A program made the position numbers and the translations under genes. Below the pieces are notes generated by a model that searched no databases, was not told the DNA's origin, and saw nothing but the letters and a program-made list of their open reading frames with translations. DNA of 64,000 bases from Phoenix dactylifera. Its lineage: Eukaryota; Streptophyta; Magnoliopsida; Arecales; Arecaceae. This document shows, piece by piece, positions 1-64,000 of the stretch. The stretch's first letter is position 1. Every line of letters begins with the position of its first letter. The DNA lies in the NCBI RefSeq assembly GCF_009389715.1, contig NC_052405.1, forward strand, positions 7,977,194-8,041,193, given 5' to 3'.

Positions 1-3000
1 CTGGCCACCAGACTCTCCAAGAAAGAGAGGAGTCATATTATGCCCATGACCAGAAAATTAACTGTGGCTTTATTAAAGGCCCTGATGGATCACCAAGCAC
101 TGGATTTGACCTTGCAGAAGATGATGTGAGATACATGAGCAGTTGTCACATAGCTGTATCTTCTTGCATCTTTGGTAACTCAGATCGTTTAAGAACTCCT
201 TTTGGAAAGATGGTAATTTTTTTAAAAAAAAGATTATAAATTTAAGAGGCATGAAATATCCCATTTATTTATAATTGCCCCCTGCAGTTCTTGTGGCTAG
301 TTCTCTTCTCTTATGTCTATCTGAGTCAGTATAGTCTTTATGAACTTTAGCTTATTTATTGGAGGTATATTTGTTCAGATATTGATTGGATTATTTTTTC
401 CTTTTGAATCATCTACTTTTATGGAACTCTATCGGCAGTCAGTCGATTTGAAATTGGAAAGAAATCATTTTCTTGCCAAATATTATATTTAGTTTCATAT
501 ATCTTTTGATATTCTGAATGATGCATTTTTTTTCAAATTTTTACACATGAGACTCATTATTTTAGCTTTCACTGTAAAATTAATTCTTTGTTTAATCTGT
601 ATGACCTTATTGCTAAATGCTAGTGGTTGGTATAGATTTCTTATTTTTGATAGTGGGCTTTACTACATGAGGTTGAAATATTTTTTCTGGCTGAGGACGG
701 ACAACCATAGATTGCAATGATCTGGCCTATATATTATTGGTGGGAACTATCATTAGCACCTGTTTTGCACTTGATAAAACTATACAAGAGTTAGACATTG
801 GATTTCAGACATTGGATTTCTTTTCTAAAATAGCTTTCAGTGCTTAGACCAATCTTCGTGGGATAAGTATGCAGGAACTGGTTTTCTCGTCATATGTGGC
901 ACTTGTCTGGGATCTTTCTTCAACGGTCTCCACATTTAAAGTTAACTCGCAAAAATATCTTGTATGCTTTTCTCCTCAAGTGGTTGACTAAAATTTAAAC
1001 AAATATGTGACATCTTCCCATTATAACGTATGCGGTTTAACCATGTCAAAACCCTAAATACAGATTCTGGGTAAAGTGTCAATTTTTCATTGCTTCAACT
1101 CTAAGAGTTAAACTATAATTACATAGAACTTTCTTGTTCAAATTGATGAGTCAGTCAACAAATCCTTGACAATGCACCAATATGATCATTACTGTATTGA
1201 ACATGACTCACATGTTACCTTTATGATCTGCAATATGTCCTGCACAATCATTTGAATTATTATTCCTAATATTTACATACACTTTCAACTGCAGTTGCAG
1301 AAGCTGAGATGTGATCTGCTTAAAACAAATCAGATAAAGCTCAACTGTACTGAAAACTGTTTGAATATCAACATCTGCATGTCTGTATCAGATATGGATA
1401 TGTATTCATTTTTTGTAAATCTCTTTCCTGTTATGGATATGGATTCAGATGTTGATATGTTATCCAAATACGAACATGCAAATTTGGAAACTGATAAAAC
1501 AGATATTCAGATGCAGATAGGATATCAACATATATAAAGATGGTTCTTTGAAAAACAAATTAAGTAGTTTATCCTGAAGTCCAGATGAAGCCATCTCCTC
1601 TCTCTCTCTCTCTCTTTTAAAAAAAACTTTGCTTCTCTATGTTAGTTTTCTCTTATCTAAGAACAACAGGTGTTATTCTCAAGTATATTACTTTGTTCAT
1701 ATGAAGTTGATGATACTTCAAAGCTGAGTACCATGGATTGTCGTACCACTCGGTATAGGGCGCATCGTACCGTATCGAGCAACAACTGGTACCAAACTCC
1801 AGTTTGGATCAGTATAGACCCTATACTGCCATATATCGTCCTGTATTCCATACCGAGGTGTGTACCAACCCGTACCAAGACATATTGACCAGTACTGAGA
1901 TGTCCCAAAATAAAAAGTGAGAAAAATGATTGGTGAGTTGTTTTAGTATGGATGCATACTTGACCATAACGTACTGAATCAGGAAGGTACCGATATGGTA
2001 TATGGTACTGAGATTGCATACCTTAGTGGGTACTAGTTAAAGTTTCAAGATGCAATATTCCTATATTAGGTGCAGATTCCTATGCCTTCTTGCCTTTACT
2101 CCTATTAATGGCATCTTCATCTTTGATTGTGTAAATGTGGTACCTGCCGACTTGAACAAATTAGGAACTTGATATCTACAATTGAAACAATGATCAAGTT
2201 GCAATCATGAAGATTGGCTGCTGCATGTTGAGAACTCTTGTTCTGTCCCTGACTAAAGTAGCTAGATGTACAGCTGATATGAGGCCTGAAAGAAAACATA
2301 ATATGCTCATATTCGAAGGTTCCAGTAGAGTTGTAATGTAGCAAATGTATATGAAAATTTAGGAGTCTTATGAGTTATAACAGTTTGATTTTCCCCTTTT
2401 CTTCATTTTTTTTTTCTTGATAGCATATCACAGTGACTACTTCATATCAAAATTAGGACCAACAATCTTTCATGCGACCTAAGTGAGTCTTGGCACAATG
2501 GTAAGGTTGCTCTACTGTGACCTTTGTCTCATGGGTTTACAAAATGGAAACAACCTTTCTTGCACGAGTGGTAAGGCTATGTACAACTGACCCTCCCCAG
2601 ACCTTGGTGGCAGGAGCCTTGTGCACTAGGCTGCCTTTTGATTCCTTCATATTCACTTAGTCATTCATTCCATTCTCATGTTTTAAAGAAATTACTTGCT
2701 TTACCCTAATTACTTCATCCATTTATATAAAAATTTTGTCCACTGTTTTGTCGAGTGATTTATATGATTTCTTTTTGTGATTATATGCATATGCCCCTTC
2801 AATAAATCCCTCCTTTAAACAAGCATAAGCAAGGTGCTTGTCGTGCTCATTGTTTAAATGATAGCTGCTATATTTATGCATCAAGTATTAGAGATATGCA
2901 GGATTCTTCTTGGAACAAACTTCTTTTACCTTTCTCATGAGTGGCACGTGCAGATGACAACTCTTTGCATGGTCAATCATCATATGAAACACAGGCTTAC

Positions 3001-4450
3001 TTCCTTTTGTTGCTGAATTGAAATTATTAAACTCCTTGCAGATTACGCGTCTATCAAGGAAAAATGTCTGCTTCGTTATGTTTGTGGATGAAGATACAGT
3101 GCAGACTTTATTGTCAGAAGGCCAAAATATGGATAATATGGGGTTTATTGGTATGTGGAAGATTATAGTGGTTAAAAACCTACCTTTTGCTGACATGCGG
3201 AGAGTTGGGAAGATACCAAAGTTTTTGTCACATCGTCTCTTCCCTTCTGCCAGGTGAGAATGAAGCTATACGACTAGCATGACAAATAATGAAGACTAAT
3301 GCTTAAGCAAAGTGTGCTTGCATGAGTCTTGGTTTCAAGTTTCTTTTTCAAGTTTTTCTCTCTTTTCTTTCTTTTTTTTTTGGTTGGGGGGGATACTATG
3401 TGCTTTAGATGGTTAGTAAATTTGGTTATTGAAATAAAATCCTTTTTTTAGTGTTGAATAAGTCATAATATCTCATATTACTTTTTGGACCTTTAATCTA
3501 TTTGTGTCTGTTGACCTTTCTATTTCATCTGTGTTTCCATGTTCTGTTAAGATGTTCATATGCGTATTTGTTTGATCGTGATTTAGGTAAAAGCTTTGCT
3601 CTTCATTTTACTATCCATATACAACTTCCATTTTCTAATTTTAGGACTTGCAATATCTAAATTCAGGTATTCAATCTGGCTGGACAGCAAATTGCGACTG
3701 CAGAGCGATCCTTATCTCATCCTAGAGTATTTCCTTTGGCGGCGAGGTTACGAATATGCCATTTCCAATCACTATGATCGGCATTGCGTTTGGGAGGAGG
3801 TGATGCAAAATAAGAAGCTGAACAAGTACAACCATACCATCATTGATCAACAGTTCGAATTCTACCAGTCTGATGGACTGAAAAGATTCGATCCCTCAGA
3901 TTCCAACAAACTGCTTCCTAGCTGTACAAAATCTTATCTAAACTTCTTTCCATGAATATAATATATGCATGTCGGCATCAATCTGACCATTTCTGCTGTT
4001 AATTATGGGCAGATGTCCCAGAAGGATCTTTCATCGTGAGAGCGCACACACCAATGTCAAATTTGTTCTCCTGCCTGTGGTTCAACGAGGTCGACCGCTT
4101 TACTCCACGTGACCAGCTGAGTTTTGCTTACACATATCTGAAGCTTAGCAGAATGAATCCTGGGAAACCTTTTCACCTTAATATGTTCAAGGTGCATGGC
4201 AAACACTACACCAGCTCAGAAAATATCCAGCTTGTTTATTTTCACTTGTCTTCTTCCGATTCTTCTAATTCTATTACTTACCCGTTAACATATAAAAAGT
4301 CAAGCATATCTATTCTCACTAGGCTTGTCTTGTCCTAATTTTTCTAATTCTAAAACTTGCATGCAGGACTGTGAAAGACGATCTATAGCTAAACTTTTCC
4401 ATCACAGAGCAGAAGAGAAGCGAAATAACCCGGCACAGTCAACGAGATGA
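1..4450 (+). CDS. DUF616 probable glycosyltransferase, MUCI70-like (3' part; 5' end outside window)
   Basis: Five exons are visible: 1-212, 3042-3253, 3667-3923, 4013-4191 and 4367-4450 (stop TGA). They join in one frame to give the last 313 residues, with GT-AG borders throughout. Landmarks are a Cys-Xaa-Phe-Gly-Asn-Ser-Asp motif in the first exon, CFVMFVDE and IGMWKIIVV in the second, RYSIWLDSKL and ILEYFLWRRG in the third, and RAHTPMSNLFSCLWFNEVDRF, cited here only by its ends, in the fourth. These match the plant DUF616 family, whose member MUCI70 is a Golgi protein needed for pectin in seed mucilage; TOD1 is another member. By inference this protein is a Golgi sugar transferase in cell-wall synthesis. 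The N-terminal membrane anchor would lie upstream of the window. The 2.8-kb intron 213-3041 carries a GTACCG-rich repeat and a SINE. Family assignment is firm; the substrate is unknown. Confidence 0.9.
1596..1614. repeat. (CT)n microsatellite
   Basis: A run of about nine CT units lies inside the large DUF616-gene intron, followed by a short T/A run. Confidence 0.8.
1728..2035. repeat. GTACCG-rich dispersed repeat, copy 1
   Basis: This stretch is dense in GTACC/GGTAC words (CGTACC, GGTACC, CATACCG), unlike the AT-rich intron around it. Two other copies lie at about 21700-21895 and 36650-36815. The two ends are roughly inverted: both carry variants of GGTAT/ATACC next to CATGG or GCATACC. No open frame is maintained, so a non-autonomous element is the best reading. 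Its class is not determined. Confidence 0.55.
2482..2640 (+). mobile_element. Au-type SINE
   Basis: The 5' part has a tRNA-like A-box region (TGGCACAATGGTAAGGTTG) followed by a decayed B-box (ATGGGTTTAC in place of GGGTTCGA). The body has the typical Au motifs GGAAACAACC, GGTAAGGCTATGTACAA, GACCCTCCCCAGACC, GTGCACTAGGCTGCC and a short T-run end. It sits in a DUF616-gene intron in the sense orientation. No clear target-site duplication was found, and several substitutions suggest an old copy. Confidence 0.75.
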
Positions 4451-6020
4451 GATAGGATTTCCTGAACATTGGTGAAAGAAGAGGAAAGAGTTCGTATGCA
4501 AGTTATGTTCACATTCATGCATGTCGCTATGGTTCAGCCAATGCCTGAAGATAATATGGTCATTATCATGGATATGCTGCATGTTGAAGAGTGAAGCTGA
4601 GGCTGAAATTCTGCATTTGTTCATTCATCCTTTTCTCCCTTCTCATAATGTCATCCCCTCTTTAGTTAAAGCTCTCTTGCTTTGGGAGGTCGGAAGATCC
4701 CGGTTCCTGTGTCATATTTCATTTGATCAAGTAAAATTTTGGCTTGGCCCCATATTTATACCAGTCCTATTCTTGTGGATTTTTGTTTGCATTTTGTGGC
4801 AGTTTGTATATTTCCACCTGATATCATTAGCCAGATCATAATGATTTCCATGATCCTGTGGACTTGACTGCTAATCTTGTATCAGTTTAGTGATATTTTT
4901 TAAACAGCATTCCTGTTGCTTCTGAAGGCTTTCAATCTGGTCTGGTTTATGGTAGTCTACAATTTTCACTGGAATCCTATGTGCGGATCATTGGCTGTAA
5001 TATGAACTTTATGTCCTTTTCAGTATCAAATTCCTTCCCTTCCAAGCTAAGAAGGTGCTTTTTACCCATGATGCTTTATTATTGTTGACAAGTCATCCCT
5101 CAAATACCTCATACTTTGCTTTCATGGAGTCTCAGAAAAATATATCATATGCTTTGTTGGAACTTCTGCTCTCCATTCATGCCCTAATGAGTTGTCTTAA
5201 TGGCTGTTTTCCCTATGTTTGCATGCAAAGAAATAATCTCATCATTTCATGATCTTCAATGAAATGGTGGTGCTGTTGCACCGTTTTTCCTCGAAAAATA
5301 CACAAAAAAACCGATCAAAGCATCATGCCGGTCGTGTTTCAGGAGCTTGGTTCATTGAAAAACCATAAGATGGATAGGTGGTTAAACGTAATTTGGATCC
5401 CATTGTGGAGTTTGTGGGAGGGCAAGTATAGAGGCTTTATCAGCCGAGCGGCAGCTAGCAAAGGTTACTGGACTAATATCTACTATCAAATAATACCTTG
5501 ATCTCTCATTTGGATCATCTTCATCTTGGCCCACTTTCTCCGTGAAATATAGTGGCTTGGCTATTTATTTTTGCATCTAACAATGGACAGCAATTGTTTC
5601 AGATTCCAATAGAAGACAGAAGACAAATAAGTTTATAGTAACTACATGAGTTTACATTAGATACATTCGGATCATAATAGGATGGCGACTTTAGATTGTA
5701 TCGTTTAAACATAAGATTACAGGCAGGAATATTGCTTTCTTTATGCTGAACAACATTTTCATTTTTAGAATAAAACATAAAACCTATAAATATAAATTTG
5801 ACAATAATGGCTCCAGCTTGTTTAGATATTCATAACTGAGCCAAACCTTTTTCTGCTTTTTTTTTTTTCAGGATAAACATCATACACCCCACTAGAATTA
5901 GCTTTCAACACTTTTAGCATCATCACATTACATCAAAACAAACTAACAAGATAAAAAACTATTTGCAAATTTTCGTATGTTTGAGATTTGCAAGTATCTG
6001 CTGGTGCAGCAAGAATTAAT
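4451..6020. other. 3' flank of the DUF616 gene and intergenic sequence
   Basis: AT-rich sequence after the stop codon. The first several hundred bases are probably 3' UTR. Short frames on both strands show no recognisable domain. A run of ten T lies near 5859. I see no element here. Confidence 0.6.
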
Positions 6021-7001
6021 TCATCCCCCAGACACTGCTCCATCCCTGAAAATCCCCAACATCTCATTTCTCCCTCTGATCACCTCCTCAAACACCTCAT
6101 CCACCGCAGCATCAAACCTCTCCACTTCCTCACTCAGCCCAGCTGACCTTGTCCTCAGCAGCTCAACACCACCCAAGAACCTCTCTTTGTCCTCAACCCT
6201 TCCTGCCACCACCTGGGCTTTCAGACGTCCCACCACCTCATCCACCATCTCATGCTCGACCAAAGCCAATCCAGAGCCACTCCCAGGCCTTGAAGTTCTC
6301 TCATGAAATCGCCCGACCAATTGCGTGAGCAACTCCACGCATGGCTTCAGCTGAGGTACCTCATGACTGATGGCTCCATTTCCCATGTCGATGGAAACAG
6401 GAGAAACCATGGCTGATACGAGGAGCAATGATAAAACTATCATTGTCGTCTTAGCGGCGAGCATCACAACAGCCATACTCTTCGCCTGTCTATGGTTGCC
6501 TCCTGATGAGATTCCACTGCCTAGTCTTAATGTTTCTCTCATTACTCCAACATCCAAAAGATTCCCATGGACTCTCTTGAATCTCTCGAATTCCATGTTG
6601 TTGACATCAACCATATTAGATGAATTGTCTTCACCAAGCTTATGGATTGCAAGTTCTACTACCATGCGATACCGATTGATTCCAGAGGCCGCGGACTTCA
6701 GTGAGTTGCAGAAATCTAGAAGAGTTGCAGTTTCTTTCATGTATTGATCAAACCAATCCTCCTCAGCCCCATAAGAGATTGGCAGCTTGGATTTCTTAAA
6801 CAAGACGAGGAGTTCGACCTGCATCTTCTTCAAAAGGCTCATGGCTTCGACGGACCACTTGAGAGACACCGAGTCCCTTGCCAACGACTGCTCCAGCCTT
6901 CCGAGATCTCTAGCGAGAGAAGAACAGAAGTCAGAGGCATCCTCGGTCAAAAGAAGATGCTGGCTTCGAGATAGGAAGCATGGAAGAACTGACCTTCCCA
7001 T
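6021..7001 (-). CDS. BPS1-like (DUF793) protein, intronless
   Basis: A single exon of 326 codons runs from ATG at 7001 to TGA at 6021. The N-terminal half has the helical pattern of the BPS1/ROH1-like family: LARDLGRLEQSL near residue 29, LKWSVEAMSLLKKM near 47, then a DWFDQYMKETATLLDFCNSL-type helix near 82 and RYRMVVELAIHKL near 110. A hydrophobic stretch at about residues 175-200 could be a membrane segment. BYPASS1 in Arabidopsis limits production of a root-derived mobile signal, and the related ROH1 binds the exocyst subunit EXO70A1; this copy has not been tied to either role. The first ATG of the frame is used, and the length fits the family. A lack of introns is also usual for it. Confidence 0.85.
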   Translation of the reverse strand: MGRSVLPCFLSRSQHLLLTEDASDFCSSLARDLGRLEQSLARDSVSLKWSVEAMSLLKKMQVELLVLFKKSKLPISYGAEEDWFDQYMKETATLLDFCNSLKSAASGINRYRMVVELAIHKLGEDNSSNMVDVNNMEFERFKRVHGNLLDVGVMRETLRLGSGISSGGNHRQAKSMAVVMLAAKTTMIVLSLLLVSAMVSPVSIDMGNGAISHEVPQLKPCVELLTQLVGRFHERTSRPGSGSGLALVEHEMVDEVVGRLKAQVVAGRVEDKERFLGGVELLRTRSAGLSEEVERFDAAVDEVFEEVIRGRNEMLGIFRDGAVSGG

Positions 7002-9345
7002 GCCTTAAGCTTGGAAGAATACCCTATTCGTATAAGGAGAGGGAGAAGCTTTGGCAATGTCTTGAGACCTACCTTGGCTTCTGAGTACTGGTCATGCTTG
7101 GTTTAGGGGCGGTGGAATCTGATACCTTCTATCGTGAAGGACTTCTTATCCTTTACATGGCTGGGGTACTTTTCTTTAGATTTTTCTTTTTTTTCCTTCT
7201 CTTTCTACAGATGAAGGGGAAAAGGAAGGGCAGATGGGAAAAGGATGAAGGGAGTACCAACATAATATCACAAAGAATACGTGATGCTTAAGAGTTTGAT
7301 TGTGAAGTAAGCAGGATGGAAAGAGGAGTCACGCAACAGGCAACCTACTATTTTGTTTCTTGGCTTGACTTGGCTTTCTTGGGCAGCAACAGTATCAAGA
7401 ACAAGTTGCTGTTAAACTTTTAGACACCATAATTAAGCAACCTCCAATCTATTGAGTATAGACTACCTTCTAAGCATTGACTGACCACACTTGGCAGGTC
7501 TAGAAGGAAAACTTATGAGGGGATCAAGGAAACAGAGTTCTAAGTAATCTCAAATGCGATGGTTGACAGACTGACAGTCAGAAAAATCAAAGTCACTTAG
7601 CAATGTTTCCCTTGTTAGAAAATAAGTTCCGGTCTAAGGGACCTTCTATGGTTCATGGTTCTAGGAGCACGCCTTTGTCAACGTAAATATGAGTGGAAAT
7701 CTAGCATCTAAGCACTAGAATTTAGATTAAACAGCAGATGCTTCTACTTGAACAAGATTGCATTGTAGAACTTGCAGATATGGATTCCAAAGCCGTCAAA
7801 TATGCAAGGTTGGATGGCATGTACTTTGTTTACAGCCTAGGCTTCACCTAAAGCTTCTCTTTGTTTGCTGAGACTTCATAATAACTAGTCTGAAGTTCTC
7901 CTTCAGATTGAAAACTAAGACGAGAGCTTCTAAAGAAATGGCATGCACGTCCGCCTCTTCCATGTAGAAGGAACCAATAGAATAGAGCTAATACGTTGGT
8001 CAACAAAACAGGCACCTTGAACTTAAAAGGTAAGGGAAAGGAAGTAAGATAACAAGAAAGCCATTAATTAGGCAGAAGGCTGCAGTCTGTTGGCCCTATC
8101 TTATGAGAGTTAGTAATGAAGTCTAACAGGCCTTCAGATGACCACAATGATGGTCCAAACACAAGCGAATACGGATCCCATGCACGCATGAGGGCTAAAG
8201 CACCGAACCTATCATGCATCTCAATGGATACTCAGTGGCTGGGGTTGCATCAGACCACTAAACGAGCATCAAACCTACTTCAATCCTCTCTGGGTTCAAA
8301 ACTTGTTCACGGACGCATTTTGCCCAAGAATTATACCGCCTCCTCCAGTTAAAAGAGTAACGTCCAACACCAGGTACAGGTATAAAGAACTCATTTGTTT
8401 ACCTCATACAAAGCCTCAAATAACGCGTGCAACAACATAGTTGCATAAAAGTTCAGCCATACGACATTTGCCGACTTCACAAAAGAAGCCATATAAGTCA
8501 ATAACTCAGAGACAAAATATATGCGTGCAACAATACTAGAAGAAACTGTTCGGATGGAGTATAAGAAAACTTTTCTTTTCACAAACATAAAAACAGGAAG
8601 TCAAGGTTGGGAATAGGTAGCAGCAGATGCATTAACTCTAAACTGATACAGGAAAATGTCGTTTTTTTCCTTTTCAGAAGTGATGTCTTAGTACTTTGGT
8701 TTCATATTGTGATGCCTGTCAGCTAAAAACGTAATTCGAAAACAGAGGATATATGTATCGGAATTTCAGGTATTTGTTCTAGAGAGCGGATCAGAATTCT
8801 GTCAGAAGAGATATCACCCCGAAGTTGAACTGGAAAATGACTTCGCCGCCGGTAATAAAAACCCGCTAAGAATGAGTCATCAACTGGCTCATGCATGGTT
8901 TATAGCTGCCCAATAAATTTAATCATAATCTATTTTCACCTAAATTACTCATGGATACAAGTTCGCATACATCATATTTCCAGAGTTTTCAGTATTCAAG
9001 TCAAGTATTTTTCAGTAACCATACTGCCGCATGCAATTGATTTTCTCCTTCTGCGCAAGGGAGAAAGTAAACAATTACGCAAAATAAATGTCTGCCTGAC
9101 CATTTATTTAAATTTGCCCCTGGGGGGCCAAACGCACAGCAGGAAGGTAGATGGCCTAATCAACATCATAAGCATGTACTATGTTATAGAAAAGTTAAGC
9201 TCAGAGTATGTGAATGCCCAATGAAATTTGAGACAAGATGGAAAAACAAAACTAAGGTTTGCAACTATCAAATGACCGAGAAACTCAGTCGTCAAGATAA
9301 AACAAGAAGAACATGGATGGAATATCAAATACTAGTAAATCTTCC
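7002..9345. other. Upstream region of the BPS1-like gene and gene-free sequence
   Basis: The part nearest 7002 should hold the promoter and 5' UTR of the BPS1-like gene. The rest is AT-rich with scattered short frames (such as a 78-codon one at 8116-8352) that match no family I know. No tRNA, clear repeat border or long frame was seen. Confidence 0.55.
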
Positions 9346-9453
9346 TCAGATTGATTTGATAGAAAGTTCTCTAAGATGATCCATGATGTTTGTCTGCCCT
9401 GTCACTCGGAGGGCACGCATGCTCTCTTCTGTCCACAGGTGATTGTCATATTT
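9346..9453 (-). other. Exon-like segment: possible terminal exon of an unidentified gene
   Basis: On the minus strand an acceptor-like TTCTTCTGCAG ends at 9454. It is followed by 35 open codons (starting KYDNHLWTEESMRALR) and a TGA at 9346. The composition is coding-like, and both the acceptor and stop are well placed for a last exon. I could not find convincing partner exons between 9454 and the disulfide isomerase gene at 12540, and I do not recognise the protein family. It may be a real small-exon gene, an alternative 3' exon, or chance. Confidence 0.35.
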
Positions 9454-12400
9454 CTGCAGAAGAAAAATGACGGTCAAATATCTGGCAGATAGATATCAAC
9501 AGCAACAGCGTGACTTGTACACCCAGCAAAAGACACCCGGCTGTGGAAATTCAGCATGGGAGGGAATTTTTAAGAAAAAGTTCTGTTAACTGATATTCAC
9601 AAAGATTCATAGATTTTTAAAACAACAATGTCACATAGTTTCTAACAAAAGGCAGGTCAAAACTTCTGAAAATAGAAGGTTGTAAATAAAGGAACCAAGA
9701 CAAAACAATAGAGCTATCACCCGATAAAATAATACAACTACTCAAGCTGTTTGCACAAATTTATGGAATCAGTGACAAGTAAAATCACCACAACATTGGA
9801 CAAAATGCTTCATGACGTAGACGCAAACTCACAAATGCACAACAGAGCATATTGTCTTTTTTCTATATCTAAAGGATCATGACGTATATGATTGTTCCAG
9901 TTCCAATCAAGGACTACATTTTCACTACAATAGAACTTTATCAAGTCTTCCATTGGAACTAATGATCAAAGTAACTGTAACTATTATATGTTCTCCAAGC
10001 ATTGCAGATTTGAGCCCCCTACATTGGTCTGTCCACCTTGCCCTTCTAAATTTGTTGAATGCATACCAGCATTCACATCAGTATTACAGTAGTCTTCAAC
10101 CACTTTCGTGCTCTTTATTGCCCAACAATATAATCATCTAACAACATCATCAATTTTACTGGGTTGATTTTGCAGTCTGCTTTAGCAGAACCAACATTTT
10201 ATTTTTCCCAAAACTACAGATTACTTGCCTAAAGCCACCAGTTTACATTCTACCCAATAAAGAGAAATGAGAGGCTTGAGAACTTTGGGTGACAAGTTAC
10301 AAGCTGACTTTCTTGAACAAACAAAAGGTTCTTCTTGACATTACACAGTCATCTTAATTTCTTGCATACAGTATCTCCAGCATTTTGCCCCTTATAAAAG
10401 AAACCTCTAACACAAACCCTAGAACCTAGTAAAACACAATTTCTTTCTCATCCAACATCAGTGGTGGATAATTCTACATATTATTTGAAGCAATTTTTGG
10501 ACATAAAGATGATGACAAGACAGGTTCAAGATACGTATCATTCGACATTTTCATTTTGCAGGAATGCATGGCTCGATGTTAAAAGGCAGTTTTTATGAGA
10601 TAATATAGCCCACTGATTGTCATGTCCTCTATGAAACTGAATTGAATTAAACTTAGGAACATTATTCAGTCTCCTTGCACAAGTTACTACGCGAACCGCT
10701 CCCTCTAAAATGCTTAAACCACAACCTTCATCATGGAGAATCTACTCCCCAGTCTGCTTGATACATTATCCTCAAAAGGAGGACCATGGTAACAACACTT
10801 CATATAACCCCCTCATTTCAGGCTTATTGTTACTACAGTGACCACACTTGCATACAAGTAATCAAAAGTTAACTTCTGTGATTATTTCATGTAGCAAACA
10901 GTACAGGTTCTGACTCACTTATTCCTCATGATTTTCCAAACAACAGAAAGATTCACTAAATCATTTAATGAACCTCTAATGACGCATTCAGAATTTCTTC
11001 ATCCAAAGTTACCAAGAGGTAGATGACCATGGAACGGCCCGAGTTTCCCTAAACCCAAGGAAAAAAAATCGTATGGGCAGGGCCAGAAATGGGCCTGGAT
11101 GAGAATGAGGCCCATCAGGCTGGAAGAGGCTTTGGTGCGCACCTAATATAGGCTAGCATCAGGCCTGCCATAAAATTTAAGGCTCCTTTGACATTCAGGC
11201 TGTATTTGAGTAAACCCTTGTCCCAGCATTGCCCAAGCCCAAGGCTCAAGTATTTTTCAGATACACGCCCAAAGTTCAAGCATGTTTCAGATAATATATT
11301 TATGTATATTCTAATATTCTAAACATATATCAGATTTTGCTGGATGGTCAGGATCACCAATATACAAAAATAAAATAAAATAAATCCTATCAAGGCCCTA
11401 TCCTCTTTCACATAACTTTAAGCAACTTCGTTTACTAGTTTTCCCTTCTAACTTCCTCCACTTCACCAAGCCCTGGCGTAATACGATCCTGTTCTTCCAC
11501 AGATTAAGGACTTCGGACTCCTTTCCCTATCCTCCTTCACATAACTTTGACCAACTTTTCTCACTAGTTTTCTTTTATCTGACTTCTTTTCACCAAGCCA
11601 TGCCCAAAATATTATTTCTGGACCTGGCCAAGGTCAAGCAAAACTTGGACCCAGCACTGCCGTGCACATTTCCAGACCTACAGGAAAATCAGTCTTCCTA
11701 TAAGATCGTATCGGGAATGATTTTCTTACAGCATGTGGACTATATTGAATCTCATTCTATAGTTTTTAACTTAAACTTTTACTAAATTAATAACATACTG
11801 ACAGAATTGTATAGCTATTGCGAAACTATCAGAGGAAATGTCCAGGAAGTATGCACCGATGATGTAATTACAGTTCCCAAATAATCTTATGAAATAATCC
11901 AAGAAAAAGCATAAAATGTAATTTGGAGTTTCATTAAATTCTAATCTCAACGAACACTAGCAGATACATAGTTCAGGCATTAATAACAACAATCCACAGA
12001 TTAGAGGTACATTCAGGTTATGTTTCCCTTCATAACGAGGCAAATCAATTCAGAAAATTCAAATTAGATCTCCAAAAGGTACTAAACTGACCCTTCTATG
12101 TCATGTTTCTTGATTCTTTGCCTCTAGTGGAGATTTGCACCCAGCCACAACCCTCCATAAATGGAGTTGCCCCCCAGTAACAACAACATTATCATGTCAC
12201 TCCCACATACTAAAACCATAGACCTATTTATCCGCATTGCAGGTTTCCAATCATTTTGAAGTTACAGGAAGAATCTAGTGGCTGCCTGCAGATATTACCA
12301 GTTAATGATACTAGTATAGCATCCACTGGCATATTAAAGAACAGGATTTTCACAAATTAGGAATGCCATTGACATTTTCATGGATGATAAGTTCGCAAAG

Positions 12401-12539
12401 GTATCATAGTAAACAATATTAAAGGGAGGAATATGAGATGCCACCAGTAACGGAGAGAAAGCTGGAAAGGTCAAGTCAAAAACAGTGGTATGCACATATA
12501 AGCAATTAGTACAAAATGTTGATATAAAACAAACCTTGA
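9454..12539. other. Gene-poor sequence downstream of the disulfide isomerase gene
   Basis: The segment next to 12540 is presumed 3' UTR of the disulfide isomerase gene. The remainder is AT-rich with no long frames. From about 11035 to 11290 there is a GC-richer block with repeated AGGCCCA, GGCCTG and GCCCAAG words that looks like an old dispersed repeat; a similar word set is seen at 22660-22870. Nearly parallel lines at about 11399-11460 and 11520-11590 (both with CCTC-CTTTCACATAACTTT and ACTAGTTTTC) indicate a short local duplication. Confidence 0.5.
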
Positions 12540-15500
12540 TCATAGCTCATCTTTTAGAGACTCGGATTGGACAGTTGTATCTTTCTGAGTAGTCACATCC
12601 CTATTTTTCTGTATGAAATCAATGATGTCCTCTTTTGTCCTACCCCCATCGTATTGCACAAGCTTGCCACTTGCCGAAGAGAAATACATAGTTGGAAAAC
12701 CCTGAACATTGAACTCCTTCGGGACATCATTTACAGTAGCATCCTAAAAAATAGAGATTAAGGAAAAAAGTCAGAATTTAGACAACAATAAAAGACCTCC
12801 ATTGTCCACCATTAGAAATAAAAGTGAATGCAACATCATAAAAGGAAGAATTAAAAAGAAAAGGTCAGTCCTATTACAAATTGATGGCAGCATAAAATAT
12901 ACAAAAACAAGTGCAAACAGGTGAGTAAAGGAAGTAAAATAATGGAAAAAAAACTCCTATTATATGAGAGATAGCAAATGCACAACCAAATGAACCTATT
13001 AAAAGAAAAGGTCTAATAACACAATTTCAGACATTGGATGTTAGCTGCTCTCTGAAGTGTCAAGCTGGCATAAAGGAGTTGCACACATAAAGAAGTCTCA
13101 ACAAGGGCCCTATCTTGTAACATGCTAGAGCCAACAGGTCTAGAAGCATGCTTCATTTGACCAAGTTGATTCAAACAAAATGAAACAAAGCTTGATACAT
13201 GTCGTAGCATCATCATAAAAGTATGGAACTGAACCAGAGTTTCAAACTGGACCATAATCATATCACAATCATCAGATTGCACCTTTATATTAGATTTATA
13301 TTAGATTTATGCATATTAATCTCTCTCTCTCTCTCTCTCTAACACAAACACTCTAACATTGAAAATATGTAAGGAAACAAGTGAATTATTAAAAAGGTAA
13401 AAAAAACCTCCAAAGTGATTAACAAAAAGAGATTATATTCATATACCAAAGGCACATAAGATGTCACCCTAAAGCACCATGTGCATCGAATGCTTCAAGG
13501 AGCATTAAGATTAGGGACATTGCATGCATGCGTAAGCTGTGAATAGAACAGCACATTTTTTTACAACTCACTTGCAAAAAGTTGTCATTAGCAATTCACC
13601 TAGCATATGTTAACAATCATGATCCTCTATCAACATTTAAATACCTAGCATATGCTAACAGAGATGATCCTCAAGGAACATTCAGATGCGTAATATAAAT
13701 TGTTTTTTTCTTGCAGCAAGTTTAGTCAATCCAATATAACACCACTCCATACAACCTTTATATTGCTAAACTAAAACATAGGCATCAATGCATGCATGCA
13801 TGAGCCTAGCTTGTCATAAATATTGCTAAACTAAAACAGAGTAACAAAAGAACAGGGGCAAAAGCCCTACTATTATAACAGTGTATCATGGATGAAAGGA
13901 AGCTTACCATCTTTGCAATAATAACCTCATCGTCATTTTGGAACGAGACAGCAACTTCTTCTAAAATAGGTGCTAGTTTCTTGCAATGTCCACACCAAGG
14001 TGCATAAAATTCAAGCAGAACTGCAGAACAGAAATGAAAATCAGATCAGCAGATTTAAAGAATATCAGCAAGGGGGTAAAGAAAAGGATGCAAGAAAACA
14101 CAAAAGAAAAGCATGACTTTGACAAAAAAAATTCATATGACCAGAACACTGCATATTTTCTCTAGCCATCTTAAATGGAATAGAATGTCATGAACCTTAA
14201 CTATTTATACCGTAACACTACATACAATGGATTGTCTCAATGAATACTATCTTTACTTGATATAAAAAGCTTACTCAACTCTCCTGCAAAAAAGCTACAA
14301 CAGCACAGCACACAAACACACACACACATGCATGCATACATAAATATAAATATAAATATAATTATATTTACATAACAATTTTTTTTATTGCTAATTAACT
14401 AGAACTTTGAAAGCCTTTCCTAACAAAAATCATAGTTAAGGACTTGGATGGAAAGAACAGAAGGGCATTCAACTAAGAGGCTGGGGAACAGCACAGCTGA
14501 GGGTTCATCGTCTGGTTTCAGCATTGTAAGGGCTAGTGTAGTTTTTATTTCTTTCACCTCTTTAAGTTTTTTGCAAAATTAAGATTCTCTATTTAGTTGT
14601 TCTCTGCTTCGTGCTTCATCACAAACTTGATGACGATATGAGGCTGCCAATTTCTTCCATATACCACCTATGATGTATGCAAGCCCAAAAGAGGAGGGGG
14701 CGAGAATACTATGAAATACAAAATCAAGGAAAAAAGAAACCAGAAGAGAATGTTCAACAAAAAATCAGATGATTATAATACAACTAATCATACTTGCAAC
14801 TATGGGATAAACGGGACAAAAGAACTGCTAATTCCAATTTAACTAATAACCAAGGGATGAATATTTTAAAAAAAGAAATCAATAAAATTACATTTTACTG
14901 CATTCAAAAGTTATTAAAATGATCGATTTCTTAAAAACTACAAAAGTACATTTTTAAACAGCTCCAGATCTACTAATGAAAAAGAAACAAGAAAAAGGAT
15001 GTCTTTGGAAAAGGAAATGGATGCAATGAGCCAACCATGTTTCCCAGACTTGAAAACCACATCATGAAGGCTGTCAGCCACAACCACCTTTACAGGTTCA
15101 TCATTGACCTCAGGAATTGGCTCTGACTTCGTAAATGGCGACAAGCTACCATCCTGCATGCACACGGTCAACTTAGTAAAGCCAGAAATTGATTGCATAA
15201 TGTTAAATTCTATGAGTGTGTCCATACTACAGGCACAGTGCACAAATCCTTATAGACAAAATGAGTGTTAAGTATAAACTTCATGTTATCACAGTTACAG
15301 AATGATATGGACATTATTGCAACTTGTAAGACAAGCAATGAAACCATTACCAGGTAATCCTTCACCCATGTTGCAATTTGATCAGATTCTACATTTGGTT
15401 TGAGATATTTCTGGCCATCATTCTCTTGTACGATGATGAGGGGTGCTTGTTCTTCTTTGAGGCCAAAGAACTAAGTATCCAACCAATTGCACATAAAACT

Positions 15501-18500
15501 ATCAGAAAACCACCAAATTATATGAGCGTAAGGGGAAAAAAAGAGGGGGGAGCGAATATAACCTGGAACGCAGATTGGCTGGCATCAAGATCACCAATCA
15601 GAAAGCTTATGTTCTTTCCTTTGTAGAGCTCAGCAACTTCATAGTACTTGGACTTAAAAGCTTCAAAATTCTCGCTGCTGAAATTCAAAAAGAGCATGGC
15701 CTATCCACCACCAGATTCCAACAGAAAGAACATGTCACATATGAGGGCTAAAATGGAAGCACGATGTAAGATTACAGCACTAAATTATATCAATTTGCAG
15801 GAAGGTAATTATCAAGCATTTGCAGATGGTAAGAGTCAAACATGCACCAGAGTGCATTGACTTAGAACTACCACAAAATCCTGAAATAGCAGGTTGAAAG
15901 ATTCGATTGTAAATAAAGACTGGATATATTGAGTGCATTCATCACAACCAGTTCACTCGTGTCTGTTGATAAAAATTCAACTTTTGATGCACTGACTACA
16001 GTAGAGCTTTACAAAAAAAAAAAAAAAACTGCACAAAATTTGTTGCCACTTCAGCTTTCTATTAAACAAATTTACTTTAGAAAAGAAAATAAGTTCTTAC
16101 TTTGGCATTAGGACTGTTGAAGAATTTTATGAGAAAGGGATGGTTGCTTGGATCTTTATCAAAAGTAACAACCTTAGGCACACTAGCAACTTCAATGAAA
16201 TTCTCTAAAGCATCCACATGAAAATCCTGCACAAGATAACAATCAAATAGTTTATCAGAAAAACAGTGAGTCAAAGAAAGATGTTTTGCTCTTAGCAACG
16301 AGATAAATCAAAACATAAATATGCATGGTGTATATGCCTGTCAGCATATGCAAACAACTGAAAATTTAAAATTAACAAAGAATCAAAGATACCTGGGAAT
16401 CAACATAAAGTTCATCAAATGGCTTGAATAGCCTAACTATAGGTCCACTGACTGTTAAATCCCCACGTGGAAGGAGCTTAGCATCCAAAGTATGACCAAA
16501 ATCATAGTCTGATCGCAGTTTCTCAGCTACCACCATAAAATTTTTAAACTCCTCACGGGAATAATCAGGGAACACCCCCACCTATAATAATGTTTAATAA
16601 GATTGCAACTCAGCATGAAACACCACGAGAGATAAAAGAGGCAAGCGCAGGAAACTACAATGAGGATATGGATAACTTACAATAACAGTTTTCTTGTCCC
16701 CAATGAGAGTACCAGCATCCTCTGATGATTTTATCTCAGCTGAAGCAGGACCAACTTGTTTCTTCAGATATTCAACTATACCTTCAGCCTCCCTTGGACC
16801 TTTATATTCTTGGATGTTCTTTCCTTGATTCCTTACAATCTTAAGCGTGGGATAGCCCGTAACCTCATACTTAGAGGCAAGCTCTTTGTTCTTCTCATCA
16901 TTGGCATCAACTTTAGCAAGAACAACCGGAGGGTCATGCTTACTCAGTATTGATGCAGCCTTCTCATACTGCAAGTACAATACCCCGCCAAAACATCATT
17001 AAGAAATTAGTATGCACAGTCTTAATAAACAACGCATGTGCACATAAATTCTTAGTTCACATGGGTGATTTTCAGATAAACCATTACCTCTGGAGCAAGA
17101 CTTTTGCAATGTCCACACCTGTCACAATAGGGGTTCAGTATATCACAATCAGTAACAGACATATGTGGTATCTATAGAGAATATCACCTTATCTTCCGTA
17201 CAAAAAGTACATAGCCTAACAAAATAGAATGTGATCTAAAACTTTGGAGAACCAGTTAAAGTTGTAATCGCATCAGTATTAAATTGTACTCATTGAAGAT
17301 CAATTGCACTATATTTTTTGATTATTGCTTTGTTAATATTCTGAATTTGATGAAAACATCCCGTAAATAATCCTGCTCCTTGTTTGGGAAAAAAAATCCT
17401 AAGAAGGCACTAACATCTCGAGAGTCAAATAGAAGGGCAACTTTGACATAAACTTGAAAATAGTTGGTATTAGATTATAAAAACACTATAATACGTGGTG
17501 CCATGGTCTAACCATAAATGAGATGCATGTCAAGGATGCTTTTACCATGGAATATATGAAGTTTAGTCTCAATCTCCTTCTAACAAAGAGGTGAATTGAA
17601 AATAAACATATTAAAGGTGGAAGCAGAATAGTTGAACTGCAACACCTTTCAAGTTTGCAATGATGACATGGATAAGGGTTGTCATGCGTCACCTTAAACC
17701 AAAAATCCACCTTCTGGTGTAGCTCACAGTTTAGGTTCATGCAATCAAGGAGTGACCCTCCAAAATTTCCAATGAGAAAAGGATAGCTTGATGCGTTCAT
17801 CTCTAACGCATATGTGAGCCAAAGAGTCCAATGAAGCATAATCCCAATTGAAAAATATTATCTCAAGAATGAATTGTATCATGCCAGTGCCCAAAAATGA
17901 AGAAAGGCCATTGGCGTGATAACATGATAACATTTATCTCAAGATCCTAAAGAAATCTACTTCCAAGTAATAATCCACAAAAAATAAAATAAAATAAAAA
18001 CAGTGCTTCAACTACTCATGAATTGGTAACAAAAACCTTATCTCAATAAAATCATACCAGTTTGAGCATAATAAACCGTCATGGAGAAGGTGGATCTATA
18101 GATCATCTTAAAGTTCACTATGGAGCCATAGAACATCTTAAAGTTCACTATGGAGCCATAGAACATCTTAAAGTTCAGAACGAATATGCGCCCACAATAA
18201 AAGGCATATAAAGGTTTTTAAAGAAAGAAATATTAACAAAAAAGTTCGAAAATATGACCAAAAGAGACACAAATTCAAGAAAAATCATAATTTTGATATG
18301 AGAACTCACCAGAAATCAAAAACAAGAAACTTGGGGTGTAAAGATAGAAAAGGATGGATGAACTCCAACATTAAAACAAAGACATAGAAGCAAATATCGT
18401 AAAAACTATTAACAATTCTTTTAATAAAATTAAGTAAAAGAGGAACTTCCATCAAAATTGATAAGAGTCCAAAATCGTTAGCGACAAACCAAGATCCATT

Positions 18501-18828
18501 CCGATACTCCCTAGGAAAGATCCCTGTCTAATCTGAGGCCGATCCAGACAGGGATCTACCATCCAAACCACAAGAATCGGCTTTGCTAAGAGAAGCTTAG
18601 TAGATTAAGATAGAGAAAGAGGGGATTTGGTTACCATGGGGCGTAGAACTCGACGACGACGAAGGGGTATTTGGCGACGGTCTCGGAGAAGTTGGAGGCG
18701 TCAAGGGTGAGCACAGCCGACTCCTCGACGGCTTCGGCGCCGACCTCCTCCGATCGTGCCGGCGAGAGGGGCGAGAACACAAGTAACGCCAAAAAGGCAG
18801 CGCAGATCGAAACCCTAGAAATCGCCAT
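12540..18828 (-). CDS. Protein disulfide isomerase, ER-resident, PDIL1-type (10 exons, 506 aa)
   Basis: Exons in transcription order: 18635-18828, 17088-17118, 16681-16968, 16393-16581, 16101-16226, 15563-15700, 15351-15470, 15036-15153, 13908-14020, 12540-12743. They join in frame to 506 residues, the usual size of plant PDIL1. The protein forms and rearranges disulfide bonds in the ER lumen. The N-terminus ([19 protein letters not shown]) is a signal peptide. Active site 1 is WCGHC at about residues 65-69 and active site 2 is WCGHC at about 410-414, in the a and a' thioredoxin domains. The b and b' domains lie between them, and the chain ends in KDEL, the ER-retrieval signal. The start chosen is the ATG beginning the signal peptide, 100 bases downstream of a TATA box. 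The first CGHC is split by intron 1, with [10 protein letters not shown] in a 31-base micro-exon. Upstream is an exact ER-stress element, as expected for a chaperone gene. Confidence 0.97.
13321..13340. repeat. (CT)n microsatellite
   Basis: Ten CT units in the intron between exons 9 and 10 of the disulfide isomerase gene. Confidence 0.85.
18093..18177. repeat. 30-bp tandem repeat in intron 1 of the disulfide isomerase gene
   Basis: Two identical 30-base units (AAGTTCACTATGGAGCCATA plus ten more bases) lie at 18111-18140 and 18141-18170, flanked by partial units on both sides. Perfect identity of the two full units points to a recent duplication. Confidence 0.85.
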
Positions 18829-18927
18829 GGGAGTGAGAGACAAGCACCCAAGAATAGTTCTTCCCAATTCTATCTCACAGGTCACAGGATCGAATTGGGG
18901 CTTTGAGAGCCCGACGTGAGAGAGACA

Positions 18928-18933
18928 TTTATA
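18928..18933 (-). promoter_or_regulatory. TATA box of the disulfide isomerase gene
   Basis: Minus strand CTATAAATG, with the TATAAA core 100 bases upstream of the ATG at 18828. This places transcription start near 18900 and leaves a leader of about 70 bases. The spacing supports the chosen start codon. Confidence 0.7.
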
Positions 18934-19236
18934 GAACGCAGTGCCACCGGAGGAGGCGGAGAGCAAACGCGCCCGTGCCATGCGTCACGCATGTTGATGG
19001 AGGCCGCCATAACACGAAACACAAATTACAACAAATGGATAATCGATACGTGGTCATTTTATCTATATTATATGGTTTAGCCTTTGAGTTGACATACGCG
19101 TCCGTCGATTCTTTAGCGGACCCCGAGGATTTTCTTGAGATAGAGATGCGAATCGCTAGATTTTTGCATGTCGAGTTACAGGCACCTGTCAAAGAGCGAC
19201 CGGCAGAGACCAGAGGGGAAACTACGGAAGCATCGT

Positions 19237-19244
19237 CCACGTGG
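19237..19244. promoter_or_regulatory. Palindromic G-box CCACGTGG
   Basis: A perfect eight-base palindrome with the CACGTG core, about 410 bases upstream of the disulfide isomerase ATG. It is a typical bZIP or bHLH binding site. Four more ACGT cores lie between 19401 and 19480. Confidence 0.5.
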
Positions 19245-19408
19245 AAGCATGAGAAGCGGATTTCTTCGATTGTGTACATCTATCTAGGTCTTCTTAGGAT
19301 TTTAGTTTTTCCCCTTGACCTTTCCGGCGGGCGCAAGACGGTGGCGGCTCTTTGTTGTGAGATTTGCTACGCGGCCCAGGGAACTATTAAAGGAAGGATC
19401 ACGTCCGA

Positions 19409-19427
19409 CGTGGCACAATATAATTGG
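19409..19427 (-). promoter_or_regulatory. ER stress response element (ERSE), exact CCAAT-N9-CCACG
   Basis: The minus strand, the sense strand of the disulfide isomerase gene, reads CCAAT, then TATATTGTG (nine bases), then CCACG. This is the canonical ERSE. In plants bZIP28 with NF-Y factors activates chaperone and PDI genes through it during the unfolded-protein response. It lies about 580 bases upstream of the ATG. Match and spacing are seen directly; function is inferred. Confidence 0.65.
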
Positions 19428-19929
19428 ATGATCGACGTGGCCCTTGGATTCTAGGCGGCGTCAGGTTTGCATTGCCACGTCGGTTAAACATCTCGGCGAC
19501 GGCCCTTGGGCTGTGTAGTTGGAGGAGTCGATGGAAGGAGTCAGAATGTTTGGTGCGCGGCGGATCGTATACAAAAAGTCCGTCTGTTTCCACCCCGTGT
19601 GCGAGAAAAGGTCGACTCCTCCGATTATTGTCTGTTTTGAGCTGAACGGCAAATCGAATGTTTGTGGTTTGCCGATTGAGGTGAAGATTGGTGCGTTTTC
19701 GTACGAATCGAGGAACTAATTCTCCAACTAGAGTATTGAAATGCAACCCGATATATGTATGTACGCATGTACATACGTAGTATTAGTTCGTATAAATCAA
19801 TAAAATTAGCAATATCCATCGATATGACATAATTCTATCCAACAATATTATTTAATTTTATTTGTAAAATAAATTTTATAATAAATAAAATTCAAAATCA
19901 ATATTTGAATCCATCATACGAACCAAGAT

Positions 19930-22490
19930 TTCAATTTACATAATTCTGCTTTTCCCTCTTCTTAATATGGTGGATAGGAAGTGTTTAAATCTCCCTCCTT
20001 GATCCACGGTACGCATGCTCCCTATCTCTAGAAAATTTCTTGAAGTTTCAAAACCTTTATCATATTCCTTGATTTTCTTGATTAAGAACATGCACCACCG
20101 AGGATTCAGGACTTGGATTTGATGTTCTAGCCTTTCAACTTTCTGGAACAGGTGCCCCAAATAATCTCTGTTCCATTTCAAGAGGAAGTTTTAGTCTTCT
20201 CAGCAAATTCAACAGTTCTTTATAGTGCCATGCTCTGCACGCCATCTATCGAACACACAACTTCTCAAATGTGAAAGGGAAGTGTCCGTCGCCCAACTTA
20301 GAGCTGGCTGACAGGAGTGTGAAGTGATGGTCCGATCCAATTCCTGTAAGAAGACTGACTCTTGCTCCCGGAAATATGTCGACCCAGTCTACAGCGGTCA
20401 TTGCCCTGTCATTTGTCAAGTATCTCCCAGAGTCTTGCTTCCCCCATCCTATTGTTACACCTGAGAAACCAAGAAAAATCAATCCAGTGCTCCTCATGAA
20501 ATTTTTGAAACTCCCTACTTTCTTTCTACTATTTGCCCCCCTGTTTATCTGAACCGTCAGCAATCACATTAAAGTCTTCAATGATCATCATGGGCAGGCA
20601 GGCCTATGGCAAGTCTTCAAGAACCATATTTGGCATAGTTTCTCCCTCTTGGCCAAAAGTACTCACGTAGATCACCTTAATGATCCATTAATTTACTTCG
20701 AGTTATCAGTGGATATGCTACCAAAAGCCTCTTGCTTCTCGGCAGAGGTAAAGTCTATTGATTTTAGTTCCTTGTTCCATGTTACAAAAGTTCTGCCTAA
20801 GAGGCCATCCAAAGGTATAGAAAAGCAATTCCACCTGTCATCTATATATCTGTCTACTTTGCTTAAGGATTCGCCCGAGATTCTTCTCTCCAAATTACGG
20901 CATAAGTTTGGCTCATGCTTTCTAATGGGTCGTTTGCAATTGTTGATGATTTTAAGATAATATAATCATTGCAAGTGCGGTTGTTGGCTTCGATCGATGA
21001 CTCTGTGAATTTGTTGGCTGGTTCTGCCACTTCCTCGGCTCTGCTTAGGCTTGGACAGTTCTCTTGGATTCCTCCCAAGGGATCCATACTTGATGGGCCG
21101 ATCGTCGGTTCTCGCGCTGTTGGAATATTTTCCGGGTCCAAGCCAAGCAGCTGGATACTCCCTTCTTCATGTTACGGGATTTATGCCTTCCATGCACCAT
21201 GCCGGTTCCAGCGCTGCTCCCCTCGACGATAAGCTCTTTGGGCTCCGGCCTCTATGGGCTGTGGCTTCATCTCGAGTTTGCTCATGGATGGTGGCCCTCT
21301 TTCTTTCGTCTCTTTTGGTTTCATGGCGTTCCTCCATGGTGGATTGCCACCATGCCTTCCATGTCTTAGTGGGCTGATTCATCACACTCCTACTCCATGC
21401 AAGGAGTACTGCAAAATGCGAGCACCCCATGCACACCTCCAGAAACTCTCTCTCAGTATACATCATCCATCACCTTTGGCGACAGCTGCTCGTTAATTTC
21501 CTGCACGCATGTTATGCAACCATTTGCCAGCACCCCTGCATGTCCTACTTCATCATCACCAGCTGCCCCTCTTGACCCGTTCCTTTGCCTAGGTCTGCTT
21601 TGCTGCTCCCCAACGGAGGGCTCCTTTGTTTTTTTCATCTCCCGCGGTGCTGTTGGGACTCTAGAAACTACCATCTAAGCTCTACAGCAAAGTTCGTTAT
21701 TTCAGTATTCGACTCCGTACCGGTGCCACACTAGCACAGTGTCAGTACATAATTCTTTTGGTATATATACCGAGTGCTGGTACGCCATTTATATCAGATA
21801 CCGGTACTGAACTGATATAGTACAGTATATCTCGTACCGTCCGATTTGAGCCGATACGACGTACCAAGATCCATAGAACTTTAATTGCTCGATACGACTG
21901 CAATTCTACCAAGGTCCTCAGTTGTTGGTTCAAACTTCTGGCTTGGATCATGCTGACATTTCTCCTCGATACGACCGCAATTCTACCATAGAGGAAGACA
22001 TGTTCATATTGAAACACTTGCCACAATATGAAAATAAAAGCTATCTACTGCTTCCTTCCTTTTTCCACCGTATCAGTGGTCAGGTCAACCCAAATGTAGG
22101 CTTTAGCATTTTCCTCCCTTGATCGCCTCCTCCGTGCAGTTGTCAATGAACTATGACGCGCTAGTCGTCGCGGTCTGTCCCTCCCATGGTTTCATGGGGA
22201 GGTTTGGAAATTGGAGCCACAGGGTTTCCTTTGTACCGAATCAACTCTACCACTAAAAGTTGGGTCTCTAGTGCTCAATTGCCGGGACTTGCCCGGCAAC
22301 AACCCACACACCTTTAGACTTGCACAATCTCTATCTTCTTCTTTTTCAAATTTGAATAATGTATGCCCAGCTGCAAGCGGAATGACCTTGGAATTCTTTG
22401 GATATGGCCATCTCGATTTGTACTCTTTAATGAGGAAGCTTGACCGAAGGCCTTTATACCCAGTAGCTTCCCGATGAGGGAGTTAACCCA
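19930..22490 (-). mobile_element. L1-type LINE fragment: ORF1 region, linker and endonuclease
   Basis: Read on the minus strand from high to low coordinates. At about 22480-22160 there is an ORF1 (DUF4283-like) piece with IPLAAGHTLFKFEKEEDRD. A proline-rich linker region follows near 21670-21160. The C-terminal endonuclease comes next: EDFNVIADGSDKQGG near 20580-20530, then FMRSTGLIFLGFSG, and GIGSDHHFTLL near 20330. A linker toward the reverse transcriptase follows (WNRDYLGHLFQKVERLEHQI near 20180). No reverse transcriptase is found below 19930, so the copy is truncated at its 3' side. Several stops and frame changes show that it is dead. A GTACCG repeat (21700-21895) interrupts it. Confidence 0.75.
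21700..21895 (-). repeat. GTACCG-rich dispersed repeat, copy 2
   Basis: It carries GTACCGGTGCCACACTAGCA followed by CAGTGTCAGTACA, which is the same 33-base core as the copy at 36650-36815 apart from one base, but in the opposite orientation. It lies between the ORF1 and linker parts of the LINE, so it probably inserted into that LINE. Confidence 0.65.
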
Positions 22491-22639
22491 TCTCCTAGTT
22501 GGTCCATGTAATTTTGCATCGGAGAATACAACTGCTTCTGTGAACTTTTCCTAGAGTCGTGCAATCTCTGACTCGATGACCTTCTGTGATGCCTTTTCCC
22601 TTGTAATACACCGGCCCAGGACGCACCATGGTCCTCGTT

Positions 22640-22990
22640 TTATCCTCTTTCTCGGCTATAGGGTTGGGAATGGGCCCGGGCTGCCTCAATTGGGCTGGGC
22701 AGACTTCGGGCCAGACTTCAGGCTAGGCCTGAAAAAGTTTAGGCTCAACTAGGCTTGAATGTCAAGGCCATTTATTTTTCAGCCGAGCCTGGGTATGCCA
22801 TCAGCCAAGCTCGGGCCCGGCCTAAATCCGAGCTCGAGCCCAAACAAAGCCCAAAATAGAGCCCAAATTCCGACCCAAATCAATTTATTTTTATATATTA
22901 TTATTTAGAGAGAATAATGAGGAAATAAAGGACAAATAAATATGGGTTAGCTAAGAATAATATATCATGTATCATTTATATGTGTTATAG
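22640..22990. repeat. GGCCC/GGGCT-rich dispersed repeat
   Basis: A GC-rich block full of GGGCC, GGGCTGGGC, AGGCCTG and GAGCCCAAA words, then an AT-rich tail. It has the look of the common plant repeats that begin near GGGNATGGGCC, and resembles the block at 11035-11290. The class is not determined. Confidence 0.4.
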
Positions 22991-23179
22991 GAGAGAGCCC
23001 AATTTTTAACTAGCTCATTTACTTATAAACCAATATTATAAAATATAAATTTCAATCAGGTTCGGGTCGAATCAATTTTTGGCTTTTGGGAGGGGGGAGG
23101 GGGAGAGTGGGGTAAATCGGTAAAATTATACAATTGTACAAATAAGAAAATAAAATATTCAAAAATTAAGAATTCTATA

Positions 23180-24120
23180 ATTGGCTATAACCTAGTTTTG
23201 GTATAATTGGCTATATAAGATGCAATCCAATCTACTGCACGGTTAGCTTCTCTATAGACATGTAATACTTCAAAAGAAACAAAGTATGTATCATCCACCA
23301 ACAATCATATAAAAGAGGATGGAAGCGGGTATAGGTAGAAGGTGAATATGAAAACTATCTAATAACTATTACAGAGTCCCTTTTAAATAAATTTGTGAAG
23401 CTCTTAATATCTGCATTACATGAGACAATCCTTTCCATACAGCACACAGTTCTACCATTAGAACTATCGTATCAAAAATTCTGACTCCACCTGCAGCTAA
23501 AAGAATGCCGCCAAGACTCTTGACCAAGAAGCCTGCTCCACCAAAAATGCACACTACTATCAAAGTTGATCCTAAAGAAATAAGGAGTGGCAACTTCCAA
23601 AAGAAAAGAAATTGTATGAGAGGATGCGGAACCTACAATAAAAGAGCCAGAGATCATCCCTATTGTCGTTGAACCCTCTAAAGTAGGCCTGTAGATGAAC
23701 TCTTAAGCATGAGTGGAAGCTCTAAAAAATATCATTACGGCACTCTGTCTCCTCATTTGAAAAATATATTCACCCCGGCTACCCAAGTATAATAAGCAAT
23801 ATAGCACATCAAAACAGCTTCATGTCTTTTACCACTACTGGAAGTTCACTCTCTAATAATGTGAAGGAATTCATCAATGGACAATGCAGGCATAGCATAT
23901 GAACCCTAAAAAGGTGCTAGTCTCCATACATATGACACCATTCTGCATTGTAATAGAATATGAATGATTGATTTCTCAATATCTTGGCATAAATCATAAT
24001 GGTTAGGAATACGAAATCTATAATAATATAAAATCTTTCCATATGAAAATCGATGTCAAACAATTTTCCTTATAAATAAAGCAATTATGTCGGTGACTCC
24101 AAATTTCGCATAACAACATC
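23180..24120 (-). mobile_element. LINE 3' fragment with RNase H-like (RVT_3) end
   Basis: On the minus strand a frame at 23593-23369 encodes GGAGFLVKSLGGILLAAGG and VELCAVWKGLSHVMQILRAS. A second reading near 23300-23190 gives VYREANRAVDWIASYIANY. These are hallmarks of the C-terminal RNase H-like domain of plant LINEs. The fragment is separate from the LINE at 19930-22490, since the order of parts does not allow one continuous copy. It is 5'-truncated and broken. Confidence 0.7.
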
Positions 24121-24276
24121 CTCCATCGTTGACTCTGTCATTACCGAAGAATCCATCTGGAGTTGACCGGCGAAGACCCAGCTCCCATTCTACCTCGCTG
24201 CTATGCTTTGGTTTTACTGCAGCTCATCTTTTGGAAATTATTATGAAACCCAGGCCCTCATAGGATTTAAAGCTAA

Positions 24277-24736
24277 TAATTTTATGGGTATTTTGCATAG
24301 ATACCCTTCTAAATATCAAATTTTACATTAATATCTTTCCAAAATTAATATTTGCATGTATACCCTTGTAAAATTTTGTTATTGTACAAATATCCGTAAT
24401 ATAACAGTTGTTCTAATGGTATTAAGAAAAATTATATTTATATTAATTAAAAATAAAATAAATTTTAAAATTATGCTATTGTCTCTATCTTTTTCTTCTA
24501 TCAGGATCACGATCTATTTGCATGTCTACTTATTAAGAATATTTTAATTATTTTAATTTGAAACCATTAATTTTTTAACTTCGTTAAATAGCATGGGTAT
24601 ATATGCAAAAACAAAATAAAAAAAAAGTAGATGGCAAAATAAATTTGTACGGGGATATATATGTAAATATTAGTTTTTAAAAATATCTTCACACAAAATT
24701 TGATATTTAAAAGGGCATAGAAAAATTTAATTTTAT
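24277..24736. mobile_element. Mutator-like MITE with 9-bp target-site duplication
   Basis: TAATTTTAT occurs at both borders (24277-24285 and 24728-24736), enclosing 442 bases. The ends are long imperfect inverted repeats: left ACCCTTCTAAATATCAAATT and further, right the inverse of AATTTGATATTTAAAAGGGC, extending over roughly 65 bases. The inside is AT-rich and has no gene. Nine-base duplications and long inverted ends are typical of Mutator-like non-autonomous elements. Confidence 0.65.
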
Positions 24737-25057
24737 TGGGCCGGATCGGCAGAACCCCTGATTGCTACCTTTGGGTTCTGTCATGATTTTTGGGTCAAAA
24801 AGGACTCTGAGCCGGCACTCTTAACGCGCCCGACCCACTGCAACGCTGTGGAAACGAGAACAAAACCCATTGAGCGAACTCGTCCCCAGAACACTCTCGC
24901 CTTCTTTAGGCCTGCCCTCTTCTCCTCTCCAAAAATACTCCCCAAAATTTTTTTAGGTCACCTCCGAGAACTTCCACTCTTCTTCGTCTTCTTCTCAGTA
25001 ATTCTTGAACAAAGATTCGATTTTGATTTCCAGTGTCTCGTCGAGGGAGAGAAGAGG
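24737..25057 (+). promoter_or_regulatory. Promoter and 5' UTR region of the GPN2-like gene
   Basis: About 320 bases between the MITE and the ATG at 25058. Pyrimidine-rich stretches (CTTCTTCGTCTTCTTC) near 24980 suit a plant 5' UTR. No clear TATA box is seen. The MITE border lies only about 320 bases upstream of the start codon. Confidence 0.45.
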
Positions 25058-28000
25058 ATGGTTTTTGGGCAGGTGGTCATCGGACCCCCGGGGTCCGGGA
25101 AGACCACTTACTGCAACGGCATGTCACAGTTCCTCAAACTCATCGGCAGGTATTCGATAGCGTAAAAATCTTATCTTGTTGATTAATTTCTGGGGATTGG
25201 CCAGTTAAACTACTACTTTATCTGCGGATTTGATTAGTTTCTTGAAATATTAGTTAAGGCTCGTTACTCTTCATGCATATAAAGTTTGGGGGCAATAATA
25301 GTAAATTCTTGTAAGGATAGCTGCTGACTTAGGATGCTCGATATTCATGGAGGGTACAAGGTTAGCATCAAATTTTAGTCGTTTGGTTTGGCAAACCATG
25401 ATTTGCTGTGTATTTTTTTTTATCGTTTTTTCCTTTAAAAAAAAATAATAATTTTTATCCCTCAAGATGAAAGGTATTGCCATGCGAACTCAAATGTATA
25501 TTGAATTCGGCCACTTTTTCATGCCCAGTGTTTTCTCTATTTGTTTCAGTGTATATGGCGAATGATATTGATGTAGTAATTTGGCATCCTGAAGACAGGC
25601 ATCCTTATGTGGAATCACTTCTCCAGCTCTTATTTTGTAATGACATGTTTCATAGCAAATATAAGCCTCCATCATCCAAGTTTAGGAGAAGCTATCGATG
25701 TCTTTGTGAAGAACAATTGCACTTACAAAGTTGTAGAGCTAAAGAGGGGAGGGTACGAGGGAAGTTTTGACAAGAAATAGTTAGAAGGGATTAAAAACTA
25801 TTTCCATCCCAGATGACTTAGCCTTGGATGAGATCCAAAGATTAATTGATTTCCATGACCCATAACAAATGACATATCATCATAACCGAATTGGTCACTG
25901 TCCATCGTGCTGCATTCTTTGATATGATAGAAGTTTTTTTTTTGGGTATTTGGTGCTCAATGTTCGCCATGTAATGTCAGTAGCCCTATCCCTGCAGGAA
26001 AGTTGCTGTTATCAATTTGGATCCAGCAAATGATGCATTGCCGTATCCTTTCCGCCTTTAAATTTTGTTGCATTCAACTTCTATCTAATATATGATGTTG
26101 CAAAAAGCAAGTCTTCGTTTAACGAATGCCTGGTGGCTTTTCTTAACAATATATTTAGATATGAATGCACTGTAAATATTGAAGATCTTATAAAACTTAG
26201 TGATGTTATGACAGAACATTCTCTTGGTCCAAATGGAGGTAAAAATCTGATGGATTGCTTTCTACTCTAACACAGATAACACAGTTACATCTTCTATACA
26301 AGCTATCTACTGATGCATGATTTGTCCATATCATGCTTGATATATAGATAACGTGTTCCTTATATGTTTAACGGTCTGTTTGATTAGGTCTTGTTTATTG
26401 CATGGACTACCTGGAGAAAAATATTGACTGGCTAGAGTCCAAATTGAAGCCTCTCCTTAATGGTGAGTATCATAAGGTCTTTTATCACAACCCATTGATT
26501 CTCTGTTCTTTCGCAGGATATTTTATGTGGTAAGGCTTTGATGGTTGGCAAGTTTCTCGTTTGGTATGATGAGTTGAGTGCTTATATTGTCATTCCTTTT
26601 CCTTTATTATTTCTCTGGTGAGAGTTAAATTTTTGAAAGTGTGTTGCATCATCAAGTACTTCTATCTATCAAATGTAAACATCAAAATTCGTCATCGTTT
26701 TTCGAATAAAAAAGTTGTTCCTAAAAATGTTATACAACATGAAATGTGTGCAACATGCAAATCCAGTGACCTAACACTGTCTAGCAAGACTGTTCTCCAT
26801 GCTGTACATATTTGAAGGCCAACAACAGCAATCCTTAAAATTCGTTTGAAAACAAAGACAAGTTTCTGTGCTTCTATATCTGTAGTCCATGTAATGATGT
26901 ATAAAACCTACCATCTGAATTTCTTACTGTCTTGGAAAATGCTTGTGGCGCTCTTGTCAAGGTCCCTTCAAGTACTTGTTAAATTTCTCCTTTTGATGTG
27001 AACATAGTAATGAGTCAAGAATTACAGTGCCTCTATCTTCTCTCACCATTTTTTCTGATTTCAAATACATACAACTTACCATGAAGCATTATCTGAAGTT
27101 TGATCTCCAATGCTCTCCATTTTAGAGGGAGTAAGATCTACAATTTTTGATTCAGGGATGAAAGACCACAGAGAAATTAAGGTGAATTTTGCCTTCCCCC
27201 ATTCACCTTCCCAGTCTATGTTAATCAAATAAGCAACATAACTACAAAATGATGTTCTTTTCAGTCTATTTCGTGACCTTTATTTAAATGCAAAACTTCT
27301 TGCTGCCATGATTACAATAATTTTCTCCTCTTCTTCCCTCTTCTTCCCCCACTCTCCCTATGCCCCTACTTTGAATAAGTTACCTGTGTTTGATCCAAAA
27401 AACTGAGCAGCAGTATATCCTTCTTTAACACATAATACTTGGATAAAGACAAGAGAGAATTAAAGGTATATCTGTAATGGAAGATACAGCCCTCACAAGA
27501 ATTGTTGGAACCTGGATTTCAAGAAGATACCAAATAAAAAGGGGATGGCACTTGTTTTCTGATAATTTAGATAAATTACAAAGAATATATTGGTATTTAT
27601 AGTACTAAATATGGCCATAAGTTATAAAAATTTGTGCAAATTCTATAATATACAAGGAAAACATGTTTGAGAACTTGTTACAACCTCTAGGAATGGTGAA
27701 GGCATGCAGATTGATAGAAATCTGGATACAGTCTTGTGGTATGACCTGACAATTTTGATCTTTGGCATTATTTATTTCTTAGCTGTATCATCATGTTTGT
27801 TCTGTGAGACGTAGAAGGATCTAAATACCGTCATATAACATTACTGCACTGCACATTTGTCGGCATAGTATAGGATCCATTTATCATGCAATAGCCCATA
27901 AGTCTCTGTAAAGTATTCATGACAGCAATTTGCTATGGAAAAGTTGATAATACCTAGGCTTGGACTTTAAAAAATTCGATCAAACATATTAACTTAATTT

Positions 28001-29723
28001 CAGCTTGGATTCTGGGCTTCTCATTTTTTGCTCTTCTAAACTCTTCATTAAAATGGAAAAATAAATAATAAGTCATTCTTAAAGAGATGAACTTGTCAGT
28101 TAACTAGTGAAGCCAATTGCTTTCAAACTTTAGCATTTCTGACTGCCCTGCTTATTACTACAGATCACTATCTTCTATTTGATTTTCCTGGCCAAGTTGA
28201 ACTTTTCTTCCTTCATTCAAATGCGAAAAACATTATCACTAAACTTGTCGAGAAGTTGAACCTTCGGGTATGTTATTTATAGCAATGTGGTGGTTCTTAT
28301 TTGTTTGTGAATGTTCTTTCTGGGCTTATATAACTGAGCTTACATGACAACTTTCTAAGAATATCTATATTTTCGTTTTATGTTATCCAGTTAACTGCTG
28401 TTCACCTAGTTGATGCCCATTTATGTTGTGATCCTGGAAAATATGTGAGTGCTCTGCTTCTCTCGCTAACAACAATGTTACATATGGAACTTCCTCACAT
28501 CAATGTCCTGTCTAAGATCGATCTTATTGAGAGCTATGGGAAACTAGGTATGGTCAAAATCGCAATTATCTTGCTGGTGAATTGTAAGGCACACAACTTT
28601 CATGCGAACGGATGTACAATCAGGAGTGGTTGATCTGCTAATACTTTTTTTACAGCTTACAACCTTGAATTCTACACAGATGTTCAAGATTTATCTTATA
28701 TACAGCACCACCTTGATCAGGATCCTCGTTCAGCCAAATACAGGTGTTTCTTACAGTGAATATGCTGCAGATTTCTGGACACATGACTTCCTTCAGCTAC
28801 TTTTGCACTAGTCATTATAAGCTTATATTCTCACCATTCTCTAGCATGTGTCAATTTTAAATTTCTCTAAATCTTGCTAGAATGTCCAGGCATCGGTTAT
28901 GCATATTTTCATTAAATCTTGAAGTGTACAACACTCCATTGTAGATATATATCTGGAAAAATATTAATCAGGTGACTTTAATATATGTTCAGATTTATTT
29001 TATTTACTGAGCTGCTTGGTTAAACTGATTGCAGAAAGCTCACCAAAGAGCTCTGTGATGTCATCGAAGATTTCAGCCTGGTTAACTTCACGACCTTGGA
29101 CATTCAGGCATGTCTGCCTATTCTAATTCCTTTAAAATTTAATTTGTTGATATATTATCCTCACAGTGGACACGTGTTTCACTTTCCAGGACAAGGAAAG
29201 TGTCGGGAATCTTGTGAAGCTGATTGATAAAAGCAATGGATATATATTTGCCAGCATACAAGGGAGTGTTGTGGAGTACAGCAAAATTGCAGCTGCACCT
29301 CTTGACTGGGACTACTACCGATATCCTTTTTTCTGATTTTCCTCTCTCTCTTTTTTCAATTGCTTAATTTATGCTGTCTTCCTATCAAACAATAAGCAAT
29401 AAATATTTTTTTGATTTAGTTCTATGAAGCATGCAACAGCATTCTTGAAGACTTAAAAGTTTGATAGTTTTCCTTTATATATAGGCGAATCATCATGACT
29501 AAATTAAAACTTGTTTTGTTAGCATTCATTGGAACCTCCTTTTGCCTTTGCATCATCAGATTCACAAGTACCTGAGCGTACATGGTTAAATTCAAGCATG
29601 CAAGCACGGGCTACTGGTTGATGTTTTATGACATAGCCTCCTTTCCATTATCTGCCAAACAAGTCCCCTTAACAGGTGATTACGACAGCAGCAGTGCAGG
29701 AAAAATATATGAAGGATGATTAG
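25058..29723 (+). CDS. GPN-loop GTPase 2-like protein (10 exons, 294 aa)
   Basis: Exons: 25058-25149, 25998-26042, 26159-26238, 26388-26462, 28164-28267, 28391-28547, 28656-28743, 29035-29107, 29190-29320, 29684-29723. They join in one frame from [20 protein letters not shown] to QEKYMKDD, 294 residues, close to the usual GPN2 length. The Walker A loop GPPGSGKT is at residues 9-16, the family-defining Gly-Pro-Asn at 69-71, DFPGQVE (G3) at about 104-110 and LSKID (G4) at 172-176. GPN GTPases dimerise through the GPN loop and help assemble and import RNA polymerase II in the cytoplasm; GPN2 is the least-studied paralogue. The splice sites are unusual: intron 2 is U12-type GT-AG, intron 8 is GC-AG and intron 9 is U12-type AT-AC. 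GPN2 rather than GPN1/3 is chosen from the [19 protein letters not shown] start and [15 protein letters not shown] end. Confidence 0.95.
26043..26158 (+). other. U12-type intron with GT-AG ends (GPN2-like intron 2)
   Basis: The intron begins GTATCCTTT, a perfect match to the U12 donor consensus. It carries TCTTAAC at 26141-26147, a near-perfect U12 branch site, about 12 bases from the AG acceptor. There is no polypyrimidine tract of the U2 kind directly before the acceptor. The flanking exons join as DALP-YECTV in frame. Confidence 0.9.
29108..29189 (+). other. GC-AG intron (GPN2-like intron 8)
   Basis: The exon ends ATTCAG and the intron begins GCATGT. The first downstream GT would lengthen the exon by four bases and break the frame, whereas the GC donor joins LDIQ to DKESVGN exactly. 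The acceptor is TTTCCAG. Confidence 0.8.
29321..29683 (+). other. U12-type intron with AT-AC ends (GPN2-like intron 9)
   Basis: The intron begins ATATCCTTTT, a perfect match to the AT-AC U12 donor consensus. It ends CCCCTTAACAGGTGATTAC: the branch site CCCTTAAC is at 29666-29673 and the terminal AC is about 11 bases after the branch adenosine. Joining gives [18 protein letters not shown], the expected GPN2 C-terminus. No GT donor is available near the exon end. Confidence 0.92.
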
Positions 29724-30756
29724 TATTTTCAAAATTGATGGAGAGTGCGTTGTTGATGACCAGCTACCCTTTGCATGCTGCTCGAGGTAGTATAATGTAT
29801 TATTTTTTTGGTTAATGATCCACAATAAAGCATGCTGTGTGATCGCCTTTTCTCCATTTGGTGGCTCTGATAATAGCATACATTTTCCTCCTTTAATATA
29901 TAATGATTGAATCCTCTATTTGTCTGTCAAGGCTGGCAGACTTGGTGGCCTCATCATCTTGGTATTGAGCTAGCGTCGGTGCCTTCCTGCACTGTTTGAA
30001 GATCTGTAGTGTTGATGCTTTTACTTGTAACACAACACATATACATTATGGAAACTTGAAACACTCCTCGATATTCATATGCACAAAGATTGCTCCTCCA
30101 TAACATTCTTTTTATTTTGAAAATGATGCAATGGTTATAGCAATGAGGAAATAATGAGTGATGATATTTCTTATCCACTGACAACTGAACTAATTTCAGA
30201 TTAATTAGAGAATTCTTGCATCAAGAAGTATTCCTAGAGCCAGAGGAAACACGGGGCTCAGTCAGTATTTTTCTTGGAGTTAGGAATTCAATCTCTTGCA
30301 CTTGCCGTATCATATCTTCTTTTTTCACACTCATATTGTCACAGTGAGACCTTAGTTTCTGGTGCTTGTGAAAATGGATTTATCATAGGAAACGACGTGC
30401 CCTCCCCGTTAATAATCACAATACCTGTCCTCGTTGCTGCTGTTTTAGTTTCTGTTTGCTTCACACATACACGTTCGCATAAAATTGTGATTGATTTGCC
30501 TAAATCTGTTGAGCGATGATGGTCGCACGTGTCTTGTTAAGATCTTTTTGTGCTGCGCTGGCTGTTATCTTTTTTAGCAGGAGATTGAAATGCATGCAGT
30601 AGCAGTTCAGACTTCAGCTCAACCATTCAAAAGTACAAGGGGATATTATGTATGGTACTACTTTCAGTTCGTTTATCTGTTCCCTTTCTTGCCTTCGAAA
30701 CAATCATAAAGTCATGAAATGTTAACTTATTCCCTTCTTTCCCTCTCTTTATGACC
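29724..30756. other. 3' flank of the GPN2-like gene
   Basis: AT-rich sequence, probably starting with the 3' UTR. The 81-codon frame at 30274-30519 is uncharacterised and has no homologue that I recognise. No element borders were seen. Confidence 0.5.
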
Positions 30757-31110
30757 AGCGAAACTTACTCGTGGGGACGGGAGCAGGGTTGGCTATGTAC
30801 AGGCTGAGGGCATTAGCACTCGACTGATAGGGATAGGGACGGCTCAATCCGAGCTAATCTATCATTTGATAAATGTTCTTCCCAAAATAGATGGTTGGGG
30901 TAGCATTGGAAATTGGTTAACCCGAAAGACTGATTTTGGGAATGGAAATTGGAAAGCTGACATACGGTTCCGCGTAAGATCAAGTTGGTGAGCCGTGTGA
31001 TGGGAAACCTTTTCGCACGGTTCAGAGAGCACTGAAGACGAGTGAGAGGTTCACCACCACATCATTGCAAGGGGAGATCACTTCGCGGATTGGTCTAAAG
31101 TTTAACTTTC
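30757..31110 (+). other. Probable mitochondrial DNA insert (NUMT) with group II intron domain V
   Basis: A block of about 350 bases is clearly GC-richer than its surroundings and has the unbiased look of plant mitochondrial DNA. At 30990-31023 lies a 34-base hairpin running from GAGCCGTG to CACGGTTC, with GGGAAACC at its loop, the length and end pairing of a group II intron domain V. The following AGAGAGCACTGAAGACGAGT is the sort of sequence found between domains V and VI of plant nad-gene introns. Which intron it derives from is not determined, and the borders are approximate. Confidence 0.6.
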
Positions 31111-32721
31111 ATATCATCTGGGTTCACTTTTGAATAATTGTGAAGGTTCTGGCTAGGTGACTGCTACAAAACGAAGTGCTTGATTTGCATTCGGCTCATT
31201 AGAATTTAGAACGTCCAGCCACTAAGCGCTGCAAGCCTGACTTCTGAGCATTTATAATTTTGCTGCCTATATAGGCCACTGTGATGAAGCAGCTATTACA
31301 AATCTTGAAGCTTGTATGCTGGAATTTTGCCTCTTGAGCTTCTTGATATTATGTGTCCACTACCGGTTAAAATTCGTGCTTTTGTAGGACTGGGATATGG
31401 AAGAAAGGGTATGCTTTAATTGTTCGAGGGAAACAATATAGGTCATCTCTATATAGCAGATGGGCATGAAATTCAATTCCATGAACTGTATGCAGAACCT
31501 TCTGGAGAATATTGGGTCCAAAAATTTATATAAAAGAACCAAATCTGCCATACTGCAATCATGGAGAACAACAGATTTAAAAAAATAAAAAATAAATAAA
31601 AAAATCCATTGCTCTAATGCCTATTCGTGCCTGCCAACCCAATCCTTAATTGAGTTCCATGCTATATGCTTGCAGAATCATACATTTGTAAGCTAGGTCA
31701 GCTTTGAGTGGTAAAAATTGAGGTCTGCAACGCAGCTTTGATTTACTTTTCAGGTGACATAAAATTGCATGTGGCCTCATGGAGGCTCCACCTCTTTTAA
31801 GTATGGGAACATGAAACAGTATTTTCGGTTAAGCATTTATCTAATTGTTCACAAAATTATTGATCAAAGAGGATCTACAAAAGGCGATATTCTGCTTTTT
31901 CTGAAATGGGATTGGGATGCAAGAATCTTCAACTATGATTATGAAATTTAGAGCAAGACAGAAACCACACTTCTCAGCAAGTTATAACAGAAGAGACAAG
32001 GGTATACAGACTAAGGGCATTCGCCGGCCACGCATGAGCTCTTACAAGTGATACTGCACCACGGGTATCCTTATTTACGATTTATTACCAGCCATCTGAT
32101 CAATTATCCAGCAATGGAACTAACCCCAGCAGCCTAAAAAATCTGCAAAGCATGACTGAGATCCAAGACCATTCTGCTGGGGGTCTAAACAAAATTCCTT
32201 TTCAGCTTGCTATACAACATTAACTGTGAATGTATCAAAAGCAGCCTACGTTCCCTGTTTAGTTAGTAGTATAATGCTGTTAGCAGCCTACAAACCTCTA
32301 GAGGAAGAATGCAGTCACTACCTTTCTATTGATTAATCAGCCAGTTGCGAAGCTTGAATATACCTCATCATCAACCACAACCAACAGCAACCATCATGAC
32401 CTCTAGAAACCCTACCAACCGATCAATAAACCAATAAATGAATGCTGTACGCCTCTCTAACTGTCCTGAAGATGCTTCCTGTTGAATCAGCAACCCTAAG
32501 GTTTCTGAAGGAACCCACACTTAGAATGGCTTTCTAAAAGGGGTCCCAAACCACTCTGGCGATCTCACCTTACAGTAAGCTCCACAAGCAACGGTGAGAA
32601 GTGCTATCTTAATTTGATCCAGAGTGATTTGCTTGAACATATTTCTTTTGCTGGACCAGAAGAGGTTTGCTTGGTTGAAACCCAACATAAATTGGCTATA
32701 ATTGTTTATACGTTTGTGTGC
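31111..32721. other. Gene-free sequence between the organelle-like insert and the DUF632 gene
   Basis: No long frame and no clear repeat. The segment nearest 32722 is presumed 3' UTR of the minus-strand DUF630/DUF632 gene. A short A-rich run (AAAAAAATAAAAAATAAATA) lies near 31577. Confidence 0.5.
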
Positions 32722-35700
32722 TTATGGCCCACTTTTGTTTGGCAATCTAAGCCCCTCATAAGCCTTGAGTGTCTCTGAGCTAAAAGTTTTCAAGGCTTCA
32801 AATATAGGAATTAAACCAGTCTGCAAAATACTGGAAGCTGCATCTTGGACTTGCTTAACAATTTCCTCATGTTTGGTTTTCACTTCTTCCAATCTTTTCT
32901 TCATCGAGTCCAATTCAGTCATGCGATCATCACGGTGTTCCCCACCATTCTCAGTAACTGACACTATATCCATGCGCTCATTCATCCCACTGACCTGCTG
33001 CAGAGATTTCTGCTTTCTGTCATAATCTCTGGACAGATACTCTGCCTTTAGTCTTAGGTGCTGTTCCCTGTTTTGACTCTCCCATAATTTATGTGCTACC
33101 ACAGAAAAATCATGCATTGCTTCAGTAGCTTTGTCTTCAGAAATACTTTTAGCTGCATGGAACCAATCATTAGAGATGATATATACAGCAGGAGCTCCAA
33201 TCCGGCCCGGGGAGAAAGGTGCAACCCCATCAGGTGTTTGTTCCAGTTCTTCTGGGAGCCATTTCATTAACCATCCATTCAATGCTTCAATATAAGCTTT
33301 CTGAGTGCTGATCCATTCCTTAAAACAACGGCACCAGTGCAAGAGATCCACCTCCAGTTCCTTGGTAGCCTTTGCATTTGATTGGCTTTGGCTTCCGGTC
33401 TTTGCCATGAGACTGTGGCTTTTGCTATCAACTATGGCTTGTAACTGCTTCCGATGACAATCCAGCAAAGATTTCCACATTTTAACCAATCTGCACACAC
33501 AAAGGATGATAATGTAAGCTCGGTGTCCTATTTCAAATATCTCATCCACATAGTACGAGATAAAGTTATGTAAAAGTAGAATTAATAAAAAAAGATCACC
33601 TAGAGAAGCACTAAATGTCCAATCAACTTGATGATTTATCATGCATATTTTACCATTTTTTTCTTTTATTGAAAGTGCTAGTCATGTTTGGATGCAAAAG
33701 TTATCAAAGGCTCAAAAGATTCATTGCATAATTTGGTTTGTTGATAAATTTATCATATCAAAATGCAAAATGAATGCTGGCCTCCCTTGATTTTTCAGAA
33801 GCCTGGCCATATTTTAATTTTCGCCACTTTCTTTTTTGATCTATAAATCTTGTCACAGTTGATTGACAGAGTTGATTCAAATAAGGTAGAAAATAATTTC
33901 ACCACCTGAGCATGAATTTGAAGAAGAAGAGCAAGAGGAAGAGAGAAAAAGCAATTCTAGTTCTACAAAGAATATTAAATCTCTCCGCAGAAAGCAGTAC
34001 AAAACCTGCTCCTTTTACCCAGGTCCAGCAAGTGTGTTTGAATAATTATCATGTTTCACTTCCCAAATTTTCCAACACAAAGCGTGACATCCACAAACTG
34101 GTGACAGTAGAACCTAAAGAGAGTAACATTCAAGCAAGGAGGAGCATTAAAACACTCTCAGCCAACTGGCAGGATAAGCAGACAGTCTGTGAAAATGGTA
34201 AATGTAAGGCCTCATAAAATTGTTACGAAGTCAAAGATATGCACAGTCTCATCCATTTTTTTTTAAATAAGGAAACAAAATGATGAGACCATGGATATCT
34301 TTGACTAGGATACCACCTTATGAAAGACTATTCACTATGAAAAAAAATCCATTGTAAATATTTTTGAAAAGAGATCCTACCATGAAAGGAATTCATAAAC
34401 AAGGTTATGCTGGTAAACGAAAAGGAATCTTGCAGTAGGAGACTTCAATCTCCCACAAATTACTATTTAAAATATCTCTAATGGCTCACTCTTTCAAATC
34501 TGATGTCAGCCTTAACTTTCCCTCTCCCATATAAGTTCTTCTCAGTTTAATGAAAATTCATCTTTTCAGATCTTTCTCCATCAATTCCAACCCTCTTAAA
34601 TTCTTAATACTATCACACTCTAATTCCATAAGTCATCTTTACAGAAAACGTATGAGTCTCATCGATCTACTAAAGCAAAACTAAATTGCATAAGCTGGAG
34701 AAACTTTTAATTTCTGATGCCAACAAACTACTGAATTCTAATATCAGCAACATAATGCTAGTTTGAAATTTGAAAGTAATAGGGTTGTATGAACCATTCT
34801 AGACTTGAACGTTTTTAAACTACACATTAACTTTAAGTGACATGGGAAAGTAATTACATAACGAGCACTCCTACATGAAATTTTAAATGCCTTAGTTTCT
34901 GTTGAGGCGACTGATAATATATAAATTTCAAAAATACAAGGGCATGATTATCTTCAGGTTTCAACCCATAGCTTGGATGATTAAAAAGTATATTTGCAGC
35001 ATGGGGTTTGGAACTTCAAACCCAGCTTACCCATGAAAATGCAAGCTGTCTGGAAGTCCAACACTCTTTAGCTCAACGAACCATTTTTTGTAATGCTATC
35101 TCTATCAAGAAAATACATTTGGTATATCCAATAGCTTAATGAAAATTAAGGAACAATTTAGTGATAATGAATAGTTAGACATTCGGAAGATTAAGACAGT
35201 TGAATCAATTTTCATACCCTTGAATCAATTCAGTAAGTTGGGGCTGCAACTCTTCATCTCTTATCTTGTGCATTCTGTTTGAAATGGCATCCACTGATTT
35301 AATTAGAATGCTTATTTTGGTACGTAACTTTCTTACTGATGTTCGAGTGGAGTCGATTTTATAGAACTCTGCTCCTTCACGATCCAAAGCTTTCAGGCGT
35401 TTGTACTTCTTGTCATAAATGCTCTGCAATTTTTCTTCATCCTAGCACAGCCACTTAAGCAATGTTAACAAATATTTTGACATCAAAATAGATTGAAAGA
35501 CTATGAGCCATCCATGGTTTTCTTCCATTACCTGTCCTAAGAATTGCAATTGAGAACGTTTAAACATTGTTATGTTCCCATTTGTTATTCTCCTTAACAT
35601 TTGTGCAATGACTGCTCAAAGTTTCAAAATTTACTTTCTTAAGTAGTTTGCACATATGCGTTCAAATTAGTAAGTTCACAAACTTAAAGGAATTCTTATC

Positions 35701-38700
35701 AAAACCTACAGAATCATTCAAATTCTCAGTACTATGCATATAGAAAAACACATCAGTATAGGGACACACTTAAGGTCACCATCTTGCTCAAGAAAGTGAA
35801 TTATGCTGATTTCAGCATGTATTTAACTTAGTTCTTCAGCCGAGTAGACCAAAAAAATGGATATGTCAGATTAGCATCACATCTCAAAACCACAGTCATG
35901 CAACAAATATCTGCTTTAAAAGTTTATGGTGACTTGACTGCAGAAGTAATAAAACATGCTCCAAGTCAGTTTCATAATTTTTCTAGCATGACTATGAGCT
36001 GAATTAATTGCAGAAATTTAAGCACCTGTTTGGATCCTTGGATACATTATCTATGAATATAATTTTCTGTTGTGTGAAAGTTTCAAGAATATTGAGAAAG
36101 ATCACTTGGAAAAGAAGTTCCCACAGATCTGGAGTGGCAACTGATCTACCAAGTCCTGAGAATTTGGATAAAACCAAAACTTGCAAAATGGTGATTTATC
36201 GTATCCCTGAAGAACAAATGAAACCTGCAGCTCATCCGAAAGTTTAACTTGTTAGTTATTGTAATCTTTTTCTTGGAACCTCTCTGGCTGTCCCGCCTGG
36301 CAGATAATATTCTCACATTATGAATTCTAACATCAAAGCAGGCCCTTGGCAGATATGCTGCCGAAGGCATCTTCTCTCTTATATAACAAGAGCCTTTGTG
36401 CCTGGCCTTGTGTTGTGTCCAACATTGTCTTATTATTTAATATAATCCAATCTTTAAGGGACATCAAATGTCTGCACATTCCCACCTCTAGAGCTATTCT
36501 TATCTTTAAAAAAGAACACCTTGCTTAGTTCAACAGTCGTTCTAAGCTAGAGAAACAAGAGAAGTGCACCACCCAAAAGTTGAGTACATTTTAAAATTAC
36601 ATAAATAATTTAATTATATCAGGATTCATAGTCATAAAAATAGCATCCATGGTATGCCGTACCGGCTCGAACTAGGCGGTATGGAGCATACCATACCGTA
36701 TCGGTTCGGTACTGGTACGGGTGGCTTACCGAGTGCAAAAAAATTTCATACTGTACCGACACTGTGCTAGTGTGGCACCGGTACGAGGCTTGGTACCGAA
36801 ACGGCGAATCTTCATAGCACCTTTACTCAATTAACTAAACCCCTATTTTCTGGCCAGAAATCACAATTAACCCCCCATGACTTCTATTATTCAATGTCCT
36901 TTTTGATTGCATATGTTTAATGCATGATAAATAGTTACGGCCAATGGGCTAGCAGATGTTAAAAAACATAATTACCTAATGTAAAACTGCACAAACGCAT
37001 TCAAACTGATATATGAAACGATAAACTATACCTTAACTTCCTTATACAATTTCTTCTCCCATACATACAACTTCTCCAAAGTTGATGAAAGGTTGCCAGA
37101 CTTCATATCCATGTGCTTGTCAGAAATGCCATTACTGGCTCTGCTCCTGATTGTGCTTGCAGCTGAATGTCGTGAACGCTTGAAAGAAGGACGTGAAGAT
37201 GCCAACATAGTAAAAGCCATAGGACGCCATATCCTGGAAGAGATAACTGCGACAAGACTTCTAAGATTCACTAATACTATAATAGTACATTAATTTGACA
37301 GTGTTTCTAAAGGAGATAATATAGTCAAATCTATTGTTGTTCAATAAGCTAACGTAACAGACATTCAAATACACATTTTAATTTGTACATTTATAATTTG
37401 ACTATATAATAGTACATGAATGTATGGAAAAACAAGAAAAAAATTATCCTGGCTGTTGCACACATACCATATGACTAATGATTGGGCTATGAACACATCA
37501 CAATAAGACAAATGAACAAGCTGGTTTTGTCATAGCACGCTTAACTTATCAAATCATTTAATTTTTAGGATGATTTCTCATATTCTTTAATTAAAGCACT
37601 ATTTGAGATGAAAATACCATGAATATTCATAGCACTATCATAGATTAGAAAGCATCCGATCATTTATTACTTTATTTTCAACTAACTTAGGGCCATCATG
37701 TAGTCAACTCTAAGTGGTCAGTGCATGAAGAACAGTGTACCTCTCTCAACCCAAAGGTTCAGCAGAAGATGTTATAAAGTGCTTCTACATGGAGAATAAG
37801 GATATTGGGGTAAGAAAGTGGTATTTGAATAGTTAATGGATGGTTGGAAAACAATAGTTTTGCTCCATGAAGGTCTTTGTGTTACATTGGGATTGAAGGC
37901 ACCCAATCAAGTGGAAGCTAGAGCTCTAAAAGGAGCGGTGTCAGAAACCTGAAGAATGTAAGCATTGAACAAAGAGAACAGAACTTGGAAGCTTGTATCT
38001 TTATAAAAACAGATATTACCAGATTTGCATTGTCATCTCTTTTGTACTATTATGAAATAACTGTGTTTACAACGAAGAAGTAGAAACAGATAAAGAGGAA
38101 TTGTAGTTGCAATTACCAAATTGAGTTGTGTAAAGCAATTTACACTGCTCTCCAAGAAAATCATTCTGTAGAGGAAAACCAACGAAACTTTTTGCCAACA
38201 TGTTCAGAAGGATGGAGTTTAGTGTCCAAAGAAAACAAATCTTTCCCATGTCAGAGACAACAACAACAACTAATATGTCACAACAATCAAGAAAAAGAGA
38301 AAAACACCATATCTGGACCCCTACTCCCCCTGTTGAGAATTTCATTTATTAGATTTTAAGAGTAACTTTCAGCACAATGAAATCAAGCCTAATAGACAAA
38401 TATCCTTCCCTCCCTCAGCAATTGGCTGCAAGGTTCTTGCAGATAACAATCAGATCATTCCAAATAGAGTATAAAAATGATAAATGAATGCAATACCGAC
38501 CTCTAAACATTCTACTTCTTGATCGGTACGGCAACTTGCCAACCTCAAGCATCCTTGAAACCACTTCCCCATAATTAGCAGCTGAGTTGAAATGCTCCTT
38601 AATTTCCTTCATAACTTCTGCCACATCTCTCGTACCATGAGCAGATAATGCATTTCCACTGCTTGGATCAGACATCGATTTCCCATTGCTAGGAGTGGAT

Positions 38701-39917
38701 GACGATTTCCCACCACTAGGAGTGGACGATGCTTTCCCACTGCTTGGCCCGCTCTCCTCCGTAACAAATGATGTTTCTTCCTCAAATTTCACTCCCTTTT
38801 TCTTCCCACCGGATCCGTCATCCTCCCCGCTGCTCCTTAGTCTGCTTGACACTGAACTACTCTTACTCTCTTTATCCCCTGACCCAATTTTACCATTCTT
38901 CTCATCCTTCTCTCCCTTTTCTTGCGTTGATTCGGTCTTATAGCTGCCAATACTAGATTCCTTCCCTCCTGAATCTTCTCTCACAACCTTCTTCTCTTTC
39001 CCCACCTCCTTCATGGCTTTGACCTCTGTCTCATCCTCGAGATCAGGAATCCCTTCCCGCTCCCTCACCTCGTTCGAATCAGGACTGCTCACATAAGAGG
39101 TCCCCCCATACCTTTCACCACCATACTCTGGTAAAAGTCTCTCATAAGTATTGAAAGGATCAAAAAATTCCCAAGCAGAGCCTTCAGGGGGGGGCGGCGG
39201 TGGAGGACTTGAAGGAGCTGCTGCCACCGACCCTGGAGGACTCATTGGCCGGTCATAATAATAGGAATTCTCTTTACCCGGCAGCGGAGATCCAATTGGT
39301 ACACCATATGGTGGATACCCAAATCCATACCCATACTCATATCCGTATCCATATCCACTGTTAGAAGGATGCTGCCATTGTTGGGTATTGGGGTCCTCAT
39401 ACGACATGGTGGGGATCGCCGTCGATGACCTCATGAATGAATAATTAGGGCTCGAAGCGGCCGAGGCCGTCCCGGGAGGGGAAGACGACGACTCTACTCC
39501 GCCGCCGCCGCCTCCTCCTCCTCCTCCTCCTCCTTTGCTCTCCGGGCTCGCGCCGGCCTCCGAGCCGGAGGATAGATGCAAGGGGGAGCCGTCATCGGAG
39601 AGCGAGTGGGAGAGCGGCGTCACGGAGGATGACCCGCCACCACTACCGCCGCCGGAAGCGGAGCTCACAGATTTGCTTTTGCCCTTGCCGTCGGATGGCA
39701 GGGTGAGCACCGGCGACCCGGGGGGTGACGGCGCCACCGCGAGCTCCTCCCGGACGAACCGCTCGAGCGAGTCGCCGACGGCGGCGAGCGCCCGGAAATA
39801 GGCGGCGTGGGCAGTCGCGAGGGCGTACCGGCGGTCCGCCGCCGCCCGGATCAGCTTCCTCCTCTCCCGGCACAGCGACACCACCCTGGACTCCGCCCTG
39901 GAGCTCCCGCATCCCAT
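32722..39917 (-). CDS. DUF630/DUF632 protein, NRG2/REL2-like (4 exons, 874 aa)
   Basis: Exons in transcription order: 38501-39917, 37032-37246, 35218-35441, 32722-33490. They join in frame to 874 residues. The N-terminus MGCGSSRAESRVVSLCRERR is the conserved DUF630 start, with Gly2 and Cys3 suited to myristoylation and palmitoylation. DUF630 covers about residues 1-60. A low-complexity Ser/Gly/Pro/Tyr-rich region follows, with a poly-Gly run near 133-142 and a proline run near 245. DUF632 begins near 431 (DVAEVMKEIKEHFNSAANYG) and continues through SGNLSSTLEKLYVWEKKLYK, RDEELQPQLTELIQG and MWKSLLDCH, with long coiled-coil helices toward the end. Known members are Arabidopsis NRG2, a nitrate-signalling regulator that binds NLP7, and rice REL2, which affects leaf rolling. 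Which role applies here is unknown. Intron 1 holds a GTACCG repeat. Confidence 0.95.
36650..36815 (+). repeat. GTACCG-rich dispersed repeat, copy 3
   Basis: Lies in intron 1 or 2 region of the DUF632 gene (between exons at 37032 and 35441). It has GTACCGGCTCG, CATACCGTATCGG, GGTACTGGTACGGG and TGTACCGACACTGTGCTAGT. Its inverse shares a 33-base core with the copy at 21700-21895. The ends are again near-inverted (CATGGTATGCC and GGTACCG). Confidence 0.65.
39507..39536. repeat. Trinucleotide run encoding poly-glycine
   Basis: CCG then CTC units on the plus strand encode the poly-Gly run in exon 1 of the DUF632 gene. Such runs often vary in length between plants of one species. Confidence 0.7.
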
Positions 39918-40001
39918 ATCCCGCCGCCGCCGCCCTCAATCCCTCTCCCCATCTCTCCTCCTCTCAATCATCGATTGACGACCAAAACCCCAACTCCGAC
40001 C

Positions 40002-40067
40002 CTAAATTCCTCTCCTCTCCGACTCTCGCGCTTGGAATTGGAAATAATTCTCTTCATTGCCGTCCAT
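40002..40067 (-). promoter_or_regulatory. Possible upstream ORF in the DUF632 gene leader (21 codons)
   Basis: The ATG at 40067 opens MDGNEENYFQFQARESERRG plus one more residue, and ends at 40002, 84 bases before the main ATG at 39917. If transcription starts further upstream, this would be a uORF able to reduce main-frame translation. The transcript start is not visible, so this is inference. Confidence 0.35.
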
Positions 40068-40923
40068 GGTGACTTGGTAACGTTTCGGTTCTTCTAACAA
40101 CGGTGCGTTACGAACGGTTTCGGGCAGGACACCGGAGGGCGTTAGCTGGAATGGGAACGGAAACGGGGAGGGAGAAGAATGGCGGCAAATATGAACGAAT
40201 AGAGGGAAGGGGGCGCGGGAACGGAGACGGAGAAGGTAAGTCCGAAGAGGAGCTCGTCTTCGCGCACGCGGCTTTCGCTGGGACTGGGATCCACGTGTCC
40301 GCTTGCATGGACTAAAGGGCGCCACCGCAAATGTAAAGAATTACGTGAGTGCCACGCTTGCTCGTAGTGGGAGTTCGATGGGGCTGGGCTAACGTTTGTT
40401 CACCAAACCGCTGCGGGCCGGTGGTGACCCACCAAAGGGTTTGTTTTATTAACTTTTAATTGATTGGCTGGGCCATGGTTTGATGGTTCGGAAGAGGGTT
40501 AGATTCTTCTTAGATTTGGTTTTCGACTGGTTTTGAATGGGGGGACAGGTGGGGCGCTTTTAACGTTGGCTCGAGAACAGTTCAAGGCTTTTTGTGGGTT
40601 AGACGAATCATTAATTTAGTGCGAGAGGAGGGGGGGGAATGGTTCCCACAAGAGGAGGAGAAGCCGGACGTGTGAACCAACCGCATGCAACCGCTCGGGA
40701 GTCGTCGATCAACGGCCGTCAGCAGTTGGGCCGCCGTTGGCTTGTAGAAATTTTCTATTTCTACTCGTCTGCATGCTGAAAACGAAGGGCTAAGAACCGT
40801 TGACAAGAGGTAGGGCCCAATTGGACGGCCATGGAAAGGACTATTATTATAACAGTGTCCAAAAAGTGTTCCAAGGGCAGGACTCAAGACCGGTCCAACA
40901 CCGTTTATAAGAACCGGGGGTCG
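40068..40923. other. GC-rich upstream region of the DUF632 gene
   Basis: CpG-dense sequence with purine-rich plus-strand runs near 40160-40250, continuing the GC-rich first exon. It probably contains the promoter. Frames here are compositional and show no domain. Confidence 0.5.
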
Positions 40924-41120
40924 TGTTTGGTAGGGAGCAAGGAGTCGTTCTAATCTTTTAATTGACAACTCTTGGGAAATTTGGACGGTCTCTCTTTCAC
41001 TTTCGGCGACTAATTGTGTTTGATCATTCTCAACACGGCTTTAGACTTGTTCCATTATTTAGAATTTATCTCCACCATGGAAGTTGAAACATGATGTGAT
41101 AACTGGCTAATATGATGGGT
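40924..41120 (+). repeat. Duplicated block, copy A
   Basis: From GTTTGGTAGGGAGCAAG to AACTGGCTAATATGATGGG. The same sequence, diverged but colinear, recurs at 41765-42480 (copy B), where it is interrupted. Shared landmarks are CAACACGG, TTTAGACT, GGAAGTTGAAACATGATG and CTGGCTAATATGATGGG. Confidence 0.75.
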
Positions 41121-41137
41121 ACACCCGTAGCATTCTA

Positions 41138-41768
41138 AGTAGGGATGGCACCGTATTGGATATCGATTGAGTCAGATCGAACCCACCTTATAGGTAAAAA
41201 TTCTATACCCATATCGGCCTCGTACCCATCTCGGGTCAGATTAGATTGGATCGGATAATTATAGATTATAGCTATAATTAATCATATTATAACTGCTATA
41301 TAAATAGGAAAAGCTTATAACATTTTTTTATGTTCTAATTTTTTGATTCAGATGGAGAAAACTTAGTGTACATCAATAAGTATAATATATTTGACTAAAA
41401 AATAGTTCATACATAAGTCAAATTAATTGCAAATCCAGAAACAAAACAAATAAAAATAATTAATAATTATAATTTTTATAAAATATATATGCTTTCTAAG
41501 TTTCAACAATAATAATTTTTCTAATTAATAGAGGGAGAAATGGTTGAGGCGAATGGTATTGTGATAGCTATTATTTATCGAGTGGATCGGGAGGATGGAT
41601 TAAGGTTAAGTTTTGGATGGAGACATATTATTCTCCGTATTTGATCTGGACTTATTTTGAATATTATATCTAAAATTCAAAAATAGGACCAATAAAAATA
41701 TGTTCTATTCGGATTGTATCGGTTCGAATCGGATATTTGATGGGCGAGCTTAAATTGCCATCCAAAAC
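41138..41768. mobile_element. Possible hAT-like element between the duplicated blocks
   Basis: Left end AGTAGGGATGGCAC and right end AAATTGCCATCCAAAA give a short inverted match (GGATGGCA / TGCCATCC). The interior is AT-rich with TCGGATATC/GGATCGG words. No coding capacity and no clean target duplication were found, so the class is tentative. Confidence 0.4.
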
Positions 41769-42480
41769 TATATTTGGTAGGGAGCAAGCAGTGGTTCTAA
41801 TCTATAAAGAGCTCGTTTGGTTTGCAGGAAGTATTTTTTCACCTAAAAATATGATTTCTAAAAAGCAGATTTCTAAGAAGAGGATGCCTGAAAAAGTATT
41901 TTTGGCATGGTTGACAATGGAAAAGTGATAGATTTACAAAGTGCTTATGTTTGGTTGACCACCTACTTTTCTGGAAAAGTTATTTGTAATTTTTATTATA
42001 CCCTTAATAAAAATTAAATCTTTAATGCCTCTTTAATGCTCAAGGAATTTTTTGAGAAAAAATAAAAATTGAGTGATTTCCGGCTCATAATTTTTCATGT
42101 TTCTCATGAAAAAGATTTTTCCATGAAACGTTGGAATCATATTTTCATTGAAATACAACTTTTTCGTCTTTTTTTTTTGAAAACTTCAACCAAACAAAAG
42201 GTATCTCATTATTTTTTCCTCCTCCTCTCCGTTCTCTTCTTCTTCTTTTTCGAGAACCTGAAGAGCCCAAAGCGGCAGCTCTTGAGAAATTTCAGCTGAG
42301 AAAGATATGATGGTACTGCCATTTAAGATTCGTATGCAATTATTTGAATGGTCTCCCTTTCACCTTTTTGTGACTAATTGTCTTCGATCATTCACAACAC
42401 GGTTTTAGACTGGTCGTATTAGAATTATTTCCACCTTGGAAGTTGAAACATGATGCTACAACTGGCTAATATGATGGGAA
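41765..42480 (+). repeat. Duplicated block, copy B (interrupted by a MITE-like insert)
   Basis: Begins ATATTTGGTAGGGAGCAAGC and ends CTGGCTAATATGATGGGAAC. Relative to copy A it is split after TTCTAATCTATAAA near 41808 and resumes near 42277 (GCTCTTGAGAAATTT). Confidence 0.7.
41809..42276 (-). mobile_element. Tourist-like MITE, older copy, inside duplicated block B
   Basis: Starts near GCTCGTTTGGTTTGC and contains, in reverse, the same stretches as the element at 60443-60911, for instance CTTATGTTTGGTTGACCACC, ACTTTTCTGGAAAAGTTA and TACCCTTAATAAAAATTA. The right border is unsure (either near 42200 or near 42276). Confidence 0.6.
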
Positions 42481-42845
42481 CGCTCTGAGCGTCCAACCTG
42501 TTTCCCTATTTCATCAGGCAGCAGCCTGCCTCCCTTCCGAAAGGTACCGTCAAATATAGCCATGCTTGGAGATTACGGCAACAGGCGCCCTGCGATCCAA
42601 GTGGTAGGAGTGCTACGGTAATGATACCGCCAAGTACCGACCGTGCCGACGGATGGAGATGTTTCGCTTCATGCAGGGGCTAGGTATCAAACAGCTGTGT
42701 GCCAGGTAAAAGAGGGACAAATGAGGCACAATTTTCTGTGTTACGGAGGATGGATCAGCACGAAAGAAATATGACAGCCAGAAATTGCCGCTGAGTGATG
42801 CTTAGATAAAGACGGAGACCCATCAGAAATAATCTTGCTAATTGT
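42481..42845. other. Gene-free spacer
   Basis: About 365 bases of mixed composition between duplicated block B and the LTR-element fossil. No frame, repeat border or RNA gene is recognised. Confidence 0.5.
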
Positions 42846-43548
42846 TATGGCATGTAATGACCTAACATGATATAGCATGATGAGATTCATCTAGCTGAAA
42901 ACATACATGATGGTTTAGATATATCTAGAAACTCTCCAAGATATTCTAGTCGGAACTTCTCTGCCGGAACGACCAGATCTAAGATGGCCGACATCTTTCG
43001 ACTCAGCTCGGCCCCTATCCAAGTCGAACAAGATCTTTCTATAAAAAAAAAATGGCTGAGTCCTACCGCAAATCTACACATCGCCTCGTCAATCTCATCA
43101 CATGCCAAATTGTTACAGCACGTTCCCAAGATAGTTACATCACATCGACAGTATGTTATAGCACGATCTTGAGTTTGTTGAAATACGATTCACTAGATAT
43201 GCGGGTTTCGACTATAAATAAACCTAGAGGTCATCTGTAAAAGAGGTAATGCAAAAATCACCATAGCCAGGAGAGATTATGTTTTTATATTCTTATCCTT
43301 TTTTTGTTCCTCTCTATAACCCTCTCTTGCTAAGCATTGGAGGGTCCGACTGGAGCCAATCCAATAAGCTCGCCCTTATCCGTTATCTTATTGGTCTATG
43401 GAGGCGCTCCACATTGGCGTCCCAAAAATCGACGGCAACAGATTGGTGCTATATGTGGGAACGAAGGAGAAGAGCCATGAAACTTAAAAGGAATAACCAC
43501 CTAGGAGCCATCCAGCCAGAGTCCAAAAGCTACCCAAGGTCTTCACCA

Positions 43549-43573
43549 CCCCCCCCCCCCCCCCCCCCCCCCC
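43549..43573. repeat. 25-base poly-C run
   Basis: An uninterrupted run of 25 C on the plus strand, inside the LTR-element fossil's leader. It could form G-quadruplex or i-motif structures, and its length may be inexact for technical reasons. Confidence 0.8.
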
Positions 43574-43646
43574 GCGACCAGGTGCAGAGACTACCAACAT
43601 CGAACAGCTTAGCTTGCTAGTTCGGTAAGTAAAAGCTCTCATGGCG

Positions 43647-44135
43647 ATGATATAAGACCTGGTCATTACCTTGAGAAATGCGTGCTAGATGGTGGTTGTT
43701 GATGATGGGTGCCAGATCTTTGACATTTCTGTTCCGGAAACGAAGTTGAAGGCAGCATGGCCTGGTCTATGTTAAGCCCGGCATATTTTGCGGGCCAACG
43801 TAATCTTGCTCGAGGGTGACTCAGCAACGATAATCGGCTGGATTCAGGGGTGCACCGACGGCATGGGTGGCTTCCATCCTTTGCTCCGGGATATTCATGC
43901 CATGATAGGTGGAGACGTTGCCTTTCAGGCCAAGCACGTCTACAAAGAGGCCAATGGAGCTGCGGATTAGATGGACTCGTATGTGGCTGATCACTCTAGG
44001 GTAGCTCTCTAAGTTGGCGAGAGGGAGCGGCCTAAAGTACTCTGAGACTTGTTAGTTTTGACTTTTTTGGATGTATTCACACTAGAAGTGTATGAGTTAT
44101 CTGTTGTAGCAAAAAAAAAAATGATATAAGACCTG
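43647..44135 (+). mobile_element. 5'-truncated LINE with 15-bp target duplication and poly-A tail
   Basis: ATGATATAAGACCTG occurs at 43647-43661 and 44121-44135, flanking 459 bases that end in a poly-A run (44111-44121). The insert encodes the end of an RNase H-like (RVT_3) domain: ILLEGDSATIIGWIQG, HPLLRDIHAMI, KHVYKEANGAAD and then, after an in-frame stop, MDSYVADHS. It is inserted in sense orientation in the Ty3/gypsy fossil. The exact target duplication suggests that this insertion is younger than its host element. Confidence 0.88.
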
Positions 44136-45640
44136 CAACAACATGTCGCCCCTCCTTCAACAGACCAGAAGTGTCATTGTAATGATCTAGCCCAAGGCAG
44201 TAGTCACCTCTATCTCGAAAGTCATGGAAGAGGTCAAAAGCAAGGTTAGTCCTGCTTCCCTTTTGAAGCCATCTCCTATATCGGCAATCACTATCTGCAT
44301 CAACTAAGGACAGTCGCTAGGCGGAGGCGGACCTCAATCGTAGAATCAAGGAGATGGGCAATCAAATCAGAGCATTGCAGGAGCGGAAGGCCAAAACTAG
44401 ACATGATCTCAAGACAATGAACAAACCTCCTTTTATCAAAGAAATTATAGAGGAGCTCTTGTCAAAGGAGTCCAAAGTGCCCCAATTTGAGCTTTATGAT
44501 GGCACCACAGATCTGATGGATCATCTAAAGAGCTTCAATGTTCTCATATTGTTGCAAGGAGCATTGAAAGCCATAATGTAGTGGGCTTTCTCGACTTTGC
44601 TTAGGAAGGTGGCTCAACTCTCGTACTTAGACCTCCAACCAAGCTCCATCTGTTCCTTCAACTAGCTCAGTCACCAATTCATCAACCACTTTATCGGTAG
44701 CAGAAGATGGGGAAAATTCTCGACAAGCTTGTTCTCTATCAGATAAGGGGAAGACGAGTCCCACCGAAATTACATCGGCCTGTTCAACACCGAGACGTTA
44801 GAAGTATGCGAGGCAATAGCCATGGTGATGAATTGGCTAAGAAACTCACGTTTTAGCTTCTCTTTACAAAAGAGGCCTTCTAAGGATTTGGCTAAACTTC
44901 TAACTCGGAAGGACAAGTACATCAATACTGAGCAAACAATTATTGCCTAAAAGGAAGCAACGAGAAAAGAGACCATTAGCCAAAGACTACAAAAAGGACA
45001 ATCCGAGGAAAAAATGCAGCCGTGAAGAGCAAAGTGTTGTACCACCTTAAAGCCGGTGACATAGGTCTAAGATGTATACTCATATCAATGCCTTAAGAAC
45101 TCAAATTTTAATGGAGATCCAAAACCGAGACTATTTAAGTTGACCTTGGAAGCTGCAAACCCTGCCAAGAAGAGGAACATGGGCAAATACTGCCAATTCC
45201 CCAAAGATTTGCCTTAAGAACTCAAATTTTAATGGAGATCCAAGACCGAGACTATTTAAGTTGACCTTGGAAGCTGCAAACCCTGCCAAGAAGAGGAACA
45301 TGGGCAAATACTGCCAATTCCCCAAAGATTTTGGGCATAACACAAAGGGATGCCTTCAACTTAAAGATAAGATTGAAGTCCTTGTCCAACAAGGATACCT
45401 CATACGGTACGTAAGCGATCACTGGAGCTCTAGTCAACACAAGTGAACTCCTGAGAAGCAAGACGGTAATCAACCACTCACAGGATGATAGCTGCTATCT
45501 TCCGAAGACCTCCAGCGAGGAGCTTGAGCTCTTCAGCCTAAGTGAAATGATGGTAGAACCCAGCCGAGCTGGGAGCATCCATGCCAAGCGGCCGAACTCA
45601 AAAAGTTCTTATCTAGCAATGGTAGGATGTAAAAACCACG

Positions 45641-46340
45641 AAAAATTCTCTCTCTGAATATTTGTATTTTTTACTGCTAATAGAGAGTGGAATTGTATTT
45701 CAGTGGAATAGCATGACTGCTGAATGAACACTGGACATAGACCGGGAGTGAGACCAGCACTCTCTTTCTTGCAAACTCACACCTAGGACCTAAAAGCACA
45801 AACAGTCCTTTGTAACATTCTCCTGTCTCTACACTTTAACTTTGCTTCTATCTATCAAATCCAAACTATTCTCTCACTTGCCTTTAAGAATAACAATATA
45901 CATTTGCATGCAAATCTGCTAGACCAATTGATTTTCTCTCTCTTATGTGATGATTAAGAATAAACTTTACAAAACAAGCTTCTCATGCACATCATCACTA
46001 TGATATGGCTGGGATAGTAAGTTCACAATGAGGCAGGTGAAGACTGAAACCAATTCTAATGAATTGGAGAAAATATAAGCACATAATCCTTGAGGCACAC
46101 AAAGCGAACAACAATTTTCTCAAAAAAAGACAAAGCAAATAACAAATTAAAATGCTGCGCAAATAATCAGGACAAAAACTACATGCACATATCACATGTT
46201 GATCATAATTTATAAGAATGGCTTTATTTCAAAAATGAAGTCGTTATAAGGTAAATTCAGGGCCAAAACTCTTATGGTTCATTGGTTAATCATTGGATAA
46301 ACCAGAAGCTTAGTAGGTCTGGGCATGAAACATGAACCAG
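45641..46340. other. AT-rich spacer between the fossil and the TOL pseudogene
   Basis: No recognisable gene or element. This is where the C-terminal half of the minus-strand TOL gene would be expected; no GAT-domain sequence is visible on the minus strand. Confidence 0.5.
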
Positions 46341-46347
46341 GAGAATG

Positions 46348-46355
46348 TGTGTGTG

Positions 46356-46402
<47 letters not shown>

Positions 46403-46432
46403 TTGTGTGTGTGTGCGTGAGTGAGAGAGAGG
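46348..46432. repeat. Compound (GT)n-(CT)n-(GT)n-(GA)n microsatellite
   Basis: GTGTGTGTGTATGT, then more than 15 CT units, then TGTGTTTGTGTGTGTGTGCG and GAGTGAGAGAGAGG. It lies immediately past the last recognisable exon of the TOL pseudogene. Confidence 0.9.
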
Positions 46433-46459
46433 TTCAAGGAGGACAGTTTAAAAGAATAC

Positions 46460-49400
46460 TCTTAGTTCTTGGTATACAGCATGATATTGGGGATATCTTC
46501 CTCCTGCTCCTCCAAAAGCATCTTGCCATGTATCCATTGGAATCAATATCTTCTCCCTCACATTCAAGTTTGGCTGCATAAATAAGTTGCAGAAGCTGGC
46601 ATATCACAATCACATTTCAAAATACATGCAACAATGTAAAGCATAACCATATAAGGTGTGCAATAAGGAGAAATACTTACTTTTTTCTTCACCACTTTCA
46701 CCATTTCATTCAAGATATCCTGCTCAACAATTTGTTGGCGAACATAGTCCCTACAATTTTTGTTTGGAGTTTCTAACACCTGAATTAACAATTCTGAGAA
46801 CAAATATTCCAATTGTCAGAGAATATAGCAATATGTGAAAATTCTGCTGAAGAAAATTTGTCAAGTTGCAAAGCTAGTGGAAAAATATTAGTATACTAAA
46901 TCAATTGTTTGTACAATAGTTCAGCCTGAGTTCATAACCAGCAAGACTTGTCTATATGGATCACTTTTTTGGATCACTTTTTCCATTTGTTTAGAAAAGG
47001 ATGCAATTGTTAATTTTTTTATTAGCTGCTTGATAAGATTTGGGCATGATCCAGAAGAATCACCAGACTCGATGTGGACCACTTTGGCCACTATAAATAT
47101 TCAAGAGGATCACCAAACTCGATGTGGATCACTTTGGCCACTACGATGATCCAAAGAGATCACCAAACTCGATGTGGAATACTTTGGCCACTATGAGTAT
47201 TCAGGAGAATCACCAAACTCGATGTGAATCACTTTGGCCACTACGAGCAAGACTGGACAAAGTTCAAGAGTGAGATCCGCCATATCGGAAAGCCGAGTCG
47301 CAAGCCAAATTTTAGGAGGCTATAATTTGGTCATACGATGCCCTATTGAGATTTTTTTTTTTTTGAAATTGGGTATCTTTTTGAGATCTACAACTTTGGG
47401 CTAACTTAATTGAATTGGGCCGAAATTTCATCATTTAGGCTCCGAAATAAGCTGGTCAAATCAAAAGTTTTTTTTCGGATAAAACTTTGACCTGGTGTTC
47501 TATCCGATAAGAATTAGGCAGAGCGATAGAAAGCAGAATTGATATATAAGTCGATATCTATCTCCTCGAAAGTTTTAGCCTTTTTTTAAACTAAAGATGT
47601 CTATTTTAAAAAAAAGAGTCCTAATAGAATTAGAAAGAGGAATTCGACCCAAATTATGATGGGGCGGACCTCACATTATAAATAGAGATTATGTACCTCA
47701 TTTTTTAAAGGATCAATAAAAAAAAGGGACTTCAAGCCCTACTTTTAAGATTCCTCCATCTTCTTCTAGTTTTCTTTTGAGAGACTCGAGTTGAGCGAGT
47801 TGAAGAAAATCTTCCTTCTCCCCAATCGGATCAAGTTGATATCAGAGCTTCGGTCCGCTATATATATGGGAGCTTTAGTGCATGGTCTCGATGCACGAGC
47901 GGTACAAACAGTCCGGAGAAGGGCTATCCATGCTTGAAGTACATTGAAGAATAAAGACGAGTATGGCTGCTACTTCTACCTTGATGGATGATGAAATAAT
48001 AGAACGTCTCACACAACTAAAAAAGAAGATAGCCCAACTCACCAAGATTATGTCTCGGTTGGTGATACTTTCAACACGAGTACCGGCAACTCTATCTTCG
48101 GGCAAAACCAAGTAGTTCAGCTACGAGGCAGGAGCAGGCATTTTCTCATCTTCAATTCTAATTTAGCAGGAGCTAAATATCTTAAACAAGGGAAGCTCTA
48201 ATCCAGGAGGATCACCGGACTTGATGTGGACCACTTTGGCCACTATGAGTATCCAAGAGGATCACCAAACTCGATGTGGAACTCTTTGACCACTATGAGT
48301 ATTTAGGAGGATCTTCAGACTCGATGTGGACCATTTTGACCATTACGAGCAAGGTTGGATATGGTTCAAGAGCAAGATCCACCATATTGGAAAGTTGAGT
48401 CATGGGTTAAAATTTTGGAGGCTATAATTTAGTCATACGATGCCTAATTGAGATAATCTTTTTTTGTGAAATTGGGTATCTTTCCGAGGTCTACAACTTT
48501 AGACCAACTTCAGAAGGTTGAATCCAGCCAAAATTTCATCTTTCAGACCCCGAAACAAGCCGGTCAAATCAAAAATTTTCTTTTTGGTTAAGACTTTGAC
48601 CGGGTGTAGCTCTCTATCCGATAAGAATCCAGCAAAGCAACAGAAGACAGAGTTGATGTAAAAATTGAGATCTATTTTTTCAAGATTTTTAGCTTTTTTT
48701 TTTACTAAAGATGTCTATTTAAGGCAAAAGAGTCATATTAGGATTAAAAAGAGAAATCCAACCCAAATTGTGTTAGAATGGATCTTACATTATAAATAGA
48801 GGCTATGAACCTCGTTTTTTTGAAGGATTAATAAAAAAAAGGGGACTTAAAGCCGCCTTACTTTCGAGATTCCTCTATCTTCTTCTAGTTTTCTTTTGAG
48901 AGATTCGAATTGAGCGGGTTGAAGAAAATCTTTCTTCTTCCTGATTGGATCAAGTCATAAGACATAAATTTATAACAATGGCTAAAATTCTTTGCTGACA
49001 AAGAATCTTCATAACACTATTTGCTAATCCCAACTTCCATTTTTCAATAAAAAAGGATGCAATGCATAAGTCATATATGGATGTACGGCTCTTGCATAAG
49101 GAAAATAAAAATAGCTGGATGCAGTCTATTAGAAAATTGTGTTTCCCAGCAATAGTATCCCTGGAAACAAAACTCAAAGAAATGTAATAGAAAACTATGA
49201 CAAGAAATTATAAAAATATAAATATCTTACAGAATCAAATTGCAAAATAAAAAATTCTTAATTGCAGGAAAAAAAAGTTTCATGTGCTCAAAAAAAGTGC
49301 CAGAAGTTGTATTTTGGAGTTCTTGCTTCCTAGGCACTTCTTAAGTATCATAAGGGTATCCGTTGCCTGCCTGTACTTCACTAAAAAGATAAAAATAAAT

Positions 49401-50920
49401 AAAAGTTAAGAGATCCAACAATAGATTGAAAGTGGTCTTAAACTAGTATGATTCAATGACAAGCTACAAGAACAAGCAGCATGAAACACAACTGCAATTA
49501 AATCAAAGTACCGAAATAAAATTTCTCTAGAAGGTTGATTTAGCAATAATGGCACCACCTGTCCAATGCAGAGGACCAACTTCAAAGTTCAGTTTGAAAA
49601 AAAAAATAACCGTGGAATACTACATAAAGAATCAGATATGGGTGTTTATAAGCTAGACGCATAGTGGAATGCATGGACAGCAGTCTTGTTGAAGCACTCA
49701 CCTTGATGTCAGGTTGTAGTCCAACCTAAAAACTAGTGTGCAGGCACATGAACCTCCCCTATTGACATTTAATATACTATACTCTAAATGAAGTCATGAC
49801 AACAATGGTGCCTCGTGGAACTGATTCAAGATAATTGCTGCAGCATCTTAATAACCTCCATTAGAGAAAAAAACCCAGTTATGTTTCCTGCAGCATTAAA
49901 TAGTGAAAACCGACATTCTTGACAACAAATGGATGAGAAGTAAATAGAAGACATACTTGTCGTTTTTTGTGACATGATAAAGATATAAGCTGACAGAATC
50001 CAGTTTTTTTAAATACTTCGAAAAGATTGCTACAGAACAACAGAAATGGCCGTATCAACTGGAGAAGTGTTACAACTAGTAACAGAATATGGAACTACCA
50101 TGTCAAAAGGCTTCTCACGGTCTTTATTGCAGCCTAAGGCATTCTATAGTAATAGAATCACAGATTATAGCAAGTAGAAAATAGCAGATTCTATACTAGG
50201 ATGGCCTTATCTCGCAATGTCAAAAGATTTGGAAGCAAGCCTAGCAAGGAAAGCACACATCTATATTTTTAAAATGTCACCAGTTCACCACAAAAAAAAA
50301 AAAAAAGAAAGAAAAAGACTCCTAGCAATACAAGAGAATTCACCTAATCCTTCAATAACAAACTACACAGGAAGAGAAATCAAAGATTAAATGATGATGT
50401 ATTGAGGTAGCATAACCAAGAAAAAGGATGCATGTTATTTCTTCAACATATTGCTGAGTTATCCATTCATATTCATTACATGAGTTCTGGGCCAAAAATC
50501 AGAATAATACAGAAACAATTTGGTACGAAATCAAGTATCGATTTTCTAAAAGATCAGTTGTTTATAGTTTCACTAAGATGCAATGCTTACCTATCATAAT
50601 CAATTACATAGGCAGACAGCTCCATCGGAACAAGGTAGTACCTGGCTAGCATCATCTATGAGATAATCCAGTGAAGGTGACGAAGAGCTTTCGTCAAATA
50701 AATTACATAAAACACATAGACGATGGCCGAACAGAATCACAAACATAAGAAAAGGGCAAGAAGAGGAGAAGAACCAGTACCAAGCCTCCATATTGATAAT
50801 GCCGCACAATTCAATGTCGATTGCCCAATCTGGACTGATCAACATGTCGCTTGTGGCCCTCTCGGCGCAAAGCCGCCGCGTTCGCCACGGGAACCCTCCT
50901 GCGCACCAAACTCTCCATGA
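46460..50920 (-). pseudogene. TOL (TOM1-like) VHS-domain pseudogene, truncated
   Basis: Four VHS-encoding exons are recognised in order: about 50781-50842 or a little beyond ([20 protein letters not shown]), about 49292-49370 (QATDTLMILKKCLGSKNSKI), 46681-46779 (VLETPNKNCRDYV and DILNEMVKVVKKK) and 46460-46573 ([20 protein letters not shown] then [10 protein letters not shown]). TOL proteins bind ubiquitinated cargo and replace ESCRT-0 in plant endosomal sorting. Here the likely start ATG (MESLVRRR, near 50922) is in a different frame from the VHS residues. The donor after exon 2 reads TTGAGC where GTGAGC is expected, and no GAT domain follows exon 4. An LTR element lies in the intron between exons 2 and 3. 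A diverged working gene with untypical splicing is less likely. Confidence 0.75.
47047..48952 (+). mobile_element. Small LTR retroelement fossil (TRIM/LARD-like) with two LTRs
   Basis: Two related direct repeats, 47047-47833 and 48199-48952, each begin near TRATCCAG and end GGATCA. They flank only about 365 internal bases. Directly after the first LTR is TGATATCAGAGC, a match to the initiator-tRNA-Met primer-binding site of many Ty1/copia and TRIM elements. The first part of each LTR holds tandem units of about 50 bases (four in the left, three in the right) around AACTCGATGTGGA and CACTTTGGCCACTA. There is no coding capacity for gag or pol. Many mismatches between the LTRs show an old insertion. 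It is antisense to the TOL pseudogene. Confidence 0.8.
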
Positions 50921-50922
50921 AT

Positions 50923-51328
50923 TTCCCACCCAAGAATCCCAAGCCCCACACACAGACACCAAACCCTAAAAATCTCAATTCTTGCATTTCCTTGCAGCAT
51001 CTCATTCAACCAAGAATCCAAATAACAGAACGAAAGCTCTTGTTTTTTATTATTATTTTCCGGAAAATAGAAAAGAAAGATCACCAACCGAAGTCGCCGC
51101 AAAAACCGCAGCATCAAAAGCATTCAGAACCAGAGGGGAAACAACCAGAAACCCAATCGTCTTGAGACGAAATTAAAAGGGTTTCAAGATTTCCTAATTC
51201 CGAGGTCAAAATGAAGATTAGAAAAGAATTTCTCGAGAATTTTTTGGTACGAGATTCACGAGGAGCCTACCTGTCCGAGAGAAAGGCGAAGAATTCGAGA
51301 TTCTTGGCGGGTCTTGAATCGGGGGCAG

Positions 51329-51330
<2 letters not shown>
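50923..51330 (-). other. 5' flank of the TOL pseudogene
   Basis: Contains AGGGTTTGGTGTCTG-type leader sequence on the minus strand, typical of plant 5' UTRs, then AT-rich sequence. No independent gene is seen. Confidence 0.4.

Positions 51331-51375
<45 letters not shown>
51329..51375. repeat. (GA)n microsatellite
   Basis: About 23 GA units in what would be the upstream region of the TOL pseudogene, followed by a G-rich stretch. Confidence 0.9.
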
Positions 51376-51378
<3 letters not shown>

Positions 51379-54300
51379 GGGGGGCAGCTGTTGCGCGCGG
51401 ACTTTATATTGAAAGAAGTTGCTTTTTACCAAAAAAAAAGAAGTTGCCCGGCTTTAACACAGTTTTTTGGTCCGGACGAACCAACTATAGAGGGGTATTT
51501 GGTGACCTTGGGCCTCATCAAGGCTTCCCTTCTCCTCAAAGTTATTCTTTAGTAGATCAGAACATAGATGGATAGGACTTGTAATGGAGTCCCGAAAAAC
51601 AAATAATTTTTTTCTGAGCCTGTATCATTTTTTTAGGTTCTTTTTAGTATTGTATAAGTACGTAAGATTTTTTTAGTAAATAACTGATGTGAGACTAAAT
51701 ATATGCCCATACAGATCTTCATGAATAACCGTATAACTATTTAAATATATAAATCTTCTACTTATGATAGTGCAGGATAATTGTCGATATATAATTCATT
51801 TGTTTCTATTGAAAATTGTGGCAGATTTTGGTAGATTTATACAAATATTGCATTAGGTATTTGAGATTCGTGGACAAGATGTAGATGCATCTCACCAAAA
51901 GTGTTTTGCTAGAATATAATAAGTTTGGAGTTTGAGATAATCTTCATATGCAATTAATGATCTCATCAATGGAACACCATAATGATTTTCATTAGTGTTT
52001 TATTACTCTACAAATTCTGCTGAAGTTGTAACTCAAAATTTTGAGTGTCCTTAAATATTACAACAGAGCAAACTACTAATGCTAAGACACCATTCGCTAG
52101 AGATCCTCATTTTCTGAAAGTTGGACAACATGCTGTCCTGTTTACCAAGGTATTATCCTCTTTCTTGCTACAGCCTTGTTAACATCTATAACTTTTATCA
52201 TGTTTCGAATATTTTGTACAGGGTGATAGTTAGGATCATAATCTTTTATGTGATGGTTTAGATAGCACATGACTATATCAAATTAACCACTCAAAGGAAA
52301 GGAATTCATCTATAAAATAAAATTTCTTTAGCCTCCTCAAAGATCCATGACGCAATTATTCTCATATCAGAGCAATACACCCAGAACATGAATGTGCATG
52401 TACATGCTAGTACCCGTCAAAACATGAAATTTCTTTTATTATGTCAGCATCCAACTCTTTTACATATATGACTGGGTTTTCTAGTGAGCCTGGTAAATCT
52501 TTGAATCCATCCTAACATTTCAAATTGTTTTTGCAGTCTTATTATTGATGGTGTCTTGCCAAAAAGCAATGCAGGAGTCCATGATCCATGGGCAATGGGT
52601 CTCTCGACCACTTATTTCTCATGACAGATATGAACATGTACATATCCATGTTGGATGTGAAGTTTAAATCTGAATCTTCTACATAGGCTCTTAAGCATCT
52701 CCTGAAAATTCGATTTATTTTTGATGATTGGATATATAAACACAAACTAATCTGGTGGCTATTCTGTTATTAGCTTAAATTTCTCAAAATTTGGGAATCA
52801 AAGGCTGGTTAAAAGAGGAGTCTAAATTTCCGAATAAACAGCCATATTAGTTTAAAGTTCTTAACATGTTGGGATTAGATTCCAAAATTCCATTGAAAAT
52901 TCTACTAGATAGCCTTATTAGTTTAAATTTCTCGATATGCAGGGATTAAAATCTGAAATTCTGCTAAAATTTCTTTTAAATAACCTTATTAATTTGAATG
53001 TCTTAATATGTGGACATTAGGGCGTGAAATCTTGTTGAAATTTCTAACACAGAGTCAATGCATGTTGACTTTCTCGTGGTATCCTATGACATATTGAAAA
53101 GCAGGGAATTGGATCGGTACATATGTTAAGTTAGGCACCAAAATTAAAGAATGGCACGGTTCGCCTATGAAATTCTAGGACTTTTGGTGAATTCTAAGAA
53201 TTTCTAGGAACCTTTTCAGAAGATATATATACATACAATTATTTATGGCCCATGTCCAAAACCGTAAGTGAGGGCATAACTTTGGATGGTCCTCATCTAC
53301 TTTTACCTTTAGTTTCGTGAGACTTTTATTGAAGATCTGAGCTTTCTTTTCTCTATTCTCCAAAACTCTCTTCTATCCGAGTTCTAGATGAATGCTGTAA
53401 TGAAGTTCGGTTTTGAATACCACCTACCGCATGCACAGTTCATGGAAGGATCGTTATATTTTAGGAAAAAGCCGCCAAGCAACCCATGCATCTTATGTTG
53501 GCAAATCTTTTTCTAAAGATAACCTTATATGGCATGCAATCTATCGATAATCTTTCTTCTTTCTTTATTTACTACTATTTTTACGTGCTATTCTGAGAAT
53601 AATTCTCGATTTTTTGTTTTTCAGGAACTCAAAAGGTAAGCCATGGTTATTGTTTCTTTTCTTTTCTAGTTTCCTCCCCTCTTTTCAATTTCTTTCACTG
53701 CCATCTCATTTTTTTCTAATATATCTCTCTCTGAACCAGTCTGGAATGATGTGAGAACTATTACTCATTCTTAACAACTTCCTTTGCCTGGTTTTGCACA
53801 TCGTAGATCCATCAAAGTGAAAGGAGAATTTAGACTAAACTTCATCTGTTCCTGCTTCTGCCATGATGTGAGATCTCAATCTTGATCCATCCATAGCGGT
53901 AAGATATATTTGCCTTTCTACATGATATCATGGCCTGCCAAAATAAGACAGCAATTTGGTGGGGTTTGGGTTCTGGTTTCCTGTCAGGGGACCATCAAAT
54001 ACCTATTTGTAACTAAAAAATTTACTCCATCAATTCATGGTTGTATACATAAATCTATTTTGACAGCTTCTTTTTGTCAACCACTTCCTCTTTAATATGA
54101 CAAGTTTTTACATATCCTTTCTCACTATGAAGGGGGACACAATCATCCAAACTCCAAGTTATAATTCTTCAATTGTAGGAGATTCTTTTCCCCCCTCTCT
54201 TGATCTTTTATCCTTTTCTTGCATCTCCAATTGCCAAGGATGATAAATTGATCAAACTTTATACAAGACCAGATGCATTGGGAGAGCAACTCAGAATTGA

Positions 54301-54722
54301 ATAACTTGAAGTCTAGAATAAGGCTCTACTGGATATTTTGCATGCGAATATGGCATCATCATACATTTCTTACCTCTAACAATTCGATTCAGATGTTCAA
54401 GAAACAACATCAACTGAACATTGATGTTTGTGCTAACATTCCAACCACAATGAACAACATCCTATGGATGCATCCTGATTAAATTTTGAAAGGATCATCA
54501 GGTAAAGAAATAGCTTCAGTTTTCCTCCAAAATCTTCTGTTGATCTATGGAAAGTACAATGCTTGTGATTCCAAACAGTGACACTTGATCAACATAGTTT
54601 AATTATCGAACCTCGGTTCATATAACATAGCAAAAGAACGAAGATAAGTACCTATACAGGCCATGCTGGTACACTTCAACTGATCATATTATCAAACAAT
54701 CCCAGAACTAAAACAGGGGTTG
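51376..54722. other. Gene-free AT-rich region
   Basis: No recognisable coding region on either strand. The segment at 51600-51730 (GATGTGAGACTAAATATATGC) resembles 58400-58490 (GATGTAGGACTAAACATACG) and may be a dispersed repeat. The 52768-53055 tandem repeat is listed separately. The part nearest 54723 should include 3' UTR of the next minus-strand gene. Confidence 0.5.
52768..53055. repeat. Diverged tandem repeat, about 71-77 bp x 4
   Basis: Four units begin TATTAG/TATTAA followed by TTTAAATTTCTC-like sequence, at 52768, 52845, 52916 and 52987. The units share the order TATTAG, TTTAAATTTCT, GGGATTA, AAATTC but differ at many bases, so the array is old. Confidence 0.75.
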
Positions 54723-56326
54723 CTACAGGATAGTTGTATGGTTTCCCTTCACAACAGAGTCGCCCTCAATTTTCCCTGGCTTTGTTTTTCTTCGCGCGCG
54801 AAAGAAGCAATAGCAGCCACTTATTTTCCTGGAACAACAAAGGAATATGTTAATGAATTATGCAGCAAGTGAAATTATTTATCGATCAGTTAATCAATTT
54901 TCTCCTGCTACCTAAATTATCTTATCCAGCATATTCAGCTTGCAATCTTGCTTCGAATCATTTTGCATATTGCTGCAATATAATTTAAAACTTCCTCAGA
55001 TTTTAGTTTTGTTGTATCTATTTCACTTATTGACATACATATTGTTCTGTCATATTTCAGGCAGTAGCAAATCTATGCATTTAACAATCAAGAGGAAAAG
55101 GGACAAAAGGGGAGAAAGTATATGAAGTTGGATTCTGAGAATGCAGAATCTATACATCTCCTGTATTTGATCAATGATTTCCACAAAAGACAAAAAAAGT
55201 ATGCATGCTCTTAAACAAAAATTAAGTTCCTCTGAGAAATTCAATTATCCAACCATATATTATTTTATATCAGAACTGGTTATATATGTTCAAAGGACTT
55301 TAATACTTCCAAAGAGTCTTTTAAAAATCCAGTTTCAGATTACTTTTCAAGGGAAACATTATGTTTCAACTGTTTTGAAAGAAATGGTTTATTGATTGCA
55401 ATTTTTTTCTCAAAAAACAAAAATGATCGCAAAATTTTCATTCTAGGAAAGGCTTACCTGCTTCTGCTGCTGCTGTCGGAGCTGCTGCCGCTGCTGCTTC
55501 CCTTTTCTTCTAATGCGTTCTTTCTCCACCAGTCTCGATCTGTACTCTTCTCGAGCCCACCTTTCTCCCCTTCTACCAACATGGGCTTTGGCGAGACCTT
55601 CGCACACGTACCAGAGCCTCCAATGCTCTTCCTTTTCGTAGTCAGAGAACTTGGAAGGAACATCTTTAGAAGGAAACCTCCGGTGTCCATACTGTCACTC
55701 CTCGACATCCTTCTCATTCCTTTCTTCGTCTTCTCCTTCCTATCCTTCTCCTTCTTAGTCTTATCCTTCGGCAATTCTCTACCTCTCACCAACGTTTCAT
55801 GCGCAGCTCTTGCCATCCTTGGTGGCTCCACAAGATCTCTCAGAGAGAGCTCGTAAGCCGTCTCCGGCATATCTCGGACCATATTCAACATCTCTTGCCG
55901 GTATCCGGCAATGACCTGCGCTTGTGGGGTGGGATAAAGAAACCGGTCTTTAACATCATGGTGGTGGCAGCGGCTGTGATCATGGATTGGAGAAGACTCG
56001 GCTGATCGAGTCATGGGTGATCCTGGCTTCGTCCACAGCGGTGGCGATGCAACATCTGAGTCATCGTCATCTTCTTTTGCCACCCATCTGAACTCCTCCT
56101 CATCATCTTGGTCGCCATGAAGATTCGGCGGAGTTCTTCGTTGCCATGCGCCAAACTTACGATCATCCGATTTGCCGAAGTATCCATAACTGCCTTTAAT
56201 TCTCTCAGCCCATGTCCCGTACTCGATTCCATCCGAAGAATTCAGCTCACCGCTCGCCCTGTGGATCGGATTGTGGAAAGTGAACTGGTTTCCGGCCTGG
56301 AATTCTCGCCGTCGGTGAGGGATCAT
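54723..56326 (-). CDS. Plant protein of unknown function (2 exons, 324 aa)
   Basis: Exon 1 runs 56326-55458 and exon 2 54828-54723. The donor CAG-GTAAGC and acceptor TTGTTGTTCCAG are strong and the join is in frame, replacing a stop four residues after the donor. I recognise no named domain. Visible features are a conserved-looking Arg-rich start (MIPHRRREFQAGNQFTFHNP), an acidic patch near residues 73-90, a His-rich HSRCHHHD near 117, YELSLRDLVEPPRM near 158, and a Lys-rich stretch near 187-206 that could be a nuclear signal. After that come a Ser-rich tail and, in exon 2, a short Cys/Phe/Arg-rich end (CYCFFRARRKTKPGK). The (GA)n run before the ATG is in the leader. It is probably a soluble regulatory protein; the function is unknown. 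Confidence 0.8.
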
Positions 56327-56331
56327 GGTGT

Positions 56332-56332
<1 letters not shown>

Positions 56333-56363
<31 letters not shown>
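56333..56363. repeat. (GA)n-rich tract in the 5' leader
   Basis: A GA-rich tract interrupted by one G lies a few bases upstream of the ATG at 56326; on the transcribed strand it is a CT-rich leader, common in plant 5' UTRs. Confidence 0.7.
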
Positions 56364-59300
56364 GATTGGTGGTGATGGTGTGGAGAGGGAGGGCCAAAGT
56401 CTGTGCTTAATTACTTTCCTTTTCCCCTCTAAAATTAATTGTTTGCTTCGGGTGGGGTTGGAAGGTGGGAAAAAAGTCTTTGTTTTCTAGATGAGTGCTC
56501 ACGTAAGTGGTGTTGACGTCTTTATTGCCTTCTTTCTCTGAAAGAGACCTCCTTAAATCCCACATCTCCCTTTTCTTTGGCGTACTCATATGTGGCGTAA
56601 TTCTCATTTCAAGAAAGAGAGCGAGAGAGAGAAGGCAAGCTTGGCTAAAATTAAATGACCATCCTATCTCCAATTAATCAATCTAATACAGCCTTCATCT
56701 CCACCATTTTTCTAAAGGTAAACTCTTTTTACTTGAATAATTTTTTTATAGGTCAGATTTCACCGCCTAATCAATGGGTTCATGGACTTTTGCTTCCAAG
56801 ACTTGGGTGATGAACAGATGGTCACGCTAGATCGACCCAAACTTGCGGGATGGGTCATGTTAGCATTCAGGCTCCAGTTTAGGTCTTCGGCTCGCAGATT
56901 TCGACCTAGCCCCCTAGCTAGACCCAAACCAATTGAAATTGGACCAAATATAGATTTCGACCTTCATTGGGTCAGGCCGAGGTTTCGTGTCAAGCTAGAC
57001 ACACTCATCTAATGGACCCACTTCACTTTTAGGCCGTTTAGAATGGGCTGATAGTTTATTTGTTGATGACTCCAAAGGAAAGGATAAGGAAGTTATGACA
57101 TCAGCTCAGATCTTAGAATTAAAAAGAAATAGATGCTTCGGATCTAAATTCGCAACACAGACTTGAGACACACGGTAATCATAGTTCCATTTCAACACGT
57201 CATTATTATTGTATATATTAGAGAAGGTTAAGTTTGGATACTTGGGAACCCAGCATTAGACCCGGGTCCGGTCCTCACGGTCCCACCACTCCTTGTCATG
57301 AATTATTGCAATGAAGAAATGACACCTAAGTTTAGGTGAAAATTGACCTGCTCACTTTGCCAGCCAAATCCATAGTAATATTAATCGAATTCCATAGTTA
57401 TATTATGGTTCATGATGGCAAACCTAACTATTTTGATGGAATTCGACCCAAAATTGCTTCATCGAGCAACTGCTGCTCGCGTCTCATGTCTTGCATGCTT
57501 GTAGGAATCGGTGATATAAGCCAAAGATGGATGAATTGTTTTCTTCTATTTTTTTCTCCTAAGAAATAGGGTGAAAATGCAGCCATGAAGGTCATAATCT
57601 CGATTTTTGCAAGTAGAAAGACATGTCCATCATCCGAGCTAAAACCAGTTAGTCTAGTAAATTCAATTGCATGAAATTATATAACAGCTTATTGGATCTA
57701 CTCAGACCACTTGTTTCACCTTTTTGATCAAGAGGCTACCATGCCGACCAATTACGTACAAAGCCTAGCGTAATCCTAAGAGATTGCTTGGGTTATAAAT
57801 AATGGTTCTATCTTATCCCTAGTTCCCCTTCTTGTTTTTTTTCTCATTTTTGTTTTTATCTGTTCTATTATATAATTTAATTTTCTTTTAATAACGTATG
57901 CAAGGTCGCTAGCTTATCCCCCAAGACTCTCCAATCTCTTAATGATTCACCACCCCAGGTGTCCATGTCATTTGCATCACACCACAAATGCCTCAACATT
58001 GCAGAACACTACAATAGTTCAAAAATCTTGGAACATATTGACCGCAGTTGAACACGAGGTTTGGAAAAAACACACCACCAAGTGATCGGGACACGCCCAC
58101 GTATCGTCCAATTCCAATGAACTAATGCATGACTTCATATCCAGACGAGCAATAGCTGTCTTCCCCGGACATCACACGCGTGTTAACAGTAGTCAACATT
58201 GTTGTCTCTTTCTAGAAAGCCGTATACAACCCCAATTGTGCATGAAATGCAACAACTCAGGAGCTCACTGCACACGTACTTCCATCGAATCGGTCCGTAG
58301 TCAGTCCCAATAAATTTATACTGCAGTGCCTTCTAGTCCATATAGATCCATCCAGAACTTCATCCAAAATAGCTACCCGAAAGATATTAATTGGATTTCT
58401 TGATCCTGTATAAGTATCCAAAATCTATCCAGCGAATAACCGATGTAGGACTAAACATACGTCCGTACGAGTACTCACATGAAACTGTGCATAGATGTAC
58501 GTGATTCTATCATGATGCTACTTGATGCGTATTAAGATATGTATTTGGTTGGTAGGCCATGAGTTTGGCTTTGGAAAGCAAGAATCTTGTTAAGCCGTCC
58601 CTTGAGATTTTATTCCCATATCAACAAAATTATAATAGGTTTTGAAGAGCAAATGGCTTGCGCCCACGAGCAACGCCGCAAAGGAGATAGTACAAGTCTT
58701 CTTTGATGATAAATCTGACTCCACCACTCCACTTAATAAAGTCCATAAAAAAGGCTTCATTAGTTTAATATGGTATCACTATCTTCCCTTGCACCATGTC
58801 TTTGCTAAGCAATGGCTAATCGTGGGATTCTTGAGATTATAGAATGAGATCTTAGAGTAGACTCGGCAGTTGGATTAGATTCTTGTTTTGAACTGGGCTC
58901 CACACTTTAGATTACAGGAGCATATGTGAGTGTGAAAGCAAAGATAGGACCAATTCTAGATAGAATATTTTGGTACAAGATTATCACACTTGAAAAGTTA
59001 CATCAAGTATTGGTTTACTGGTTCCTCTGACAAGATTTAAAAGGCTATAAAGTTTTAAAATAATTAGGCGAGCACAAGTGGCATTGTTATGATAGCATTG
59101 TCAAAGCTTAAAGCACCCGAAAGCAAGGGCAGGAGAAGAGTAACTTTCTTGAACTAGATTGGCAACAAAGGACAGATTCTTCAGCATTAAATTTTATGCA
59201 ATTCACATTGATATGAATGGCATCAATAATATTTAGCTAGTGGCAGATTTTGAAATCCTAAATTTGACATCTTTCCCCCATTTAAAATGATTGAAGATGA

Positions 59301-60439
59301 CTTCACTAATCTTGAGAAAGTTACAGCAGATGCATCTGCCAAATAAAAAAAAACTATCACTGATATGGTAGCACGGTTGGAACGGGGCTAAGATTTCACC
59401 GGAGTGGCTCAGATTCGAAATGCACGAACATCGATTAAATGCGAGGACCGGATGCCTCCCGCTTGATTTGCTCGGTGGAATCGTCATCTGATCTAGCAGT
59501 ACTTAGATGATGCTATTGTGACGTAGTCACACGTGGAAGGGGCTGCCACGTTGGTGAAGCTCCTCCGCAGATGGGAAGATTATGAGTAAAACTTGTCTGT
59601 TCGTATCGAATATTTTCTAGCAGAAAGGGGGCAGTGAGAGTTGCTACCCTCTTTTTTTTTCCAAGAAAAAAAATAAAATAAAATAAAAGAAGAAAGAACT
59701 AGGTTCCAGACAAAATCCAGTGTTGTACATGGCACAGTTTAACTTCTTTTTGATGCATTAAAAAATAAAAGAAAGAAAAGTAACTGTACCATGTACATAA
59801 GGGCAGATTGGACCAACACTGTTTTGTCATTTGTAGTTTACTTGTTTGCTGAAATGCACTTAAATAGAGAATAATAACCACGGAAGATACCAAGGCTAAT
59901 CACGATAGATGAAAACTTCCAAAAATCCAATCCTAGCACAATTTCCAAGGGTTTTACTGTCTAACAATTAATGTAGATATGCACAGTATAGCCAATGTTT
60001 CGTTCTCATCAGTCACAATCATCATTACTGATAGAGTGATAGTGTTTCAGTGTTTCAGACATAAGTTGGAGAGAGAAGAGTAGGCCATACTTATTTTGAA
60101 ATTAGACGGTGTGCATGAGTTCCTACTATGTGGTGTCCATAGGTGGCAAAATTAGTCACAGCATGCATACAAGAACCAGATGAGATATGAGATTCTTCTT
60201 TCGGACTTTGAAAAGTAATGGAGTCCAGCATTTACCTAACTTCAAATAAAAGGCTGAAGCTAAGAGCACAGTCCTTTTCCATCAACAGCGGTCTTTTTCT
60301 CATATTAATATCAGGAGTTGGACGAAGTATGGAAACGGGAAGGGTTATAGAAGAGAAATAGGCTTTATCTAGGAAACGGAAATTTTATATTAGTAGGAAA
60401 ATCCCAATATATACCGATAATCTAGTGCAATAAAAGGAT
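56364..60439. other. Gene-free region
   Basis: Mostly AT-rich with no supported gene. At about 56820-57015 is a GC-richer block with GACCCAAACTTG, GGGTCAGGCC and CTAGACCCAAAC words resembling other GGCCC-type repeats in this window. At 58400-58490 is a short sequence shared with 51600-51730. An A-rich run lies near 59670. Frames such as that at 59233-59487 show no known domain. Confidence 0.5.
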
Positions 60440-60914
60440 TTAGGGCTTGTTTGGTTCACGAGAAAAGAGAAAAAAAATGTGGTCAAAGGAAAGTAATGAG
60501 ATGCCTCTTATTTGGTTAGAGTTTTCAAATGAGAGAGATGGAAAAGTTGTATTCCCATAGAAATATGATTCATACATTTCATGGAAAAGTCTTTTCCATG
60601 AGAAACATAGGAATGTTACTTTCCTATGAGACGGAAATCACTCCATTTTTATTTTTTTCCAAAAAGAACCTTCAGCATTAAAAAAACATTAATGAAGCAT
60701 TAAAGACCTAATTTTTATTAAGGGCATAATAGGAATTATACATAACTTTTCTAGAAAAGTGGATGGCCAACCAAACATAAGCACTTTGAAAATTTATCAC
60801 TTTCCCATGGTCAACCAAACATGCCAAAAGTACTTTCCTCTTCTTATGAATTTATTTCCCAGGAATTATATTCCTAGGAGGGAAAATGCTTTCCGCAAAC
60901 CAAACGAACCCTTA
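60440..60914. mobile_element. Tourist-like (PIF/Harbinger) MITE with TTA target duplication
   Basis: The element 60443-60911 (469 bases) starts GGGCTTGTTTGGTT and ends AACCAAACGAACCC, a 14-base inverted repeat with two mismatches. It is flanked by TTA on both sides (60440-60442, 60912-60914), the standard target site of PIF/Harbinger elements. The inside is non-coding. A related copy lies at 41809-42276 in the opposite orientation. Confidence 0.85.
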
Positions 60915-61251
60915 GTTCTCAGGTCTCTCATTCTTTTGATCAAATCTGGATCATAACAAAGACAAGAGAAATTAAAACACATAAAAAAAGGCGAGCAACC
61001 ACATAGAAAGAGACAGAGTATAATTAGTAAGGATAACATCTCATTAAATGGAATATACCTCCTGATTATCAGCATAAATAGATGTTTTTCCCCTTTTCTT
61101 GAAGTTCCAGGTTCATTTCAATGCTTGATAAACAGTTAATATGGCCCAACTTCATTGATGTTCCAGCTCATCCAATTATTATTTTGGACCAAGATGTTTC
61201 TCAACCTGGCACAAGTAATTAGTTGTGTCAATAATTTGGTGTCGTTTTCAG

Positions 61252-61370
61252 GTTTTGTCATCATCAGGAATCCTGTGAAAAGAACAGATGGGCATGGCAT
61301 CCTTGGAACCCAAGCTACAGTTACGGAATTAACCTATGAGAACTCAGCCGTGCCATATGTTCAGAAGTAG
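61252..61370 (+). other. Exon-like segment: possible terminal exon of an unidentified gene or gene fragment
   Basis: GTGTCGTTTTCAG is a good acceptor before 61252. About 39 open codons follow (GFVIIRNPVKRTDGHGILGT and on to VPYVQK) and end in TAG at 61368-61370. The residue mix is coding-like. No upstream partner exon with a matching donor was found between the MITE and this segment, and I do not recognise the family. Confidence 0.35.
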
Positions 61371-62883
61371 GATGAGAACCTGATGATAATAATTGGAACA
61401 AGATAAAGTGTAGTTCATTAGTTAATGCATAAATTAAAGGTGATATCTACTCAAGGAAGTTGAAACTAAGGCCTGCCACGAAGTCTTTTGCATAATAAAT
61501 GCATGTGAAATTATGAAATAGTTGAATGCTTTGATTGTTTAGAGGCTGATAAATAATAACACAAAGGTCACTTTAACAACAATACAGCCGTACTATGGTT
61601 ATGTATTATATTATGCATGGCCCATAAGTGGCAAGAAGCAAGTAAGAAACAAGCAAAAAATTAAAGAAAGATACGGAAAAGGAGCCCTCAGATGTTCGGA
61701 TCCAAATATATTTTTCTGTCCTCCCAGGTTGCAATGGAAGTTCAAGAGCGGGAGGATTAGAGAAGTGGTAACATCACCATGGCAACATCTCATCCTAGAA
61801 TTTCAAAGCAGGTGTTATAAGGCTAAAAAAATTTGTGGTTGCTGCCTCTGTTTCCCTTCTCATTACCCTTAAAGATCGGTAGATATAATTAGTAGAACAT
61901 GCCTTGATCATTAAATTTCTTCAAATTAACCTTGGTCTCGACAGATCCCTTCAAGTTTTTCGCTTGCTCATGAAATACTAATATAACAAATTTCGACAAT
62001 ATTTGTATCAGTAACATATCATTGCATTCATATCTCTGCAGTATTATACAGCAGCCTCATTTGATTTCAAGCAATCTGAGAATAAATCAAATTGAAGTAT
62101 TTACATAAAAGGAAAAAATGTAAACATTAAAAAACAACAACTTACCCATTGCTTGTAGCTTCCAAGATAATAAACCTCAAATTCTACTACTTGCTAGGCA
62201 TAAGAATCTCCATCTATGGGAAACCAGCAATGACGTACAATGAGTATATGAAGTTCAAATCTTCCTAGGAGTTTTGTTTTGTGATTTATCCAGTCTATCA
62301 GTTCCCTTTTTTTAAAACTATTGAAAACTTCCCATGCTGTAAGCTCTCTCTCAATTTCCTTGAGAAGGTAAGTTAGAGAGCCACCCAAATCAAGCTCCTG
62401 AATGCTCAACATTGGCACCCAACTTTTGACAGCAAGCAAATACCTTGGTTGTGTTGATAGCTTGACTAACCTGGCCTCCGACATGACAAAAGCATCACAT
62501 ATCCAATATTTAGGACTTGCCAATTGTCATGTGTCTGACAATTTCTGGAAACAATGATGTTCAACTAATGCACAAACCAGATGCCTGAGAAGTTGAGACT
62601 CGGAAAATAATCTGAACCAAATCCATCAAGATCACTAGTTCAACAACCTAAATTGGAACCTCTCCAAAGTATCCCAATCCCTTCTTTCACCCTGCCATCA
62701 TGGTACATGATACTGGAAAACAAAGTAACCTGAATTTGCTTTCTTAAGTAGCTCTCTAGGAGTCTTCTTCATGCACTTATGAATCGAAAAATCAAAAGCT
62801 GACCTCAAGACTTATTTGAAAGGCCCTGGAAGTGTTGGGTTAAGATGTGCCCACTGAAGGATCATGTTGCCCAGATAGACAAC
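61371..62883. other. Gene-free region
   Basis: AT-rich. A 109-codon minus-strand frame at 62194-62523 has protein-like stretches (MLSIQELDLGGSLTYLLKEI) but no recognisable domain, start context or neighbours, so it is not called as a gene. Confidence 0.45.
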
Positions 62884-64000
62884 CCAAGAGGGGAGGGGGG
62901 GGGGGGTGAATTGGGTTTTAAATTAATTTGAATAATTAAAACGTTATGGATGATTAATTAAAAACTATTGCAAGTTATTTAATTAATGCTAAGTGCTGTG
63001 AGTGATGTGAGAGGAAGAAGAGAAGAGACAATCCAATGCAAACACAGAGTTTTATAGTGGTTCGGAGCTACCCCTTGCTCCTACGTCCACTCCCCAAGTC
63101 TCTCTTGGGAATTCACTATAACCCCCTTGGATTACAGCCGGTTGTTTTGCAAGCTCACAACCAAACTTGTTGTTTTACGAGCTCACAACGAACTCGGTCG
63201 GTTTTCCCAGGCTCACCGACTAGAACCAACCCCGATTGTTTTCCCGGGCTCACAATCAAACCCTTACACACGTTGGTTTTAACTTGGCTCACCAACCAAC
63301 CTTAATCCCCTTGATTCAATCCCCCGATTGAACCAAGTAAATACAGTGTGTAAAAGAAAACAGAAAACAGCTTCTCAAAAAGCAGATAAAAACAATATGA
63401 ACAATAAATGAAGTTAAGAAGCCTCAAACGCTTTTAGATCGGAGATGAGGAATGGCTTCTTGAACTTCTGGTCTCCTCTTGAAAGAGTGGTCGACTTGAA
63501 TGCAGGAGGAGGAAGCTTTTAATGTTGAGAAGATGTAGTTGGATGCAGTTATTGCAGATCTTCCCTCTTTTTCGTTGAAGAACAAGTTGCAGAGTTGAAA
63601 GCTTGAATGCTTGGAGTGGAATGGTTGTTTTCTGCCTTGCTACAGTCTTCTGTGGCTATTTAAGCCAACCCCCACGGAAACTAGCCGTTACACTGCTTTT
63701 TCTGTCCGTTCTGCACACTCTGCGCAGCCTGACAATATGACCGTTGGTGGGTTGGAGTCGACTCGCGCGATCAGGAGTCGACTCGGCTGTAGCGGGAGTC
63801 GACTCAAGCTTTTCCGGAGTCGACTCGGCAACTGTTCCAAATTTGAATTAAAGTTGCCGTCACGACTGGGAGTCGACTCGTCTTGACCCGGAGTCGACTC
63901 GCCAACTTCTGGAGCTGACCTGGCAATTTTGGAGTCGGCTCATCCACAGAAGTCCGTGGATCCAATTTTGAATTTTGTCCACTCGAGTCGACTCGACTGT
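62884..64000 (+). repeat. Repeat with LTR-like character running off the window
   Basis: Starts near ACCCAAGAGGGGAGGGGGGG with GTGAATTGGGTTTTAAA. It then carries TTATAGTGGTTCGGAGCTAC, CCCCTTGCTCCTACGTCCAC and a series of GGCTCAC/AGCTCACAA lines at 63140-63300. The last 250 bases hold seven perfect GAGTCGACTC palindromes. This looks like one end of a non-coding or LTR-type element, but the other end is outside the window. It appears incomplete here and the family is not determined. Confidence 0.45.
63754..63997. repeat. Cluster of GAGTCGACTC palindromes
   Basis: Seven perfect copies of the ten-base palindrome and one variant (GAGTCGGCTC) lie within about 245 bases, mostly as GGAGTCGACTCG, at uneven spacings of about 20 to 90 bases. 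Confidence 0.9.

Follow-up and report, generated by a model that had tools for sequence, protein, structure and literature searches.

The window, i.e., the whole 64,000-nucleotide stretch of Phoenix dactylifera DNA analysed here, contains what looks like the plant orthologue of GPN2, a GPN-loop GTPase gene that we take to be QQT1 in Arabidopsis. The rebuilt coding sequence comprises 885 nt (294 codons) with a single, terminal stop, and its ends and three of its introns match exactly the coordinates given in the original prediction (Table 1). By sequence, the nine introns comprise six ordinary GT-AG introns, one GC-AG intron, one U12-type GT-AG intron, and one U12-type AT-AC intron. Describing them as four kinds of splice-site pairs is correct if intron class is counted along with the terminal dinucleotides. 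That variety was rejected as notable per se: both GC-AG and AT-AC are familiar in Arabidopsis, at approximately 1% of U2 introns and a quarter of U12 introns, respectively (PMC7367187, table 2), and GPN1 in the genome studied here also has a GC-AG intron.

Table 1 Features of the putative GPN2/QQT1 gene in the rebuilt gene model. All lie on the + strand; intron classes are assigned by sequence.
Feature	Positions	Length (nt)	Phase	U12 donor	U12 branch	Remarks
Coding region	25058..29723					Ten exons, 294 codons, open frame
Exon 1	25058-25149
Intron 1	25150..25997			5/8	5/8	Ordinary GT-AG
Exon 2	25998-26042
Intron 2	26043..26158	116	2	GTATCCTT 8/8		U12-type GT-AG
Intron 2 branch element	26140..26147				TTCTTAAC 7/8	Ends 11 nt before junction
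Exon 3	26159-26238
Intron 3	26239..26387			4/8	6/8	Ordinary GT-AG
Exon 4	26388-26462
Intron 4	26463..28163			3/8	5/8	Ordinary GT-AG
Exon 5	28164-28267
Intron 5	28268..28390			5/8	4/8	Ordinary GT-AG
Exon 6	28391-28547
Intron 6	28548..28655			5/8	4/8	Ordinary GT-AG
Exon 7	28656-28743
Intron 7	28744..29034			4/8	5/8	Ordinary GT-AG
Exon 8	29035-29107
Intron 8	29108..29189	82	0			U2-type GC-AG, CAG/GCATGT...CCAG
Exon 9	29190-29320
Intron 9	29321..29683	363	2	ATATCCTT 8/8		U12-type AT-AC, last intron
Intron 9 branch element	29666..29673				CCCTTAAC 7/8	Ends 10 nt before junction
Exon 10	29684-29723	40				Protein C-terminal end, stop TAG

The predicted protein matched the Pfam family ATP_bind_1 (PF03029, E 3.3e-79) over residues 7-255 and profile positions 1-239 of 240. 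Its top PDB match was GPN-loop GTPase 3 (E 1.6e-55, residues 3-252), aligned gap-free across the junctions of introns 2 and 8, and the residues encoded by exon 10 fall beyond both alignments. The name GPN2-like that the gene had been given is supported. As separate GPN1-like and GPN3-like genes are present elsewhere in the genome, this locus would be the remaining member, GPN2, by elimination. Ten protein matches were obtained genome-wide, eight at the GPN2 locus and two in paralogues; no second close copy of GPN2 was found in the genome, and this locus is the only copy found. Among viral contigs searched for intron-bearing GPN2 relatives, seven stretches fitted the pattern and none encoded a relative.

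Splice-site classes of the nine introns

All introns were scored against the U12 consensus (donor RTATCCTT at the exon boundary and branch TCCTTRAC 10-15 nt before the junction), and the scores set introns 2 and 9 apart from the other seven. Intron 2 reads GTATCCTTTCC...TTCTTAAC, with 11 nt more to the terminal AG, and intron 9 reads ATATCCTTTT...CCCTTAAC, with 10 nt more to the terminal AC. Both branch elements deviate from the full consensus. The six ordinary GT-AG introns scored at most 5/8 for the donor and at most 6/8 for the branch. The donor of intron 8 is U1-like around its GC, and the frame needs the GC junction there, with each of the ten frame-keeping GT-AG alternatives within the searched range deleting or inserting residues. 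For intron 9, the in-frame alternatives in the range searched each cost at least 16 residues (GT-AG) or at least nine (GC-AG), and all other in-frame GT-AG and GC-AG junctions in the ranges searched likewise remove or add residues.

Chance occurrence of the motifs was estimated in sequence simulated from the dinucleotide content of the window, the test covering GT donors and AG acceptors only. A perfect U12 donor appeared at 39 of 87701 simulated GT (0.00044), and 1.0% of 60000 AG had a branch match of at least 7/8 at 8-20 nt. When the entire window was scanned blind for donor and branch together, two pairs were returned on the + strand and five on the - strand versus 2.95 (s.d. 2.07) expected per strand, i.e., the chance level. 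Intron 9, with two mismatches in its nine-base branch element, was missed at the threshold used. The U12 motifs therefore count because they are located exactly at junctions demanded by the frame, not because they are scarce in the window. That pairs occur at chance level would also suit the view that the motifs are chance matches in a pseudogene or a wrong gene model, but an open frame of 294 codons, a Pfam match over nearly the whole domain, and the lack of a second close copy in the genome speak against it, and we give this view hardly any credence. Motif scores and frame together support the intron classes of the original prediction (U12 GT-AG, U12 AT-AC, and GC-AG) and strongly indicate that introns 2 and 9 are U12-type introns of the minor-spliceosome kind.

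Predicted removal of introns 2 and 9

In the minor spliceosome, the RTATCCTT donor is read by U11 and then by U6atac, while U12 pairs with the branch element. Judged from its sequence, the gene is very probably a plant GPN2 orthologue from which the major spliceosome would remove seven introns (six GT-AG and one GC-AG) and the minor spliceosome would remove intron 2 (GT-AG) and intron 9 (AT-AC). Given introns of both classes in GPN2, the full-length mRNA would need both spliceosomes. Genes for U12, U6atac, and U11 RNA were found in the same genome, each above the Rfam cut-off. The U4atac search of the genome returned no match, which does not show absence because 14 control genomes also gave no match in any of the four snRNA searches.

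An alternative for intron 2 is class conversion, after which the major spliceosome would do most of the splicing and the U12 motifs would be relics. GT-AG ends are acceptable to both spliceosomes, U12-to-U2 conversion is a described process (PMC7367187), and other in-frame sites exist, namely an acceptor at 26107, with 17 residues added, and at 26040 a GC donor, whose GC-AG junction (26040-26158) loses one residue and has the poor donor ATT/GCCGTA. We nevertheless hold conversion to be very doubtful: with C at base -1, GTATCCTTT matches the U12 donor perfectly but is a poor U1 partner, and between the branch element, which ends 11 nt upstream of the junction, and the AG there is scant pyrimidine tract (CTTAACAATATATTTAG).

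The acceptor of intron 9 is placed by the motif, the frame, and the C terminus of Arabidopsis QQT1, and its use is probable. Donor (8/8) and branch (7/8) have correct spacing and stand exactly where the frame requires, an AATAAA is found at 29824, approximately 100 nt 3' of the exon 10 stop, and the 12-residue exon 10 peptide presumably resembles the C-terminal end of QQT1. All this argues against an intron that is not constitutive, with transcripts commonly ending there or staying unspliced, a usual protein ending ...DYYRYPFF, and exon 10 as a minor or chance extension. We consider that account quite unlikely, even though the retained frame stops only four codons on, with 282/294 residues preserved, and the last residues lie outside the homologue alignments found (Pfam and PDB). 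Skipping of the 40-base last exon, proposed earlier as a refuting outcome, is not workable as such because skipping, as usually understood, does not apply to a terminal exon.

Retention of the two introns is predicted to have different outcomes. With intron 2 retained, the computed frame stops after 51 residues; with intron 9 retained, the stop comes after 286 residues, and the final 12 normal residues are swapped for four others. Expression of GPN2 in this species may depend on the minor spliceosome, as had been suggested. The suggestion is reasonable in view of Arabidopsis QQT1 mutants; it is not new, and the evidence comes from Arabidopsis, not from this species. Both u11/u12-31k and u11-48k plants show impaired splicing of QQT1, and the growth defects of the 31k plants are rescued by a QQT1 cDNA (PMC5853960; PMC4892727). 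Against a rate-limiting role, section 15 of PMC7367187 argues that U12 intron excision is not slow enough to affect expression.

Minor introns in the GPN family and in other genes

GPN GTPases help to build and import RNA polymerases. In the same genome, a GPN3-like gene has one U12-type intron, and none of the five introns of GPN1 has a U12 donor and branch together. The U12 introns of GPN2 and GPN3 are all in phase 2 in a three-protein alignment. Descent of a GPN2 U12 intron and the GPN3 one from a common intron was rejected: they lie at alignment columns 101 and 346 in GPN2 and 134 in GPN3, in a comparison where the GPN3 model, lacking its 3' end, stops short of the place of GPN2 intron 9. 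In a review, the GPN-loop GTPase family is put at 100% minor-intron genes (PMC6865273; species unnamed, presumably mouse or human); GPN2, with two U12-type introns, and GPN3, with one, are in line with this, unlike the date palm GPN1.

Arabidopsis QQT1 (At5g22370) is likewise an ATP/GTP-binding protein gene with a U12-type intron, but one such intron is described there, whereas two are present here, one of them AT-AC and in last position (PMC5853960). That paper mentions "the U12 intron" as a single one, so a pair may not be the rule across plants. Most mammalian SCN and CACN1 channel genes also carry two U12 introns per gene, although they belong to another gene family and lineage (PMC2831892; PMC3584512), and plant CBP20 has a conserved U12 intron 4 amid other introns, but only this one and in a different gene (PMC5932401). 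The original prediction was right that U12 introns usually occur singly, with approximately 50 human genes having two and a few having three (PMC3584512; PMC6717393). Its "rare" needs a qualifier: the pairing is uncommon, but U12 introns cluster within genes beyond random insertion in 21 of 21 genomes tested, plants included (PMC7367187). Two U12 introns per gene is an uncommon but familiar arrangement. Titles and abstract openings, a scope with subscription papers mostly outside it, yielded no report of two U12 introns in plant GPN2.

The wider reading, in which GPN2 is tied to the minor spliceosome, is mostly known already, and the understanding of minor splicing is unchanged by the finding. 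A more far-reaching proposal, which we think very unlikely, is that plant GPN GTPases form a small minor-spliceosome regulon, comprising two introns in GPN2 and one in GPN3, in which retention of GPN2 intron 9 would act as a C-terminal-tail switch and retention of intron 2 would silence the gene; if true, limiting minor splicing would give a stable, near-full-length GPN2 with a different C-terminal tail. What the locus adds to this family, in which minor introns were known before, is a plant GPN2 with two putative ones, together with a GPN3 paralogue that carries a single such intron elsewhere in the protein alignment. With two kinds of minor intron in one gene, GPN2 may be a convenient reporter, in which GT-AG and AT-AC minor introns could be compared under one promoter in a gene that is essential in Arabidopsis.

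Gene model and probable identity as GPN2

Rebuilding the gene from the sequence gave ten exons and a coding sequence of 885 nt (294 codons) with a single, terminal stop. The original prediction, namely that one GPN2-like gene combines ordinary GT-AG introns with one GC-AG intron and two U12-type introns (one GT-AG and one AT-AC), proved real, and its coordinates were exact. The protein matched Pfam ATP_bind_1 (E 3.3e-79), and its best PDB relative was GPN-loop GTPase 3 (E 1.6e-55). We then searched the plant's own genome (773 Mb, 2391 contigs) with the protein and obtained 10 matches: eight at the GPN2 locus, one on contig C3 (34% identity) and one on contig C17 (56%). Because the latter two belong to a GPN1-like gene (L013) and a GPN3-like gene (L012), respectively, the gene is, judged from these sequence matches, probably GPN2 by elimination.

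A Pfam scan of the window's open frames covered 6 of 11 long frames. The features are collected in the table; the thioredoxin-domain frame might be one exon of a gene for a protein disulfide isomerase, which is a guess.

Features of the window and of other contigs of the same genome (positions are those of the window unless a contig is named)
Feature	Position	Strand	Description
GPN2 gene	25058-29723	+	ten exons, nine introns
GPN2 intron 2	26043-26158	+	U12-type GT-AG
GPN2 intron 8	29108-29189	+	U2-type GC-AG
GPN2 intron 9	29321-29683	+	U12-type AT-AC
L012 (GPN3-like) intron 3	C17		U12-type GT-AG; donor GTATCCTTT, branch TCCTTAAA; 742 nt, phase 2, codon 79
U6atac match	C5:34304-34428
U6atac match	C517:149475-149599
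DUF630/DUF632 plant gene	32722-39935	-	Pfam; DUF630 and DUF632 start at 38415-39935, DUF632 end at 32722-33681
Thioredoxin-domain open frame	16594-16995	-	Pfam Thioredoxin E 5.1e-11
327-residue open frame	6021-7004	-	weak ROH1-like match, under the Pfam cut-off (20 vs 21.5 bits)

Intron classes and alternative junctions

All nine GPN2 introns were scored for two U12 motifs: the donor RTATCCTT and a branch element, TCCTTRAC, whose end lies 8-20 nt upstream of the junction. Both motifs, and a spacing of 10-15 nt, follow PMC2426677, except that either purine (R) was accepted at the two variable positions. Introns 2 and 9 both matched the donor at 8/8 and the branch element at 7/8, with spacings of 11 and 10 nt, while the other seven reached 3-5/8 and 4-6/8. 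Measured from the branch A to the final base of the intron, the distance was 12 nt in intron 2 and 11 nt in intron 9; the reported optimum is 11-13 nt (PMC3584512). Both introns lie in phase 2. This agrees with the reported tendency of U12 introns to avoid phase 0, a tendency that did not reach significance in soybean, rice or maize (PMC7367187). The AT-AC share of U12 introns is 13-26% in four plants listed in table 2 of that study. The donor of intron 8, CAG|GCATGT, is that of a usual GC-AG intron.

A blind scan of the window found two donor and branch pairs on the plus strand and five on the minus strand, and missed intron 9 at its threshold. Since 40 simulations gave an expectation of 2.95 pairs per strand (s.d. 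2.07), a motif pair by itself is no evidence; the weight lies in motifs that coincide with junctions demanded by the reading frame. In sequence simulated for the GT-AG case, a perfect U12 donor began at 39 of 87701 GT dinucleotides (0.00044), and a branch match of at least 7/8 at the right distance preceded approximately 1.0% of 60000 AG dinucleotides.

Use of other junctions was weighed by enumerating in-frame GT-AG pairs, and likewise pairs with GC donors, in ranges around introns 2, 8 and 9, altering one intron per test. For intron 2, four GT-AG pairs included the modelled one; of the others, one added 17 residues and two replaced 12 or 14. The mildest of its six GC-AG pairs used a poor donor (ATT|GCCGTA) and cost a single residue. 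For intron 8, nine of the 10 GT-AG pairs deleted 4 to 26 residues and the tenth added nine through a CAT|GTCTGC donor. The PDB alignment has no gap at the modelled junctions of introns 2 and 8. For intron 9, each of 18 GT-AG pairs lost at least 16 residues, and the mildest of 21 GC-AG pairs lost nine; its predicted junction, which falls outside the PDB alignment, rests on motif and frame.

Minor introns in GPN paralogues and minor-spliceosome RNA genes

One of the seven introns placed in the GPN3-like gene, whose model lacks the 3' end, is U12-type, and its position matches neither GPN2 U12 intron. By donor and branch scoring, none of the five introns of the GPN1-like gene is U12-type. Its intron 1 scored 7/8 for the donor and 5/8 for the branch element; the donor, GTATGCTTTT, is one base off the U12 donor and the branch region is not U12-like, so that this may perhaps be a converted minor intron. 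Its intron 2, inside the P-loop coding region, is GC-AG, with a donor identical over nine bases to that of GPN2 intron 8. In total, U12-type introns account for three of the 21 introns placed in the family, and no two of the three share a position. A review lists GPN-loop GTPases as a family composed 100% of minor-intron genes (PMC6865273; species unnamed, presumably mouse or human).

RNA genes above Rfam cut-offs in the own genome comprised at least one U12, at least six U6atac and at least one U11. The search for U4atac found none; this does not mean absence, because 14 control genomes gave no match in any of the four snRNA searches. Two U6atac matches with equal scores, on C5 and C517, perhaps reflect a duplicated or unmerged stretch.

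Implications for GPN2 expression

The original prediction read the sequence correctly, and what it describes is of an ordinary kind. Approximately 50 human genes are reported to have two U12 introns and a few to have three (PMC3584512, PMC6717393), and within-gene clustering exceeded expectation in 21 of 21 genomes, plants included (PMC7367187, section 15). The same section argues that excision of U12 introns is not slow enough to influence expression. The predicted GPN2 protein resembles QQT1, its Arabidopsis counterpart. In Arabidopsis, QQT1 splicing was severely impaired in the U11/U12-31K mutant, whose growth was rescued by QQT1 expressed from cDNA (PMC5853960), and was also defective in u11-48k (PMC4892727). 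The account in PMC5853960 speaks of a "U12 intron" of QQT1 in the singular, whereas GPN2 here has two of U12 type.

Retention of intron 2 would stop the frame after 51 residues. With intron 9 retained, the stop would come after 286 residues, YPFF replacing the normal last 12; because no intron follows, the transcript would presumably carry no downstream junction marking it for decay, and a C-terminal GPN2 variant is a possibility. The points added here are that GPN2 has a second minor intron, which is AT-AC and the last of the gene, and that the GPN3 paralogue also has a U12-type intron. Introns 2 and 9 are predicted to be spliced as minor introns, and the full GPN2 mRNA would most likely require both spliceosomes.
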